Assembly: GCF_024641065.1 (NCBI RefSeq)
Contig: NZ_JAHEDV010000002.1
Span: 124,001 to 188,000, forward strand
Length of the DNA: 64,000 nucleotides
DNA from: Rhodoluna sp.
GTDB taxonomy: Bacteria > Actinomycetota > Actinomycetes > Actinomycetales > Microbacteriaceae
Direction of reading: 5' to 3'
Shown one piece after another: positions 1 to 64,000 of this stretch (its first letter is position 1; each line of letters begins with the position of its first letter). The notes under the pieces are model-generated. The model ran no database searches and was not told the origin of the DNA. It saw nothing but the letters and a program-made list of their open reading frames with translations. Both the position numbers and the translations under genes were made by a program.

Positions 1-90
1 ACTCCTCCGGTTCTACCTGCTGAGATCGTTGCGCAAACTGCCGACAAATATGCCGAGTTAGTAGAGCGCCTTACAACAGAAGTGGCCTAA
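1..90 (+). CDS. purC: Phosphoribosylaminoimidazole-succinocarboxamide synthase, C-terminal end (partial)
   Basis: Frame 1 is open from the window edge to TAA at 88-90 and gives a 29-residue tail beginning TPPVLPAEIVAQTADKYAEL. The pattern of a proline-rich turn, then a helix with T..(K/R)Y.E, then a leucine-threonine end is that of the last helix of SAICAR synthase (purine synthesis, AIR carboxylate plus aspartate). The stop codon shares a base with the next start (TAATG), so the TetR gene is probably co-transcribed. The presence of purS-purQ-purL and purA in the same window fits. The identification rests on a short tail only. Confidence 0.6.
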   Translation, partial: TPPVLPAEIVAQTADKYAELVERLTTEVA

Positions 91-665
91 TGACCCCAGC
101 ACCAGTTAGAGACGAACGCCAGGATGCAATCTTGCAGGCGGCACAGTCACTAATTGCCGAGCAGGGTGTTGAAGCGGTTTCGATGGCCGAGTTGGCTAAG
201 GCTACTGGCCTGAGTCGCCCAGCGATTTATCAATACTTTTCTTCAAAAGACCACGTGCTCGCTGAGCTGGTAATCAACGAGATGGCCGACCTGAGCAACG
301 CCATCGACGAGCACATCGCCAAGTTTGAAGACCCGATGGAGCGCATTCGCATCTGGATTCACTACACCCTCGCGCATCTGGCTAGCGCTGAGCACCGAGT
401 TATCCGTGAAATTTCAATTGCTTCGCTGCCTGAAGAAAGCCGCGGAATGATCAACGCCATGCACGGTCACTTCATGATGGCTTTGGTTAGCCCGGTTGGT
501 CAGATTGGTGTTCGCGATGTGACAGCAACCTGTCACCTGATTTATGCCTCGGTTGCTGCTGCAGCCAAGCGCATTGATGAAGGCAGCGAATATGTGCGAG
601 AGGCCGCAGCACTCGAACAATTCACCGTTGCGGGAATCGCCGGAGCACTGCGGCCTACAAACTAG
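90..665 (+). CDS. TetR/AcrR family transcriptional regulator
   Basis: A 191-residue protein with the TetR helix-turn-helix near residues 12-58 (AILQAAQSLIAEQGVEAVSM, then LAKATGLSRPAIYQYFSSKD), followed by a helical ligand-binding domain of normal length. Its ATG overlaps the stop of purC (TAATG), so it is translationally coupled to that gene. The ligand and targets cannot be read from sequence. It might act on the neighbouring purine or copper genes, but that is only proximity. Confidence 0.9.
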   Translation: MTPAPVRDERQDAILQAAQSLIAEQGVEAVSMAELAKATGLSRPAIYQYFSSKDHVLAELVINEMADLSNAIDEHIAKFEDPMERIRIWIHYTLAHLASAEHRVIREISIASLPEESRGMINAMHGHFMMALVSPVGQIGVRDVTATCHLIYASVAAAAKRIDEGSEYVREAAALEQFTVAGIAGALRPTN

Positions 666-691
666 TCGGGAAAGTGCCTGACTAAAGTTCG

Positions 692-1423
692 CTAGTTGGT
701 GAACTTCTTCGAAAGAATCTTCACACCACCGATGTAGGCAACAGCGGTGAACCAGCCACGAGTGGGTGCAACCACGTTTAGCTTGTAGTTGTTATTCGGA
801 ATCTTCTTGACCACTCGGCGGGTGCCAACATAAACAGTCACGGTCTTACCCTTTTTGTTCACGATGGTGAAAGTCACTTTGCCTGGGCTGTGGCTCACGC
901 CGTTCTTAGGCGCAACCACCGGAGATGCTACTGGGTCAGATGCTGGCGGGGCATCAACCACGGTTGGGTCGGCAAAGGTCAGCGGAATAAAACGGTCTAG
1001 CGAGTAGTCGGTGCCATTTAGGTGATCGCGACGAATGTGAATTCCACAGGCCTGAGTTAGGCAATTGATGTCGTGGCCGTTAGCGGTGAACTGGGCCTGA
1101 ACCGCAAGCGCAACCGGGTTGGCCGCATCAACAGCACCATAGCCAAAATATGCGCTGTTGTTGGTTGCCCAAGAACCCTGACCAAAGCAGTCGGCAGGGC
1201 GGCCAACCAGTGCTTCGGCAGCTGTGCCGGCACACAAACGAACATAGATTCCGGTGTTAGCCGGAAGGTCACTGATAGTTACGTTGACGTTGTCGCCAGC
1301 TGCAATCAGTGCTGTGGTTTTGTCCGCGGCGACGGCAAAGCCGGTAGCTTGGGCCGGTGCAACGGCTGCGGTTGCCAGCAAAACGCTGGTCGCGATAGCG
1401 ATTGATACTTTCTTGATTGACAC
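692..1423 (-). CDS. Secreted neocarzinostatin-like domain protein
   Basis: A 243-residue protein starting at GTG (1423) with AAAGGA upstream. It has a signal peptide of about 26 residues ending AQA. Residues about 30-150 follow the neocarzinostatin/macromomycin apoprotein pattern: a G-D-N-V-N-V-T strand, GIYVRLC, then paired cysteines (NCLTQAC) and a closing PLTFA strand. A proline/serine linker and a basic C-terminal beta domain follow. The fold is an immunoglobulin-like beta sandwich in the known family. Members without a chromophore gene cluster have no assigned role, and no enediyne genes are present here. It is paired with the next gene on the same strand. Confidence 0.55.
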   Translation of the reverse strand: MSIKKVSIAIATSVLLATAAVAPAQATGFAVAADKTTALIAAGDNVNVTISDLPANTGIYVRLCAGTAAEALVGRPADCFGQGSWATNNSAYFGYGAVDAANPVALAVQAQFTANGHDINCLTQACGIHIRRDHLNGTDYSLDRFIPLTFADPTVVDAPPASDPVASPVVAPKNGVSHSPGKVTFTIVNKKGKTVTVYVGTRRVVKKIPNNNYKLNVVAPTRGWFTAVAYIGGVKILSKKFTN

Positions 1424-1460
1424 TGTGATTCCTTTGATTGGGTTTCGGTTTTCAGGGGGC

Positions 1461-1964
1461 TTATTTGATGGTTACTGCAATCAGCACATCGGCTTTGCGA
1501 TTGCTGCCTTGGGTGTGATCAGCTCGGGTGACCAGCGCGCACTTTACTTTTTTGCAGTCATAGTCACCGATCATCCTGGTGACTTTGATTGATTCTTTGA
1601 ACGTGCCACCTTTGCCAAATGGCTTGACCAGCAACTTGGCATAGAGGGGTGGGTTAGAAGAGATCCACACGGATGCGTTGTTTTTGCCGGTGATGTCGAA
1701 CGGGCCGCAGAGCTCGGGCTTTTTACCTTTTGCTGGCACAACGCAATAGGTCACATAGATGCCAACCTTGAGGCTGTAGCCCTTGCCGGTTATTGTGACC
1801 TTGGTTCCATCGGCAATTTGTTGAGTTTTTGAAGCAATCAGCGTTTGACCGGCTGGGCCTTTGACGGTCTTGGCTGAACCCACCGCTAGTGCCGGCGAAC
1901 CAACGGTCAAGAGCGAGGCAACCAGAGCCAGCCCGATGAGCTTTTTCGAGAATGATTTGTTCAC
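1461..1964 (-). CDS. Secreted neocarzinostatin-like domain protein
   Basis: About 168 residues. Two in-frame GTG codons (1970 and 1964) could start it. I chose 1964 because it gives a conventional MNKSFSKK signal-peptide beginning. No strong ribosome site precedes either codon. After a signal peptide ending ALA, the mature part has GTKVTITGKGY, GIYVTYC and a cysteine pair in YDCKKVKCALVTRADHT, the same strand and cysteine pattern as the preceding protein. It also resembles domains found in surface proteins of other actinomycetes. It lies 37 bases upstream of its relative, so the two are probably one transcript. Confidence 0.55.
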   Translation of the reverse strand: MNKSFSKKLIGLALVASLLTVGSPALAVGSAKTVKGPAGQTLIASKTQQIADGTKVTITGKGYSLKVGIYVTYCVVPAKGKKPELCGPFDITGKNNASVWISSNPPLYAKLLVKPFGKGGTFKESIKVTRMIGDYDCKKVKCALVTRADHTQGSNRKADVLIAVTIK

Positions 1965-1998
1965 GAGCACAAAGTTAGGTGGTCAAAAAATTTTCAAC

Positions 1999-2013
1999 CT
2001 GACAGCGTGTCAG
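1999..2013. promoter_or_regulatory. Perfect palindrome upstream of the copper genes, candidate operator
   Basis: CTGACA-GCG-TGTCAG is a perfect 6-3-6 inverted repeat 33 bases before the copZ start and 35 bases before the divergent secreted-protein start. It sits where a promoter for copZ-copA should be. The regulator is unknown: no CsoR, CueR or CopY gene is in the window. Confidence 0.45.
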
Positions 2014-2045
2014 AATGAGGTTGTAGCCACAAAAAAGGAGACACC

Positions 2046-2258
2046 ATGTCGAAGACTTTGGAACTCAAAATTGAAGGTATGACCTGCGGTCACTGCGAAG
2101 CTTCGGTGACCAAAGAACTCAGCAAGCTCGAAGGTGCAAGCGAAATTAAAGTCTCTGCCTCAGCCGGCACAGCCAACCTGACCGTAGCCGATTCGGTGAC
2201 CACCGATGACCTTGCCGCCGCGGTTGATGAGGCAGGCTACAAATTAATCTCGAATTAG
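2046..2258 (+). CDS. copZ: Copper chaperone (heavy-metal-associated domain)
   Basis: A 70-residue single HMA domain with the metal-binding MTCGHC motif at residues 12-17 and the beta-alpha-beta-beta-alpha-beta length of CopZ/Atx1. AGGAG at 2036-2040 gives a 5-base spacing to the ATG. The expected job is handing Cu(I) to the ATPase encoded immediately downstream. Its stop lies 11 bases before the ATPase ATG, so the two are translationally coupled. Confidence 0.9.
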   Translation: MSKTLELKIEGMTCGHCEASVTKELSKLEGASEIKVSASAGTANLTVADSVTTDDLAAAVDEAGYKLISN

Positions 2259-2269
2259 ACATCGAGGGC

Positions 2270-4345
2270 ATGACCTGCACGGCCTGCGCCCGAAGAGTTG
2301 AAAAGAACCTCAACAAGGTCGAGGGGGTCTCGGCCTATGTCGACTTTGCTTCAGAAAAAGCTCACGTAACCGCGGCCGCTGAGGTTACCCAAGAACAACT
2401 TCGCCAGGCTGTCGAAGACGCCGGCTATAAAGTTGGCTCGAATCGCAGCGAACTCAGAACACTGGTTTACCGCCTGATTATCGGTGGGGTTTTGGCCTTA
2501 CCAATTGCTGTCATCAGCATGTTCCACGAACTCATGCCGCCAAACTGGCACGAGATTGCCGCGGTTGCAACTTTGCCGATTGCCGCCTGGGTGGCATGGC
2601 CGTTTCACTCGGCAGCCTTCAAGAATCTAAAACTCAAAACCACAACCATGGATACCCTGGTTTCACTCGGCGTAATCGTTGCCTATTTATACAGCGTGAT
2701 TCAGCTTCTAACCGGTGGCATGGATGTGTACTTCGAAGTTGCGGCAACGGTGCCCACCATCGTGTTGTTTGGTCGGTGGCTTGAGGTGCGCACCCGCCGC
2801 AGCGCAACCGATTCGGTTCGTGCGTTGCTCTCGGCGATTCCTGACACAGCTGTGGTCAGACGAGCCGGAATTCAAGAAACCATCTCAACCTCGATGGTTT
2901 TGGTGGGCGACCAAGTTGTGGTTGCTACTGGTCAGCGAATTGCAGTTGATGGCCGAATTATTGAAGGTCACAGCCAGCTCGACAATGCGCTAATCACTGG
3001 TGAATCTGTGCCCGAAGATGTGACTCTGGGCGACACCGTGCATGCTGGCTCAATCAATCTAGGTGCCACTTTGGTGATTGAAACCACGCTGGTTAGCGCC
3101 AATAGCCGCATCTCGCAGATTGCCAACCTGGTTCGCGAGGCCACCGCGCACAAGACCAAGATCACTGCTCTGACCGACCGCATCAGCGAGATTTTTGTGC
3201 CGGCGGTAATCGCATTTTCAGTGGCAACTTATTTAGTTTGGGCATTTGTTTTGAACGATGCCGGCCACGCGCTTTCAGCCGCAATTGCGGTTCTGGTGAT
3301 CGCCTGTCCATGCGCGCTTGGCATTGCCGTGCCGATGAGTTTGGTGGTGGCAACATCGTTGGGCGCCCGACGCGGAATCGTCATTCGCGACCCGGATGCT
3401 CTGAGATTGCTGAACAAGGTTCAAAAAGTTGTGCTCGATAAAACTGGCACTCTAACCACCGGCAATTTGCGAGTATCTAAAATCGTTGCGCTGGCCGGGG
3501 CTGACCAAAACCGTTCGATTGCCATGGCTGCTGCCGTTGAGAAATCTTCGGCTCACCCAATTGCGAAGGCAATTTCGGGCATAGATAACTCACTCACCGC
3601 AACCAATGTCACCGAGACCGCAGGCTTCGGCTTGAGCGCCGAGGTCGATGGGGTTTCAGCAGTGGTCTCTCGCTATTCAGCCAACGGATTCACCAACCAG
3701 GTCGAGCTAGATGCAGCAGTTGCTGAGTGTGGCCCAAAATCATTCGTGGTGCTTTCGGTGGCCCAGCAGGCTTGGCTCTTGATTGCACTCGAAGATGACA
3801 TTAGAGCTCAGGCGCCGAAGGCTATCCGTGCGCTATTGGCCCTTGGTGTTCAACCGGTGTTGCTTTCGGGCGATGCTCAGGCACGAGTTGCTGCGGTTGC
3901 CAAACTGCTTGAGATTACCGAGTTTTATGCCGAGGTGACCCCCGAGGCCAAGTTGACTAAGGTGAATGAGATTCGTGCCAACGGCGTGGTTACCGCAATG
4001 GTCGGCGACGGCCTCAACGATGTTGCTGCTCTGGCCGGTGCTGATGTTGGCATCGCCATGGGTTCGGGCACTCACGCCGCGCAATCGGCCGCAGCCATCA
4101 CGATCATCGACGACAACCCCGAAGCAATTGCCTATGCGCTCGAACTATCACGGCGCACCTGGGCAAACATAAAACAAAACCTTTTGTGGGCCTTCGGCTA
4201 TAACGTGATTCTGATTCCGGTGGCTGCTCTAGGTTTGCTAAACCCAATGCTTGCTGGTGCCGCTATGGCATTCTCGAGTATTTCGGTGGTGCTCAACGCT
4301 TTGCGGTTGAAAGTACGTCGAAGCACTCAGCCTTTTCACACCTAA
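2270..4345 (+). CDS. copA: Copper-translocating P1B-type ATPase
   Basis: A 691-residue membrane pump that exports copper. From the ATG it starts directly at MTCTAC, the metal site of an N-terminal HMA domain. Eight membrane segments follow, with the actuator ITGES near residue 242, the CPC metal-site motif near 346, the phosphorylated aspartate in DKTGTLT near 390, SAHP near 428 and GDGLND near 578. The first beta strand of the HMA domain (LDIEG) is encoded in frame just upstream of this ATG, where only ATT (2243) or ATC (2261) could start, so the true start may lie upstream. It is coupled to copZ. Confidence 0.93.
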   Translation: MTCTACARRVEKNLNKVEGVSAYVDFASEKAHVTAAAEVTQEQLRQAVEDAGYKVGSNRSELRTLVYRLIIGGVLALPIAVISMFHELMPPNWHEIAAVATLPIAAWVAWPFHSAAFKNLKLKTTTMDTLVSLGVIVAYLYSVIQLLTGGMDVYFEVAATVPTIVLFGRWLEVRTRRSATDSVRALLSAIPDTAVVRRAGIQETISTSMVLVGDQVVVATGQRIAVDGRIIEGHSQLDNALITGESVPEDVTLGDTVHAGSINLGATLVIETTLVSANSRISQIANLVREATAHKTKITALTDRISEIFVPAVIAFSVATYLVWAFVLNDAGHALSAAIAVLVIACPCALGIAVPMSLVVATSLGARRGIVIRDPDALRLLNKVQKVVLDKTGTLTTGNLRVSKIVALAGADQNRSIAMAAAVEKSSAHPIAKAISGIDNSLTATNVTETAGFGLSAEVDGVSAVVSRYSANGFTNQVELDAAVAECGPKSFVVLSVAQQAWLLIALEDDIRAQAPKAIRALLALGVQPVLLSGDAQARVAAVAKLLEITEFYAEVTPEAKLTKVNEIRANGVVTAMVGDGLNDVAALAGADVGIAMGSGTHAAQSAAAITIIDDNPEAIAYALELSRRTWANIKQNLLWAFGYNVILIPVAALGLLNPMLAGAAMAFSSISVVLNALRLKVRRSTQPFHT

Positions 4346-4388
4346 CCCAAGGGTGGCTCTAAGGCTTTTTGCACAACTCTCACATGTT

Positions 4389-4406
4389 GGGCCGAAAGGC
4401 TTTTTC
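4389..4406 (+). terminator. Possible weak terminator after copA
   Basis: A GCC-GAAA-GGC stem-loop, extendable by G-T pairs, is followed by five T. The stem is short, so this is a weak candidate. Confidence 0.25.
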
Positions 4407-4442
4407 TAACGGGCAAAGAGTTCGTTAGATAAGGAGCAACAA

Positions 4443-4976
4443 ATGAAGAAACAAATTCTTGGAGCTGCCGGCCTACTAACCGCTGGCCTAGTAGCAGGCA
4501 GTGCCTTCTCAATCAGTGCAGCAAGCGCAGCTGACTCGACCACCACCTCAACCACAGATTCAACCAGCACCACACCGGCCGACAAGCCAGACATTTTTAG
4601 CGCAACCTCAGTTCGCGAGGGCGAGGCAAACGTAGATGCAACTACCGAGGCCAGGCTGACTGAGGCAGCGCTAGCCGAGGTTGCCGATGCAACCGTGATT
4701 CGCGCCGAGACCGATTCTGATGGCGCAGCCTATGAGGTGCACCTAAAGAACGCCGATGGCTCAGTCGTGACCGTGAAATTTGATGAGAACTTTGTAATCA
4801 CTGACACCGTGGATGGATTTGCCCCGGCAGATGACGATGGCGACGCTGACGACGATGGCCGCCACGGTGCTCACCATGGCCCAGATGGAGACGCCTCTGA
4901 CGACGATTCAAGTTTCACCGTTGATGACAGCACCACCTCGAACACAACCAGCGGTTCGACTTCAACCGAAGACTAA
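4443..4976 (+). CDS. Secreted acidic PepSY-domain protein
   Basis: 177 residues with AGGAG 6 bases before ATG. The signal peptide ends near ASAA (about residue 30). A threonine/serine-rich stretch follows, then a PepSY-like unit at about residues 45-125 in which ATVIRAETDSDGAAYEVHLK and VTVKFDENFVI form the typical strand pair. The tail is very acidic with D-rich and H-rich runs, which could bind cations. PepSY domains are usually linked to inhibition or modulation of extracytoplasmic enzymes. Nothing in the context shows the partner. Confidence 0.7.
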   Translation: MKKQILGAAGLLTAGLVAGSAFSISAASAADSTTTSTTDSTSTTPADKPDIFSATSVREGEANVDATTEARLTEAALAEVADATVIRAETDSDGAAYEVHLKNADGSVVTVKFDENFVITDTVDGFAPADDDGDADDDGRHGAHHGPDGDASDDDSSFTVDDSTTSNTTSGSTSTED

Positions 4977-4999
4977 ATCGCATACAAACGTGACAACAG

Positions 5000-5034
5000 C
5001 AGGGCCTTGGTTAGCAGCCGGGGCCCTGTTTTCG
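5000..5034 (+). terminator. Rho-independent terminator
   Basis: CAGGGCC (5000-5006) pairs perfectly with GGCCCTG (5022-5028), with TTTT immediately after. It closes the secreted PepSY gene. Confidence 0.75.
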
Positions 5035-5058
5035 TGTTCGAACGGTCGTCGATTTTCT

Positions 5059-5325
5059 TTAACCCCGATAAACGTGTGCTCGATGCTCGATTTTGGCAAC
5101 CATTACGACCACCTCGGCATCGTGAATCAAATAAATGATTCGATACGAACCGCGGCGAGCGCTATAAAACCCAACTTTTTCAAACTTGAGTTCTTTGCCT
5201 ACCCGCTGTGGGTTCTCGGCCAAGGGCCCCTCGCAAAAAGCCAAAACCGCGTCAACCACCTTGAGTGGCAACGAGGCTATTGCCCGCTGTGCACTAGGCG
5301 AATAGACGACCTTAAACCGAGTCAC
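5059..5325 (-). CDS. RelE/ParE-family toxin
   Basis: About 88 residues from GTG at 5325, beginning MTRFKVVYSPSAQRAIASLP. An upstream GTG at 5343 is also possible, but known relatives start at the first strand. The RelE fold pattern is clear: a helix ending LPLKVVDAVLAF, GPLAENPQRVGKEL, then YSARRGSYRIIYLI with the basic residues typical of ribosome-dependent mRNA interferases, and an AHVYR end. The start overlaps the antitoxin stop by 14 bases. The antitoxin and its operator are described separately. Confidence 0.87.
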   Translation of the reverse strand: MTRFKVVYSPSAQRAIASLPLKVVDAVLAFCEGPLAENPQRVGKELKFEKVGFYSARRGSYRIIYLIHDAEVVVMVAKIEHRAHVYRG

Positions 5326-5614
5326 TTGAATCTTTGCGCTCACCGATAAGTTTTTGCATCGCCGCTGAATCGGCGGTCACAAAGCTTTCGGGGTGCTTTT
5401 CAAACTCAGCCACCGAGGCCTTTAGTTCTTTGAGCAGCTCAGGGTCACTGAGAATTTCTATTTGATCAACCATGCCTTCATAGTCGTCAATGCTGAGCAT
5501 GGTTACGGCTGGTTCGCCATTTCTGGTGATAACTATGCGCTCGTGAGTCTGTTCAGAACTTTGAATAATCTGGGCAAATTTTGCACGGGCCTCAGCCACC
5601 GAAAAGAACCTCAT
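5312..5614 (-). CDS. Phd/YefM-family antitoxin
   Basis: 100 residues from ATG 5614 (MRFFSVAEARAKFAQII), the usual beginning of Phd/YefM DNA-binding domains. An upstream TTG (5632) and ATG (5620) would put coding sequence inside the operator and are less likely. The N-terminal half dimerises and binds DNA. The acidic C-terminal helix (ELLKELKASVAEFEKHPES) would wrap the toxin. It overlaps the RelE-like toxin downstream. An 18-bp palindrome ends exactly at its start codon, consistent with self-repression. Candidate promoter elements imply a leaderless mRNA. Confidence 0.88.
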   Translation of the reverse strand: MRFFSVAEARAKFAQIIQSSEQTHERIVITRNGEPAVTMLSIDDYEGMVDQIEILSDPELLKELKASVAEFEKHPESFVTADSAAMQKLIGERKDSSDSV

Positions 5615-5631
5615 GTACATAATTATGTACA
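5614..5631. promoter_or_regulatory. YefM-type operator (perfect 18-bp palindrome)
   Basis: TGTACATAATTATGTACA is a perfect palindrome with two TGTACA cores. TGTACA is the established core recognised by E. coli YefM. It overlaps a candidate antitoxin -10 (CATAAT, minus strand 5627-5622), which lies 17 bases after TAGACA (5650-5645). Confidence 0.75.
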
Positions 5632-5648
5632 ACCCGAGTTGGGCTGTC

Positions 5649-5674
5649 TATAGAAACTCGAAACCCGCTAAAAT
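5649..5674 (+). promoter_or_regulatory. Candidate purS promoter elements
   Basis: TATAGA (5649-5654) lies 17 bases after TGTACA (5626-5631). A second -10-like TAAAAT is at 5669-5674. If the first is used, the toxin-antitoxin operator would overlap the -35 of the purine genes. This is inferred from spacing only. Confidence 0.25.
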
Positions 5675-5742
5675 AGAAGGGTTCGCCCAGCCAAAGACGG
5701 CCGTTCGTGCGCCCACCTGCCGCCTAAAAATCAGGAGTTCCT

Positions 5743-5991
5743 GTGCCAAAAATCATCGTTGAAGTTATGCCAAAAGAGGTTCTTCTTGACCCAGCCGGCA
5801 AGTCAGTGAACAACGCCCTGCACCGCAAGGGCCACAAAGACATCACTGCTGTTCGCATCGGCAAGCGCATCGAGCTTCACTTTGACCGCGCAGTTACCGA
5901 CGCCGACATCGCTGAGGCTCAGCAGATCGGTGAATCATTCTTGTCTAACGCTGTTATCGAAGACGTTGTCTCGGTAACCGTTCAGAACTAA
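5743..5991 (+). CDS. purS: Phosphoribosylformylglycinamidine synthase subunit PurS
   Basis: 82 residues from GTG with AGGAG at 5733-5737. The PurS pattern is complete: a beta strand [28 protein letters not shown], then [11 protein letters not shown]. PurS dimers bridge PurL and PurQ so that ammonia passes between them in FGAM synthesis. purQ follows after 13 bases and purL after purQ, so this is one operon. Confidence 0.95.
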
Positions 5992-6004
5992 GGCGGGCCA
6001 CCCA

Positions 6005-6706
6005 ATGACCATCAAAATTGGTGTTGTCACTTTTCCGGGCACCTTGGATGACCGCGACGCACAGCGTGCTGTTCGCATCGCCGGTGCTGAGGCTGTTCCG
6101 CTATGGCACGCAGATGCCAACCTGCACAAGGTTGACGCAGTAGTTCTTCCGGGCGGCTTTTCATACGGTGACTACCTTCGCTGTGGCGCAATCGCAGCTC
6201 AGGCTCCAGTAACCGCCGAGATCGTCAAGGCTGCCAACGGCGGCCTTCCGGTGCTTGGCATTTGCAACGGTTTTCAGGTGCTCGTTGAGGCACACCTGCT
6301 TCCGGGTGGTCTAATTCGCAACGAAAAACAGCACTTCATTTGCCGCGACCAGCGCCTTCGTGTTGAGAACGTCAACACCCCGTGGACCAACCAGTTCACC
6401 CAGAACGAAGAAATCACCATTCCGCTAAAGAACGGTGAGGGTGGCTACATTGCCAACCCAGAGACCCTAAAGCGCCTTGAGGGTGAGGGCCTAGTTGCGT
6501 TCCGCTACCTTGACTCAAACCCAAACGGTTCAATGAACGACATCGCAGGTTTGCGCAACGAGCGCGGCAACGTTGTTGGTCTAATGCCTCACCCAGAGCA
6601 TGCGGTTGAGCCTGGCTTTGGCCCAGACTCATCGGTGGCAATGAAGTCGGGCATCGATGGCCTCAAGTTCTTCACCTCAGTTATTAACTCGCTAGTCAAC
6701 GCCTAA
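6005..6706 (+). CDS. purQ: Phosphoribosylformylglycinamidine synthase glutaminase subunit PurQ
   Basis: 233 residues, the normal length. A class I glutamine amidotransferase with the nucleophilic cysteine in GICNGFQ (about residue 87) and the catalytic histidine and glutamate in PHPEHA (about residues 197-201). It releases ammonia from glutamine for PurL. It lies between purS and purL with gaps of 13 and 18 bases. Confidence 0.97.
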
Positions 6707-6724
6707 GCGCAGAAGGCTCAAATC

Positions 6725-9043
6725 ATGGCACTTTTCAAAAAGAAGCAGAAGTTCGTTCCTTCAGGCGTTGACACCACCGCCGAGGCGGCAGTTACTCCAG
6801 ACAAGGCACAGCCTTTTGTTGAGCTCGGTCTAAAGCTAGAAGAATACGCACGCATCCGTGAGATTTTGGGCCGCCGCCCAACCTCATCTGAGTTGGCAAT
6901 GTATTCAGTTATGTGGTCTGAGCACTGTTCATACAAGTCTTCAAAGATCTACCTTCGTCAGTTTGGCGAGAAGGTCACCGACGAGATGAAGAAAGACCTC
7001 ATGGTCGGCATGGGCGAGAACGCCGGTGTGGTTGACATCGGCGAGGGCTGGGCTGTGACCTTCAAGGTTGAGTCACACAATCACCCTTCATACATCGAGC
7101 CTTTTCAGGGTGCAGCAACCGGTGTTGGCGGCATTGTTCGCGACATTTTGACCATGGGTGCCCGCCCAATTGCTGTCATGGATCAGCTTCGCTTTGGTGC
7201 GCCTAACGACCCAGACACCGCTCGCGTGGTTCACGGCGTGGTTGACGGCATCAGTTTCTATGGAAACTGCCTGGGTCTGCCAAACATCGGTGGCGAGACT
7301 GTTTTTGACAAGGTTTATCAGGGCAACCCGCTAGTTAACGCACTTAGCGTTGGCGCGCTTCGCCACGAAGACCTAAAGCTTGCAAAGGCTTCAAACCCTG
7401 GCGACCTAGTTATTTTGTTCGGTGCCCGCACCGGCGCCGACGGCATCGGTGGTGTTTCAGTGCTTGCATCTGAGACCTTCGATTCAACCGGCCCAGCAAA
7501 GCGCCCGGCAGTTCAGGTTGGCGACCCGTTCGCCGAGAAGGTTCTAATCGAGTGCTGCCTTGAGCTCTACCACGCACAGGTTGTTGCCGGAATTCAAGAC
7601 CTTGGCGGTGCCGGCATTAGCTGTGCAACCTCAGAGCTTGCTTCAAACGGTGGCGCCGGAATGCGCGTTCAGTTGCAAAAGGTTCTAAAGCGCGACGAGT
7701 CACTAACCCCAGAAGAAATTCTGATGTCAGAGTCTCAAGAGCGCATGATGGGCATCGTTCCTAAGAAAGACCTAAAGGCTTTCGAGGCAATCGTGAACAA
7801 GTGGGAGGTTGAGTACTCGGTTATCGGTGAGGTTATCGGCGAAGACCGTCTCTACATCAACTGGGGCGAAGAAGAGATCGTCAACGTGCCACCTCGCACC
7901 GTTGCTCACGATGGCCCAGTTTATGAGCGCCCAGTTGCGTTCCCTTCATATCAAGACGCACTGAACAACGACACCGTTCACTCACGTGGTCTTTACCGCG
8001 CGAACGACAACTCATCTGAGCTTGCAGCCCAGTTGGTTCAGATTGTTTCAAGCCCTAACCAGGCCGACAAGGGCTGGATCACCAACCAGTATGACCGCTA
8101 TGTTGGCGGCAACACCGCGTTGGCTCAGCCAGATGACTCAGGCATGGTTCGCGTTAGCGAAGAGACCGGCCTTGGCATTTCAATTGCCACGGATGCAAAC
8201 GGTCGCTACTGCTACCTAGACCCATATCAGGGCGCTCGCTTGGCATTGGCCGAGGCATACCGCAACGTTGCAGTTGGTGGCGCAAAGCCAATGGCTGTTA
8301 CCAACTGTTTGAACTTTGGTTCACCAGAGAACCCTGAAGTTATGTGGCAGTTCAAGCAGGCAACCGCAGGTTTGGCCGACGGCTGTCTTGAGCTTGGCAT
8401 TCCGGTTACCGGCGGTAACGTCTCGTTCTATAACCAGACCGGCGATGTAGCTATTCACCCAACCCCGGTTGTTGGTGTGCTTGGTGTTATCGACAACGTA
8501 GCCCGCCGCATTCCTAGCGGTTGGCAAGACGAGGGCCACAACATCTATCTTCTTGGTGTTACCAAAGATGAACTTGATGGCTCAGTTTGGTCTGAGGTTA
8601 TTCACGGTCACCTTGGTGGTCGCCCACCAGTTGTTGACCTTGGTTTTGAGAAGCAGCTTGGCGATGCTCTTGCAGCAGCAAGCGAGCAGGGCCTATTGGC
8701 TTCGGCTCACGACCTATCAGAGGCCGGTTTGGCTCAGGCTCTAGTTGAGTGCACCCTGCGCTTCAACATGGGTGCTCGTGTTTGGCTAAACGAGATCAGC
8801 GAGCGCGATGGCGTTGACCGCACCTGTGCTCTGTTCTCAGAGTCAACTGGTCGCGTGCTGGTTTCGGTTGGTCGCGAAGACGACGTTAAGTTTGTTGGCC
8901 TGTGTGAAGCTCGCGGAATTCCGGTGCTGCGCATTGGTGTAACCGACAACAGCGGCCAGCTTGAGATTCAAGACATTGCCACCTGGCAGCTAAGCGACCT
9001 TCGCGGTGCTCACGAGGCAACCTTGCCTGAGTTGTTTGGCTAA
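6725..9043 (+). CDS. purL: Phosphoribosylformylglycinamidine synthase subunit PurL (small type)
   Basis: 772 residues, the length of the small PurL that needs separate PurS and PurQ. Near the N-terminus it has [12 protein letters not shown]. It then shows the nucleotide-binding HNHPSYIEP and [12 protein letters not shown] and two AIR-synthetase-like halves, the second with [10 protein letters not shown] and [11 protein letters not shown]. It makes FGAM from FGAR and ATP. Codon use here (GGC, GTT, CGC, AAG) is strongly biased and is a good reference for the host style, in contrast with the island that follows. Confidence 0.97.
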
Positions 9044-9045
9044 TC

Positions 9046-9264
9046 ATGAAAAAAGTGCTTGGTTTGGCGATGGCGGCTGTGTTTATTGCAGCCCCAATCA
9101 CTGCTGCTCAGCCGGCATTGGCTGTTGATCAGGTTTTTATTCACGATGTGAAAGCCGGGCAGTTCTGCAAAAAAGCTGACATCGGCAAAAAGAAAATTGC
9201 AGACAATGGCGCTCGTGTGAAATGCGTCAAGGATGGCAGCCGTGCGCGCTGGAAGCGCATCTAA
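9046..9264 (+). CDS. Small secreted protein of unknown function
   Basis: 72 residues, two bases after purL. A clear signal peptide (MKKVLGLAMAAVFIAAP, cleavage near ALA at about residue 26) is followed by a basic 45-residue domain with two cysteines: GQFCKKADIGKKKI and VKCVKDGSRARWKRI. Similar C-terminal modules occur on actinomycete secreted proteins. No function is known to me. It probably rides on the purine transcript and is followed by a terminator. Confidence 0.7.
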   Translation: MKKVLGLAMAAVFIAAPITAAQPALAVDQVFIHDVKAGQFCKKADIGKKKIADNGARVKCVKDGSRARWKRI

Positions 9265-9280
9265 GTAAGTTCGAGAGTTG

Positions 9281-9306
9281 AGGCCCTGGCGGATTCGCTG
9301 GGGCCT
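9281..9306 (+). terminator. Terminator of the purine operon
   Basis: AGGCCCTGGCG (9281-9291) pairs with CGCTGGGGCCT (9296-9306) over 11 pairs with two G-T, loop GATT. The T-run after it is weak. It separates housekeeping DNA from the defence island. The remaining bases 9307-9514 hold no gene and no repeat that I can recognise. Confidence 0.65.
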
Positions 9307-9514
9307 TGACTTATTGTCTGGTTAATTTTCTTAATGGCATCATTCACCCAGTCGAGGCAACCGAGCCGAAACTGCAATGTTCGGGGACATGCTTCGCAAG
9401 TGAAGCACGATGGGCAGATTCCCAATCATTTTTACCGCTTGTGGAATCAAATCGAAATGTTCGTCTGTCAATAATGTCTGACTGCAATGCTATCTTTAGC
9501 CATTGGGGGGAACT

Positions 9515-10531
9515 ATGAAAATCGAACTTAAGCCAATAGCGCCTGGCAGTGATTGGGTCGAAGCTGGTGCCTGGTTTAAGTCGTTTGTAAATCTCGGAGT
9601 CCAACTCGCGGAGGCGACCGCTTCGCCTAATTTTCACATCAACAAAATTCTTGTAGCGTGCCCGAAGCGAGAATTCGTCTCGGCAGCATTGGCTTTCGGT
9701 TATTCAATTCAGAAATTTCGATCAGGTCAGACGCTCCTTAAGAATGTTGAACTTGAAGCCGTATTTGACCTAGAAACGGGTCAAATCCTAAGAATCGAGA
9801 GGAAGCCCGGCCTGGGCAGTTCAGATTTGCACATTCAGGATGTCGCCCTCGAGTCTGTAACGTCGGCAAATTCATCTGAAGTAACGTCTGTTCGAATCAC
9901 GATTCAGGCAAATGGCAGTCAGACGCCGTTCATGGTGCTGGAACGGTCTCGCATCGCGAGCCTTTCAGTTCTTCCAATGGGTTTTCCAACTGGTTTGCAC
10001 AAACTTCCGGTTCCGCCCGCCGGCAAACTCAGTCAAGAAGTACCAGCAATACGCTGGAACTCACAAGCCTCACCTGGACTGGTTATTTATGGCGAGGTCG
10101 ATTATTTCCGCGAGCAGGCCTCTACAGGTGTGCGGTACGCACCCATGCAAGCAGTCCTTGGCACGTCCGAAACGATTCTCGAAGACATGGGGCGGATCGA
10201 TTACGCAGAAAATAAGTTCCCGCATTTTGTGAATCTATTCGAACCGGTGAATTCCTTCCCTAAACTCAGCGATTGGCCACATAGTTTGCCGGGCCTATGC
10301 GAATGGGTGGTCTTGGACGGTAATCGCGCCTCGACCAAACTTTCTGCAAAAGAGGCACTCATTGACCGACGGGTTCTGTCTATCGTCGAAATGGGCATCC
10401 CCAGGTCTCAGGGCAAAGCATTGGCAGCTTTCACAGAACAAACGGCTAATCTAAAGCGCGTTGATGCCTCGACCCTGCTGGCATGGACACCACCAGCCGG
10501 AGTGCAAATTTGGGCTTGGAGCAACAAATGA
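9515..10531 (+). CDS. Unknown protein, first gene of DrmAB-containing defence operon
   Basis: 338 residues from ATG 9515, preceded by GGGGGG at 9505-9510. A TTG at 9503 would place the start inside that ribosome site. I do not recognise a named domain. The part KILVACPKREFVSAALAFGY resembles the beginning of proteins that handle substrate at a helicase-like core. Further on, PLPGLCEWVVLDGNRAS-type strands and a helical C-terminus are seen. There is no signal peptide and no membrane segment. It overlaps the next gene by ATGA. Position and size suggest it could be the N-terminal half of a DrmE-like protein, split in two here, but that is inference. Confidence 0.6.
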   Translation: MKIELKPIAPGSDWVEAGAWFKSFVNLGVQLAEATASPNFHINKILVACPKREFVSAALAFGYSIQKFRSGQTLLKNVELEAVFDLETGQILRIERKPGLGSSDLHIQDVALESVTSANSSEVTSVRITIQANGSQTPFMVLERSRIASLSVLPMGFPTGLHKLPVPPAGKLSQEVPAIRWNSQASPGLVIYGEVDYFREQASTGVRYAPMQAVLGTSETILEDMGRIDYAENKFPHFVNLFEPVNSFPKLSDWPHSLPGLCEWVVLDGNRASTKLSAKEALIDRRVLSIVEMGIPRSQGKALAAFTEQTANLKRVDASTLLAWTPPAGVQIWAWSNK

Positions 10532-12111
10532 CGAATCTCGTAGAGCAAGTTAATCGCCTTTACCTAAATGCTGCGGAAGCCGTGGCTGTTCCGAAATCAT
10601 GGAAAATCGATTTTTACTCAAGCCCCAAAGGCACAGAGCTAGCGACGCAATTAGCCGAACTTAGACGATCGTCATTTGATTGGCAGGACGCAACCTTTTC
10701 CAATCTCGCAATCGCCCTCAACGTAATTAAGACATATTCAAGATGCCTTCTCGCCGGCGAACCAATGGGCGACTTTTGGACGAACGAACTTTCGGCCCTG
10801 GAGAGTGAAATCTTCGCCACTCGAAACTACCTCCCGGCCTCTCAACTAGCGTCACTCGAGCAACTTCTGAGCTTCCTTCGACAGAACATCGAAGAGATTG
10901 CACGACTTCAGTCCGAGAGTATCCGCGCCGCCGTTGACGCTGTCGATGGCCGGGTCTTACTTGTCCCCGAAACGGCGAGGCTTAGGCATAAAGCAGATGA
11001 CTGGGTCGCTTCACATGGACTGAGCGACAAAGTCACAGTGCATTCTTTAAGAGATGTGAGAATTCAGCTCTTTGAACCTTTCGAATTAACCCTCTTCCCT
11101 TCATCGCCTTCCGCTTATTTGAACAGAGAACAATTTGCATCACACCTACGTGCACTTCTCCTAACTGGCATCACCCCAAAAGCTACTTTCGTTAGCCCCG
11201 ATTGGTTCATGTTCAATCGAGACCTTCAACTTGACAGGCACCTGATGCCAGGATTTGAGTTGGCCAACTTGCCACCGGTAGAAATATCTACACCGCTCCA
11301 CGTGGACATCTCGCTGGTTCCGGAAGCACCTACACCTTCGGATGTATTTGAGGACTGGATCCCGCGCCACGCCTCAGGAGACTACGCAACCTATGAATCA
11401 GGGGGAGACCAATCATGCCGAGTCATCGCCATTGGCGAAGAATTGGTTTTCCCGGTAGAAGCAGATTCGAAGAAAGTTTCGGTTTTTGAGTTCAACGAGA
11501 AGGCAGATGCATGGCAAATAGTGTTCAAGAATCCATTCAAAGACCTTCACCCAGGAGACTATCTAGTCGCGTGCGTCGATAGATCTGAATCTCAGGCTTT
11601 GCGCGAACGCGCTGCTAAAGACATGGGCGACGATTTTCATCGTTATGTGTCATCACAGATTCATTGGAAAGGGCTTCTAAAAGCAAAGATCGCACAACTG
11701 GGAATCAGCACAGTCGAGGCCGAGCTAAAAGGCGCCGGCGTGGAAAAATACAGCCGTGCGCGCAACTGGGTGGACGAAGAACAAATTGACCCCTTATTAA
11801 ATCGAGATTTCGAAGTCCTACTTCATTGGCTAGGGCTTGGCAAGTCGGAAGCAAAACTTGTGATGGAACTGGCGAAATCCATGGATGGTGCCCGCATTCA
11901 AGCTGGCAGGAATGCCGGCAATGCCATTGCTCAGAGTCTTGATGAACAGGAGTTGTTGGCTCTGGATAAAGGCCAGGCACTTGAAGTAACCCTTGAAGAC
12001 CATGGAGATGCTACGTACCTGCTGGCACCAATCATGGGCGTCGGCGATGACGTGATTATGTTCAGGAGTTCACAAGTTAGGCGCGTCGTTGCAGGAAAGT
12101 TTGAGGTCTAA
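10528..12111 (+). CDS. Unknown protein, second gene of DrmAB-containing defence operon (possibly DrmE-like C-terminal part)
   Basis: 527 residues from ATG 10528, which overlaps the previous stop (ATGA) and has GGAG 6 bases upstream. An upstream ATG at 10483 is less likely. It appears to have an N-terminal helical region, a middle alpha/beta region (GRVLLVPETARLRH; KATFVSPDWFMF), a small beta barrel ending LHPGDYLVACVDRSES, then a helical part with W-K-x-x-L and SRARNWVDEEQIDP. The latter resembles the winged segment at the end of DrmE-type proteins, but I cannot confirm this. It is co-transcribed with the helicase genes. Confidence 0.6.
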   Translation: MTNLVEQVNRLYLNAAEAVAVPKSWKIDFYSSPKGTELATQLAELRRSSFDWQDATFSNLAIALNVIKTYSRCLLAGEPMGDFWTNELSALESEIFATRNYLPASQLASLEQLLSFLRQNIEEIARLQSESIRAAVDAVDGRVLLVPETARLRHKADDWVASHGLSDKVTVHSLRDVRIQLFEPFELTLFPSSPSAYLNREQFASHLRALLLTGITPKATFVSPDWFMFNRDLQLDRHLMPGFELANLPPVEISTPLHVDISLVPEAPTPSDVFEDWIPRHASGDYATYESGGDQSCRVIAIGEELVFPVEADSKKVSVFEFNEKADAWQIVFKNPFKDLHPGDYLVACVDRSESQALRERAAKDMGDDFHRYVSSQIHWKGLLKAKIAQLGISTVEAELKGAGVEKYSRARNWVDEEQIDPLLNRDFEVLLHWLGLGKSEAKLVMELAKSMDGARIQAGRNAGNAIAQSLDEQELLALDKGQALEVTLEDHGDATYLLAPIMGVGDDVIMFRSSQVRRVVAGKFEV

Positions 12112-12115
12112 TAGC

Positions 12116-13795
12116 TTGGAAATCACACCAACTTCATTTTCAGAACACCCCAATGCCTCCCCAGGCGAGCGGAAAATATTTAAGAAACTCAGGGACAGCG
12201 AGAAAGGCAGGGACTGGATAGTCCTGCACAGTTTGGATTTGTTAAGCCATGTAACCAAGACTCAATCCGAAGCCGATTTTGTAGTCTTTATACCTGGAGT
12301 CGGTGCACTCGTCTTAGAAGTGAAATCTGCAAAATCAATATCCCATGGGCCTGCAGGTTGGAAAATCGGCAATAAGGTCGAACAACGAGGCCCTTTCAAG
12401 CAAGCCAATGAAGCAATGCGTTCGATAATGGAATATTTGGATGAAGTTGGTGTCGGCTACCAAGATGTACCTTTTGTGTATGCCGTCTGGTTCACAGACA
12501 TAACGCGTAGTGGCATCCATGCATCTATAGCTTGGCAGGATGAGCAGATACTCTCATCGGAAGACTTAGCCGGTGACATTGTGGACGTGCTTTCGAACGC
12601 AACAAAGAGGCTAGTTGCTGGGCTAAAAATGTATAAGCCCCTTCAACTGGCTCCACAAAGCAAGTTGAAGCAAATTTCTCAGGCTTTGTTGCCGCGCTTC
12701 ACTGCATATCAATCCCCCATTGCACGCCAGAAAGAGGTGAAAGACTTTCTGGACTCGGCGCTTCAAGAACAACTCGAAATGATGAAGCTTGTCGGCAGCC
12801 TGAAGGCCGTCCTACTTCCCGGCATGGCCGGCACAGGCAAGACTCACATCGCTCTACAAGCTGCTCGCCAAGCGCATGAACGTGGAGAACAAACGCTCTT
12901 CCTCTGTTACAACAATATGCTTGCCCAGCACCTAAGGGGCCTTATGGTCAATTTCCCTTCAGTGAGGATTGTTTCTCTACACGCCTTACTGCTCGAGATA
13001 GCCGACATTTCGGTCCCGAGCGATGCAAATCAAGACTTCTGGGAGCACACACTCGTCTCAGAGGCTCTTAAGAATGCCGTCCAATTCGCTGAGGAAAATC
13101 CTTTTGACACGCTTGTTATTGATGAAGCACAGGATATTGGCACAACCGACTACTTGGTATTGATCGATGCCCTTTTGAAGCATGGGCTTGCTGGTGCAAA
13201 GGTTTTGGCTTGTGGTGACTTCGAAAACCAAGGCGTTTACCTATCCGGCAAGGAAAGCCTGGCCAACTACGTAAGTGCAATACCTGGATTGCAGGTTCTC
13301 TCGCCGCTGCTAACCAATTGTCGTAATACGCAAACTCTTGGGGATTACCTGGTTGCCTTGTTGAGAATGAATCCTGAGTATGACGCGTACAGGCGCGAAG
13401 ATTCAGATAGCAAAGTAAATTCACAAATTGTGAGTTCCGAGGCCAAATTCGGCTCCGTCTTGAGCAATGAAATTTACGAACTTACTCACAAATTCAGCCC
13501 TGAACACGTCGTTCTCCTAAGCGCACAAAAACAACTCCTTATCGCTTTGGCGGAAAGGTCGAAGATCGATTACACGGAGCTTCGAAACCCTCGGCCTGGG
13601 CGAATTCGGCTAGGGAGCATCCAAGAGTTCAAGGGACTCGAAGCGATGGCCGTAGTGATAGTCGAATTTGATTCACCTAATCCTTCGCTAACGGAAACGT
13701 TCTACGTTGGTGGGACAAGAGCATTACACGACTTCACCTACATAATCACGGAAACAAAACATGATGCACTAGTGCAGGGAGCTCAAAATGGTTAA
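12116..13795 (+). CDS. NERD nuclease-like domain fused to a superfamily-1 (UvrD-like) helicase
   Basis: 559 residues from TTG 12116 (GAGG 9 bases upstream). An earlier TTG at 12089 is possible. Residues about 15-75 match the NERD pattern: an early GE, then EADFVVFIPG and LVLEVKSAK, the D and E-x-K of a PD-(D/E)XK fold. The helicase follows: Walker A GMAGTGKT (about 236), Walker B VIDEAQDI (about 333), an N-x-RNT motif (about 400), QEFKGLEA (about 503) and GGTRALHD (about 535). The stop overlaps the next start by 8 bases. NERD-helicase fusions are known in DNA repair and defence. Canonical DISARM lacks one. Confidence 0.85.
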   Translation: MEITPTSFSEHPNASPGERKIFKKLRDSEKGRDWIVLHSLDLLSHVTKTQSEADFVVFIPGVGALVLEVKSAKSISHGPAGWKIGNKVEQRGPFKQANEAMRSIMEYLDEVGVGYQDVPFVYAVWFTDITRSGIHASIAWQDEQILSSEDLAGDIVDVLSNATKRLVAGLKMYKPLQLAPQSKLKQISQALLPRFTAYQSPIARQKEVKDFLDSALQEQLEMMKLVGSLKAVLLPGMAGTGKTHIALQAARQAHERGEQTLFLCYNNMLAQHLRGLMVNFPSVRIVSLHALLLEIADISVPSDANQDFWEHTLVSEALKNAVQFAEENPFDTLVIDEAQDIGTTDYLVLIDALLKHGLAGAKVLACGDFENQGVYLSGKESLANYVSAIPGLQVLSPLLTNCRNTQTLGDYLVALLRMNPEYDAYRREDSDSKVNSQIVSSEAKFGSVLSNEIYELTHKFSPEHVVLLSAQKQLLIALAERSKIDYTELRNPRPGRIRLGSIQEFKGLEAMAVVIVEFDSPNPSLTETFYVGGTRALHDFTYIITETKHDALVQGAQNG

Positions 13796-16700
13796 TCAGC
13801 CTCAAAAGCCAGAGACTGCGCGGGAAACGATCTCAAACTACTTAGTTGAACAGATTCTCGGGCCCACTGAATTTTCTTTGTACACCGGCGAGCCTTTACC
13901 AGCGCCGGGTTCCGACGGCAAAGTGCATATTGAGAAGGAATCAAGTCCTCGTGCTTTTCATGACCCTGAAACGGGCTTCCCTATCGTCCAGTATTCCCGT
14001 CCAAAAATGGTTTTTGGAACTGGCATTCTTCACGCACCACGAGAGGAAGAAACTTCCACGCCTAATGAGTCCGAATCGGGCCCTCAGACAGACGCACCGA
14101 GGGATGCTTTCGTAAACGCTCAAGTTCCGGAATCTACGGGAAACTTGACCACTAGTGATTCGGACGAATCGTCAATCGATGAAAGCCAGAAATACCGTCC
14201 AAGCGCAATGGGATTCACAGCACAGTTCACCAATCTTGGCGATTTTGCATTCGAGTTTGAAATCGCTGGTTCAACTTACGAAGAGATAAATGTCCTAATT
14301 GATGGCAAAAGAACCGCGAAATGGTATCGCCGCAAGGCACACTCCGAGAAAGTTCTTGTGCAATGGAGCGAAATTTCGAACCGACGAAATGCTCTCGTAC
14401 CTAAACCAATTCCAGGGGCAATTGGAGAAATTGCAAACCTGCAGCTTAGATGGCGCGAAACTGGTGGACAGGACATTACTGGCTCGACTATCAAGGCTCT
14501 CACCGCCGTAGTAGCGCATAAAGGCGTTGAAGAGGACAAAGAGCTATTCCAATTCTCGATGTCGCTCAAGCTGAACGGAGCTGCTTCTTTCGCATCCGTT
14601 GATGCGGCCAGACTTCTTGATCGAGAGAATCAAGAAGATCAAGAAATCGAATTCCTGTACCGACACATTGGCAATTACGCCTACGGACACGGCATCGCCG
14701 TGGACTGGGAAGAACTGGACGGGGCACCGCCTTCACAGGTAACGACTGCAGTAATTCCATCCTTTTACCAGGAGCGCTTAGAGACAAGCATCTCTGGCCT
14801 TTCGATCAGGATGGATGAGTTGGCCAAGTTTGAACGGATTTCTGCTCGGGTGCCTCTGGAGGAACTAGTCACTAAATACGAACAGTGGATTGGGCAACAA
14901 GACTCAATTCTTGCGGTTTTAACTGGTGACCAACTAGCTATCGGCAAGCGCCTAATTAGCAAGAACAGGCACATTGCCCAGCGAATGCGCAAAGGCCTGG
15001 CAATCCTGTTTGAAAATAAGGATCAACGAATATTTCAGGCATTTCAACTCGCAAACAAGGCGATGTACCTTCAGCAACAAAGAGGGCTTATCCCTGAGCG
15101 AAAAATCATAGATAAAAAAGGGGCTCCGATTCAGTATCCACCTATCGTGGAGCCAGATCCGACCGAGTATGGAACCTGGAGGCCATTCCAAATTGGCTTC
15201 ATATTGATGGCAATTGCTGGGATTGTTGACCCAAGCAGCGAAGATCGGGATGAAGTCGACCTTATATTCTTCCCAACGGGTGGTGGAAAAACCGAAGCGT
15301 ATCTTGGTGCAGCTGCAATTCAAATCATATATCGACGACTATGCGACAATGCCCACCACGGAGTCGATGTTCTAATGCGTTACACACTTCGATTGCTAAC
15401 CGTCCAACAGTTCGAACGAAGCTCTGGACTAATCGTCGCACTCGAGCACATGCGTCGGGCACAACCAGAGGTGCTAGGCACTGAGCCAATTTCAATTGGT
15501 GTTTGGCTTGGAGGAGACACCACGCCAAACAGGCGCAGTGTCGCAGTTGAGATTCTAGAAGCAAAGGCTAAGAAATCTGAACCAGCTAATCCCTTTGTCC
15601 TAAAGAAGTGCCCTTGGTGTGGAGCTAAGTTCGCTCGCCGAGAATCTGACAAGAAATGGATTGGTTACAAAAAGAGCACCGAAGGTATTGAGACTCTGCT
15701 TTTCATTTGCGGTGATACAAGTTGCGAGTTCAGCCGCGAAAGCAAAGCACTTCCAATTTGGATTACTGATGACGATGTATACGACAACAAGCCTTCATTC
15801 GTGCTCGGCACTGTCGACAAATTCGCTCAGCTATCTTGGCAGCCAAAAGCGAGAACTCTTTTCAATATTGGTGATGATGGAGTTAGGGTTGGACCACCTC
15901 CGGGCTTGATCATTCAGGACGAGCTGCACCTAATTTCCGGACCATTGGGTTCCCTAGTTGGGCTTTACGAAGGTGTTATCGAATCGTTTTGCACGGACTT
16001 CAGAGACGGCGCAGGGATCAAGCCAAAGATTATTGCCTCTACTGCCACGACACGACGATATGAATCTCAAGTGCACAGTCTCTACGCAAGAAACAAAGTG
16101 ACCTTGTTCCCTCAGGCTATATCTCGAGCAAATGAAACATTTTTCTCATCTGTGAAGCGAACAAATGGAAAAGCTGATCGCGGCACCCTGTATTTAGGTA
16201 TCAACCCAGCCACATATGCAACTGGTCAGTTAGCCACATCCCAAGTAAGCGCCTTCCTGTCGCAGGCCCCTAGCGCATGGGACGGGCCGGCAGAAGAGAT
16301 TGACTACTACTCGACCTCAATGTGGTTCTTCAACAGCCTTAAAGAATTGGGGCAGTCTCTAACGCTTCTGCAGTCGACAGTCGTTTCACTATTGAACGCA
16401 ATGTGGAGGGAAGCAAGGCTCCCAAACAGCAAGACTCGCTCCCTTGAACCGATTATGGAACTTACTGGTCGCATTTCCTCAAAGGAAGTATCCACAGCTC
16501 TAGATGACTTGAAGAGGTCCAATTCAGAGAATGGTTTCGTAAAAACATGCCTAGCTTCCAGCATTATGGAGGTTGGCGTCGATGTATCCCGATTAGGTCT
16601 ACTCACGATTTATAGCCAGCCTAAATTGACAGCCCAATACATTCAGGTTTCAGGCCGTGTTGGACGAAAGCCCGAAAAGGGTCCTGGTCTAGTTGTAATG

Positions 16701-17249
16701 CTATACAACTCGGGGCGAGCTCGCGATAGAAGCGTTTACGAGCACTTTGGTGTTTTCCATAAACGCCTATACGCACAAGTGGAGCCGCTTAGCGTCACGC
16801 CATTCGCAATACAAACGATGGATAAAGGCCTCCGTGGCGCGCTAATTGCGCTTTACCGAATTTACAGCCCGATCGAAGCAAGTCCGACCTATTTGGACGA
16901 AGCTGTTTTCGATCGAGTTGTAGAAATACTCCGTGCCCGTATGAAGTTCCTCAAATCGAGCTTTACCCGACTTGATGACTTTGAAAGGCAAGTCCAAGAT
17001 TTCAAGAATGAATGGATCCAATACAGGCCAATTCAGTGGGTTTACGACTGGCTGCAAGAGCAACCGGATAAGCAGTCAACCAATGCCTCAACGGCGCTTC
17101 TCCGTCGCGGGGCTAGGCCACTCGGTGATATCCGTGGAGACAGGTCAATCACCATTCCACAATCGATGCGTGATGTTGACGGTCAAACGAAGGTAGAAAC
17201 GTCGTCGAATGTTTATAGTTTTGATTCAACTTTAGGAGGCCAGGCCTAA
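13788..17249 (+). CDS. drmA: DrmA-like superfamily-2 helicase (DISARM core)
   Basis: 1153 residues, the length of DrmA. AGGGAG precedes ATG. The N-terminal 450 residues carry an acidic low-complexity stretch (about 80-130). Walker A FFPTGGGKTE is near 496, a zinc-ribbon-like insert CPWCGAKF with a second cysteine pair is near 607-650, and the DEXH box QDELH is near 710. ASTATTRR is near 748. The C-terminal helicase motifs MEVGVDVS and QVSGRVGRK are near 926-958. In DISARM, DrmA pairs with the DUF1998 protein DrmB and loads on phage DNA. The stop overlaps the drmB start by one base (TAATG). Confidence 0.88.
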   Translation: MVNQPQKPETARETISNYLVEQILGPTEFSLYTGEPLPAPGSDGKVHIEKESSPRAFHDPETGFPIVQYSRPKMVFGTGILHAPREEETSTPNESESGPQTDAPRDAFVNAQVPESTGNLTTSDSDESSIDESQKYRPSAMGFTAQFTNLGDFAFEFEIAGSTYEEINVLIDGKRTAKWYRRKAHSEKVLVQWSEISNRRNALVPKPIPGAIGEIANLQLRWRETGGQDITGSTIKALTAVVAHKGVEEDKELFQFSMSLKLNGAASFASVDAARLLDRENQEDQEIEFLYRHIGNYAYGHGIAVDWEELDGAPPSQVTTAVIPSFYQERLETSISGLSIRMDELAKFERISARVPLEELVTKYEQWIGQQDSILAVLTGDQLAIGKRLISKNRHIAQRMRKGLAILFENKDQRIFQAFQLANKAMYLQQQRGLIPERKIIDKKGAPIQYPPIVEPDPTEYGTWRPFQIGFILMAIAGIVDPSSEDRDEVDLIFFPTGGGKTEAYLGAAAIQIIYRRLCDNAHHGVDVLMRYTLRLLTVQQFERSSGLIVALEHMRRAQPEVLGTEPISIGVWLGGDTTPNRRSVAVEILEAKAKKSEPANPFVLKKCPWCGAKFARRESDKKWIGYKKSTEGIETLLFICGDTSCEFSRESKALPIWITDDDVYDNKPSFVLGTVDKFAQLSWQPKARTLFNIGDDGVRVGPPPGLIIQDELHLISGPLGSLVGLYEGVIESFCTDFRDGAGIKPKIIASTATTRRYESQVHSLYARNKVTLFPQAISRANETFFSSVKRTNGKADRGTLYLGINPATYATGQLATSQVSAFLSQAPSAWDGPAEEIDYYSTSMWFFNSLKELGQSLTLLQSTVVSLLNAMWREARLPNSKTRSLEPIMELTGRISSKEVSTALDDLKRSNSENGFVKTCLASSIMEVGVDVSRLGLLTIYSQPKLTAQYIQVSGRVGRKPEKGPGLVVMLYNSGRARDRSVYEHFGVFHKRLYAQVEPLSVTPFAIQTMDKGLRGALIALYRIYSPIEASPTYLDEAVFDRVVEILRARMKFLKSSFTRLDDFERQVQDFKNEWIQYRPIQWVYDWLQEQPDKQSTNASTALLRRGARPLGDIRGDRSITIPQSMRDVDGQTKVETSSNVYSFDSTLGGQA

Positions 17250-19102
17250 TGGTCGAAAACAACGTGAGACAAAGCAGTTTGATTCTTGGGGGTGGGCCTG
17301 GTTCACTCACGGTCCTAAGAGATGGTTCAACAGCGCTTATTCCAGGTATCGACGCCTGGTACGTGACCCCGAAACGTCAGAAGATTGGTGAAAAACAAAG
17401 ACAGAGAATTCCAAATGACGTGATCCTGCGAGACCCATTGCTTGCAGCAAACTTAGGTGTCGATCACTTCGTTTTGCCTCCGGCCGAAGGCGTATCAGAA
17501 GAAGATGACTCCGACTACCTGGACCTCACACTTTTTCCATCTTGGATGATTTGTTATTCCTGCAACAGGATGCGCAAAAACGAAGGACCCCGTCCAAATG
17601 AGTGCCCACATTGCATCTCAGAAGGCAAGAAGGGTCGAAGAATGGTTCAAACCAACTTTGTGATCGCGTGCGAAGACGGCCACTTGGACGAGTTTCCTTG
17701 GGTGGAATGGGTCCACAAGGGCATACGAGGCGCCTGTCCGAATCCAAAAAATTTGATTTTCAAGGCCAATGGCGTTGTGGAACTTAGAAGTCAAAAAATC
17801 GAGTGTCTTGCTTGTGGCTCTTACAGGGACCTTTCCGGCACCAACACCGCAAACCCAGACGGCACTACTGATCTTTCACTGAATCTCCAGCGCGGGTCTG
17901 AATTCCTTTGCAAAGGTTCAATGCCCTGGTTGCAAACTCACCAGAAATCAGGTTGCCAACGACATGTGCGAATGGTTCTAAGAAGTTCAAACAACATTTA
18001 TTTTGCAACTACGGTCAGTTCCATTTTGGTTCCCGAAAATAATGGCGGAGCATCAAAAGCCGTTGAACGCCTTCTAAAAGACCCCAAGAAGGGGAAAATT
18101 CAGGCTTACTTGGATACTCCTCCTCGAAATAACTACCCCCTAGTTGCCCAAATGGTGCTGATGAATGACCCGAACTACTATGAGGGTTTCACTGTCGACG
18201 AACTAGCACAGGGCCTGCAGGAGGCATTCGGCAAAAACCCGCCTCCTCCAAAAACTGACTCAGAGGAAGTCCCGCCATTTGACAGAACCCCCGAATGGAA
18301 AGCACTAATCTCGGCAAGGGAAGAAAGAGATTTAGTTGTTAGGCCCGTCCCCGGTTACGGCAACAACAATCTAGGGATAAGCGACGTGAACGCCGTGCCT
18401 CTCCTGCGGAAGACGACCGCGCTGAGAGGCTTCAGCCGTTTGTTCTCCAAAGATGTAACGGCTTCCATGGGCCGTCAGCTTTTGCGCCGCGACCCAATTA
18501 GGTCCTGGCTGCCTGCAATCCAGCAGAGTGGCGAAGGCATCCTGATCACACTCGACAGTGAGAAGCTGAACAAATGGGCGGCGCAAATCGGTGTCCAGCA
18601 AAGAATCCAACTAATCCAAGACAAACTCCTGAAGAACAACAGGACTATCCCGGGCGGTGAGGCTGAAGCCAAGTTCATACTTCTGCACACGTTCGCCCAC
18701 GTGCTTATTCAGGAACTCGTAATCGAATGTGGCTATACCGCCGCCGCCCTCGCCGAGCGAATCTACTCGAGTGGCGACAAGAATGGAATTCTCATTTACA
18801 CCGCGTCGGCATCAGCTGACGGCACAATGGGCGGACTTGTTGAAATGTCTTCCCCGGAGAATCTGCTTAAGGCAGTTTCAAATGCCGTGACAAACGCGCG
18901 CTGGTGTTCAAATGACCCTGTTTGTATGGGCGACACCACTCATGGAAATTCAGGCTCAAATCTCGCAGCTTGCCACAACTGCTGCCTACTCCCAGAAACA
19001 GCCTGCGAGCATTTCAATGCTGGCTTGGATCGAGGGATGTTGATAGGCGACAGTTCTGGCGCTCAAGATTTCCTTGGATACTTTGATTTCATATCGCGAT
19101 AG
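17249..19102 (+). CDS. drmB: DrmB-like DUF1998 protein (DISARM core)
   Basis: 617 residues, matching DrmB. AGGAGG at 17235-17240 lies 8 bases before ATG. N-terminal zinc-site cysteines occur at about 101-121 (CYSC ... CPHC) and at about 185 (CLACG). The DUF1998 domain is C-terminal, with HTFAHVLIQEL (about 479), IYTASASADGTMGGLVE, and cysteine motifs CSNDPVC (about 552) and CHNCC plus CEHFNAGLDR (about 575-593). DrmB forms a complex with DrmA in DISARM. It is the last gene of the coupled five-gene run; 107 bases separate it from the methyltransferase. Confidence 0.9.
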   Translation: MVENNVRQSSLILGGGPGSLTVLRDGSTALIPGIDAWYVTPKRQKIGEKQRQRIPNDVILRDPLLAANLGVDHFVLPPAEGVSEEDDSDYLDLTLFPSWMICYSCNRMRKNEGPRPNECPHCISEGKKGRRMVQTNFVIACEDGHLDEFPWVEWVHKGIRGACPNPKNLIFKANGVVELRSQKIECLACGSYRDLSGTNTANPDGTTDLSLNLQRGSEFLCKGSMPWLQTHQKSGCQRHVRMVLRSSNNIYFATTVSSILVPENNGGASKAVERLLKDPKKGKIQAYLDTPPRNNYPLVAQMVLMNDPNYYEGFTVDELAQGLQEAFGKNPPPPKTDSEEVPPFDRTPEWKALISAREERDLVVRPVPGYGNNNLGISDVNAVPLLRKTTALRGFSRLFSKDVTASMGRQLLRRDPIRSWLPAIQQSGEGILITLDSEKLNKWAAQIGVQQRIQLIQDKLLKNNRTIPGGEAEAKFILLHTFAHVLIQELVIECGYTAAALAERIYSSGDKNGILIYTASASADGTMGGLVEMSSPENLLKAVSNAVTNARWCSNDPVCMGDTTHGNSGSNLAACHNCCLLPETACEHFNAGLDRGMLIGDSSGAQDFLGYFDFISR

Positions 19103-19221
19103 TGCCGACTAGGTTTATGGGGCCGTATACCTGAATCTTTCAAGCGGGGCAAGAACTAAATGTCTGAGGCTCGAAATAAACTGTAAGCAATGATCCAGAA
19201 AGACGTGACTTGGCCAATTTA

Positions 19222-20103
19222 ATGACTTCGCAAGGTAATGCGCAAGCTACGCCGTTCCTCAAGTGGGCTGGAGGAAAACGCGTTCTAGTCAAGCAAATAC
19301 TGCAGTTTGTCCCCAACGATGTCGACGAGTATTACGAGCCTTTTCTGGGTGCCGGTTCGCTCTTCTTTTCACTGCCTGCAGAAACTCCAAAAATCGTATC
19401 TGACTTCAATGCCGAATTGATTTCTGTTTACGAAACTATCCGGGATGACGTAGACGGGCTCCTACGGGAACTTAGGAAACGGACCAATTCGTTAGAGGAT
19501 TACCTCGAAATACGAGATTGGGACAGAAGCCCCTCGTTTGCACGTCGCTCCAAGACTTCTCGAGCTGCGCGCTTTATTGCCCTGAATCGTCTCGGTTTCA
19601 ACGGACTGTACAGAGTCAACAGCAAAGGCCAATACAACGTTCCTTATGGTCACCCGAAGAAGGTTGATCTCCTGATGGAGGACAACCTCAGGGCAGTATC
19701 AGCATTCCTAAGCGAGACAGACTCAGCTGGTCGCCCAGCTGTTGAATTCCATACAGGGGGCTACAAGGACATTCTGCAGAACGTTTCGAACCCACGAGCG
19801 TTAGTGTATTGCGACCCGCCCTATCACCCTACGACTGCAACCAGCTTCAAGAGCTACACGCGCGACGGCTTCAACGAAGAAAATCAAATTGAACTCCACG
19901 ATGAAGTAGTTCGACTTACCAAACTTGGCGTTCGTGTCTTACTGAGCAACTCAGACACGGAGTTCATTCGAAGGCTTTATTCAGAAAAGTTCTTTACTGT
20001 CAACGAATTGGTTGTTAGACGTGCGATTGCGGCAAACTCGGAGAATCGCGGGCTTTTCACTGAAGTGCTTATTGACAATTTCAAGGCAATCCGAAGGAGC
20101 TAA
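19222..20103 (+). CDS. D12-class DNA N6-adenine methyltransferase (Dam-like)
   Basis: 293 residues from ATG 19222. A TTG at 19210 is an alternative, and neither has a strong ribosome site. TPFLKWAGGKR near the start is the S-adenosylmethionine motif I of Dam/DpnM-type enzymes, followed by EPFLGAGSLFF and the catalytic DPPY near residue 198. The recognition site cannot be read with certainty (GATC is common in the class). The stop abuts the next gene, a predicted nuclease, which is the arrangement of a type II restriction-modification pair. It could also supply self-marking for the DrmAB system. Confidence 0.92.
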   Translation: MTSQGNAQATPFLKWAGGKRVLVKQILQFVPNDVDEYYEPFLGAGSLFFSLPAETPKIVSDFNAELISVYETIRDDVDGLLRELRKRTNSLEDYLEIRDWDRSPSFARRSKTSRAARFIALNRLGFNGLYRVNSKGQYNVPYGHPKKVDLLMEDNLRAVSAFLSETDSAGRPAVEFHTGGYKDILQNVSNPRALVYCDPPYHPTTATSFKSYTRDGFNEENQIELHDEVVRLTKLGVRVLLSNSDTEFIRRLYSEKFFTVNELVVRRAIAANSENRGLFTEVLIDNFKAIRRS

Positions 20104-21402
20104 GTGACTAAGTCGGGGGACAACTGGAAGTTCCTGTTTGAGAAATACAGAATTGCAGAGCATGTCGACAAGCATGGTTACTTCGATATTCTCGCTTCTC
20201 AGTTCAAGGACAACCACCTGGAGGCGCGTCTCCACACGAAGGTTGATCACTCGCACCAGTTGCCTCCAATCATGAAGGCAACTGGGACCTCGATTCTCAC
20301 ACTCACAAATTCATCATGGCGCATCGGTCGTTTTGAGATTTTTGAGAAGCTCCCCGCCTGGACCACACCCGACCATACTGTCAAAACTAAATCCCTGCCT
20401 TCGTGGCTGGAGTCACTAACTCGTAACGGGATTACCGGCGAAGGTGCTTTAGTCAATGCTGCGGCTGCGGCCGACATTCTGAATGATTTTGCCGGCGAAG
20501 CGCTGCTCCCAACCATAACTGGCAAAGGGCGATCGGCGACTTTTGACTTCACAGCACGAAATACCTATGGCGGGTCAACACCAATCAATGTCAAAAGTGC
20601 TCAGATAGAAGTTGATGCAGGATTTGAAGGTAAAAACGCACTAGTCCTACTCGAAGCTAAACGCCACTTGTCCTTGGATTTCAATGTAAGGCAACTTCTA
20701 TATCCGTACTTGACTTTCTCTAGTCGAGTAAAAAAACCCGTTCGCCCGATGTTCATCACACTTGCAAACGATGTTTTCGACATCACAGAATTTGCCTTTG
20801 ACGATCCGACTGAGCTTTCTTCAATCCGCCTAGTGGCGTCTTCAAGGTACATGCTGACGGACTCCCATGTGAGCGAGAAGGAAATTCTTCAAATCGCCCT
20901 GGCAATTGATGTTGGTTCGCATAATAGGGTGTCCCGGGATGCGCCATTCCCACAGGCTGACGACTTTGAGCGAATAATCGACATGACTGAGTTTGTTGCC
21001 GCCGAGCCACGATCAATCGAAGACATTACAAACCTCTACGAGTTTTCTGCCCGGCAGTCTGACTATTATTTCTCCGCTGTTCGTTATCTTGGACTAGGCG
21101 AGATAGTTCGAGGTTCTGATGGACTCCAATACAGGCAAGCTACCTCGCTAGGTTCCGAAATTTCGAAAATGCCTTATGCAGAGAAACGCCTTGAGATGGC
21201 CAAGTTAGTTTTGCAAATACCGGCACTTCGAGAAATATATCTTGCATATTTCGACAGCCTAACCATTATGCCAAGGGCAGCGGCAGAGCGGGTGCTAGAG
21301 AAATGGAGTCGCGATGAAGGAATCTCTGGAGCCACAATAGTACGTAGAACGCAAACGATACTGGCTTGGGTTAGATGGTTGATTGGTTTTGGTAAATCTT
21401 AG
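20104..21402 (+). CDS. Predicted type II restriction endonuclease (PD-(D/E)XK motif)
   Basis: 432 residues from GTG 20104 with AAGGAG 4 bases upstream, immediately after the methyltransferase stop. The beginning (NWKFLFEKYRI, then EARLHTKVDHSHQLPPI) has the look of a family of type II enzymes found next to Dam-type methylases. A candidate active site is D171, then L-L-E184-A-K186 in VLLEAKRH, the classic D...ExK spacing. The C-terminal half is helical and ends in a likely DNA-binding region. No helicase or specificity domain is present. Function is inferred from motif plus partner. Confidence 0.72.
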   Translation: MTKSGDNWKFLFEKYRIAEHVDKHGYFDILASQFKDNHLEARLHTKVDHSHQLPPIMKATGTSILTLTNSSWRIGRFEIFEKLPAWTTPDHTVKTKSLPSWLESLTRNGITGEGALVNAAAAADILNDFAGEALLPTITGKGRSATFDFTARNTYGGSTPINVKSAQIEVDAGFEGKNALVLLEAKRHLSLDFNVRQLLYPYLTFSSRVKKPVRPMFITLANDVFDITEFAFDDPTELSSIRLVASSRYMLTDSHVSEKEILQIALAIDVGSHNRVSRDAPFPQADDFERIIDMTEFVAAEPRSIEDITNLYEFSARQSDYYFSAVRYLGLGEIVRGSDGLQYRQATSLGSEISKMPYAEKRLEMAKLVLQIPALREIYLAYFDSLTIMPRAAAERVLEKWSRDEGISGATIVRRTQTILAWVRWLIGFGKS

Positions 21403-21431
21403 CCCAGCATTGCCAACCTTCTGATCCGTAG

Positions 21432-21707
21432 TTAGAGCTTCCGCCCACAACTAGCACAGGTGGCATTTGCCAACTGGATGGTTTCTGCGCAGTCTGGGCA
21501 AAAGGTGTGGTGACTTGCCTCGTTAGAGCGAACAACTGTAAGTGTGATGAGGCTGACTACCCAGCTGGTGAAGATTCCGAGGGCTAGGTAGTTGCCGAAT
21601 GACTTTCCGCGATCTTTAGCGGCCTTGGCAACCAGAACTGCTCCTAGCAGCCAGCTGGCTGCCATAAAGACAACGATGAAGATTTCAATGGAATTGATGC
21701 GGGTCAT
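21432..21707 (-). CDS. Small membrane protein with C-terminal zinc ribbon
   Basis: 91 residues: two membrane segments (about 8-27 and 38-60), then a cytoplasmic zinc ribbon with CPDC and CASCG near the end. Its ATG overlaps the stop of the upstream gene (21704-21707). No assigned function. Probably works with the neighbouring PH-like membrane protein. Confidence 0.65.
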   Translation of the reverse strand: MTRINSIEIFIVVFMAASWLLGAVLVAKAAKDRGKSFGNYLALGIFTSWVVSLITLTVVRSNEASHHTFCPDCAETIQLANATCASCGRKL

Positions 21708-22480
21708 AGGTTGGCCTCCGGGTTTGCAATGGCAGTGGCGTCTTCGGGTGTGGTTCCTTGAGCGATAGCTCTAAAGGCTTTGGCAGTATTCACACAGCGG
21801 GCTTTGGCTTTTTCTAGGCCGCCGTCTGAATAATCCATGGCAATTGCAATAGCAACACCCGGGGTTAGGTCGGCCTTATCTTGCCAAACCAGCCCCGAGG
21901 TTTTTTGTCGGTTTGAAACGGCCAACGCTAGGTTCACGCCGTTTCCGCTCACATCAACGTTCAATACTTTCGAAAACAACCATTCACGGCTCTGCTTAGG
22001 GCCAGCAAATACCACACGCTGATTGGTGAAGTAGGCCACGCCCGAATCAATGATGGTGAGTTCTTCAGGGTTCTTGGTCAGGCTGCCCGAGCTAGCCCCA
22101 ACGTTATAAGCCAGCCCCTTGGCGATGCGAATGCTAACCCCCTGGGTACCGCCCGAATAGGTTGATCCACTGCTCACATATTCGGTCAGGCCGACCTGGT
22201 TCAACTTATAAACGATGACTTCGCCCGGGTTTAGCGAGAGAGTCGAGTTGATCTCAAGCCCAAGCCGCTTGCTTAGGTTTTCAAGAATGTCAGCCAGCGC
22301 CAGATGTGTTTGAGCGGCCTTTGCCAGATTTTCGCGCTTAAAGAAGCGAACGAAAAATACGATGAGGGCAACGGCTAATACCACCAGGATGGCCACTTGT
22401 GGGTCTTTTTGAATCGCGTTGAGAATGACCACCACGACAAAGATTAGAAAGGCCACCGCACAGCCAATATCCTTTTTCAT
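21704..22480 (-). CDS. Membrane-anchored protein with PH/GRAM-like domain
   Basis: 258 residues; GAGGGGG precedes ATG. Two N-terminal membrane helices (about 5-22 and 27-46) are followed by a soluble domain whose LNPGEVIVYKLNQ and GVAYFTNQRVVFAG ... WLFSKVLNVDV strands recall bacterial PH/GRAM domains. The exact family is unknown to me. It is coupled to the zinc-ribbon protein and is the first host-like operon beyond the defence island. Confidence 0.6.
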   Translation of the reverse strand: MKKDIGCAVAFLIFVVVVILNAIQKDPQVAILVVLAVALIVFFVRFFKRENLAKAAQTHLALADILENLSKRLGLEINSTLSLNPGEVIVYKLNQVGLTEYVSSGSTYSGGTQGVSIRIAKGLAYNVGASSGSLTKNPEELTIIDSGVAYFTNQRVVFAGPKQSREWLFSKVLNVDVSGNGVNLALAVSNRQKTSGLVWQDKADLTPGVAIAIAMDYSDGGLEKAKARCVNTAKAFRAIAQGTTPEDATAIANPEANL

Positions 22481-22636
22481 GTAAGCCCCCTCATGACTTT
22501 TAGATAGTCAAACTTCATCTGCTTAACAGCCTAATTTGTAGGTGTGACATCTATTGCCGAAACCGACTAAACAAAATGTCAGAGGTACCCTCGATAATTA
22601 CTCCACTAGCAAGCAGGTCAGCGAAGGGGGCAACAA

Positions 22637-23110
22637 ATGAACAAGAAGACACTCCAGGCAATCAAGGCAAACCGCACCATTCACTTAATCGACATCGAGA
22701 ACCTTTGTGGTTCTTGCGATTTGACCATTGCTTCGGTTGAGAATGCTCGCGAGGCATATTTTGCCGCGGCTCAGCCAAACGCTGACGACCTATTCGTTAT
22801 CGCTGCCTCAAACCACAACCAAGAGGCAGCTGCCTTTGGTTGGCCCAATGGCAAGCACGTCTTTCGCTCGGGCCAAGACGGTGCCGACATCGAACTTGCT
22901 CTAGTGATGATCAACGAGCACCTAGAACAGCGCTTTCAAACTGTGGTGCTAGCCTCTGGTGATGGCGGCCTGGCCCCTTTTGCCGAGCACCTCATTCAGT
23001 TGGGCAGCGAACTTAAGGTGGTTAGCCTCGGTCGCTCACTCTCACACCAAATGCGTGCCCTGCACTGCCCAATCTTGAACATCGAAGAAACCTTCGGTCT
23101 AGCAGCTTAG
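22637..23110 (+). CDS. NYN (PIN-like) domain protein
   Basis: 157 residues with GAAGGGGG before ATG. The acidic residues of a NYN/PIN-like RNase fold are visible: LIDIEN (about 18-23), GADIELAL (about 83) and VLASGDGGLAP (about 104), with ASNHN between. NYN proteins are predicted metal-dependent RNases. A small acidic protein follows after 9 bases on the same strand. Confidence 0.72.
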   Translation: MNKKTLQAIKANRTIHLIDIENLCGSCDLTIASVENAREAYFAAAQPNADDLFVIAASNHNQEAAAFGWPNGKHVFRSGQDGADIELALVMINEHLEQRFQTVVLASGDGGLAPFAEHLIQLGSELKVVSLGRSLSHQMRALHCPILNIEETFGLAA

Positions 23111-23119
23111 GAGCAAACC

Positions 23120-23326
23120 ATGGCTAAAGGATGCCTCGCGGCACTATTCGGAGTTGGCCTAGATGAGCCGTCAACCAAGCGCCCGCAGAATTCGAACACC
23201 AAACCCGAACTTCTTGATTACGACATGGATGAAGGCGATGTTCACTCCGGCCCAGGTGGCTATGAGGGCCCAAGCTATTCGGGTGGCTACGCCGCCGACT
23301 ATTACTCAGACGACGAAGATCGCTAA
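23120..23326 (+). CDS. Small acidic hypothetical protein
   Basis: 68 residues. It begins MAKGCLAALFGVGLDEP, a short hydrophobic start, then is acidic and rich in Gly, Tyr, Ser and Asp and likely disordered. AGGAG precedes it, and the 9-base gap to the NYN gene supports co-expression. No family recognised. Confidence 0.5.
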   Translation: MAKGCLAALFGVGLDEPSTKRPQNSNTKPELLDYDMDEGDVHSGPGGYEGPSYSGGYAADYYSDDEDR

Positions 23327-23331
23327 TTAGA

Positions 23332-24027
23332 TTAAGGCTGAGCGTCGCCGGTTTCGTAAACCTCGTTTGGCGCCTTAGCAGCCTTGCGGCGGCGAAGAAC
23401 CAAGATAACTGCAACAGCTATAACAACACCTGCGCCTAGGCCAATAAGAATCATCTGCATTGGGGCTGACTTTGGTGAGTTGGTCTCAGCAGCAATTACA
23501 AGCTTCTCGCCAAACTTGCCAGTCCAGGTGATCTTGTTGCCTTCGATTTCACCGGTTGAAGAAACGATCTTGCCAGGCAAGGTCATTACTACCGAGATGT
23601 CTGCACCCATATCAAAGCCATCGAGTAGCGGGTTTTCTTCGCCAGCTGCAGCGCCGCCCGAAAGGTCAAGCTCACCAGAGACAACAAGGTTGTCACCATC
23701 GCGAACAATCTTTAGTTGCCCTGCATCATTTGATGCCTCAGAGAACTTTTCAATCGGAATGCCCGCGAAGCTGTATTTACTTCCGACGAATTTTCCGTCA
23801 TCAAACTCAGTAACTTTAACTGCGTCTGACTTTGGCAACAGGGTGTCAGTCTCGGTAGCGCCATCTTCGCCAGCTAAATCAGCTAGGTCTTTAGAGATTG
23901 CAAAAACAATGTTGCCCGAGACAGTGTCATCGGCCGCAACATCGAGATTCATGTTGAGTTTGATGCAACCGGTGGTCAAAAACATGATTGACAACACGGC
24001 TGCGACGCTTGCGAAAATACGCTTCAT
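23332..24027 (-). CDS. LppM-like membrane lipoprotein
   Basis: 231 residues. Signal sequence with lipobox-like TTGC (cysteine at about 21), a beta-rich LppM domain (LNMNLDVAADDTVSGNIVFAIS and the GKIVSSTGEIEGNKITWTGKF end), then a C-terminal membrane helix (about 192-212) and a basic tail. LppM of mycobacteria is linked to lipid/cell-surface functions. It converges with the preceding gene. Confidence 0.8.
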   Translation of the reverse strand: MKRIFASVAAVLSIMFLTTGCIKLNMNLDVAADDTVSGNIVFAISKDLADLAGEDGATETDTLLPKSDAVKVTEFDDGKFVGSKYSFAGIPIEKFSEASNDAGQLKIVRDGDNLVVSGELDLSGGAAAGEENPLLDGFDMGADISVVMTLPGKIVSSTGEIEGNKITWTGKFGEKLVIAAETNSPKSAPMQMILIGLGAGVVIAVAVILVLRRRKAAKAPNEVYETGDAQP

Positions 24028-24106
24028 TTAGATTCCCCCTGAATAAAAGTTCACTGCAAGGCTAGCACTCAGCGCATTCGCAACAAAAACCAATTAGGTG
24101 AACAAA

Positions 24107-25711
24107 TTAGAGAAGCTTTGCCCCAGGAATAGCATCAAGCAAGTTGCGGGTGTATTGCTGCTTCGGGTTCGCAAAGATCTCAGCCGTGCTACCAAACTCA
24201 ACAATCTGGCCCTTATTCATAACCGCAACCTCATCTGCAATGGCTTTTACCACTGCAAGGTCGTGGGTAATAAATAGGTAAGTCAACTTGAGCTCGTCTT
24301 GCAATTGCGCCAACAGATCAAGAATCTGCGCTTGCACCAAAACATCCAAGGCAGAAACTGCCTCATCAAGAACAACTATGTCTGGCTTTAGAGCTAGGGC
24401 TCGAGCAATCGCCACGCGTTGACGCTGGCCACCACTTAGCTCACTCGGGTAGCGAGTTGAAATTGCCCAAGGCAAAGACACTTGCTCAAGCAACTCACGC
24501 ACTCGTTCTTGGCGCTCTTTGCGAGTGCCAACCTTGTGAGTCACAAGCGGTTCGGCGATGGTGTTGGCAATGTTTTGCAGTGGGTCTAAAGAACCGTATG
24601 GGTCTTGAAACACCGGCTGCATGTGACGGCGAAGGTCAAACAAAGCAGCCGGTTTCATTCCGGCCAACTGTTTGCCATCAACCTCGATCTCACCGCTGGT
24701 TGGCTTTTCGAGGCCTAAAACCATCTTGGCAACGGTTGATTTGCCCGAACCAGATTCGCCAACGAGGGCGAGGGTGGTTCCTCGTTTGATCTCGAACGAG
24801 ACGCCCGAAACTGCGGTGAACGGAGTGCTCTTAAAACCAGAGCCCTTGATTGAATAAACCTTCTCTAAGTTCGAAACCTTAACCGCTACCTCGGTGCTGG
24901 TGTGTGGCACGCGAGGGGTCACCTGGCGAGCAGCCACCAACTTTTGGGTGTAAGGGTGCTTAGGGTTTTGCAAAATCTCTAGGCTAGGCCCTGCTTCAAC
25001 CACCTTGCCGCGATACATAACCACAAGCTTCTCGGCACGTTCTGCCGCCAAACCAAGGTCGTGAGTAATCAGAATCACCGAGGTCTTGCTGGCCTTAGTC
25101 AGCTGAGACAAGTGATCAAGAATTGTGCGCTGCACAGTAACGTCAAGTGCCGAGGTTGGTTCATCGGCAATCAACAACTTTGGGTTAGCCGAGAGGCCGA
25201 TGCCAATCAGCACGCGCTGGCGCATTCCGCCCGAAAACTGGTGCGGGTATTGCTTCATTCGAGCAGCAGCGTCGGCCAAACCAGCCTTTTGCAAAACCGC
25301 AATCGCCTCGGCACGCACAGCCTGCTTGGCCATGCCCGGGTTATTAGCCTTGATGGCCTCTTCAACCTGAAAACCAACCGACCAAACCGGGTTCAAATTG
25401 CTCATTGGGTCTTGTGGCACAAAGCCGATTTCACGGCCACGGATGCTCTCGAGCTCGGCCGAACTTGCACCAACCAACTCTTTGCCGTCGAACTTAATCG
25501 AGCCGGCGGCAATTCGGCCGGTGCCAGGCAAGAGGTTGATGATGGCGTGAGCGGTAGTGCTCTTGCCCGAACCAGACTCACCAACGATGGCAAGGGTCTC
25601 ACCCTGCCAAAGATCGAAGTTAACATTGTCAACTGCGCGAGCAACGCCGTGCTGGTTTCTAAACTCAATTGCCAGATCGCGAATGCTTAGTAGTGGAGTT
25701 TCGTTACTCAT
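24107..25711 (-). CDS. Oligopeptide ABC transporter, fused double ATPase
   Basis: 534 residues joining two ABC ATPases in one chain (DppD-DppF type). First half: Walker A GESGSGKST, signature FSGGMRQR, Walker B LLIADEPTSALD. Second half: GESGSGKST, LSGGQRQRVAIARAL, IVVLDEAVSALD. Peptide-family tails such as EAGPSLEILQNPKHPYT are also present. The fused form is common in actinomycetes. It begins one base over the stop of the permease gene and is the last gene of the operon. Confidence 0.93.
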   Translation of the reverse strand: MSNETPLLSIRDLAIEFRNQHGVARAVDNVNFDLWQGETLAIVGESGSGKSTTAHAIINLLPGTGRIAAGSIKFDGKELVGASSAELESIRGREIGFVPQDPMSNLNPVWSVGFQVEEAIKANNPGMAKQAVRAEAIAVLQKAGLADAAARMKQYPHQFSGGMRQRVLIGIGLSANPKLLIADEPTSALDVTVQRTILDHLSQLTKASKTSVILITHDLGLAAERAEKLVVMYRGKVVEAGPSLEILQNPKHPYTQKLVAARQVTPRVPHTSTEVAVKVSNLEKVYSIKGSGFKSTPFTAVSGVSFEIKRGTTLALVGESGSGKSTVAKMVLGLEKPTSGEIEVDGKQLAGMKPAALFDLRRHMQPVFQDPYGSLDPLQNIANTIAEPLVTHKVGTRKERQERVRELLEQVSLPWAISTRYPSELSGGQRQRVAIARALALKPDIVVLDEAVSALDVLVQAQILDLLAQLQDELKLTYLFITHDLAVVKAIADEVAVMNKGQIVEFGSTAEIFANPKQQYTRNLLDAIPGAKLL

Positions 25712-26652
25712 TAGCGTTGAGCCCTCGCCTTCGGGTCAAGTGCATCTCTGATGGCTTCACCCATCATGATGAATGCGAGTGCGGTGATTGAAAGTGCCAG
25801 CGAAGGCCAAATCAAAACCTGTGGAGCAGTGCGTAGGTCAACCTGCGCCTGGCTGATGTCGTTGCCCCAAGACATAGTCGAGGTGGGCAAACCAACACCA
25901 AGAAACGAAAGGGTTGCCTCGGCCACAATCGCAGCGGCTAGCGAAATAGTGGTTACTGCAATCACCGGAGCAATCGAATTTGGCAGCACGTGACGCATCA
26001 AAATCTTGAAGCGGCTAACGCCAATTGCAGTCGAAGCCATCACGTAGTCGGCCTGCTTCACACGCAAAATCTCACCGCGCAAAACACGTGCCGTAGACGG
26101 CCAGGCAAAAATACCAATCGCAGCTGAGATCACCCAAACGTTTCGGTAGTCAGAGAACACCGACATGATTACCACTGCAGCAAGGATGTAAGGAATCGCG
26201 AAGAAGATGTCGCCCGCTCTTGAAAGCAAAGCGTCAACCCAGCGGCCATAGAACCCGGCGAGCGCACCGAAGAACACACCCATTGCCATAGTCATCGCGG
26301 TCACGATTAGGCCAACCGAAAGCGAGGTTGAGCTGCCGTGCACAATTCGCGAATAGATGTCGCAGCCCTGGCGAGTGAACCCGAGTGGGTGACCATCGGT
26401 TGGGCCAGCGTTGCTGTTAGCCAGCAAACAGTTATCGTTTGGCAGGGTCTGGGTGAACAGCCCTGGGAACAGCGCCATCACGGTAACCGCCAAAATCAAA
26501 ACTCCGGCGATGTAGAACATTGGGCGCTTGCGCAGGTCGCGCCAAGCATCCAAGTAAAGGTTGGTTGGCTTCTCGCTGATGCGAACGGCATCGATCTCGG
26601 CAACTTCGCTAGCGGCCAAGTCTGCAACAAAGTGTTCGTTTCTATTTGCCAT
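25711..26652 (-). CDS. Oligopeptide ABC transporter permease (DppC type)
   Basis: 313 residues from ATG 26652, chosen because AAGGAT lies 6 bases upstream. A longer reading to 26679 has no ribosome site. Six membrane helices and the EAA loop (EATLSFLGVGLPTSTMSWG) are present, and the N-terminal extension before the first helix is typical of DppC. It overlaps the upstream permease by 11 bases and the ATPase by one. Confidence 0.92.
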   Translation of the reverse strand: MANRNEHFVADLAASEVAEIDAVRISEKPTNLYLDAWRDLRKRPMFYIAGVLILAVTVMALFPGLFTQTLPNDNCLLANSNAGPTDGHPLGFTRQGCDIYSRIVHGSSTSLSVGLIVTAMTMAMGVFFGALAGFYGRWVDALLSRAGDIFFAIPYILAAVVIMSVFSDYRNVWVISAAIGIFAWPSTARVLRGEILRVKQADYVMASTAIGVSRFKILMRHVLPNSIAPVIAVTTISLAAAIVAEATLSFLGVGLPTSTMSWGNDISQAQVDLRTAPQVLIWPSLALSITALAFIMMGEAIRDALDPKARAQR

Positions 26653-27571
26653 AGCGAATCCTTGGGTCAAGCACTGCATAGAGCAGGTCGGTGATTAGGT
26701 TTACCGCAAGATAAATCAGCACCATCACGGTTACGAATGACACCACGGTTGGGCCTTCACCACGGATGATTGCCTGGTAGAGCGTGCGACCAACACCCGG
26801 CACGTTGAAGATACCTTCGGTCACGGTTGCACCGACCAGCAGCACACCAAAGTCAATGGAGAGATAGGTGACCACCGGAATAAGTGAGTTGCGAAGAATG
26901 TGAACGCGAACTACTCGCTGACGGGTTAGGCCCTTGCCATATGCGGTGCGCACAAAGTCTTGGCCCGAGGTTTCAATCACCGATGACCTGGTTAGGCGCA
27001 CGATGTATGCCACGGCCAAAGTTGAGAGCACAACCGCCGGCAAGAGCAGTTCGGTGAATCCGGCTGCGCCGCTCACGGTTGGCTTAGCCCAACCGAGTTT
27101 GATGGCAAAAACAAATTGAAAGACAAATGCAATAACGAAAACCGGGGTTGAAATTAGCAACAGGCTCATCACCAAAGATGAGTTGTCGAATAGTTTGCCT
27201 TTGCGAAGACCGGCAAATAGTCCAATGCCGATACCCACCAGCATCTCGATGGTCACTGCCATGAGAGCTAGGCGAATGGTTACCGGAAAAGTTGCGGCTA
27301 GAACATCGCCAACTGGCTGACCTGAGAATGAGGTGCCAAAGTCACCTTGAAAGATGCCGGTGATGTAGTAGAAATACTGAACCAAGAATGGCTGGTCTAG
27401 GTGATACTGCGCACGAAGCTGCTCATAAACCGCTTGGTTGACACCGCGGTCGCCGAACATGGCAACGATTGGGTCGCCGGGCATAGCAAAGACCATGAAA
27501 TAGATGAGCAGCGTGGTGCCGAAGAAAACCGGCAGTGCTTGAAGCACCCGCTTGAAGATATACCCGACCAA
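26642..27571 (-). CDS. Oligopeptide ABC transporter permease (DppB type)
   Basis: About 309 residues from TTG 27571 (AAAGG 6 bases upstream, protein MVGYIFKRVLQALP). A longer frame to 27607 lacks a ribosome site. It has the DppB features FFGTTLLIYF, AMPGDP and the C-terminal GxxVTEGIFNVPGVG loop. It follows the binding-protein gene after a hairpin. Confidence 0.92.
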   Translation of the reverse strand: MVGYIFKRVLQALPVFFGTTLLIYFMVFAMPGDPIVAMFGDRGVNQAVYEQLRAQYHLDQPFLVQYFYYITGIFQGDFGTSFSGQPVGDVLAATFPVTIRLALMAVTIEMLVGIGIGLFAGLRKGKLFDNSSLVMSLLLISTPVFVIAFVFQFVFAIKLGWAKPTVSGAAGFTELLLPAVVLSTLAVAYIVRLTRSSVIETSGQDFVRTAYGKGLTRQRVVRVHILRNSLIPVVTYLSIDFGVLLVGATVTEGIFNVPGVGRTLYQAIIRGEGPTVVSFVTVMVLIYLAVNLITDLLYAVLDPRIRYGK

Positions 27572-27607
27572 AATTCGCCTTTGATTTAGTAGTGGGCGGC
27601 AGACCAA

Positions 27608-27636
27608 GGGGCGACAATCGCGATGATTGCCGCCCC
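27608..27636 (-). terminator. Hairpin after the peptide-binding protein gene
   Basis: GGGGCGACAATC (27608-27619) pairs with GATTGCCGCCCC (27625-27636) with one mismatch that is a G-U pair on the minus strand; loop of 5. It lies between binding protein and permease genes, so it likely trims readthrough and protects the binding-protein mRNA. Confidence 0.6.
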
Positions 27637-27659
27637 CGGCCTACCTGCTGATTAGTACT

Positions 27660-29258
27660 TTACTTCTTGATTACGTTGTGCAGCACTGGCACTGAGTTCC
27701 AGCCGAATTCAACTGAAGATACAAGAGTTGAGTATCCACCGTTTGAAACGCCGTACCACATTGGAATTGCAGGAAGATCCTTTAGCAAGATCACCTGGGC
27801 ATCCTGGTATGCCTTGTTGGCCTCATCAAGAGTCTTGGCAGTGTTGCCCTTCTCGATAAGTGCGTCAACCTCAGCACTTGAGTAGTCACCATCATTTGCG
27901 CCAGCACCAGTCTGGTAAAGCGGAGCAATGAAGTTGGCTAGAGCTGGGTAGTCTGCCTGCCATCCGGTGCGGAATGGAGCGGTGATGGTGTCTTCGGTGA
28001 TTTCGGTGCGGAAGTCAGAGAAGAGCGCAATCGCCTTGCCAGATGCATCAATGTCTAGGGTGTTCTTGATGCTGTTGATAACCGCATCAACCCATCCCTG
28101 GTGACCACCGTCTGCGTTGTAAGCAAGCTCGAAGGTTCCGGTCCATGGAGCAATCTCGTTAGCCTGTGCCCAAAGTGCCTTGGCGTTCTCTGGGTTGTAG
28201 TCGAGAACGTCTGAACCCTCAAGTGCGTCTGACCAACCGGCGATAACCGGTGAGGTGAAGTCACGAGCTGGCTTGCGAGTTCCGTTGAAGATTACGTCGA
28301 TGATCTCTTGGCGGTTGATTGCCTGTGAGATAGCTGCACGACGAAGCGCACCCTCTTCGCCAGACCAGTGCTCAAGACGAGATGGAATGGTGAATGACTG
28401 GAAGATAGCTGCGGCCTGGTCAACTGCACGGTCGCCTAGGTCATCTTTGTAGGTCTTTAGCGCAGCATCTGGGATGCCCGCCATGACGTCAAGGTTGTCA
28501 GCTAGAAGGTCTGCATAAGCAGCGTCAAGAGTTGCATAGAACACAATCTTTAGACCGCCATTTTTAGCAACACGACCACCCTTGTAGTCATCGTTCTTCA
28601 CTAGGTTGATGTCAACGTTGTGCTGCCAAGCACCCTCTGCAGCTAGCTTGTAAGGGCCGTTGCCGATTGGGTTCTCACCGAAAGCAGCTGGGTCATCAAA
28701 GAATGCCTGTGGCTGCGGGAAGAACGCGGTGTAACCGAGTCTTAGCGGAAAGTCTGACTGAGCTGAGGTCAACTTAACTGTGAACTCAGTTGGGCTAACT
28801 ACGGTTAGACCGGTTAGCTCGGTGTCTTCTTCGTATGAGAAGCCTTCGATTGCATCAAAGAAGTAGCTGTTTAGCTGCGCGTTGCTGTAAAGCGCGCCAT
28901 ACTTCCAAGCGTTTACGAATGAGTCGGCGGTAACTTCTTCACCGTTGGTGAACTTCCAACCGCTCTTGATCTTGATGTTCCAAGTGATGTTGTCGGTTGA
29001 AGTGATTGACTCTGCCATGTCGTTTACTGGAGTGCCATCAGCATCGTAGTAAACCAAACCTGCATAGATGTTGTCGATGATCAAACCGCCACCAACCTCG
29101 TTGGTGTTGGTTGCGATAAGCGGGTTCTGCGGTTCTGAACCGTTAATCGAAATGATGTTGTTGTTGCCGCCATCGGTGCCGGCTGCACAGCCAGTCAGCG
29201 AGAGCGCAACTGTGGTGGCCAATGCCGCAGCAATTAGACCGAGTTTCTTAAATCGCAC
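27660..29258 (-). CDS. Oligopeptide-binding lipoprotein (SBP family 5)
   Basis: 532 residues from GTG 29258, with GAGGAGG 6 bases upstream. The longer frame to 29273 would start inside that site. Lipoprotein signal ALSLTGCAAG (cysteine about 23) and SBP_bac_5 features such as MAESITSTDNITWNIKIKSG and FTNGEEVTADSFVNAWKYG are present. It captures peptides outside the cell for the adjacent transporter. It is expressed first in the operon and separated from the permeases by a hairpin. Confidence 0.94.
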   Translation of the reverse strand: MRFKKLGLIAAALATTVALSLTGCAAGTDGGNNNIISINGSEPQNPLIATNTNEVGGGLIIDNIYAGLVYYDADGTPVNDMAESITSTDNITWNIKIKSGWKFTNGEEVTADSFVNAWKYGALYSNAQLNSYFFDAIEGFSYEEDTELTGLTVVSPTEFTVKLTSAQSDFPLRLGYTAFFPQPQAFFDDPAAFGENPIGNGPYKLAAEGAWQHNVDINLVKNDDYKGGRVAKNGGLKIVFYATLDAAYADLLADNLDVMAGIPDAALKTYKDDLGDRAVDQAAAIFQSFTIPSRLEHWSGEEGALRRAAISQAINRQEIIDVIFNGTRKPARDFTSPVIAGWSDALEGSDVLDYNPENAKALWAQANEIAPWTGTFELAYNADGGHQGWVDAVINSIKNTLDIDASGKAIALFSDFRTEITEDTITAPFRTGWQADYPALANFIAPLYQTGAGANDGDYSSAEVDALIEKGNTAKTLDEANKAYQDAQVILLKDLPAIPMWYGVSNGGYSTLVSSVEFGWNSVPVLHNVIKK

Positions 29259-29280
29259 GAATATCCTCCTCAAGTGGGTA

Positions 29281-29301
29281 GTCGGCGAAGTAGACGCCGA
29301 C
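29281..29301. promoter_or_regulatory. Inverted repeat in the leader of the peptide-transporter operon
   Basis: GTCGGCG (29281-29287) and CGCCGAC (29295-29301) form a perfect 7-bp stem, 23 bases before the binding-protein start. It could be an operator or an mRNA hairpin. Confidence 0.4.
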
Positions 29302-29353
29302 GTGCTACGTGATTCAGCCTAAATGCGAAAAATTCTCTAAAGTCTCGAAAATG

Positions 29354-29956
29354 TTACGAATAGATAAATTTTCCAAAAGCTCGTTTCACCGGGTATTCGA
29401 GATACTCGGCCGCATATTCAAGTCTCGGGTCGCGCCAAACGTAATCGCGGGCAACTTTGGCCATTGCTGCCCAGAAGAATACGTTCAAAAGATCAACTGC
29501 GATGTGTGACATCGAGTCACCCGGAAAAGCCTTTCCGATGGTTCGACGCAGCAGTGTCGGAATGTCGCTGACCCCAAATCGGTGCAGAGCCGCTCTTACT
29601 TGAAACTCAAGTTCGCGAGCTCGGCGAGGGTTCCAAATTAGGTTTCCGCCCGAACCATCGCCCATGCGGCCGTATTCATCCGTGGGTAAATGCAACAGAA
29701 TGTGGGCCACGGTTGCGTGCCGAACGTGAGCGCCATCGAGCATGTCGAAGAGTTCGGCAAAAGCATCTAGCTCATAGCCACACTTTCGCAGATCGAGCAC
29801 ATCGGGGTAATAAGGAAACTTATAAAAAGGAATGTGTTTGACGCTCAGGCGACCGTCTTTGACCAGCACTTTATTGGTGACATCGCCACCCCAGGCGTCA
29901 ATTGCCTCGTCGGTGTCACCCGCCCCAGACCAGTCATCTTTTTTCATCAAGTCCAT
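29354..29956 (-). CDS. Conserved hypothetical protein
   Basis: About 200 residues if it starts at ATG 29956 (MDLMKKDDWSGAGD). A frame to 30055 exists but would run across the start of the divergent gene. No membrane segments. It is rich in His, Asp and aromatic residues (GAHVRHATVAHILLHLP; FYKFPYYPDVLDL), which suggests a helical enzyme-like fold. No family recognised. Ends just inside the intergenic region of the peptide operon. Confidence 0.5.
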   Translation of the reverse strand: MDLMKKDDWSGAGDTDEAIDAWGGDVTNKVLVKDGRLSVKHIPFYKFPYYPDVLDLRKCGYELDAFAELFDMLDGAHVRHATVAHILLHLPTDEYGRMGDGSGGNLIWNPRRARELEFQVRAALHRFGVSDIPTLLRRTIGKAFPGDSMSHIAVDLLNVFFWAAMAKVARDYVWRDPRLEYAAEYLEYPVKRAFGKFIYS

Positions 29957-29978
29957 TCTCGCAAGGTAATCTTGCTGA

Positions 29979-30383
29979 GTGAAGAAAACCGCGAAATCAT
30001 TCTCGACATTAACCAAAGCCTTGGTAATTGCTGGCATTTTGGCAGCAGTGGGCATCGGCTGGTTGGTTTATTACGGCTCAGTTATCTTGCCTGAGCAGAA
30101 CCTGGCCAACGATGTTGCGGCTTGCGAAAAGTATGAAGAACTAAAGTCAGCGGCTATGCAGCAGCCGACTATGAAAGACACCCTTCGCGAGCTATCACAG
30201 GCAGGCAATAACTCGTTTGAGTTGGCTACTAAAAAGGGTCAGGTTCGCTATGTGCTTCGCGACCTAGGCACCTTGGCAGTCAAAGACCTTGACCCAGCCA
30301 AAGCCGAGGATGTTCAGTCAGTCACCACCAAGATGGTTTCAATCGCTCAGATTTGCGAGCCCCTGCTGAAGGCTGCGAACTAG
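29979..30383 (+). CDS. Membrane-anchored hypothetical protein
   Basis: 134 residues from GTG 29979. One N-terminal membrane helix (about 13-33, LVIAGILAAVGIGWLVYYG), then a mostly helical extracytoplasmic part with two cysteines (about 50 and 127). The start is 22 bases from the divergent gene's start across a GCAAG-N5-CTTGC repeat (29961-29975). Its tail overlaps the convergent serine hydrolase by 45 bases. No family recognised. Confidence 0.55.
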   Translation: MKKTAKSFSTLTKALVIAGILAAVGIGWLVYYGSVILPEQNLANDVAACEKYEELKSAAMQQPTMKDTLRELSQAGNNSFELATKKGQVRYVLRDLGTLAVKDLDPAKAEDVQSVTTKMVSIAQICEPLLKAAN

Positions 30384-31514
30384 AGCCTGTTGCGCGTCTT
30401 GCTCGGTTTCACCACTGCGCAAGAAACTGCTGACGTAGGCAAAACCAATCTGGTTTTCTAAGTCACCAAAACCAATTTGCCCACCCAAACCATCGTGCCC
30501 AAATGAGCGTGCGCTGCTGAATTCTCTGAATCCAGGTGTGTGCAACATGAATCCGAGGCCGCGTGCCGGCCATGGGCCTGGTTCACCCCAAACTGATGCT
30601 CCGGTTGATGCCGGAACTATTGCGCGATCGATGGTTTCTTCACTCAGTAGGCGAATTCCATCTGTCTCGGTAACTGCCGCCGAATAAATTTTGGCGATGG
30701 CGTCTGCGCTCATCACGCCGTTTGCTCCGGGCAACTCGGCTTTCAAAACTCTCGGGTCATTGAAACCTGTGTTTGGGCCAGCAACCGTGTGGTCAAAGGC
30801 GTTGCCAAAGGTCATCGACTTGGCCATCCAATAATCGGGGCTGCCCACTGCAAACGGCACAGATGGCGCTTCGCGTTTGCCATCGGTAACCAGCGGAGCC
30901 AAGCGGCCAAAGGCCGACTCAGGCAAGCCAACGTGAGCATCGAGGCCGAGTGGGCCAGCCAGCTCTTGGGCAAAGTATTCGCCAGCGGTTAGCCCGGTAA
31001 CCGAGTGAATCAACTTATGAGCCAAGTGGCCAAAGGTTAGCGCGTGATACGAATAGCCAGTGCCCGGTGCCCACAGTGGTTCTTGCTTGGCCAGCTCGTT
31101 TAGAACTAGTTCGGTGTCGAGAAGTTCATCCAAGGTTAAATCGCGACGAACGGCCGATAGCCCGGCGCGGTGCTGAAGCAACCACTTGACCGGAACCTGG
31201 TCTTTGCCAGCCTGCCCAAACTCTGGCCAATAGTCGGTGACCAAAGCCTCAGGGTCAATCAGCCCCTGCTCAATCAGGCGGTTTACCAAAATCGACATCA
31301 AACCTTTGGTGCAAGAAAAGATGAGTGAGATTGTGTCTTGCGACCAAGGGTTGCCAGGGGTTGCCTCACCAGCCCAAACGTTCACCACCTGCTTGCCTCG
31401 GTGATAGATGGCCATGTTTGCCCCACCGGCTGGCAATTCACGGCTTTGTTTGGCGAATAGATCTACTACCGATTGAAAGCGCGGGTCAAAGTTGCCGCCG
31501 ATTGAAGTGTTCAT
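30339..31514 (-). CDS. Serine hydrolase of the beta-lactamase/EstB family
   Basis: 391 residues. The nucleophile motif S-x-x-K is in FSCTKGLM (about 89-96), and the tyrosine motif is in GYSYHALTFGHL (about 167). A C-terminal GHDGLGGQIGFGD supplies the KTG-like HxG element. Likely an esterase or peptidase rather than a resistance enzyme. No signal peptide seen. It overlaps a convergent gene at its 3' end and follows the terminator of the sugar operon. Confidence 0.85.
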   Translation of the reverse strand: MNTSIGGNFDPRFQSVVDLFAKQSRELPAGGANMAIYHRGKQVVNVWAGEATPGNPWSQDTISLIFSCTKGLMSILVNRLIEQGLIDPEALVTDYWPEFGQAGKDQVPVKWLLQHRAGLSAVRRDLTLDELLDTELVLNELAKQEPLWAPGTGYSYHALTFGHLAHKLIHSVTGLTAGEYFAQELAGPLGLDAHVGLPESAFGRLAPLVTDGKREAPSVPFAVGSPDYWMAKSMTFGNAFDHTVAGPNTGFNDPRVLKAELPGANGVMSADAIAKIYSAAVTETDGIRLLSEETIDRAIVPASTGASVWGEPGPWPARGLGFMLHTPGFREFSSARSFGHDGLGGQIGFGDLENQIGFAYVSSFLRSGETEQDAQQALVRSLQQGLANLSD

Positions 31515-31534
31515 GGCACAAGCCTATTCCTCTG

Positions 31535-31574
31535 TTAAATCAGCAAAGGCCCGGTCTTTCGACCGGACCTTTGC
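31535..31574 (-). terminator. Terminator of the first sugar operon
   Basis: GCAAAGGCCCGGTC (31543-31556) pairs with GACCGGACCTTTGC (31561-31574), loop of 4, one G-U on the minus strand; T-rich sequence follows in the direction of transcription. Confidence 0.75.
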
Positions 31575-31621
31575 CAAAACCAAATAACCCAACGACGAGA
31601 TAGCAGTGATTCAAGGCACCA

Positions 31622-32431
31622 CTAATTTATTTGGTTGATGGTCCCAGTTAGTGTGCTCAATTCGCGCTCTAGCTCGGCCATCGCTTCGCCACCGGCCATT
31701 AGGTCGGTAATCTGTTCGCGAGTGCGTTCACCCTTTGCAAAGTCATCCGCTTTTTCACCACGGATAAGCACTGCAAAGTGGTCACCCACGGTCAATGCGT
31801 GTGAAACGTTGTGGGTAACCAAGATAACTGCAACGCCCTTGTTACGAGCCTGCATGATGATTCGAAGCACGTGCGCAGCTTCTTTAACACCAAGGGCTGC
31901 AGTTGGTTCATCCAAGATTAGAACATTGGCACCAAAGTGAACTGCACGCGCAATTGCTGATGCCTGACGCTCACCGCCTGAAAGACCGCCGATTAGACGG
32001 TCACCGTCGGTAACGCGGGTGATTCCCAGCTGCTGCATCTCGCGCACTGCAGTTTCATTTGCATACTTCTTGTCAAAGCGCTTGAAGATTCCGCGGCCCT
32101 TGGTTGGCTCTGCGCCAACAAAGAACGAGCGGCCGATGCTCATCAGCGGAAAAGTGCCGCCGAACTGGTGAACAGTCGCGATGCCAACGTTGCTGGCATC
32201 TTTAGGGCTCTTGAAAACTGCGGTTACGCCGTTCACCTCAAGAGTGCCTGAAGTTGGTTCGTGAAAACCTGAGAGCACCTTGATCAGAGTTGACTTTCCG
32301 GCACCGTTGTCGCCCAACAGGCAAAGTACCTTGCCCGGGTAAACCTCGAGTGAAACATCGTTCAGTGCGCGGTAGCCTGCGAAGACCTTTGAAACATTCT
32401 TGAGGCTAAGAATTGGAGTCGCTTTTGACAT
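31622..32431 (-). CDS. Sugar ABC transporter, single-domain ATPase (system 1)
   Basis: 269 residues, one ABC domain only (FrcA-like) rather than the double RbsA form. Walker A GDNGAGKST, signature LSGGERQASAIARAV, Walker B VLILDEPTAALG. It would power the permease whose stop it overlaps by one base. Last gene of the operon. Confidence 0.93.
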   Translation of the reverse strand: MSKATPILSLKNVSKVFAGYRALNDVSLEVYPGKVLCLLGDNGAGKSTLIKVLSGFHEPTSGTLEVNGVTAVFKSPKDASNVGIATVHQFGGTFPLMSIGRSFFVGAEPTKGRGIFKRFDKKYANETAVREMQQLGITRVTDGDRLIGGLSGGERQASAIARAVHFGANVLILDEPTAALGVKEAAHVLRIIMQARNKGVAVILVTHNVSHALTVGDHFAVLIRGEKADDFAKGERTREQITDLMAGGEAMAELERELSTLTGTINQIN

Positions 32432-33453
32432 TAGTTCTTCTTCTCCTTTTTGTTGCCACCCGATAGAGCTAGGCGACGGAATGTGTTGTTGGTTAGAACT
32501 GCGATTAGTAGCAAAATACCTAGGATGAGCGCAGCCCAGTCGGCGTTCCAGCCGGTGTAGTAGATGCCCTGGTTCACGATTGCGAAGGTTAGGGTTCCAA
32601 GAATTACACCAATGGTTGATCCGTAACCACCGGTTAGAAGAACGCCACCAACAACAACTGCAATGATCGAGTTGAAGACGAATGACTGACCGTTAGCTAC
32701 CTGAGCACCGTTGTACATACAGGTTTGAAGCACACCAACGAGTGCGGCACCAAAACCGCTAGCGGCGAACAAGGCGATTCGAACTTTTGCCACTGGAATT
32801 CCAGTTGCGCGAGCTGAGATTACATCGCCACCAATTGCGAAGATCCAGTTGCCGAAGATGCTCTTGTAGAGAATCCATGAAACCAGCACTGCAACACCGA
32901 GCCACCAGAAGATGGCTACTGAGAACTTGCCATCAAGCAGGGTTCCGAAGAGTGCCTTGGTGGTTGGGTCAGCGGTCATTGATACAGCGGTTGAACCAAC
33001 TAGCAAACGGGTTAGACCAAGGGTCAAACCTGAAACAGCAAACAAGGTTGCCAGCGTAACCACGAAGGCTGGAAGGTTGGTTTTAGTAACAATGTAACCG
33101 TTAGCGATACCAATGAGGGTTCCAACTAGCAGGGCGGCGATGATGCCAACCCAGGTTGGTAGGCCATAAAAGCCAGAAAGAATTGCGAGAGTCATTGAGC
33201 TAGCTGCAAGAACCGAACCTACTGAAAGGTCTAGGTCACCAGCGATCATTACCAATGCCACTGGAAGAGCGATGATGCCGAGCTCTGCGGCTACGTTTAG
33301 CCAGCTAGCAGAACCACCGGGTGCCATGAATGGTGCACCGCCGGCGATCGCGAAGAAAATGTAAACGGCCAGAGCACCAATTAGGGCACCGAATTCTGGT
33401 CTACGAATAAGCGAGCCGAAACCGACTGATTGCTTCTTCACTTGAGTGGACAT
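32431..33453 (-). CDS. Sugar ABC transporter permease (RbsC type, system 1)
   Basis: 340 residues, about ten membrane helices, with the RbsC/AraH-family stretches DLDLSVGSVLA and VVGGVLLTGGYGSTIGVILG. Imports the sugar delivered by the binding protein encoded upstream; a strong hairpin lies between the two genes. Confidence 0.93.
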   Translation of the reverse strand: MSTQVKKQSVGFGSLIRRPEFGALIGALAVYIFFAIAGGAPFMAPGGSASWLNVAAELGIIALPVALVMIAGDLDLSVGSVLAASSMTLAILSGFYGLPTWVGIIAALLVGTLIGIANGYIVTKTNLPAFVVTLATLFAVSGLTLGLTRLLVGSTAVSMTADPTTKALFGTLLDGKFSVAIFWWLGVAVLVSWILYKSIFGNWIFAIGGDVISARATGIPVAKVRIALFAASGFGAALVGVLQTCMYNGAQVANGQSFVFNSIIAVVVGGVLLTGGYGSTIGVILGTLTFAIVNQGIYYTGWNADWAALILGILLLIAVLTNNTFRRLALSGGNKKEKKN

Positions 33454-33495
33454 AATTTTTGGTAATCCTCGTCTTTGAGATGAAACTTAGGTGAT

Positions 33496-33529
33496 TTGGT
33501 TGGGCCGTGCCGAAGCACGACCCAACCAA
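33496..33529 (-). terminator. Hairpin between binding protein and permease genes (system 1)
   Basis: TTGGTTGGGCCGTGC (33496-33510) and GCACGACCCAACCAA (33515-33529) form a 15-bp stem. On the minus strand the loop reads UUCG closed by C-G, a very stable tetraloop, and the mismatch becomes G-U. Likely lowers permease/ATPase expression relative to the binding protein. Confidence 0.65.
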
Positions 33530-33542
33530 TTCAATTTTCTAA

Positions 33543-34562
33543 CTAGCGAACGCCTGCTGCGACACCTGCGATAACAACGTCAACGTTGCTCTTGGTGACT
33601 AGAGATGGGCCGGTTAGTACTGGGCGTGATGCAGGCAAGATGCCGTACTGTGCGTACTGCCATGCTGCTGAAACAGCCAAGTAACCCTGTAGCCAAGGCT
33701 GCTGGTCAATTGCGAACAACTGAGTGCCATCCTTGATTCGGTTTAGCTGGGTCTCTGATAGGTCGAAGGTACCTAGCTGTACCTTGCCGGTTAGACCAGC
33801 CTGCTCGATTGCAGAAGCTGCGCTGTCGGCATCCTGAACACCGATGGTTACAACGCCATCAATGGTTGGGTCCTTGGTTAGCGCTGCCTTGATTGCGTTA
33901 GCAACTGCAGTTGGGTTACCGAAGTTTGATGAAGGCAGTGGAAGCTGCTCACCAGTTGCGTCGTGCTTTGCTGCACCGTCAGCTACACCAGCACAGCGTG
34001 CCTCTTGGTTAGCTGAACCAGGAACGGTGTTAACACAAAGAATGTGCTTTGCACCGGCAAGAGCTGCAGCCTCGCCACCAGCAACACCGGCAACGTAGTC
34101 GTCAGCACCGATGTAGGTAAGTGCACCGGTTGCGTCAGCCTGCTCGATGCCACCAGCGTTGTAGTGGATTACTGGAATGCCAGCAGCTACTGCACGCTTG
34201 ATCGCTTCGTTCTCGGCGTCTGGAACCCAGTCAGCAACAACGATTGCCTCAGCACCTGCAGAGATAGCTGAGTCAACAAGCTTTCCTGCATCTGGGCCTA
34301 GGTTGTCGTAGTTCTGTGGGCCAAGCCAAGTAACGGTGCCGCCAGCTGCTTCAACAGCGTTTGCAGCTGCTTCTGCGCCTGACTTAACAACGCCCCAGAA
34401 TGGGTCGCTCGGCATACCACCGATTACGTAAACATCAATACCGTCGGTTGAGGCTGGCTTGCTCTCTGATGGGGCTGGAGAGGCGCTGCAAGCGGTTAGC
34501 GACAGTGCTAATGCTGATACTGCAAAAAGAGAAGTTGCTTTTGCGAAGCGAGAAATCTTCAT
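33543..34562 (-). CDS. Sugar-binding lipoprotein (RbsB type, system 1)
   Basis: 339 residues. Lipoprotein signal ending ALSLTACSASP (cysteine about 25), then the periplasmic-binding-protein-like fold with GMPSDPFWGVVKSG, AIVVADWVPDAENEAIKRAVAAG and GVVTIGVQDADSAASAIEQ. Outside the membrane it captures a sugar or cyclitol for the permease. AAAGGACG precedes ATG. Confidence 0.92.
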   Translation of the reverse strand: MKISRFAKATSLFAVSALALSLTACSASPAPSESKPASTDGIDVYVIGGMPSDPFWGVVKSGAEAAANAVEAAGGTVTWLGPQNYDNLGPDAGKLVDSAISAGAEAIVVADWVPDAENEAIKRAVAAGIPVIHYNAGGIEQADATGALTYIGADDYVAGVAGGEAAALAGAKHILCVNTVPGSANQEARCAGVADGAAKHDATGEQLPLPSSNFGNPTAVANAIKAALTKDPTIDGVVTIGVQDADSAASAIEQAGLTGKVQLGTFDLSETQLNRIKDGTQLFAIDQQPWLQGYLAVSAAWQYAQYGILPASRPVLTGPSLVTKSNVDVVIAGVAAGVR

Positions 34563-34646
34563 CTTTCGTCCTTTCGTTTCCTTTGTTTGATTACTCCAGG
34601 TGATCTCTGGCGTATCTCGTGCGATCTCTCGCCCGAAGTTTTTTAT

Positions 34647-35645
34647 TTAGATTCCGGCGATCTTTGCTGCGTCGAGCAAGACCTTGGCCGCAACTTCGAT
34701 GCCCTCAATGCGCCCTAGCGACACATCTTCGTGCTCAATGTTGAGAACCATGTTTGGATCGACCTCGTTTAGAGCCTTGATGAACTCAGCCCAATAAGCG
34801 GTGTCGTGTCCGCGACCCAGGGCAACAAAGTCCCAAGCCGAGTTCTTAGGCCATTCGTTAACCCACTCGTCGCCACCAAGGTTGGTGCGATTCTCATCTG
34901 GGCTAAGGCGTCTAAAGCTGTTGTCTAGAACGCCCTCGATGGCGGCGTGCGGGTTAACCCGAACATCCTTGGCAGCTGCGTGAACAACCAGTGAGCCCAA
35001 GTCGCGAACAACCGCAATTGGATCCATCTGCTGCCAGAACAAGTGTGAGGCGTCTAGCTCAACGCCGATGTTGGTGGTGCCCGCGCGCTCAACCAGTTCA
35101 CGCATTGACGATGGGTTGAAGACTAGGTTCTGTGGGTGAAGCTCAAGAGCCACCTTTACGCCGTTGTCAACTGCAAGCTTGTCTACTTCTGACCAGTACT
35201 CAGCTGCTACACCCCACTGGTACTCAAGAACATCAAGGTATGCCGAGTTCCAAGCATTTACGATCCAGTTAGGGTACTTAGCCCCTGGTTCACCACCAGG
35301 CAGACCCGACATGGTCACCACGCGAGTCTGGCCTAGTCGGCCGGCAAGACGGATTGAACGCTTAACGTCTTCTCCGTGCTTGTCACCAATTACTTTGTTT
35401 GGGTGCAGTGGGTTTCCGTTGCAGTTCAAGCCACCGATCTCAACGCCGGTTCCCTCAAAGATTGCTAGAAAGTCGTCACGAGCCGAATCGCTGACAAGAA
35501 TTTCATCCATGGTTGGAACGTGCACTGCTGGCAAGAAGCCGCCGGTGTTTAGCTCGATAGTGGTTAGACCTAGGTCACCAATAACTTTGATTGCCTCTGG
35601 CAGGCTGCGGTCGTGAAGGATCGCGTTGTATAGACCGAACTTCAT
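34647..35645 (-). CDS. Sugar phosphate isomerase/epimerase-family protein
   Basis: 332 residues, AP endonuclease 2-like TIM barrel (xylose-isomerase superfamily). LTTIELNTGG, VALELHPQNLVFNP, NIGVELDASHLFW and LNIEHED supply the metal-binding Glu/His/Asp. Next to a Gfo/Idh dehydrogenase (2-base gap) such proteins often act on the 3-keto or keto-inositol product by isomerisation or elimination. The exact reaction is unknown. Confidence 0.85.
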   Translation of the reverse strand: MKFGLYNAILHDRSLPEAIKVIGDLGLTTIELNTGGFLPAVHVPTMDEILVSDSARDDFLAIFEGTGVEIGGLNCNGNPLHPNKVIGDKHGEDVKRSIRLAGRLGQTRVVTMSGLPGGEPGAKYPNWIVNAWNSAYLDVLEYQWGVAAEYWSEVDKLAVDNGVKVALELHPQNLVFNPSSMRELVERAGTTNIGVELDASHLFWQQMDPIAVVRDLGSLVVHAAAKDVRVNPHAAIEGVLDNSFRRLSPDENRTNLGGDEWVNEWPKNSAWDFVALGRGHDTAYWAEFIKALNEVDPNMVLNIEHEDVSLGRIEGIEVAAKVLLDAAKIAGI

Positions 35646-35647
35646 GA

Positions 35648-36859
35648 TTACTTTCCTGCCTTTAGATAGCTCGGGGTTGAAGCAGGCACTGCAACGTTTG
35701 CACCGTGCGCCTTACCTGACTGGATTACTGCTTCGATGACCTCCATGTTGTGAAGGCCGTCACGGAAGTCTGGACAGAATGGCAGGGCATCGGTCTCAGG
35801 AAGACCGGCTACTTCTTGAAGGAATGCACGGTTCTGGAAGAAGAACTGGTCATTTTGGCCTACGTTTACTCCCGGCGCATCAACCGGCAGACCGCCAGCG
35901 ATGTAAGGGTGTGATGGGCCAACCTGAATGGTTCGGAAACCACGCTGACCATATGGGTCTTCGTTCAGAACCAGCTGGAATTCACCGTTTCGAGCCTGGG
36001 TGAATCTTGCGGCACCCTTCTCACAGTAAACCTCGAACTCTAGAGAGGTTGGGTGGCCAGCGGCAACACGTGATACTTCGATTGCTCCGGCAACTCCGCC
36101 GAAGTCTGCGATGAAGCCTGCATAGTCGTCGTTCTCAACGGCCTCCATTTTGTCTGAGACTGTTGCACCAGAGTGGCCTTGAACTGCGCCGGTAGCAACT
36201 GGACGTTCTTTGATCGAAGTAACAAAGCGTGCACCCGAAACCGAAGCGAATGGTTTTCCTGTGATGAATTCGGCTACATAAGAAATGTGTGAGCCAACAT
36301 CAGCTAGTGCGCCGGTGCCTGGGCCACCCTTGTAGCGCCATGCCATTGGAGACATTGGGTCTGAAGAATAGTCGGCCCAGTAGTTTCCGCTGAAGTGAAG
36401 AACCTCACCTAGCTGGCCTGAAGAGATGATCTTTTGAATTGCTGCGATTGCTGGGTTACGCAGAAAGGTTAGACCGATGCGAGCAACTGACTTTGCGTTG
36501 TCTGCGGCTGCGACCATTGCTCGTGCGTCATCAAGGGTGTCGCTAAGTGGCTTCTCGCACAGCACATGCTTTCCGGCAGCCAATAGGCCTTCAACGATCT
36601 CACGGTGTAGGTGGTTTGCAACCACAACCGAAACAGCATGGATGTTTGGGTCATCGGCAATTCGACGCCAGTCAGAGTCGGTGCGCTCGTAGCCAAATCG
36701 GTCAGCGGCCTGCTGGCCGAACTGAGGCATTACATCGCCAATCGAGACCAATCTAACTGGTGGCAAGTTTGAGTCATATAGCGAAGTAGCTGCGCGGTAG
36801 GCGGCTGCGTGAGCGCGACCTGCCATACCTGCACCGATTACGGCAACACCGATGGTCAT
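35648..36859 (-). CDS. Gfo/Idh/MocA-family oxidoreductase (system 1)
   Basis: 403 residues from ATG 36859 (AAAGGAGAG 7 bases upstream). A frame extending to 36913 would read through the operators and is not used. NAD(P)-binding GVAVIGAGMAGRAH and the family's EKPLSDTLDDA are visible, with GALADVGSHISY supplying the catalytic-region aspartate/histidine. Oxidises a sugar, glycoside or inositol hydroxyl. First gene of an operon of five (dehydrogenase, isomerase, binding protein, permease, ATPase) controlled by the divergent LacI gene. Confidence 0.9.
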   Translation of the reverse strand: MTIGVAVIGAGMAGRAHAAAYRAATSLYDSNLPPVRLVSIGDVMPQFGQQAADRFGYERTDSDWRRIADDPNIHAVSVVVANHLHREIVEGLLAAGKHVLCEKPLSDTLDDARAMVAAADNAKSVARIGLTFLRNPAIAAIQKIISSGQLGEVLHFSGNYWADYSSDPMSPMAWRYKGGPGTGALADVGSHISYVAEFITGKPFASVSGARFVTSIKERPVATGAVQGHSGATVSDKMEAVENDDYAGFIADFGGVAGAIEVSRVAAGHPTSLEFEVYCEKGAARFTQARNGEFQLVLNEDPYGQRGFRTIQVGPSHPYIAGGLPVDAPGVNVGQNDQFFFQNRAFLQEVAGLPETDALPFCPDFRDGLHNMEVIEAVIQSGKAHGANVAVPASTPSYLKAGK

Positions 36860-36886
36860 GTGTTTCTCTCCTTTGAGAATCCTGCT

Positions 36887-36911
36887 GGAGCGCTCCATTA
36901 TGGAGCGCTCC
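36887..36911. promoter_or_regulatory. Two LacI-type operators (system 1)
   Basis: Two copies of the perfect palindrome GGAGCGCTCC at 36887-36896 and 36902-36911, 15 bases centre to centre, between the dehydrogenase start and the LacI gene. CATAAT lies between them on the minus strand (36902-36897) and could be a -10. Confidence 0.8.
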
Positions 36912-36989
36912 ACTAAAAGTAGCAGGAAGCAATCTAGATTTGTGGAACTTTATTGAAACGTTATTTTGTAATAACAAAGTGTTATTTTT

Positions 36990-36999
36990 GGAGCGCTCC
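36990..36999. promoter_or_regulatory. Third LacI-type operator (system 1)
   Basis: A third GGAGCGCTCC, 18 bases before the LacI start, about 88 bases from the other pair, which would allow looping and self-repression. The A/T-rich stretch between also has GTTATT-N4-AATAAC (36960-36975). Confidence 0.78.
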
Positions 37000-37016
37000 G
37001 CTAGATTGGAGAAATC

Positions 37017-38027
37017 ATGTCTGAGACCAACAAAGCGCCTAAAAAGCCGACCATCTACGATGTCGCGGCTGTAGCTGGCGTTTCTAAATCTTTGGTCTCG
37101 CTGGTTATGCGCGACGACCCTTCGGTGTCTGAACCACGCCGTGATGCTGTGTTGGCAGCAATCAAAAAACTGAACTACCGACCTAGCCGCTATGCGCAGC
37201 AATTGGCCAGCCACAAAACTCGCTCGGTTGGCGTGCTCATCACCGACTATAAAAACCTGTCTTTCGTAAACGTGCTCAAAGGTCTGCGCGAAGTTCTCGA
37301 CGACGCCGGCTATCAGGTGATTATTTCTGACATTCACCGAAGCCCCAATTTTTCTGAAGACCCGGTTGACGCATTTGTCTCGATGGAGGTTGAGGGCATC
37401 GTGTTCATTGCCGAACCCGCTGGCTTGCGCACCAAAAATCTAAACATTCCAACTGTGATGATCGGCGGTCGCGAGACTTTGATCGAGGGCTCAGACCTGG
37501 TCTCTTCTGACGACAGCGAAGGTACCCGCCTGGTTCTCGAGCACCTTTCTGGTTTGGGTCACCGCAACATTGCCCACCTAACCGGTGTTGGCGGCATCGC
37601 TGCAAACCGTCGCAACTCATATGTGAAGCAAATGAAATCACGCGGATTCAAACCCGTGGTTTTTGGCCACTCGCAGCCGACTACTGAAATTGGCGGCTAC
37701 CTGGGCGCTAAAGAGCTGCTTGCCTCGGGCGAAAAGTTCACTGCAATTTACGCGGCAAACGACTACATGGCGGCCGGTGCGATCTCAGCCCTCAAAGAAC
37801 AAAATCTTTCAGTGCCCAAGGATGTCTCGGTTGTCGGCTATGACAACGCACCTATTTCAAGCAATTTCATGCTCAAGCTCTCATCAGTTGATGACATGGG
37901 TATAGCTATTGGGCGAAATGCGGCAACTTTGATTCTTGAGCGCGCAAATGAGCCCAAAAAGGCCACGCCTAAAGTAGTGCTCTTGAAGCCAGACCTAGTG
38001 GTCAGAAAATCGACCAGAAAAATTTAG
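37017..38027 (+). CDS. LacI-family transcriptional regulator (system 1)
   Basis: 336 residues. Helix-turn-helix TIYDVAAVAGVSKSLVSLVM (about 12-31), hinge RPSRYAQQLAS, then the sugar-binding core. GGAG precedes ATG by 5 bases. It is divergent from the dehydrogenase-transporter operon and three identical palindromes occupy the shared region, so it most likely controls both. It is predicted to be relieved by the imported sugar or its keto product. Its stop overlaps the glpX stop by 4 bases. Confidence 0.93.
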   Translation: MSETNKAPKKPTIYDVAAVAGVSKSLVSLVMRDDPSVSEPRRDAVLAAIKKLNYRPSRYAQQLASHKTRSVGVLITDYKNLSFVNVLKGLREVLDDAGYQVIISDIHRSPNFSEDPVDAFVSMEVEGIVFIAEPAGLRTKNLNIPTVMIGGRETLIEGSDLVSSDDSEGTRLVLEHLSGLGHRNIAHLTGVGGIAANRRNSYVKQMKSRGFKPVVFGHSQPTTEIGGYLGAKELLASGEKFTAIYAANDYMAAGAISALKEQNLSVPKDVSVVGYDNAPISSNFMLKLSSVDDMGIAIGRNAATLILERANEPKKATPKVVLLKPDLVVRKSTRKI

Positions 38028-38986
38028 CGCCAGCGTGAAGCCAAGTAGTCGGCTTTCACGCGGCGAATGGTGCCTGATCGGGCTCGAAGAATGATGCTGT
38101 CGGTGGTTAGGTATTGACCGTTCTTTTGAACACCGTTAAGTAGCAAACCGTCGGTGACTCCGGTGGCAACAAAGTAGGTGTTGTCGCTCGCTACCAAGTC
38201 ATCCATTTCAAATATTCTGGTGAGGTCGTGCCCGGCGGCAATTGCTTTTTGCATTTCGGGCGCAGACTGCGGGCTGATTCGACCCTGCATGAAACCGCCC
38301 AGTGCCTTAGTTGCGCAAGCGGTGATGGTTCCTTCTGGAGCACCACCGACACCAAGAAGCATGTCGATGTTTCCGTCTCCGGTAACGGCGTGAATTCCGG
38401 CAGCAACATCGCCGTCGAGGAACAAGCGGGTGCGGCCACCAGCGCGACGAACGGCTTCTTGAAGCGGCACGTGACGAGGTCGGTCGATCATGGCAACTGT
38501 GATGTCGCTCACATCTTTCTTCAGAGCTTTGGCAAGTTCACGAACGTTTTCTTCAACCGTCTGGTCAAGGCTTACCGCGCCTTTTCCGGCTGCGACGGTG
38601 ACGAGCTTATCCATGTAAAAAACATCTTGAGGGTTATACATTGACCCGCGGTCGGCTACTGCGATAACTGAGATAGCGTGTGCGCGGCCGGCAGCGGTAA
38701 CGGATGTTCCGTCAACCGGATCGACTGCAACATCGCACTCTGGGCCGTTCAGGTTTCCGACGACCTCGCCGTTGAAGAGCATTGGGGCTTCGTCTTTTTC
38801 GCCCTCGCCAATTACGACAGTGCCGGCGAAGTCTACGGTTGAAAGAAATTCACGCATGGCATCTACGGCTGCTTTATCAGCTGCGTTTTTGTCGCCACGG
38901 CCGATGAAAGCGCTGGCCTTAATCGCAGCTGCTTCGGTGGCTCGCACCAATTCCATTCCGAGGTTGCGGTCTGGTCTTGTGTTCAT
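38024..38986 (-). CDS. glpX: Fructose-1,6-bisphosphatase, class II
   Basis: 320 residues from ATG 38986 (AAAGGAG 7 bases upstream). The longer frame to 39034 is not preferred. GlpX features: IGEGEKDEAPML, DPVDGTS (metal and phosphate site) and GVGGAPEGTITA. Removes phosphate from fructose 1,6-bisphosphate in gluconeogenesis. No operator of either sugar system is near its start, so it may be constitutive. Confidence 0.95.
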   Translation of the reverse strand: MNTRPDRNLGMELVRATEAAAIKASAFIGRGDKNAADKAAVDAMREFLSTVDFAGTVVIGEGEKDEAPMLFNGEVVGNLNGPECDVAVDPVDGTSVTAAGRAHAISVIAVADRGSMYNPQDVFYMDKLVTVAAGKGAVSLDQTVEENVRELAKALKKDVSDITVAMIDRPRHVPLQEAVRRAGGRTRLFLDGDVAAGIHAVTGDGNIDMLLGVGGAPEGTITACATKALGGFMQGRISPQSAPEMQKAIAAGHDLTRIFEMDDLVASDNTYFVATGVTDGLLLNGVQKNGQYLTTDSIILRARSGTIRRVKADYLASRWR

Positions 38987-39068
38987 GGCGACTCCTTTGT
39001 CTAAGCCGATGCTTTTGTTAATACATTTTAGCAATTTCTTGGTTTGTCATTGAACTTATTGCGTAAAG

Positions 39069-39097
39069 TTGGAACGGTCCATTCTTTTTAGTGTAGA
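39069..39097 (+). promoter_or_regulatory. iolG promoter with LacI-type operator (system 2)
   Basis: TGGAACGGTCCA at 39070-39081, the same 12-mer found at 42450 and 43637. A candidate -35 TTGGAA (39069-39074) overlaps it, and TGTAGA (39092-39097) lies 17 bases downstream. Confidence 0.7.
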
Positions 39098-39174
39098 TTT
39101 TTCTTTCAACGGCGAGAAGTCGCGCTATTAAAGTTTTTGACTCAAAGATTTAGAACAGAGACAAGGGAGTCCCT

Positions 39175-40185
39175 ATGAGCAACAAAGTACGTATTGGTTT
39201 GATTGGCACCGGCCGCATCGGTCAGGTTCACGCAGCCACCGTGGCAGCTTCTGCAAACGCAGAACTCACCTGGGTTTGCGACGTTTTTGTTGAAGGTGCC
39301 GAAAAGACCGCTGCTCAGTATGGCGGCAAGGCAACCAACGACCCAGCTGCTGTTTTTGCCTCTGGCGAAGTTGACGCGGTAATCGTTGCCTCACCTACCT
39401 CAACCCACATTGACTTGATCAGCGCTGCGATCGATGCTGGTGTTCACGTGCTGTGCGAGAAGCCAATTGACCTAGACATCAACCGCGTCAACTCTTTGCG
39501 CGCCAAGGCAAAAGCCGCAAACATCAAGATTGCACTTGGCTTCAACCGACGCTTCGACCAGCAGTTCGCCGAGATTCAGAAGCGCGTTGCAGCTGGCGAC
39601 ATTGGCAATCTAGAGCAGGTCACCATCATCAGTCGCGACCCAGCCCCGGCTCCAAAGGCTTACCTAGAGGTTTCGGGCGGCATCTTCAGAGACATGACAA
39701 TTCATGACTTCGACATGGCCCGTTTCTTTGTGCCAAACATCGTTGAAGTTTCGGCCGTAGGCGCAAACTCATTCAGCGACGAAATCCGTGAAATTGGCGA
39801 CTTTGACAGCGTTGTTGTGACTCTCAAAGGCGAGGGCGGCGAGCTAATTACCATCATCAACTCACGTCACAGCGCATTTGGTTATGACCAGCGCCTTGAG
39901 GCATTTGGTAGCGATGGCGCCTTGTTCGCCGAGAACGTTGCGCCAACCACTGTGAAGCTCTACACCAACAAGGTTGTTGAAGCTCGAAACCCATACATGG
40001 AGTTCTTCTTGGAGCGCTATGCCTTCGCCTACAGCAACGAACTAGAGCAGTTCATCACGAGCATTGAATCTGGTGAAGTTCTAAACCCTACCTTCGAAGA
40101 CGGTCGTGCGGCTCTGATCTTGGCTGATGCAGCTCAAGAATCAGCTACCACTGGCAAGTCGGTCAAGGTAGATCTAAACAAATAA
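39175..40185 (+). CDS. iolG: Inositol 2-dehydrogenase
   Basis: 336 residues, normal length. NAD-binding GLIGTGRIGQVH, the EKPIDLD motif around the catalytic lysine, ALGFNRRFD, and GGIFRDMTIHDFDMARF with the catalytic aspartate and histidine. This combination is typical of IolG: myo-inositol to scyllo-inosose with NAD. AAGGGAG precedes ATG. Single-gene unit with its own operator and terminator; other members of the regulon are the divergent operons at 42431 and 43747. Confidence 0.87.
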   Translation: MSNKVRIGLIGTGRIGQVHAATVAASANAELTWVCDVFVEGAEKTAAQYGGKATNDPAAVFASGEVDAVIVASPTSTHIDLISAAIDAGVHVLCEKPIDLDINRVNSLRAKAKAANIKIALGFNRRFDQQFAEIQKRVAAGDIGNLEQVTIISRDPAPAPKAYLEVSGGIFRDMTIHDFDMARFFVPNIVEVSAVGANSFSDEIREIGDFDSVVVTLKGEGGELITIINSRHSAFGYDQRLEAFGSDGALFAENVAPTTVKLYTNKVVEARNPYMEFFLERYAFAYSNELEQFITSIESGEVLNPTFEDGRAALILADAAQESATTGKSVKVDLNK

Positions 40186-40213
40186 AGCTTCTCTGTCACC
40201 TTTCGAAAAGCAA

Positions 40214-40250
40214 AAGTGCCGGTCTCAACTTCGAGGCCGGCACTTCTGTT
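40214..40250 (+). terminator. iolG terminator
   Basis: AAGTGCCGGTCTC (40214-40226) pairs with GAGGCCGGCACTT (40233-40245), one G-T pair, followed by CTGTTT. Confidence 0.75.
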
Positions 40251-40305
40251 TCAAGATGGGGATTTGGAGCTTGTAGGTCACTGGGGTTTGTGACCTTTTC
40301 TATTT

Positions 40306-41202
40306 CTACTCCTCTTCGAGCTCTTTCGCTACTGATCTGATGAAATCAACGCTTTGTTTTGCTTCAGCGAATGGACCTTGGCCTGCTTCGGGCTCTCCAT
40401 TAATCACATTGTCTTGCTCAAGCACGAACCAGCCGTCGAAGCCAGATTGAATTAAGTTGCGCACGATTGAACGCACATCAACGTCACCGGTGCCCAGTGG
40501 CACATACATTCCTTCAAGGATTCCCTGGTAATAAGTGATCTCGCCTGACTGAACGCGGTTAGCGATTGCCAGGTTTACATCCTTGAGGTGTGAGTGTGCA
40601 ACACGCTTTGCATACTTAGCTGCAAACTCAACAGGGTCGGTGCCACCAATAATCATGTGACCGGTGTCTAGGCAGAAGTCGATGTTAGAGCCTTCAAGCA
40701 CAGCCATTACGTCTGCCTTGGTCTCAACCATGGTGCCAACGTGAGGGTGAAGCACTGCTTTTACACCCTGCGCGGCAGCAGCGACTTGAATGCGATTCAG
40801 GTTCGTGAAAAACACATTCCATCCGGCTTCATCAAGCTCTGGGCGCTTGGTGTCATAGCCGTCTAGACCGGTGTCAGCAGACAAAACCAACGTCTTGGCC
40901 CCAGCCGCAGCATAGCTTTCAAGTTCTTTCAAGATTATTGGCAGCGGGTCATAATCTGCCTGGTGCATCACAATCGGAAAGAAGCCTCCAACGGCTTCCA
41001 TTCCGTGGGCGGCGAGAACTTCTGCTCGCTCGGCAGGCTCAACCGGGAGAAAACCGAGAGGACCAAATTCTGTTGCTCCCAAGCCAAGTTCGGCCATCTC
41101 TTGAAGCACACGCTCTGGGCTCATCTGGTGACCCCATCCTGGAACTTCACAAACACCCCAAGAGATAGGTGCGCCGGCGATTTTTACGGTTGCTGAGCTC
41201 AT
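40306..41202 (-). CDS. IolE-like inosose dehydratase / sugar isomerase family
   Basis: 298 residues from ATG 41202, which shares a base with the stop of the gene before (TAATG). A frame upstream to 41301 overlaps that gene and is rejected. KIAGAPISWGVCEVPGWG at the start is the IolE-type first strand. VKAVLHPHVGTMVET, NIDFCLDTGHMIIGG, AHSHLKDV and FVLEQDN give the metal-site His, Asp and Glu. Likely handles the keto-inositol made by the dehydrogenases. IolE is the best match, but another isomerase of this superfamily is possible. Confidence 0.75.
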   Translation of the reverse strand: MSSATVKIAGAPISWGVCEVPGWGHQMSPERVLQEMAELGLGATEFGPLGFLPVEPAERAEVLAAHGMEAVGGFFPIVMHQADYDPLPIILKELESYAAAGAKTLVLSADTGLDGYDTKRPELDEAGWNVFFTNLNRIQVAAAAQGVKAVLHPHVGTMVETKADVMAVLEGSNIDFCLDTGHMIIGGTDPVEFAAKYAKRVAHSHLKDVNLAIANRVQSGEITYYQGILEGMYVPLGTGDVDVRSIVRNLIQSGFDGWFVLEQDNVINGEPEAGQGPFAEAKQSVDFIRSVAKELEEE

Positions 41203-42431
41203 TAGTTTTTTCTTTCTGCGCGTATTGCTGCTGTTGAGTTTTTGCTTGGCGCGATGGGCACCCACTGCTTGGACTGCATAGACTCTTCGACCGCCGAGCA
41301 CACTCGGGCAGCTGAAACTGCATCATGGATGTTTGAGTTCTTTGCCTCTTCACCCAAGTAGGCGAGCAAAAACTTCTTTGCTTCGATTACCTTGAGATCG
41401 TCATAGCCCATTCCGGTGCCGGCGCCTGGGTGAAAGTGGTCGAAGTCGCCGAACCCAGGGCCCACCATGATTCGCTGGTAGCCAAGGTGGTTTCCCTTGC
41501 GGCCAATGGCCACCTCAAGTTCATTCATGCGCTCGAAGTCCCATTTGACTGAACCCTCGGTGCCATAGATTTCAAAGTTGTAACTTGCACGAGGCCCAAC
41601 TGAAACACGTGATGCTTCAAGCGTTCCGATTGCGCCCGCAGCCACTGCGTTGTCACTAAGGCGAATCAACATTCCCGCGTAGTCTTCGTTCTCAACTGGC
41701 TTACGTTCGCCGCCTTCTATAACGTCAAAGTGAGTTCCCTGGCCCATCTGCAAAACTGGCCGTTCGGTGTAGACAGTCTTGGTGAAACCTGAAACCTCGG
41801 CAATCGGGCCGACCATGTATTGAACTAGGTCAACCAGATGGCCCATTAGGTCTCCAAGCACTCCGCTGCCAGCTAAGCCACGGATGAATCGCCATGACAG
41901 CGCTCCGTTTGGCTCTGATGAATAGTCAGCAAAGAAGGTTCCACGAAGATTTGTGATTTGGCCGAGAGAACCATCGGCAACCAATTTCTTGATGTGTTCA
42001 ACCGCCGGGGCGTGACGATAGTTGAATCCGATGGTGCTGACTACCCCGGCTTCGACTGCAGCTGACTCAACTGACTCGGTTTCTTCTGCCCCGCGCCCAA
42101 CAGGCTTCTCAATCCAGAAGGCCTTGCCGGCTTTCGCTGCTGCGATTCCGATTTCGGCGTGTAAGAAGTTTGGTGCACAGATTGAAACTACGTCGACCTC
42201 CGGGTCGTTCAAGACATCCGTGTAATCAAGGGTTGAACGCTCATAACCAAGAACATCGCGAGCGTAGTCGGCACGTTCTTGGGAGGTGTCAGCAGCAATG
42301 ATCAAGCGAGGCTTGATTCCCAATTCTGGGTAAACAATCGGTAGCGCCTGGTAAGCGCGAGAATGCACCTTGCCCATCCATCCGACGCTGATGAGGCCGA
42401 CACCGACGGTCTTAGTTACTGGAATCGCCAT
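41202..42431 (-). CDS. Gfo/Idh/MocA-family oxidoreductase (system 2)
   Basis: 409 residues, AAGGA before ATG. GVGLISVGWMGKVHSRAY and EKPVGRGAEETES are the cofactor and lysine motifs, GVLGDLMGHLVDL the catalytic region. It resembles the system 1 dehydrogenase (same length class, conserved stretches such as ENEDYAG and TLEASRVSVGP). Co-transcribed with the IolE-like gene; operator and promoter described at 42450. Confidence 0.9.
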   Translation of the reverse strand: MAIPVTKTVGVGLISVGWMGKVHSRAYQALPIVYPELGIKPRLIIAADTSQERADYARDVLGYERSTLDYTDVLNDPEVDVVSICAPNFLHAEIGIAAAKAGKAFWIEKPVGRGAEETESVESAAVEAGVVSTIGFNYRHAPAVEHIKKLVADGSLGQITNLRGTFFADYSSEPNGALSWRFIRGLAGSGVLGDLMGHLVDLVQYMVGPIAEVSGFTKTVYTERPVLQMGQGTHFDVIEGGERKPVENEDYAGMLIRLSDNAVAAGAIGTLEASRVSVGPRASYNFEIYGTEGSVKWDFERMNELEVAIGRKGNHLGYQRIMVGPGFGDFDHFHPGAGTGMGYDDLKVIEAKKFLLAYLGEEAKNSNIHDAVSAARVCSAVEESMQSKQWVPIAPSKNSTAAIRAERKN

Positions 42432-42449
42432 TGAATCCTTCTTTCATAA

Positions 42450-42490
42450 TGGAACGGTCCAATTTTTGTGGACAAAATTCCAGTTGTCAA
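42450..42490 (-). promoter_or_regulatory. Promoter and LacI-type operator of the dehydrogenase-IolE operon
   Basis: -35 TTGACA (42490-42485), 17 bases, -10 AAAAAT (42467-42462), then the operator TGGAACGGTCCA (42450-42461) directly at the expected transcription start. A repressor there would block initiation. Confidence 0.8.
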
Positions 42491-42504
42491 ATCAATCTGA
42501 CGAA

Positions 42505-43536
42505 TTATTTTGCAGATGCCGTCGTTGTCGAATCACGTACCGCCAGTCGCGGCAGTAGGAGAATCTCTTGGCCCTTGAATTCTTCAGCTAGGTCAAGGTC
42601 TGCCAAAAGCTCAGCCGCTTTGTGGGCGATTGCTTCTTTTTCTTGCTCTACAGAAGTCAGCGACACTTTGCTCAATGCGGCAATGTACACATTGTCATAC
42701 CCGGTTAGAGCAACTTTTTTGCCGCCGGCTTCAAGGTTTTGATCAACGGCATCTTGGGCGCCTATGGCAATGATGTCGTTGAACGAGACAATTGCCGTTG
42801 GCTTTTCTTTGGTACTCAACAAGAGCTTTGCCGCCGAATAGCCGCCAGCTTCAGTGCGGTCACACTCTTCGACACGAATCGACTTTGCTAGGCCGGCATC
42901 AAGCATTGCGCGCTCATAGGCCGCCTCACGAAGAATCGACACCGCTTCGTCTCTTGGGCCGATGTAGGCAATGCGGTTGTGGCCCAAACTCTTCAGGTGC
43001 TTCACAACCAGGCGCATGCCCTCGTTGTCGTCACTTCGCACGGTGATCGCTTTAGGCAACTGGGTTGCAATACCCGTGGCCATAATCACAGGCACAGAAG
43101 CTGGCACATTTTTCAATGCCTTGTAGTCAGGCAGACCGCCCACGATCATGATGCTCTTTGGGCGAAGGTCTAACACCGAACTAACGGTTGACGGTTCAAG
43201 AGTCTTGCGACCATTGCGCTCACTAATTACGGCTGCCGCCATATATGTGTTGATTCCGCGTTCGAGCAAAGCCTTGCGAGTGAAGTCTGCGATCTCGGTG
43301 AACAGCGGGTTGTGCAAGTCGGCGACAATCAACGCGACAAAGTCACCAGACCCAGATGAAAGAGAGCGCGCCCAAAGGTTTGGGGTAAATCCAAGCTTCT
43401 TAGCCGCGGCCATGACTTTATCGCGGCGCTCTTGGCTAACACCGGTCTCGCTTGAGAACACTAGTGAAACCAACGACTTAGAGACGCCAGCTTCAGCTGC
43501 GACATCGCGAATAGTTGGTCGCTTGTTCAGTGCCAC
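42505..43536 (-). CDS. LacI-family transcriptional regulator (system 2)
   Basis: 343 residues from GTG 43536 with AGGGGA 5 bases upstream. The frame to 43575 would cross a palindrome. Helix-turn-helix TIRDVAAEAGVSKSLVSLVF (about 6-25), hinge NLWARSLSSG, sugar-binding core to the end. It sits between the dehydrogenase-IolE operon and the transporter operon. The 12-mer TGGAACGGTCCA upstream of both and of iolG is its most likely operator. Confidence 0.92.
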   Translation of the reverse strand: MALNKRPTIRDVAAEAGVSKSLVSLVFSSETGVSQERRDKVMAAAKKLGFTPNLWARSLSSGSGDFVALIVADLHNPLFTEIADFTRKALLERGINTYMAAAVISERNGRKTLEPSTVSSVLDLRPKSIMIVGGLPDYKALKNVPASVPVIMATGIATQLPKAITVRSDDNEGMRLVVKHLKSLGHNRIAYIGPRDEAVSILREAAYERAMLDAGLAKSIRVEECDRTEAGGYSAAKLLLSTKEKPTAIVSFNDIIAIGAQDAVDQNLEAGGKKVALTGYDNVYIAALSKVSLTSVEQEKEAIAHKAAELLADLDLAEEFKGQEILLLPRLAVRDSTTTASAK

Positions 43537-43569
43537 GGATTCCCCTAAAGAAGTTTGCTTTTTGTACTT

Positions 43570-43581
43570 GTCCAATTGGAC
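43570..43581. promoter_or_regulatory. Perfect palindrome before the LacI gene (system 2)
   Basis: GTCCAATTGGAC, 12 bases, 34 bases before the LacI start. It differs at its centre from the repeated 12-mer, so it may be an autoregulatory variant or bind another protein. Confidence 0.5.
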
Positions 43582-43612
43582 TGTCTAAAAGGCTAGCACC
43601 GACGCAGCGATA

Positions 43613-43635
43613 GATTTCGGTTCGATAACGAAATC
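43613..43635. promoter_or_regulatory. Inverted repeat GATTTCG-N9-CGAAATC
   Basis: A perfect 7-bp inverted repeat just before the TGGAACGGTCCA operator in the divergent region. Confidence 0.4.
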
Positions 43636-43636
43636 G

Positions 43637-43691
43637 TGGAACGGTCCAAATATTTCTATTTGTGTTGACATACTGTCAATTGACAGATTAT
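43637..43691 (+). promoter_or_regulatory. Promoter and operators of the second sugar transporter
   Basis: Operator TGGAACGGTCCA at 43637-43648. -35 TTGACA at 43665-43670; -10 candidates GATTAT (43686-43691) or TTATGG (43688-43693). The spacer contains the perfect 14-bp palindrome CTGTCAATTGACAG (43673-43686). Confidence 0.7.
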
Positions 43692-43746
43692 GGGTGAATT
43701 TATCCGTGAGCTGATCTACATGAAACTCAACGACGAGAGGTAAGTA

Positions 43747-44712
43747 ATGTCATTCAAGAAATATGCAGCACTTGCTGCTGTAGCCGCTCTAACCCTTGCG
43801 GGTTGTGCATCGGCTCCAGCCGCAGAACCAACCGCAGCAGGTTCAGACCTGAAGATCTGTGTTTACACACACGGTGATGGCGGTAGCTTCTGGTCAGTAG
43901 CTCAGAAGGGTGCCGAGGCAGCAGCAGCTGACCTAGGCGTAGAGCTTGACTACCAGGGTTCAACCAACGATGCAGCAAAGCAGGCAGCAACAATCGAAGC
44001 TGGAACCGCAGCTGGTTGCGACGGCATCGCAGCATCAGCACCAGACCCAGAGGCAATCAAGTCAGCAATGCTTACTGCACACGATGCTGGAATTCCAACC
44101 GTAACCATGAACTCAGGCTCTGCAGTATTCAAGGACCTAGGTGCATTCACTCACGTTGGCCAGGATGAAGTTGTTGCAGGTCGCGAAGCTGGTCTTCGTT
44201 TCAACGCTCTAGGTGTAAAGCACGTATTGTGCCCAATCCAAGAGGCAGCAAACGTTGGTCTTGAGGACCGTTGCAAGGGTCTAGCTGAAACCTTCACCGG
44301 TAAGGCTGAGAACTTCAACCTTGATGGTGGTCTTGCTGACCTAAGCGCTGCAGCTGCAAAGCTACAGGCTGCTTTGGCTGCTGACCCAACCATCGACGCT
44401 ATCTTCGCTTTGAACGCAGACATCGCAGCTAAGGCTGCTCTTCCTGCAGCTCAGGCAGCTGGCGTTGAGTTGAAGATCGGTACCGTAGACATGTCACCTG
44501 AGGCGCTTGACGCAATCGAGGCTGGCACCATGTCATTCGCTATCGACCAGCAGCAGTACGCACAGGGCTACATGTCAGTAGTTCTTTTGTACCTAAACCT
44601 AACCAACGCTCACGAGCTTGGTGGTGGCCTTCCTATCTACACCGGTCCTGGTTTCGTAACCGCCGACAACGTAGCAGTAGTCAAGGAACTAGTAGCAGCA
44701 GGAACCCGCTAG
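43747..44712 (+). CDS. Sugar-binding lipoprotein (RbsB type, system 2)
   Basis: 321 residues. Lipoprotein signal LTLAGCASAP (cysteine about 20), then CVYTHGDGGSFWSVAQKGAEAAA, AASAPDPEAIKSAML and IDAIFALNADIAAKAALPAAQ of the sugar-binding fold. GAGAGGT precedes ATG. Expected to bind inositol or a related compound, given the regulon. Codons are strongly biased to A-ending GCA/GTA in parts, suggesting high expression with its own preference. Confidence 0.92.
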   Translation: MSFKKYAALAAVAALTLAGCASAPAAEPTAAGSDLKICVYTHGDGGSFWSVAQKGAEAAAADLGVELDYQGSTNDAAKQAATIEAGTAAGCDGIAASAPDPEAIKSAMLTAHDAGIPTVTMNSGSAVFKDLGAFTHVGQDEVVAGREAGLRFNALGVKHVLCPIQEAANVGLEDRCKGLAETFTGKAENFNLDGGLADLSAAAAKLQAALAADPTIDAIFALNADIAAKAALPAAQAAGVELKIGTVDMSPEALDAIEAGTMSFAIDQQQYAQGYMSVVLLYLNLTNAHELGGGLPIYTGPGFVTADNVAVVKELVAAGTR

Positions 44713-44730
44713 TCTCTAGCCAGTTCTAAC

Positions 44731-44764
44731 AGTGGCGGGTTAGGGTTTTTCCTAACCCGCCACT
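44731..44764 (+). terminator. Hairpin between binding protein and permease genes (system 2)
   Basis: AGTGGCGGGTTAGG (44731-44744) pairs perfectly with CCTAACCCGCCACT (44751-44764), loop GTTTTT. As in system 1, it lies after the binding-protein gene and probably limits readthrough. Confidence 0.7.
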
Positions 44765-44823
44765 CTGCTTCTAACTAGAGGCACAAACATAAAGTCTTAG
44801 AAACAACACAAGTTAGGTATCAA

Positions 44824-45861
44824 ATGACAAAGTCGTCAACTGTGGATGAGCGCGTTAAAAACGCAGGTCTCATCACCAAAGTTCTGCGCAGACCCGAATT
44901 CGGAGCATTCCTGGGTGCAGTCGCAATCTTCATTCTTTTTGCAACCACTGACACCACCGGAAACTTTGCTAACGCTGGCGGTATTGCTGGCTGGACCGAC
45001 ATCGCAGCACCAATCGGTATCGTCGGTATCGCCGTAGCACTTCTAATGATCGCCGGAGAGTTCGACCTTTCTACCGGTGTAATGGTGGGAACCACCGGTC
45101 TTCTAGTAGGCCTCTTGGTCACCGAGTGGCACCTTGACATCTGGTCAGCCATCGCGATTGCACTAGCCTTCGCAGCACTGGTGGGTTTCATCAACGGTTA
45201 TGTAGTTGTGAAGACCAAGTTGCCTTCATTCATCGTGACCCTGGCTACCTTCTTTGTCTTGAAAGGTGCCAACATGGCTTACACCAAGTTGGTTTCTGGT
45301 TCGGTTCGTGTAACCGGAACCGACAAGGCTGCTGGTTTCGACACTGCTGAAGCAATTTTTGCTTCAAAGATTGGCGAGTCTGGCTTTCAGATTTCGCTGA
45401 TTTGGTGGGTAGTAATCACCGTTGTAGCGACCTTCGTTCTAACCCGCACCCGCTTCGGCAACTGGATCTTCGCTGTTGGTGGGGACGCAAACGCGGCTCG
45501 CAACGCAGGTGTTCCAGTTGACCGCACCAAGATCATGCTCTTCGTAACCACTGCGGTTGCAGCTGCATTGGTTGGCGTCATGTTCGTTCTGCGCCTTCGC
45601 GGCATGCAGGCTGGTCAGGGTGTTGGCCAAGAGTTCTACTACATCATCGCCGCTGCAGTTGGTGGCACCTTGCTTACCGGTGGTGCAGGTTCTGCCATCG
45701 GTGCTTCAATCGGTGCACTCATCATGGGTATGGCCTACATCGGTATTCCGTTCTCTCGCTGGGACAGCGACTGGACATCTACCTTCCTAGGAATCATCCT
45801 TTTCACTGCAGTAATGATCAACACTTACATCGGCCGTAAGGCAAAGGGTGGCAAAAAATGA
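44824..45861 (+). CDS. Sugar ABC transporter permease (RbsC type, system 2)
   Basis: 345 residues, about ten membrane helices; GEFDLSTGVMVGTTG and AVGGTLLTGGAGSAIGASIG are the family landmarks. Overlaps the ATPase start by 4 bases (ATGA). Paralogue of the system 1 permease. Confidence 0.93.
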   Translation: MTKSSTVDERVKNAGLITKVLRRPEFGAFLGAVAIFILFATTDTTGNFANAGGIAGWTDIAAPIGIVGIAVALLMIAGEFDLSTGVMVGTTGLLVGLLVTEWHLDIWSAIAIALAFAALVGFINGYVVVKTKLPSFIVTLATFFVLKGANMAYTKLVSGSVRVTGTDKAAGFDTAEAIFASKIGESGFQISLIWWVVITVVATFVLTRTRFGNWIFAVGGDANAARNAGVPVDRTKIMLFVTTAVAAALVGVMFVLRLRGMQAGQGVGQEFYYIIAAAVGGTLLTGGAGSAIGASIGALIMGMAYIGIPFSRWDSDWTSTFLGIILFTAVMINTYIGRKAKGGKK

Positions 45862-46646
45862 CCAAAGAAGTAAACGCACTAGAACTAAAAAACGTTGAGA
45901 AGAGCTTCGGAAGCGTTCTTGCTCTTCAGGGCGTTACCCTCGAGGTTGCTAAGGGCTCAGTTACCTGTGTTCTTGGTGACAACGGTGCCGGTAAGTCAAC
46001 CCTGATCAAGATTCTTAGCGGTGTTCACAAGCAGTCAAAGGGTGAATTCAACGTTGCCGGCAATGCTGCCGTCTTCGAGTCACCTCGTGATGCACTCGCA
46101 AACGGAATCGCAACCGTCTTCCAGGACTTGGCCACAATTCCTTTGATGTCGGTATGGCGAAACTTCTTCTTGGGCAACGAGATTCGCTCTGGCTTCGGCC
46201 CGTTCAAATTCTTGAACGTAAAGAAGATGAAAGAAATCACCAAAGAGCAGTTGCTCGCAATGGGTATCGACCTTCGCGATGTAAACCAGCCAATCGGAAC
46301 CCTTTCGGGTGGTGAGCGTCAGTCAGTTGCTATCGCTCGCTCGGTTTACTTCGGTGCGAATGTTCTTATCTTGGATGAGCCAACTTCAGCGCTTGGTGTT
46401 CGCCAGTCTGGAATCGTTTTGAAGTACATCCTTGCTGCTAAGGACCGCGGTGTTTCAGTTGTGTTTATTACTCACAACCCTCACCACGCTTTCTTGGTTG
46501 GAGACCGTTTCTATCTTCTAAACCGTGGCCGCATGTTGAACCGCTTTGAGCGCGACAATGTGCAGCTTGAAGAGTTGACCAAGGCCATGGCTGGTGGTGC
46601 AGAGCTTGAGGCTCTAACCCACGAAATCAGCGTGGTTCGCGGCTAA
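45858..46646 (+). CDS. Sugar ABC transporter, single-domain ATPase (system 2)
   Basis: 262 residues, one ABC domain (FrcA-like): Walker A GDNGAGKST, LSGGERQSVAIARSV, Walker B VLILDEPTSALG. Paralogue of the system 1 ATPase. Ends before a strong terminator. Confidence 0.93.
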   Translation: MTKEVNALELKNVEKSFGSVLALQGVTLEVAKGSVTCVLGDNGAGKSTLIKILSGVHKQSKGEFNVAGNAAVFESPRDALANGIATVFQDLATIPLMSVWRNFFLGNEIRSGFGPFKFLNVKKMKEITKEQLLAMGIDLRDVNQPIGTLSGGERQSVAIARSVYFGANVLILDEPTSALGVRQSGIVLKYILAAKDRGVSVVFITHNPHHAFLVGDRFYLLNRGRMLNRFERDNVQLEELTKAMAGGAELEALTHEISVVRG

Positions 46647-46663
46647 TCTAGCGGCAATCCCCC

Positions 46664-46700
46664 ATGAAAGCCCCCGCCAGTTTGGTGGGGGCTTTCATTT
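46664..46700 (+). terminator. Terminator of the second sugar transporter operon
   Basis: ATGAAAGCCCCCGCCA (46664-46679) pairs with TGGTGGGGGCTTTCAT (46683-46698) over 16 bases with one G-T; loop of 3, T-run after. Confidence 0.9.
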
Positions 46701-46719
46701 GTAATGACATACTTCTATA

Positions 46720-47598
46720 GTGACCAAACTTCGCGCCTACACCTATTCACTGATTGCCATTTTTGGCTTCGGTGGAACTTTCATCGCAGTTACTCTGGGC
46801 GCTGAAAGCTTTGACCCAATCACTATGAGCATGGGTCGCGTGATTCCGGCAAGCATCCTGGCAATTATTGGTCTCAAACTTATGAAACAACCCCTGCTGC
46901 CACCCAAGGATGCCTACCCTCTGATTCTTGGCTCTTCGCTAGGCGTGGTGATTGGGTTTCCTTTGCTTTCAACGCTGGCGCTACAAACCGTGCCAGCTGC
47001 CGACGCCGGCGTGATCGGCTCAGTGACTCCATTGGTCACCGGAACCATCGCGGTAATCATCGGCCACAAGAAGCCAAAACGAATGTTTTGGTTGGCTGCA
47101 GCACTCGGAACTATGGCCGCAATGGCACTTGCTTATTTCAGAGGCGGCTCAAGTTTTGGTGGCGGCGAATTCTGGGGCTATATGCTCTTGGGCGCTGCCG
47201 CTCTCGCAGCATCTATAGGCCACATCTCGGGTTCAGCCCTGGTGGCAAAATACAGTGCCTTTAGCGTGCTTAGCTGGGCGGTGTTGATTTCAATTCCGGT
47301 GCAATTGCCGATCGCATTGGTTAACTGGTCAATTAATCCGATTACTGAAGCACCAACCGCGAGCGCATGGTTTGGCTACCTTTATGCGAGCTTGTTCTCG
47401 ATCTTGATTGGCAACTTCTTGCTCAACCAAGGCCTGCACACAATTGGTCTGGTCAAAGCATCACAGTTGCAGTTGATTCAACCGGTGGTCACCATGGTGC
47501 TGTCGATTTTGGTCTTGCACCACGCGGTCTCGCCAATTACTTGGATAGCCGCAGCCGTGATTCTTACATCCGTGGCTTGGAGCCAACGCTATAAGTAG
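46720..47598 (+). CDS. EamA/DMT-family transporter
   Basis: 292 residues in ten membrane helices forming two EamA repeats (about 5-140 and 150-290). Starts at GTG 46720 only about 20 bases after the terminator hairpin and with no ribosome site, so a leaderless message is possible (TACTTC/CATACT just upstream as -10). Substrate unknown (the family exports amino acids and other metabolites). Converges with purA with a 3-base gap. Confidence 0.85.
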   Translation: MTKLRAYTYSLIAIFGFGGTFIAVTLGAESFDPITMSMGRVIPASILAIIGLKLMKQPLLPPKDAYPLILGSSLGVVIGFPLLSTLALQTVPAADAGVIGSVTPLVTGTIAVIIGHKKPKRMFWLAAALGTMAAMALAYFRGGSSFGGGEFWGYMLLGAAALAASIGHISGSALVAKYSAFSVLSWAVLISIPVQLPIALVNWSINPITEAPTASAWFGYLYASLFSILIGNFLLNQGLHTIGLVKASQLQLIQPVVTMVLSILVLHHAVSPITWIAAAVILTSVAWSQRYK

Positions 47599-47601
47599 CG
47601 G

Positions 47602-48894
47602 CTACTTGCCAGCCAACATGTCGTGACGAACCACGATTGCGTCGCGGCCTGGGCCAACGCCGATAGCCGAGATGCGGGCACCGCTGATGCGCTCAAGCAT
47701 TAGAACGTAGTCTTGAGCGTTCTTAGGTAGGTCTTCGAAAGTACGGCAACCAGTGATGTCTTCATCCCAGCCAGGGTAGGTCTCATAAACCGGCTTAGCG
47801 TGGTGAAAATCAGTCTGCGAAACTGGCATCTCGTCGAAGCGCTTGCCATCAACCTCGTAAGCCACACAAACCGGAATCTCTTTTAGGCCGGTAAGCACGT
47901 CTAGCTTGGTCAAAACAAAGTCGGTAACACCATTGATGCGCGCTGAGTAGCGAGCGATCGGTGCGTCATACCAACCGCAGCGACGTGGGCGACCGGTGGT
48001 GGTTCCGAACTCAAAACCCGTTGCGCGCAAGAACTCGCCTGATGCGTCGAATAGCTCGGTTGGGAACGGGCCAGCACCAACGCGGGTGGTGTAAGCCTTG
48101 ACGATTCCGATAACGGTCTTGAACTCGCCTGGGCCAATGCCAGAACCGGTTGAAGCGCCACCGGCGGTTGAGTTTGAAGAAGTTACAAACGGGTAGGTTC
48201 CGTGGTCAACGTCAAGCATGGTTGCCTGGCCACCCTCGAACAGAACAGTCTTGCCGCCGTCGATGGCTTCATAAAGCTCAAGCGCGGTGTCGGCCACCAT
48301 TGGGCGAATGCGCTCGGCGTATGAAAGCAGCTCGGCAACGACCTCGTCAACCTTGATGGCAGCGCGGTTATAAACCTTTGTCAGCAAGTTGTTCTTAGCA
48401 ACCAAAGCAGCCTCAACCTTTTGGCGAAGAATGCTCTCGTCGAATAGGTCTTGAATGCGAATGCCAACGCGGTTGATCTTGTCGGCGTAGGTAGGGCCGA
48501 TGCCGCGACCGGTGGTGCCGATTGCGCGCTTGCCCAAGAAGCGCTCTGAAACCTTGTCAACGGTGACGTTGTATGAAGTGATTACGTGTGCGTTTGCAGA
48601 AACGCGAAGGCGTGAGGTGTCGATGCCGCGGGCATTCAATGCCTCGATCTCGTGGAACAAAACCTCAAGGTCAATGACCACACCATTTGAAATAACTGGG
48701 ATGACACCTGGGGTCAGAATGCCTGAAGGAAGAAGGTGAAGTGCATACTTCTCGTTGCCGATGACCACGGTGTGACCAGCGTTGTTTCCGCCATTGAACT
48801 TGACGACGTAGTCGATGTGCTCTGCAAGAAGGTCGGTAGCTTTACCCTTGCCTTCGTCGCCCCACTGCGCACCAATAATCACTACTGCAGGCAT
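47602..48894 (-). CDS. purA: Adenylosuccinate synthetase
   Basis: 430 residues, full length. [16 protein letters not shown] is the GTP-binding start, [10 protein letters not shown] and [14 protein letters not shown] bind IMP. Converts IMP and aspartate to adenylosuccinate with GTP. AGGGG 7 bases before ATG. An inverted repeat lies upstream. Confidence 0.97.
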
Positions 48895-48923
48895 GACATA
48901 CCCCTAAGTTTGAATCTGGAGTC

Positions 48924-48939
48924 GTACGCGATGGCGTAC
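48924..48939. promoter_or_regulatory. Inverted repeat upstream of purA
   Basis: GTACGC-N4-GCGTAC, a perfect 6-bp repeat 30 bases before the purA start, in the promoter or leader. The binding protein is unknown. Confidence 0.35.
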
Positions 48940-48970
48940 ATCTAAGTTTATCGAGAGAATGGCCCTCAGA

Positions 48971-49687
48971 CTAGCGGCGCTTGAAAACGTGCTCTTCAAC
49001 CCAGCAGTGCATTGTGATGGCAGCAGCAGCCGAAGCGTTGATAGATCGGGTTGAACCAAACTGGGTAATCTCAAGAACAACCTCGGCAGCCTCGATAGCA
49101 GCCTCGCTCAAACCCGGGCCCTCTTGACCAAACAGCAGAACGCACTCTTCAGGCAGCGAATACTCTTCGATCTTTTTGCAACCCGGCACATTGTCGATCG
49201 CGATGATCGGAATCGCGGCGCCATCGGTGCCACCGGTCTTGGCCCATTCAACAAACTCTTCAACGGTTGGGTGATGACTTACGTGTTGGTAGCGGTCGGT
49301 CACCATCGCGCCGCGGCGATTCCATCGACGATTGCCGATGATGTGAACCTCGGATGCCAAAAACGCGTTAGCCGTGCGAACGATTGAACCGATGTTTAGA
49401 TCGTGCTGCCAGTTTTCGATGGCTACGTGATATTTATTGCGTCGGGTATCGAGCTCAGCAACAATCGCCTCCATCTTCCAGTAGCGAAACTTGTCGAGAA
49501 CGTTTCGGGTGTCACCGTTTAGCAGCAACTCTGGGTCAAGAATTGAATCTGGGTTTGGCTCATCTGGGGTGCCAGCGTCGGCTGGCCACTCGCCCTCCCA
49601 AGGCCCAACGCCCCAAGTGGTTTGTTCTGGTGATGCTTCGCCAGGGCTGCCGGCTGGTGCACCCTGATTTGGCTCAGTGTTTTGCAT
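48971..49687 (-). CDS. SpoU/TrmH-family RNA methyltransferase
   Basis: 238 residues. About 60 N-terminal residues are low-complexity (P, G, E); the SPOUT knot follows with NIGSIVRTANAF (motif 1), LLFGQEGPGLSEAA (motif 2) and GSTRSINASAAAAI (motif 3). Methylates a ribose of tRNA or rRNA; the target is not determined. Start overlaps the nhaA end by 14 bases. Confidence 0.92.
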   Translation of the reverse strand: MQNTEPNQGAPAGSPGEASPEQTTWGVGPWEGEWPADAGTPDEPNPDSILDPELLLNGDTRNVLDKFRYWKMEAIVAELDTRRNKYHVAIENWQHDLNIGSIVRTANAFLASEVHIIGNRRWNRRGAMVTDRYQHVSHHPTVEEFVEWAKTGGTDGAAIPIIAIDNVPGCKKIEEYSLPEECVLLFGQEGPGLSEAAIEAAEVVLEITQFGSTRSINASAAAAITMHCWVEEHVFKRR

Positions 49688-50636
49688 GGGCGCGCTTTCT
49701 AAAAGTTAGGGCGAGGGTAGCCAGAAGCGCAGCCACGGTTGAGCCAATAAACACGCTTAGGTTTGCCGTTGAGTGTTCAACAATCGATTCGCCAAAAGAC
49801 AGCTCGCTCATCAAAAGTGCAACGGTGAAACACATTCCAAAGAGAAGTCCGGTCGGCAACAGGTCAGCCCATTTGATCTGCTCTGGCAGTTTTCCGAGAC
49901 CGGTTTTAGTGACCAAGAAAGTTGTGCCCAGAACGCCAAGCGGCTTTCCGACAATCATTGCCACCAAGATGCCGATGGTGATTGCTGAGGTTGAGAAATC
50001 ATCAAAGTTGATGTTGGCCAGATTCACGCCGGCTGAGAACAACGCAAAAATCGGCAATGCAATAAATGCCACGGATGGCTGAAGCTTTGGCAAAATCTTC
50101 TCGCCCTTGGGCATGAAGATTCCGAGTACTACTCCAGCAAGTGAGACCAGCGAAAGCATGTGGAACGAAGAAGCGAAAAATAGCGCGATCATCAAAATCG
50201 TCAAAGAGTCATCGACAACTGCAACGGTCAGCACAAAAGTGCGAATAGCTTTTGGCAAGAAGCTTCCGGCAATTGCAAAGACCGCCAGCGCGAATGCGAC
50301 ATCCGTGCTCATTGGAACACCCCAGCCAGCAGAGGTCGGCAGCCCAGCGTTGAAAGCTGAGTAGATCAAAACCGGAACGGTCATGCCGCCGATGGCAGCA
50401 AAAATCGGAACAATGGCACTTCGTGCGCTGCGTAGCGAGCCGTGTTGAATTTCGTGACGAAGCTCGATGCCGATGCTAAAGAAGAATGCAAAAATGGCGA
50501 TGCCCTTGATCCATTCGAGGTGAATCATGGCTTCGTAGGCTGAAGCCAATGGCGAGTTTGCCCAGATCAGGGCGACCACAGCGGCGCTGATGAGCGCAAT
50601 GCCACCCAAAGTCTCTTTGTTAATTCTTTTTTGCAC
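49674..50636 (-). CDS. nhaA: Na+/H+ antiporter NhaA (short form)
   Basis: 320 residues, about 60-70 shorter than E. coli NhaA. The transport aspartates are present in VPMSTDVAFALAV and AVVDDSLTILM, with SIGIELRHEI early and GKPLGVLG late. Membrane exchanger of sodium for protons. Shortening appears to be at loops and termini, so it is probably functional. Confidence 0.88.
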   Translation of the reverse strand: MQKRINKETLGGIALISAAVVALIWANSPLASAYEAMIHLEWIKGIAIFAFFFSIGIELRHEIQHGSLRSARSAIVPIFAAIGGMTVPVLIYSAFNAGLPTSAGWGVPMSTDVAFALAVFAIAGSFLPKAIRTFVLTVAVVDDSLTILMIALFFASSFHMLSLVSLAGVVLGIFMPKGEKILPKLQPSVAFIALPIFALFSAGVNLANINFDDFSTSAITIGILVAMIVGKPLGVLGTTFLVTKTGLGKLPEQIKWADLLPTGLLFGMCFTVALLMSELSFGESIVEHSTANLSVFIGSTVAALLATLALTFRKRAHAKH

Positions 50637-50695
50637 AGATTAACCCTAAGCGAACACCACCGAGCCTTGGTTTGCCCCTCTGTTAGCCTTGACCC

Positions 50696-51466
50696 ATGGC
50701 AGATCGCAGCAAAATCACTTCTTGGCTCACCGACATGGATGGCGTGCTTGTGCACGAAGGCCATGTGCTACCCGGAGCCGCTGAGCTCATCGCTAAGTGG
50801 CAGGCCGAAGAGACCCCGTTCTTGGTGTTGACTAACAACTCGATTTATACCCCGCGAGACCTTGCAGCTCGATTGCAAGCCGGTGGCCTCAATGTTCCTG
50901 AAGACCGCATCTGGACTTCGGCTCTCGCCACCGCAGCTTTTCTAGACAAGCAGAAGCCAAACGGCAGCGCATATGTAATCGGCGAGACCGGCATGACCCA
51001 GGCGCTTCACGACATTGGTTATGTGCAGACCGACCAGAACCCCGACTATGTAGTTCTTGGCGAGACCCGAAACTTCAACTTTGAAATGTTGGCCAAGGCT
51101 GTTCGTCTTATCAATGGCGGCGCTCGTTTTATTGCTACCAACCCAGATGCAACCGGCCCCTCAGCCGACGGCCCGCTGCCGGCAACCGGTTCGGTGGCCG
51201 CCCTGCTAACCAAGGCAACCGGCATGGAGCCTTATATCGTTGGCAAGCCAAACCCAATGATGTTCCGCAGTGCAATGAGAAAGATTGGCGCACACTCAGA
51301 GTCAACCGGCATGATCGGTGACCGCATGGACACTGATGTGGTTGCAGGAATCGAAGCCGGCTTGCACACAGTTTTGGTTTTGACCGGAATCGCAGACGAC
51401 GCTGAAATCGCTAAGTACCCGTTCCGCCCGACTGAGATTCTCAGTTCGGTAGCCGACCTGATCTAA
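50696..51466 (+). CDS. NagD-like HAD phosphatase (subclass IIA)
   Basis: 256 residues. TDMDGVL at about 12-18 (nucleophile Asp), LTNNS, a C2A-type cap, then KPNPMMF and IGDRMDTDV. Family members remove phosphate from nucleotide monophosphates or small sugar phosphates. The exact substrate is unknown. Confidence 0.9.
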   Translation: MADRSKITSWLTDMDGVLVHEGHVLPGAAELIAKWQAEETPFLVLTNNSIYTPRDLAARLQAGGLNVPEDRIWTSALATAAFLDKQKPNGSAYVIGETGMTQALHDIGYVQTDQNPDYVVLGETRNFNFEMLAKAVRLINGGARFIATNPDATGPSADGPLPATGSVAALLTKATGMEPYIVGKPNPMMFRSAMRKIGAHSESTGMIGDRMDTDVVAGIEAGLHTVLVLTGIADDAEIAKYPFRPTEILSSVADLI

Positions 51467-51507
51467 GCCAAGCCAGCGGGGTGGCCGGGTTTATTCTTGG
51501 CGGCCGA

Positions 51508-51888
51508 CTAGTTCTTTTTGGCGCGACGCTCGCGCATGAACGCAACTGAATCCCAGACCAATTCGGTGCTGAGCTTCAGCCAGCGGTGCAGGTCATCCGA
51601 GTTAATTTCATCAACGCTCGCGTAGCGCTTTTCGGCAGAAAAGAAATTACCAACTTTTGAGAGTTGTTCCTCGCCAAAATTTATGCCGTTCCAGAACAGC
51701 AAATACATGCCAACTTTTTTGGTTGAATAACCAACCACCGGGTTCTCGCCGATGAACCAAACCGGTGCACCGTGCCAAAGCTTGCTAGTTGCCTGCGGCA
51801 GTTTGGCATCGATCTCTGCTCGAAGTAGCTCGGCTATCGCAGCTTGATCGCCGGTTAGTGCCGAGTTGTATTCATCGATGGTTGTCAT
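51508..51888 (-). CDS. DUF1801 family protein
   Basis: 126 residues. ELLRAEIDAKLPQATSKLWHGAPVWFIGENPVVGYS and YLLFWNGINF follow the DUF1801/YdhG pattern. Function unknown. It follows the MFS gene by 2 bases. Confidence 0.8.
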   Translation of the reverse strand: MTTIDEYNSALTGDQAAIAELLRAEIDAKLPQATSKLWHGAPVWFIGENPVVGYSTKKVGMYLLFWNGINFGEEQLSKVGNFFSAEKRYASVDEINSDDLHRWLKLSTELVWDSVAFMRERRAKKN

Positions 51889-51890
51889 GA

Positions 51891-53126
51891 TTAGTCCTGG
51901 TAGTCGGCGGTATTAATTTGCTTCATATATTTTGAAGAAGTGACCAATATTCCCGCCGTGAGCACCATTGCGGCAAGCACTTTATAAACCACCGGAACAC
52001 CGTAGGTGTCGACCGCGATTCCCGCAAAGACCATCGAAAGCATTGGTCCACCAGACCAAATGACCATCTCGAGGCTGAACACTCGACCGCGCTTTGAAGG
52101 CGCAACCTTGCGCTGAATCACGGTGTTCATCAGCGGAGGCATTGGGCCCCAGGCCGCACCGAGCAGCAAACCGCAAACCATCATTGCCCAATAAGGCGGC
52201 AAGAACGACATCGGCACCATTGATAGCGCAACGCCAAGAATCGCGAATCTAAAGATCGAGCTGTAGCTAAATTTGCGAGCCAGACGCTCGAACGAGAGTG
52301 ACCCAACAACGGTCATGGCAGCCATAGCCGAAAGCAAGGTTCCGAGCTGCTGCGGTTCACCAAGTTCATTGAAGTAGGTTGGCAAAACTACCATCTCAGT
52401 TGGCAGATAAATCATGGCCAAGGTCATTACGCCGGCAAGCAAAATTGCCACGGATGGCGTCTTGAACACAACCGTAAAACCTTCGACTGCAAATTTGAAA
52501 AGACTCTTTTCGTCTTCGTGGTCTTCTTTGTGCTCGTGAGCCTTGATCGGAATCATGAACAAGCCTGAGATGAAGCCGATGGCCGCAATCAGGTAGAAGG
52601 TGTTGTAGACGCCAGTCCAACCAATGAATAGCGCAGCCAGTGCCGGGCCAATTGCAAAACCAGATGCAAAAACGGCTTCTTGAATTGAGTTTGCGCGCTC
52701 AAGCGAGAGCCCTGCTACTCGAGCAACATCGGGCACGAATGACTTTCGTGCGGTGCCGGCTCCAGAGGCAACCGTTGACCTAATGGTGCCGATGATGATT
52801 AGCAGCGCAAGGGTCATAACCCAAAGGCTGTTAGCCAGTGGAATCAAGAGCACACTGGCGGCGGCCAAAAACTCAATGATGATGCTGGTCTTGCGACGAC
52901 CGAACTTGTCGATGATCGACCCGATTACCGGTGCTAGCAACAAGCCTGGAATCGAAGTGATTGCGATCATCATGCCGGCGCTTGCGGCTGAACCGGTCAT
53001 TTGAATAGCCAACCAAGGGAAGGCCATGAAAATCATCGAGCCCGAAACCACACTCAGCATCGAAGAGATCTGAGTGAGAACGAAAGGAGTTTTGGTGCGC
53101 TTCTCTTTAGCGGAGTTCGAGGTCAT
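51891..53126 (-). CDS. Major facilitator superfamily transporter
   Basis: 411 residues, twelve membrane helices. The motif-A-like loop IIDKFGRRKTS is at about 67-77, and a His/Asp/Glu-rich central loop (EHKEDHEDEKS) separates the halves. Resembles drug/macrolide-type exporters of the MFS_3 group. Start ATG 53126 overlaps the pyrE end by 20 bases. Confidence 0.85.
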   Translation of the reverse strand: MTSNSAKEKRTKTPFVLTQISSMLSVVSGSMIFMAFPWLAIQMTGSAASAGMMIAITSIPGLLLAPVIGSIIDKFGRRKTSIIIEFLAAASVLLIPLANSLWVMTLALLIIIGTIRSTVASGAGTARKSFVPDVARVAGLSLERANSIQEAVFASGFAIGPALAALFIGWTGVYNTFYLIAAIGFISGLFMIPIKAHEHKEDHEDEKSLFKFAVEGFTVVFKTPSVAILLAGVMTLAMIYLPTEMVVLPTYFNELGEPQQLGTLLSAMAAMTVVGSLSFERLARKFSYSSIFRFAILGVALSMVPMSFLPPYWAMMVCGLLLGAAWGPMPPLMNTVIQRKVAPSKRGRVFSLEMVIWSGGPMLSMVFAGIAVDTYGVPVVYKVLAAMVLTAGILVTSSKYMKQINTADYQD

Positions 53127-53670
53127 CGAGGCTCACAGCCGACAGGTATTTGTAGCCTGCGTCACCGATAACTTTGTCGGCACCGGTGTCACGGTCAACC
53201 ACGGTTGCAACGGCAACAATGATTGCGCCGGCTTCTTCAAGTGCCTTAGCAGCGGTTAGTGGTGAACCTCCGGTTGTTGAAGTGTCTTCGACCACAATCA
53301 CGCGTTTGCCTTCAACCGATGGGCCTTCAACCTGACGACCCATTCCATGAGCTTTGGCAGCCTTGCGAACTACAAAAGCGTCAACGGCACGACCACGTGC
53401 TGCAGCCTGGTGCATGATTGCGGTGGCCACTGGGTCGGCACCCATGGTTAGACCGCCAACTGCGTCAAAATCTGTGATGCCGGCAGCATCGAGCATGTCT
53501 AGAACTACCTGACCAATCAGTGGGGCAGCCTCGTGGTGAAGGGTTGCGCGACGAAGGTCAACATAGTAGTCAGCCTCAATTCCGCTAGACAAAGTCACCT
53601 TGCCGTGAACAACAGCAAGTTCTTTGATTAGTTCTACAAGACGCGGCTTTGATGGTGAAGTGAAGGTCAT
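53107..53670 (-). CDS. pyrE: Orotate phosphoribosyltransferase
   Basis: 187 residues. The PRPP-binding loop is VIVVEDTSTTGGSP; KVTLSSGIEADYYVDLR near the start is typical. Makes OMP from orotate and PRPP in pyrimidine synthesis. Confidence 0.95.
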   Translation of the reverse strand: MTFTSPSKPRLVELIKELAVVHGKVTLSSGIEADYYVDLRRATLHHEAAPLIGQVVLDMLDAAGITDFDAVGGLTMGADPVATAIMHQAAARGRAVDAFVVRKAAKAHGMGRQVEGPSVEGKRVIVVEDTSTTGGSPLTAAKALEEAGAIIVAVATVVDRDTGADKVIGDAGYKYLSAVSLDDLELR

Positions 53671-53718
53671 GCTTCTAGTTTACGAGAGCGCGGCGGTGGC
53701 TTCAGATAACCTTTATGC

Positions 53719-54135
53719 ATGACCAAGATGATGTTTGTAAACCTGCCGGTTCAATCGCTAAAACGCTCAGTAGATTTTTATACCGAGCTGGGCTTCAAGT
53801 TCAACCCGCAGTTCACCAACGAGGTGTCAACCTGCATGATTGTTGGCGAATTCAACTTCATCATGCTGCTAGAGCAGCCATTCTTCGCGAGCTTTATCGA
53901 CAAGCCAATTGCCCCAACTAACAAGACTGTTTCGGCAATCACCGCTATCACCTATGACTCAGAAGCAGAGGTTCGAGCAGTTTGTGAAAAAGCCTTCGAG
54001 CTTGGCGCCCGACGCTATAAAGAACCTGAAGACCACGGATTCATGTTCGGTTGGGGTTTCGAAGACCTCGATGGCCACATCATCGAGCCTTTCTACATGA
54101 ACCAAGAGCACGTCATTCCGGTCGAAAACAACTAA
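53719..54135 (+). CDS. VOC/glyoxalase-family protein
   Basis: 138 residues in two beta-alpha-beta-beta-beta units: MTKMMFVNLPVQSLKRSVDFYTELGF and a C-terminal GFEDLDGHIIEPFYM. Metal sites look partial. Function unknown (possibly resistance or dioxygenase-like). Its stop shares a base with the next start (TAATG). Confidence 0.85.
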   Translation: MTKMMFVNLPVQSLKRSVDFYTELGFKFNPQFTNEVSTCMIVGEFNFIMLLEQPFFASFIDKPIAPTNKTVSAITAITYDSEAEVRAVCEKAFELGARRYKEPEDHGFMFGWGFEDLDGHIIEPFYMNQEHVIPVENN

Positions 54136-54929
54136 TGCGAATTGCAACTCACAACGTAAATTCAATTCGCACTCGAGTTGATCGAGTTGTCGACTGGTTG
54201 GTTCGATCAGACACCGATGTTTTGGCCATGCAAGAAATCAAGTGCAAGCCTGAGCAGTTTCCGGTCAAAAAATTTGAAGATGCCGGCTACACAATCACGA
54301 TGCATGGCCTAGACCAGTGGAATGGTGTGGCATTCGCAAGCCGCATTCCAGCTGAAGAAGTCGAGATTGGTTTCACTGGCATGCCAGCATTTGGCAAAGA
54401 GGGCAAGCCAGCTATCGAAGAAGCCCGTGCACTTGGTGCCACTTTTAATGGCGTTCGCCTTTGGTCGCTCTATGTGCCAAATGGTCGAACCATCGACGAC
54501 CCGCACTTCAACTACAAGCTCGAATGGCTAGACCGTTTGGCTGCCAACGTTGCCGAGTGGGTTGAATACCAGCCTGAGCAGCCACTTGCGCTGATGGGTG
54601 ACTTTAACATTGCTCCGCTAGACACCGATGTCTGGGATATCGATGACTTCATCGGAGCCACCCACGTCACCCCAGCCGAACGCCAGGCTTTTGAAGCCTT
54701 TGAACAGGTTGGCTTGACCGATGTGGTTCGTCCGTTGGTTCCTGAGGGATACACCTATTGGGATTACCAGCAACTTCGATTCCCGAAGAATGAGGGAATG
54801 CGCATCGACTTTATCCTTGGCAATGAGGCTTTTGCTGATGGAGTTACCAACGCGGTTATTGACCGCAACGAGCGCAAGGGCGAAGCACCGAGCGACCACG
54901 TGCCCGTGGTTGTCGACTTTAGTGTTTAG
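54135..54929 (+). CDS. xthA: Exodeoxyribonuclease III
   Basis: 264 residues from ATG 54135; the longer frame from 54051 is only overlap with the upstream gene. MRIATHNVNSIRTR, AMQEIKC (metal Glu), GDFNIAPLDTDVWD and the final SDHVPVVVDF are the family's catalytic motifs. AP endonuclease/3'-5' exonuclease for base excision repair. Confidence 0.95.
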   Translation: MRIATHNVNSIRTRVDRVVDWLVRSDTDVLAMQEIKCKPEQFPVKKFEDAGYTITMHGLDQWNGVAFASRIPAEEVEIGFTGMPAFGKEGKPAIEEARALGATFNGVRLWSLYVPNGRTIDDPHFNYKLEWLDRLAANVAEWVEYQPEQPLALMGDFNIAPLDTDVWDIDDFIGATHVTPAERQAFEAFEQVGLTDVVRPLVPEGYTYWDYQQLRFPKNEGMRIDFILGNEAFADGVTNAVIDRNERKGEAPSDHVPVVVDFSV

Positions 54930-55672
54930 CGGTTTTTAGCTTCGAGCCAGAACTTGCGTTCTTCGGCATCGAGTTTTTCAATCGAATACCTAAGCGCGGT
55001 TCTTGGCATGGTTGCCGCATGACGCCCTAGAAATTCTCGAAGCACCTCAACATCGCGCTTGCCGGCTTCGCGAAGCATCCAGCCAACCGCCTTGTGCATT
55101 AGGTCGTGAGAATCGCCAAGCAGCAGCTCTGAAATGTGAATTGTTGGCCCGAGGTCATAAGCGTCAAAGCCAATCTTGTCGGCACGAATAAATGCAAAGG
55201 TCAGCAACATGGCAACTCTGCGCTCCCAGAGCTGTTCACTTCGGGCAAGCCTCGCAAGAAGCTGCATCGAATCTGGGCGACCAATTAAGAACATTCCAAA
55301 ATAGGGGGCCGATGCATCGACAAGATCCCAGTTATTGACTCGACCCTCGTGAACCAACCGAAGGTAGTGATCAAACATCTCTTGTTGTTCACCCGCCGTC
55401 TTGGTCTTCTTAAACCGGTTGACCATAATGAACAAACCGCAACTGCGGTGTTCGTGAATTGGCGAAGCCAAAAGCTCGTCGATTTCGTGAAGCGGCAGGT
55501 GCTTGAATTGCACCGAAACTGACCGGGTTTCAGGAACAGTCAGCCCCAGAAACACATCTCCCTCGCCATATTCCCCAGGCCCGGTCTTGAAAAACCGTTC
55601 GAACATTCCAACTTTGTCTGGGTGTGAAAAAGCCGCCAATGCGGTTTTCACATCGGCGGCTGTTTCAGTCAT
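54926..55672 (-). CDS. AlkD-like DNA alkylation repair protein
   Basis: 248 residues made of HEAT-like helices: FKTGPGEYGEGDVFLGLTVPETR, NNWDLVDASAP and HKAVGWMLREAGKRD. Such glycosylases remove bulky or alkylated bases. Convergent with the exonuclease, overlapping by 4 bases. Confidence 0.9.
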   Translation of the reverse strand: MTETAADVKTALAAFSHPDKVGMFERFFKTGPGEYGEGDVFLGLTVPETRSVSVQFKHLPLHEIDELLASPIHEHRSCGLFIMVNRFKKTKTAGEQQEMFDHYLRLVHEGRVNNWDLVDASAPYFGMFLIGRPDSMQLLARLARSEQLWERRVAMLLTFAFIRADKIGFDAYDLGPTIHISELLLGDSHDLMHKAVGWMLREAGKRDVEVLREFLGRHAATMPRTALRYSIEKLDAEERKFWLEAKNR

Positions 55673-55692
55673 AACTAGAGATTACTGCTGGT

Positions 55693-57645
55693 TTAGAGCT
55701 CGCTCACTACAACCAGTGAATCTCCGGCAGCAGGCTTGAAGCGATCGGTCTTAGCTGGGTTCAGCTCTACGCCGGTTGATGCGTGCCCCTTTGAGTTAGC
55801 CAGGGTGCGGTAACCAATTGCCGACTCACCATTTGCACGAGCAATGGCAACAAGCTCTGCATATTCAATCTCTTTGCCAAGTGGGGCATACTGCTCAATT
55901 GGCTTCACGTTGATTGACGCACCTTCAGCGTCAAACAGGTCGTCAAAGATTGGTGCAAGTTCTGGGTTCTCAGAAACCTGGGCAATCAGTAGGGCAGCCA
56001 AGTTGTCGCTAACCACTAGATCGTCAGCAGCAGCAACCTGAGCTAGCTCGGCCTTGCGGCTGTCTAGAATTTCGGCAACCAAACGGGTTGGCTCAACACC
56101 ATTGCCCTGAGCCGCAAACAACTGGTTCATCTGCAACATGGTCAGCATGGTCTGCGCATCGGCTTCGCTCTCGCTAATCGCGTTGCGGTATCCAAGGATG
56201 ATTACCTCGTTGTACTTTTTTGCAGAAGCTGCAGCGATAAGTTCATCGATGTCGCCTGAAACTGAAGCATGAGTAACCTTCACGTTTGAACCAAAGTTGA
56301 GGTTGGCCAACTGATCGGCAGCAACAAACTTTGACTGGGCAACGATGTGAACGGTTGAGCCCTTAGGCAAAAACTGTGCAACCTCGGCGACCACTGACTG
56401 ACCCATTGAAGACCAGCCAATAACCAATAGGTGCTCGGCCTTGCGAGCAGGAGCCTTGGCAGCGGTGTACTTCTTTTTCAAGATGTCTTCGCGAACCCCG
56501 GTGTAAACAACCTTGTCGTCATCTTCTGCGATGGCAACAATGCGGCTGTTAGCGGTGAGCTTGGTCTTGGCATCTGGGTTGATGTGTCTAACGCCCTTGT
56601 CGTCGATGAAGCCGATTACCGAAGCGGTGTTGAATGCCAACAGTGCGTCACCATAGGTTTTGCCGGCAAGGGCAGGAACGTTGTTGAAGTAAATCTCGTC
56701 GCCAGCAAAGTCGAGCAAGTCTAGAGTTACGGCAGCCAAACCTGGTTGGCGTGAAGCCTGAGCGGTAACGCGAGCGATTACATCGTGTGAACGAACCGAG
56801 ATGACTGCGCCATTGGTTGCAGTCTCAAGTGCCTCAGCTGTGTGCGGGTCGTCAACCTCAGCAACAATCTTTAGAGCCGGGTTCGGGTTTACCGACTTCA
56901 CGGCAAGCACGGTTGAAACTACGTTGGCGTCGCCCTTGTCGTCTGAATCAAGGATTATCACTGACTTGGCACCTGCAATGTTGGCACGCTTTAGGTCAGC
57001 CGGGTTGGTTACATCGCCACGGCGGGTAACCACGCGAAGCTTGCCCAAATCACCGGCGCGAGAGGCGATCTCGTCATCCATGACTTCGCGCTCTGCGTCT
57101 GAGAAAACCACTACGAGTGGCTTGCGCACGTTCTGGTTTGCAACAGCAAGTTCTTTCAAGATTGGGAACACGCGGTTTGACCAACCCAAGATCAGGGTGT
57201 GACCTGACTCGATTACCGGGCTCTTGCCCTTCTTGAGTTTGGCTACTGCGTTACCAACCGAGGTTGCCACGAAACCGATGATGGTAGCGGTAACTGCTGT
57301 GGTGATGATCCAGTAGAAAATCGAGATGATGCGGCCACCCCAAGTGGCGTCTTTTGCCTTGTCAAGAATGATTGAGAACGAGGCCCAAACCTTGTCAATA
57401 AAACTGCCCTCTGGAGCTGGGTTTACCAGCGGGGTGCCCGCGATGAAGTCAACAAAGATTGCCATCAGAATCGACAGCACGATGAGTGCTACGAAGACAT
57501 AACCAACAAATGCGCCGCTTCTAGATAGCGAGTTGTCAAAGGCATAACGCACACGAGTGCCAATGCTGGTCTTGGATGCTCTTGGAGCCTCGGCTTCGCC
57601 TTGAGCCCCCTGGCCGTAAGTACGGTTCTCGTTGTTATCAGACAT
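55693..57645 (-). CDS. CASTOR/POLLUX-type ion channel protein
   Basis: 650 residues. Two N-terminal membrane segments (about 40-70 and 105-130), then TrkA-N/RCK-like Rossmann units: SGHTLILGWSNRVFPILKEL (about 147) and a second LLVIGWSSMGQSVVAEVAQF (about 404). Homologues in plants are nuclear cation channels; in bacteria the role is unclear. The channel-pore helix is not obvious. Confidence 0.85.
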   Translation of the reverse strand: MSDNNENRTYGQGAQGEAEAPRASKTSIGTRVRYAFDNSLSRSGAFVGYVFVALIVLSILMAIFVDFIAGTPLVNPAPEGSFIDKVWASFSIILDKAKDATWGGRIISIFYWIITTAVTATIIGFVATSVGNAVAKLKKGKSPVIESGHTLILGWSNRVFPILKELAVANQNVRKPLVVVFSDAEREVMDDEIASRAGDLGKLRVVTRRGDVTNPADLKRANIAGAKSVIILDSDDKGDANVVSTVLAVKSVNPNPALKIVAEVDDPHTAEALETATNGAVISVRSHDVIARVTAQASRQPGLAAVTLDLLDFAGDEIYFNNVPALAGKTYGDALLAFNTASVIGFIDDKGVRHINPDAKTKLTANSRIVAIAEDDDKVVYTGVREDILKKKYTAAKAPARKAEHLLVIGWSSMGQSVVAEVAQFLPKGSTVHIVAQSKFVAADQLANLNFGSNVKVTHASVSGDIDELIAAASAKKYNEVIILGYRNAISESEADAQTMLTMLQMNQLFAAQGNGVEPTRLVAEILDSRKAELAQVAAADDLVVSDNLAALLIAQVSENPELAPIFDDLFDAEGASINVKPIEQYAPLGKEIEYAELVAIARANGESAIGYRTLANSKGHASTGVELNPAKTDRFKPAAGDSLVVVSEL

Positions 57646-57739
57646 AGGGAGAAGTTTAGCGTTTTGCTTTTTTCTCTCAAGAGAGTTGTTGGGTTATTCG
57701 TATATGCGAACAAAAACCAATAACTTTCTGCCCGTGAGG

Positions 57740-57760
57740 GCCGGCTTAGGCCTTGTTGAT

Positions 57761-57770
<10 letters not shown>
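57740..57770 (-). terminator. Terminator of the heat-shock operon
   Basis: GCCGGCTTAG (57740-57749) and CTAAGCCGGC (57761-57770) form a perfect 10-bp stem overlapping the clpB stop codon. No strong T-run follows. Confidence 0.55.
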
Positions 57771-59907
<2,137 letters not shown>

Positions 59908-59911
<4 letters not shown>

Positions 59912-60321
59912 CGCGCCCTCCACAGCACTACAGAATTTTGTTTGGCCGGCCGGCGGCCTCTAGCGAGGCTTTCGACACCCTGCTCACCCGCTGCAAATAC
60001 TCGGGCTCCAGGTCGGTTCATAAGTTCATTTGCCAAGGCTTGCTCGAGATCTCGAACTCGCTGGTTCAGCTCAGCATTCTGGTTTTCAAGTTCCAAAATG
60101 CGTCGGATGCCCTCAAGACTCACACCTTCATTAGACAGGCGAGCAATCTCGCGAAGTTGGGCGACGTTTCGCATGGTGTAGCGGCGGGTTTGACCACCGG
60201 TTCTGGCTGGCACTACGAGCCCAATGCGGTCATAATCACGCAGGGTCTGTGGGTGCATCACGGCTAATTCAGCCGCAACCGAAATTGCAAATAGCGGAGT
60301 GTTCTGATCGAACTGTTCCAT
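59908..60321 (-). CDS. hspR: Heat-shock repressor HspR (MerR family)
   Basis: 137 residues. MerR helix-turn-helix: [44 protein letters not shown], then a helical tail. It represses the operon through HAIR repeats found upstream of dnaK. Ends within the clpB start. Confidence 0.94.
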
Positions 60322-60331
60322 TTTTCGCCTC

Positions 60332-61261
60332 CTAGAGGAGTCCGGCCTTCAGCAACAGATCTGCTCTCGGGTCTTCGCTCGGCAGTTGCGCTTCGAAGTC
60401 TTCGAGCGCCTTTTTAGCTTTGTCATTCACATGGCTTGGCACAGCAATTTCTACTGTGGCAAGAAGATCGCCCTCGGCCTTTGAGGTCACAACACCGCGG
60501 CCTTTAACTCGCAGAACTCGACCATTAGGGGTTCCGGGGGCAACCTTTAGTTTGACCGGTTCGCCACCCAGAGTTGGCACCTGAATTGTTGCTCCAAGTA
60601 CTGCCTCGGCATAGGTGATTGGCACAGTCACGCGCAGGTTGTTTCCGTCACGGATGAAAACCGGGTGCGGCTTTACGGTCAGGCTAATGATCAGATCGCC
60701 CGCCGGGCCACCGTTTGGTGAAGCTTGACCCTTGCCAGCAATCTTGATCTTTTGGCCATCTTGCACACCGGCCGGAATCTTCACCGTGGTTGGCTCGCCG
60801 TTGCCAAGGGCCACCTTGATGGTGGTTCCCTTGACCCCGTCGATGAAATCCAAGGTTTGTTTCATGGTTAGGTCAGAGCCACGCTGAGGGCCGAAGCCGC
60901 GACCACCGCCGCCACCGAATAGGTTAGCGAAAACATCTTCGAAGCCGCCGCCCGCCGGAAAACCTCCCGGAAAACCACCGCTGAAGCCTCCGCCTTGACC
61001 GCCGCCAAAACCGCCGCGGGCACCTGGGCCCATGGCGCGCATTTGGTCATATTCGGCACGCTGATTTTTATCAGAAAGAACCGAGTAGGCCTCGCTGATT
61101 TCTTTGAAACGTGCCTCGGCCTTAGCATCACCTGGATTGGTGTCTGGGTGATTCTGGCGAGAGAGCTTACGATAAACCTTCTTCAGTTCAGCCTCAGACA
61201 CGTCTTTAGATACGCCAAGGACTTTATAGAAATCCTTGTCGAACCAGTCTTGACTTGCCAT
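60332..61261 (-). CDS. dnaJ: DnaJ-type co-chaperone without zinc fingers
   Basis: 309 residues. J domain with HPD (about 38-40, QNHPDTNPG), long G/F region (about 79-125), then two beta client-binding domains. No CxxCxGxG repeats anywhere, so this is a type II (CbpA-like) J protein, unlike most DnaJ encoded in dnaK operons. Stimulates DnaK ATPase. Confidence 0.92.
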   Translation of the reverse strand: MASQDWFDKDFYKVLGVSKDVSEAELKKVYRKLSRQNHPDTNPGDAKAEARFKEISEAYSVLSDKNQRAEYDQMRAMGPGARGGFGGGQGGGFSGGFPGGFPAGGGFEDVFANLFGGGGGRGFGPQRGSDLTMKQTLDFIDGVKGTTIKVALGNGEPTTVKIPAGVQDGQKIKIAGKGQASPNGGPAGDLIISLTVKPHPVFIRDGNNLRVTVPITYAEAVLGATIQVPTLGGEPVKLKVAPGTPNGRVLRVKGRGVVTSKAEGDLLATVEIAVPSHVNDKAKKALEDFEAQLPSEDPRADLLLKAGLL

Positions 61262-61286
61262 GTTTGAACCTCGTGTTAGTTATTGA

Positions 61287-61841
61287 TTATTCAGCTGGGA
61301 TAAAAACTGCCACCATTGCTGGTCGAAGCAGTCGGTCGCCGAGCATGAAGCCCGGCTCGACTACATCGGCAATGACGTTCTCGGTAACCTCTGCGTTTGG
61401 AGTCTGCACCAGCGCGTTGTGTAGCTCTGGGTCAAACTTGTCACCCTTGGCTGCGAAAGCCTTGAGTCCAAACTTGTCACCTGCGTTGCGAAGCTTGGCA
61501 ACCACAGCAGCAAAAGGGCTGCCTTCAAGGTCGCCGTGCGCTTCGGCGCGGGTTAGGTCGTCGAGAGCGGGCAAGACCGCGCGCAGAACTTCGGCGATTG
61601 CTGCATTGCGTGCAACATCGCGGTCTCGTTCAACGCGAGTCTTGTAGTTCACAAACTCAGCCTGAAGTCGCTGAAGATCAGCGAGCAGTTCAGCCTCTTT
61701 CGAGATTGGGCCGGTTTCGTCAACTAGGTCAGCAAGTTCTTGATCTAAACCAGTTTCGTCAGTTGCAGCAGCATCAGCGTTCGAAGCGTTTTGAGCTGAC
61801 TCAGCCTCATCGGCTGGGCCGTTTGAATCTTGGTCGCTCAT
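61287..61841 (-). CDS. grpE: Nucleotide exchange factor GrpE
   Basis: 184 residues: acidic start, long coiled coil (about 50-100), then the beta domain ending VADVVEPGFMLGDRLLRPAMVAV. Releases ADP from DnaK. Start overlaps the dnaK stop by one base. Confidence 0.95.
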   Translation of the reverse strand: MSDQDSNGPADEAESAQNASNADAAATDETGLDQELADLVDETGPISKEAELLADLQRLQAEFVNYKTRVERDRDVARNAAIAEVLRAVLPALDDLTRAEAHGDLEGSPFAAVVAKLRNAGDKFGLKAFAAKGDKFDPELHNALVQTPNAEVTENVIADVVEPGFMLGDRLLRPAMVAVFIPAE

Positions 61842-63679
61842 TACTTCTTCTCTTCGTCTTCGTCGACAACCTCGGCGTCAACAACGTCTTCGCCAGTTGC
61901 CTCGGCAGCAGCCTCTTCGCCCTCTGCAGGAGTTGCAGCGTAGATTGCCTCGCCTAGCTTCTGCTGAGATTCGTTTAGCTTCTCAACTGCAGACTTCACT
62001 GCCTCGATGTCTTCTCCGGCGAGCGCAGCCTTCACTGCATCAACGTCAGCCTGAACCTCGGTCTTGACCTCTTCAGGTAGCTTCTCGTCGTTGTCTTTGA
62101 TCAGCTTCTCGATTTGGTAGACCATGCCCTCGGCCTGGTTGCGTAGATCGGCTTCTTCACGACGCTTCTTGTCTTCGGCTGCGTGCTCTTCTCCTTCGCG
62201 AACCATACGCTCGATGTCTTCTTTAGAAAGTGAAGAACCACCGGTGATGGTGACAGATGCCTCTTTGCCAGTGCCCTTGTCTTTTGCAGACACGTGCACA
62301 ATGCCGTTGGCGTCGATGTCGAAGGTTACCTCGATCTGTGGCACACCACGTGGTGCTGGTGCAATGCCGGCTAGGTCAAAGTTGCCGAGTGACTTGTTGT
62401 CGCGAACGAACTCACGCTCACCCTGGTAAACCTGGATGCTTACCTGTGGCTGGTTGTCGTCTGCGGTGGTGAAGGTCTCTGAACGCTTGGTCGGAATCGC
62501 AGTGTTGCGCTCGATTAGCTTGGTCATGATTCCACCCTTGGTTTCGATACCAAGTGAAAGCGGGGTCACGTCGATCAGTAGAACGTCTTTGCGCTCACCC
62601 TTTAGAACACCGGCCTGTAGCGACGCACCAACGGCAACAACCTCGTCAGGGTTTACACCCTTGTTTGGCTCCTTGCCACCGGTTAGCTTCTTTACCAATT
62701 CAGAAACTGCAGGCATACGGGTTGAACCACCAACAAGCACAACGTGTGCGATATCGGCAACCTTTACGCCGGCCTCTTTAATGACGTCTTCGAATGGCTT
62801 CTTGGTGCGAAGCAATAGGTCTTCGGTCATCTGCTCGAACTGTGCGCGGGTTAGGGTTTCATCCAAGTTTGCTGGGCCATTCTCGGTTAGAGATAGGTAA
62901 GGCAACTGAATGTTGGCGCTCATCGACTGTGAAAGCTCTTTCTTAGCCTGCTCAGCAGCCTCTTTTAGACGCTGAAGTGCAATCTTGTCTTTCGAAACGT
63001 CAACACCGGTGGTCTCTTTGAACTTCTTAACCAGGTGGTCAACAATACGCTGATCCCAGTCGTCGCCACCAAGGCGGTTGTCACCTGAGGTTGAACGAAC
63101 TTGAATGGTCGAGAAGCCTTCATCCTTGCCAACTTCTAGCAATGAGACGTCGAAAGTACCGCCACCAAGGTCGAATACCAGGATGAGCTCGTCTTCTTTA
63201 CCCTTGTCTAGGCCGTATGCCAAAGCAGCAGCGGTTGGCTCGTTGATGATGCGAAGCACGTTTAGGCCCGCGATCTCACCGGCATCCTTGGTTGCCTGAC
63301 GCTCAGCGTCGTTGAAGTAAGCCGGAACAGTAATTACGGCGTCGTTAACTGCTTCACCCAGGTAGGTCTCGGCGTCGCGCTTTAGCTTGGCCAGGGTTCG
63401 AGCTGAAATCTCCTGAGGGGTGTACTTCTTACCGTCAACGTCGAAGGTCCAGTCGGTGCCCATGTGGCGCTTGACTGATGCGATGGTGCGGTCAACGTTG
63501 GTAACGGCCTGGCGCTTAGCGGTCTCGCCCACTAGAACTTCGCCATCCTTGGTGAATGCAACGATAGACGGAGTGGTGCGGAAACCCTCAGCGTTAGCGA
63601 TAACGGTTGGTTCGCCACCCTCAAGCACAGAAACTGCGCTGTTGGTGGTACCTAGGTCAATACCTACTGCACGTGCCAT
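61841..63679 (-). CDS. dnaK: Chaperone DnaK
   Basis: 612 residues. ATPase-domain [23 protein letters not shown] and [12 protein letters not shown]; substrate domain from about 370; acidic tail ending in EEKK. First gene of the heat-shock operon, with HspR sites and a promoter just upstream. Confidence 0.97.
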
Positions 63680-63739
63680 TTATTGTTTCTCCTCTTTTGT
63701 GTGGGCTTTTGGCCCGGTTTTTCGTTCTGCGGGCTCAAA

Positions 63740-63787
63740 CCTGAGCCGCTTTGACTCAAGTTTCACACGAGGTCAAAATCTTGTCAA
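63740..63787 (-). promoter_or_regulatory. dnaK promoter with HspR (HAIR) site
   Basis: HAIR-like CCTGAGC-N7-ACTCAAG at 63740-63760 (consensus CTTGAGT-N7-ACTCAAG, two mismatches in the left arm). -35 TTGACA (63787-63782), 17 bases, -10 GAAACT (63764-63759), which the HAIR site overlaps. Confidence 0.8.
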
Positions 63788-63802
63788 GCATTCACAGCAA
63801 AA

Positions 63803-63823
63803 TCTAAGTCTTCTCGACTCAAG
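63803..63823. promoter_or_regulatory. Second, degenerate HAIR site
   Basis: TCTAAGT-N7-ACTCAAG; the right arm is perfect, the left has three mismatches to consensus. Just upstream of the dnaK -35. Confidence 0.5.
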
Positions 63824-63880
63824 TTTGCCTCTGAGCGATATTCTCGCCTCATTCACAGCCAATAATGCGATGCTGGAATC

Positions 63881-64000
63881 ATGAAACCTTGGGTGGCTAG
63901 AGCGTCAAGCATCATGCTCGCCGGCTTGGTTGCGATCGCGACCATCGGTGCCGCTAGCCCTGCCCAGGCTCTCGAACTGGGTTCTGGTTATGACGTTTCT
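63881..64000 (+). CDS. Secreted protein, N-terminal fragment (runs off the window)
   Basis: 40 codons open to the window edge from ATG 63881 (GGAA upstream). Signal peptide with MLAGLVAIATIGAASPAQA, cleavage near residue 29, mature start LELGSGYDVS. The opening recalls TPM-domain proteins, but too little is present to decide. Divergent from dnaK. Confidence 0.5.
   Translation, partial: MKPWVARASSIMLAGLVAIATIGAASPAQALELGSGYDVS

Follow-up and report, generated by a model that had tools for sequence, protein, structure and literature searches.

Which system is encoded by an operon of Rhodoluna sp. in which drmA and drmB are joined to three upstream genes and no drmC is found? The operon lies in a window of 64,000 nucleotides, at a variable site after purL and near restriction-modification (R-M) genes. 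DISARM systems of class 1 comprise drmD, drmMI, drmA, drmB and drmC; those of class 2 comprise drmE, drmMII, drmA, drmB and drmC. A preliminary description of the DNA had proposed a DISARM-related system with an unusual gene set and a different effector module. All seven ORFs were found on the plus strand at the positions assigned there:

P1, 9515..10531, plus strand: 338 aa; predicted to make up the N-terminal part of a DrmE-family protein that is split over two genes
P2, 10483..12111, plus strand: 542 aa; predicted to make up the C-terminal part of the same DrmE-family protein
NERD-UvrD, 12089..13795, plus strand: 568 aa; UvrD-like SF1 helicase carrying a fused NERD nuclease domain; proposed effector
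DrmA, 13788..17249, plus strand: 1153 aa; YprA-like SF2 helicase
DrmB, 17249..19102, plus strand: 617 aa; MrfA Zn-binding (DUF1998-type) protein
MTase, 19210..20103, plus strand: Dam-family D12 N6-adenine methyltransferase, DpnM-like; local, outside the conserved module
REase, 20104..21402, plus strand: type II restriction endonuclease (DUF6996/DUF6997/DUF7226); local, outside the conserved module

The five core genes overlap one another (9515-19102) and are followed by the type II R-M pair (19210-21402). With mechanical ORF starts (P1 from the ATG at 9515), the overlaps are 49 bp for P1/P2, 23 bp for P2/NERD, 8 bp for NERD/DrmA and 1 bp for DrmA/DrmB, which confirms the proposed coupling of three upstream genes to drmA-drmB. 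The REase frame begins one base past the MTase stop. A duplicated purL 3' end close to the island, which would be a trace of integration, was sought within the window and not found. The DNA of the island had no near match among plasmids.

The preliminary description depended on the assignment of a DrmA-like helicase and an adjoining DrmB-like DUF1998 protein, and profile searches bore out both. DrmA matched NCBIfam NF038325 with 759.6 bits, which is under the equivalog cut-off of 950, and the PADLOC DrmA model with 625.9 bits; the Helicase_C domain was also matched. DrmB reached 391.0 bits with NF038324 (cut-off 240) and matched PF09369 with an E-value of 1.4e-6. The DISARM core features, a DrmA helicase with a separate DrmB alongside, are thus both present, DrmA being under the NF038325 cut-off. 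The QxxGRxxR motif occurs in only 52 of 103 DrmA sequences. DrmB matches were detected in 30 of 396 Actinomycetota genomes. On plasmid pROB02, the PLSDB annotation lists the DrmA of such an operon as 'helicase-related protein' and its DrmB as 'DUF1998 domain-containing protein'.

The gene set proved to be recurrent instead of unusual. The order P1-P2-NERD-DrmA-DrmB, whose recurrence had been proposed as a check, was found in at least 35 non-redundant loci from seven phyla (window included), which is more than chance. Frequencies outside Actinomycetota refer to the best 80 of 568 relatives. The pairwise distances of the five proteins correlate with r values of 0.926-0.983 (0.966 for NERD vs DrmA). 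Against the cytosine methyltransferases of the same stretches, r was only 0.36-0.40; the C5 methyltransferase distances also lay above all 999 permutations, with r below 0.4. A constant part, the five co-varying genes, can be told apart from an exchangeable methyltransferase.

A C5 methyltransferase match was present in the stretch of 28 of the 35 five-gene loci and missing in only 7 of 35; one contig (L125) begins at P1, so that its upstream side is out of view in this count. Of seven C5 methyltransferases scanned among relatives, three had DrmMII as their best PADLOC match. The window's genome (G000, 91% complete) yielded 0 matches to PF00145 at E 0.001, in line with the cytosine methyltransferase reported missing earlier. 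The local MTase matched TIGR00571 with 226.7 bits, and its best PDB match was the DpnII methylase 2dpm (1.6e-56). The REase matched DUF6997 (5.8e-49) and PADLOC REase_II (259.5 bits), with no PDB match at E 1. Neither had a counterpart in the other stretches searched with single-sequence profiles. The methyltransferase-nuclease pair described behind drmB is therefore present but no part of the module; it resembles an ordinary type II R-M system particular to this locus.

Two of the coupled proteins had been listed as unrecognised. Neither P1 nor P2 matched a Pfam or NCBIfam family above cut-off or any PADLOC model at E 1, and library scans of P1 from the window and from three relatives (L070, L072 and L101) matched no model. 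In profile comparisons, for which controls were run, P2 matched the C-terminal part of fused DrmE with an E-value of 1.1e-35; P1 matched the N-terminal part more weakly, with a modest 2.3e-5. The two matches are ordered and do not overlap. Among the loci including the best 80 of 568 relatives, 16 contain a one-piece DrmE at the same operon position, and one locus (L090) contains a natural two-ORF DrmE with the break at the same place as between P1 and P2. NF038316 scored 63.4 bits (cut-off 80) on the P2 of L101 and reached an E-value of 9.3e-7 on that of G016. The class-2 model DISARM_DrmE (NF038323) matched neither P1 nor P2 at E 1, and on the fused DrmE relatives tested it did not exceed 37 bits (cut-off 250). 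On this sequence evidence, P1 and P2 are two parts of one DrmE-family protein, each with a gene of its own that overlaps the other. The two proteins are indeed coupled to the core and without library match, but they are not new components.

The kinship of P2 rests on profiles, since a search with the P2 sequence of the window alone reaches just 2 of 396 Actinomycetota genomes, its own included. Within the genus, P2 occurs in 3 of 67 genomes. The window's P2 had one plasmid match; the P2 of L072 had three matches in 72,556 plasmid records and none in 50,697 phage records. In the models, P1 corresponds to the first of the two RecA-like lobes of an SF2 helicase and lacks Walker A; residues 27-271 of P2 correspond to the second lobe, which bears a Hef/XPF-like helical insert. 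Foldseek matches of the models were weak, and the profiles of P1, P2 and fused DrmE found nothing credible among PDB sequences (best E 0.032). The models suggest that P1 and P2 form the two lobes of an SF2-helicase-like protein lacking Walker A. This DrmE is probably an ATPase-dead scaffold or sensor.

NERD-UvrD matched PF08378 (NERD) with an E-value of 2.5e-10 and gave several P-loop/UvrD_C_2 matches, which indicate an SF1-type helicase; its gene overlaps drmA, as expected for the described NERD-helicase fusion coupled to the core. PADLOC scores were 77.5 bits for RTasNERD-Hel and 48.1 bits for C3a187. Among 60 selected orthologues, the NERD residues E61, D63 and K79 as well as the Walker A lysine and the DExQ motif of the helicase are kept in 60/60, and E77 in 59/60.

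The missing drmC was confirmed: there is none beside the core, and no DrmC match occurred among the nine proteins scanned with PADLOC, Pfam and NCBIfam. P1, P2, NERD-UvrD, MTase and REase likewise gave no DrmC, DrmD or DrmMI match in PADLOC and NCBIfam. A purpose-built profile, made from Actinomycetota sequences and liable to miss divergent forms, found no operon DrmC in 36 five-gene rows; DrmC was counted if located on the same strand 3-8.5 kb past the DrmA start. In two five-gene loci (L080 and L087), a weak PLD-type match lies several kilobases away on the opposite strand. A strict PLD motif recovers only 4 of 12 DrmC loci. In a table of 86 loci including the best 80 of 568 relatives (24 of 110 omitted for a missing flank; L112, from the same genome as L055, contained here and not in the count of 35), the NERD-helicase occurs in 53, operon DrmC in 12, and both together in none. 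In a survey of 30 Actinomycetota loci, which leaves out L059 (no DrmA in the stretch), the corresponding numbers are 7, 14 and 0 (p 0.0073). The exclusivity is partly a lineage effect, as the 80 loci were chosen by likeness to the NERD-type DrmA. Among the loci including these 80, 13 P1-P2-DrmA-DrmB loci were classed as lacking NERD, namely 11 from Bacillota, L057 and L097, the last with a NERD gene and a broken DrmA. NERD is therefore not obligatory. Ten of these loci group with the window's DrmA on the DrmA tree (support 97).

Compared to class 2, the operon shares DrmA, DrmB and a DrmE-family protein, and most relatives additionally encode a C5 methyltransferase, which is DrmMII-like in some cases. 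In contrast, the operon lacks DrmC, a C5 methyltransferase (DrmMII) was not found in this genome, the NERD-UvrD helicase directly precedes DrmA, and its DrmE is split and falls far under the class-2 model. Class 1 likewise has DrmA and DrmB as separate adjoining genes, but no DrmD, DrmMI or DrmC match occurred among the nine proteins. Also close are the fused DrmE-NERD-DrmA-DrmB loci (for example L048, L094 and L127), which have the same operon and form a neighbouring group on the DrmA tree, but whose DrmE is in one piece; no name for that system was found. NCBIfam names the first gene of these loci DrmE family protein.

In the accessible parts of Bell et al. 2025 (PMC12458937), TALON contains a YprA with fused DUF1998 plus NERD nuclease, TPR-CSD and TBP genes, and the UvrD-type helicase of ARMADA II carries a toxin domain at its N-terminus. 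The operon resembles TALON and ARMADA in its YprA-type helicase, TALON in the NERD-type nuclease and ARMADA II in the UvrD-type helicase; unlike there, its DUF1998-type (MZB) domain sits in the separate DrmB. No TPR-CSD, TBP, BrxHII or PglX match was seen among the nine proteins; DrmA scored 15.3 bits with BrxHI/BrxHII and only 14.8 bits with Druantia DruE, a helicase with fused DUF1998. Both consulted sources cover DISARM; in their accessible parts, NERD is mentioned only with TALON (PMC12458937) and for Mokosh I and Nhi-like (PMC10952713). A full-text literature search, covering preprints and subscription journals in part, found no description of the five-gene operon.

The best reading is that the module belongs to neither DISARM class. 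We consider it rather probable that it is a DISARM-related defence module forming its own lineage, with the NERD-helicase in the place of DrmC and P1 plus P2 as a split DrmE. Of the system first proposed, the related core, the absent drmC and the coupled NERD-helicase stand, and a different nuclease is plausible; the set is recurrent and its unrecognised members are a split DrmE. In our working model we infer defence activity, complex formation, the effector role of NERD and the order of events. DrmA and DrmB would form a DNA-loading translocase. This translocase would engage incoming DNA that carries free 5' single-stranded ends, as proposed in print for Serratia DISARM, and DrmE would bridge or license it. 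NERD-UvrD would act as the nuclease-helicase that unwinds and cuts the DNA, a role held in canonical DISARM by the phospholipase-D nuclease DrmC, which it would replace. Host DNA would be spared for lack of free 5' single-stranded ends and, in relatives having one, by the nearby cytosine methyltransferase. As none was found in this genome, self-protection here would depend either solely on the structure of the DNA or on the neighbouring Dam-type enzyme.

It is unlikely that the operon is a decayed class 2 system that lost drmC and drmMII and split its drmE, with the NERD-helicase a separate defence gene located there by chance. The DrmE kinship, the C5 methyltransferases of 28 of 35 relatives with DrmMII as best match in three of seven, and the dozen related loci lacking NERD fit such a decay, but the same five genes are kept across seven phyla, NERD and DrmA co-vary closely, and the class-2 DrmE model stays far below its cut-off on fused DrmE. 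Moreover, the three DrmE-DrmA-DrmB-DrmC loci found, an outgroup by our choice, are far off on the DrmA tree, their branch being supported at 100.

It appears distinctly improbable that the operon is a working DISARM-like system whose NERD-UvrD only helps in processing or regulation, with the DNA destroyed by host enzymes or the adjacent REase. This reading would agree with the operons lacking NERD, and recruitment of other nucleases is proposed in the accessible text of Bravo et al. (PMC9142583); the near-invariant active-site residues and the REase without counterpart in other loci argue against it. A DNA-repair or recombination module is very improbable. NERD and UvrD domains are not specific to defence, and the YprA-family protein MrfA acts outside defence according to the parts consulted of PMC12458937; however, the kinship to DrmA, DrmB and DrmE, the patchy presence of P2 in the genus and of DrmB in Actinomycetota, the adjoining R-M genes and the variable site speak for defence.

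Our preferred reading may extend further. Tentatively, and at close to an even chance, the module represents a third widespread DISARM-like class with NERD-UvrD as the built-in effector apparently missing from DISARM without DrmC, an inactive XPF/Hef-like SF2 scaffold DrmE split at the lobe junction, and loosely attached, exchangeable methylation; self discrimination would then be mainly by DNA structure. In the accessible text of Bravo et al. (PMC9142583), DrmC is dispensable and often missing in DISARM, which leaves DNA destruction open, as is the contribution of DrmE. The module offers a concrete candidate nuclease with conserved active-site residues within DrmC-less operons, and the P1 and P2 models would give DrmE a testable fold. 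Present libraries detect the system poorly, and such systems may be undercounted. A NERD-helicase in the place of DrmC suggests a route by which DISARM-like systems without DrmC might destroy phage DNA.

Downstream of purL, the draft genome of this Rhodoluna sp. (1.43 Mb, 33 contigs, 91% complete) contains five overlapping genes, followed after a gap of 107 bp by a restriction-modification (R-M) pair.

Genes of the island (window coordinates)
6725-9043, purL, upstream of the five-gene module
9515-10531, P1, no family match over cut-off
10483-12111, P2, no family match over cut-off
12089-13795, NERD-helicase, NERD-UvrD fusion by protein scan
13788-17249, DrmA, NCBIfam DISARM model, 759.6 bits (below the equivalog cut-off of 950)
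17249-19102, DrmB, NCBIfam model, 391.0 bits (cut-off 240)
19210-20103, Dam-type methyltransferase, type II R-M pair member
20104-21402, restriction enzyme, type II R-M pair member

Scans of nine proteins confirmed DrmA, DrmB, the NERD-UvrD fusion and the type II R-M pair, and yielded nothing over any cut-off for P1 and P2. The preliminary description of a DrmA-like helicase directly followed by a DrmB-like DUF1998 protein, with a NERD-helicase fusion coupled to this core, is therefore correct: both genes match by profile, and the genes overlap. An NYN-domain protein (PF01936, 6e-6) adjoins the island at 22637-23110.

P1 and P2, previously listed as unrecognised, are by profile comparison a split DrmE. 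P1 aligns to DrmE columns 64-348 (E 2.3e-5, probability 76%) and P2 to columns 381-918 (E 1.1e-35, probability 99.9%); the placements are collinear and non-overlapping. Separately made alignments gave 8.4e-5 (probability 60%) for P1 and 1.6e-35 for P2. The P1 score was 49.7, compared to at most 18.9 for the controls (six other families, reversed P1 and 12 column shuffles). Against the NCBI DrmE-family profile, the P2 of L101 matched over a stretch beginning at position 316, scoring 63.4 bits against a cut-off of 80, and the P2 of G016 matched with an E of 9.3e-7. A fused DrmE precedes NERD-DrmA-DrmB in L048, as a DrmE-family protein (NF038316, 263.1 bits, cut-off 80), and 16 loci show this fused form. 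In L090, DrmE is encoded by separate ORFs (342 and 570 aa), which correspond to profile positions 4-331 and 327-865. A quick tree of 107 DrmA rows places the split form within a 51-row group (support 99) and the fused form within a neighbouring 30-row group (support 90) that also holds L090. The split locus L057 falls outside both, and at least four changes of the split/fused label are required.

The module contains DrmA and DrmB of DISARM. In contrast, DrmC, DrmD/DrmMI of class 1, and both DrmMII and a match to the class-2 DrmE model were not found in it; it is therefore filed not as DISARM class 1 or 2 but as a DISARM-related lineage. The Shield paper (PMC10270631) gives two DISARM subtypes with drmABC common to both, and mentions DISARM-like operons with an RmuC-type gene. 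Bell et al. (PMC12458937) describe ARMADA, BRIGADE and TALON and, in the sections considered, name NERD only with TALON.

The gene set is not unusual. Genome contigs scanned with an alignment of four DrmA sequences gave 568 relatives; script profiles, applied to a set including the best 80, identified the order P1-P2-NERD-DrmA-DrmB in at least 36 rows, i.e. at least 35 loci, window included, once one duplicate genome was dropped. These belong to Actinomycetota (24, window included), Pseudomonadota (6), and Dormiibacterota, Acidobacteriota, Myxococcota, Verrucomicrobiota and Armatimonadota (one each). The module is widely distributed. Among the matches listed, the nearest DrmA proteins are those of L068 and L069 (46% and 44% identity, best segment). 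At E 0.001, 30 of the 396 Actinomycetota genomes have a DrmB match, and P2 is present in 3/67 genomes of the genus, including this one.

The mobilizable-typed plasmid pROB02 of Rhodococcus opacus B4 (L158, NC_012521.1) carries the module: a matched P2, then NERD, helicase and DUF1998 genes, with P1 upstream by position only and Vsr and NaeI-family genes downstream. Nostoc sp. HK-01 plasmid 1 (L159, AP018319.1) has a helicase gene preceded by a weak match to P2 (22.9%); upstream of this match, beyond a transposase, lies a gene whose position would fit P1.

The five proteins are one unit, with a loose METHYLTRANSFERASE. Across 35 loci their pairwise distances correlate at 0.926-0.983, high values being usual for genes of one operon, compared to 0.364-0.399 against the C5 methyltransferase, which occurs in 28/35 five-gene stretches. 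None of 999 permutations reached the observed correlation in either case; the methyltransferase therefore tracks the module weakly, but not at zero. PADLOC assigned DrmMII as best match to three of seven C5 enzymes scanned (L094, L102, L123), and DruM or MTase_II to the other four. No C5 match was found in the same stretch for any of the 14 DrmC loci. The reported absence of a cytosine methyltransferase holds, PF00145 having no match in the window's 91% complete genome. The methyltransferase-nuclease pair behind the core is present, but has no counterpart in the other stretches searched. In L055 (G016), the five-gene module and a C5 methyltransferase are followed at 13540-18373 by a SNF2-type helicase fragment-like ORF with ZorD/SCO1167-like matches, and by further defence-like ORFs.

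The lack of drmC noted earlier was likewise borne out. NERD-helicase and operon DrmC never occur together in 86 loci with enough flank, a set skewed to NERD types (NERD 53, DrmC 12, neither 21; Fisher p 2.3e-6), nor in the 30 loci of the Actinomycetota survey alone (7, 14 and 9; p 0.0073). PLD-type matches in L080 and L087 lie on the opposite strand, outside the operon. E61, D63, E77 and K79, which we take to be the positions expected for NERD catalysis, are kept in 60/60 selected orthologues (E77 in 59/60), where eight helicase positions tested are invariant. NERD is not obligatory, because 13 P1-P2-DrmA-DrmB loci (11 from Bacillota) were classed as lacking it, although one of them, L097, has the gene and a DrmA in two pieces. 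At 8054-13141 these pieces are separated by about 1.5 kb, the locus otherwise having the five-gene set. On the DrmA tree, the small group that includes the window joins ten of the NERD-less Bacillota loci (support 97). Bacillales operons of this kind are L095, L099, L101, L104, L105, L113, L114, L116, L119 and L122. In a related actinobacterial DrmAB group (L050, L051, L052, L054), a UvrD/HelD-like helicase lies directly 3' of DrmB; L050 and L052 additionally have a NERD-helicase before DrmA. L131 (Eggerthellaceae, 7217-17099) has DrmE-DrmA-DrmB, then NERD-helicase, then a C5 methyltransferase.

The stretch after purL (window 9044-9514) varies between congeners (L151, L153, L155, L157), where R-M-like genes or other accessory genes are frequent in it. 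In L151 the purL 3' end is repeated 4.2 kb downstream (243 nt, 94.7% identical); repeats in L155 and L157 are shorter and weaker, and the window has none. The stretch looks like an insertion hotspot.

Bravo et al. (PMC9142583) propose unmodified 5'-overhang DNA as activator of Serratia DrmAB and report that its ATPase is weaker on methylated DNA. They describe DrmC as dispensable, often missing and not co-purifying, which by their account leaves the route of DNA degradation open. From homology and gene order we propose that DrmAB of the five-gene lineage would load and move on phage DNA, that split DrmE may be a scaffold or sensor, and that NERD-helicase would unwind and cut the DNA. The original observation is confirmed, and its interpretation as a DISARM-related system with a different effector is partly supported and sharpened: kinship to DrmA and DrmB and the kept NERD positions speak for it, the effector role of NERD being a prediction from sequence. 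For DISARM-like systems that lack DrmC, the five-gene module offers a testable proposal of how DNA is destroyed.
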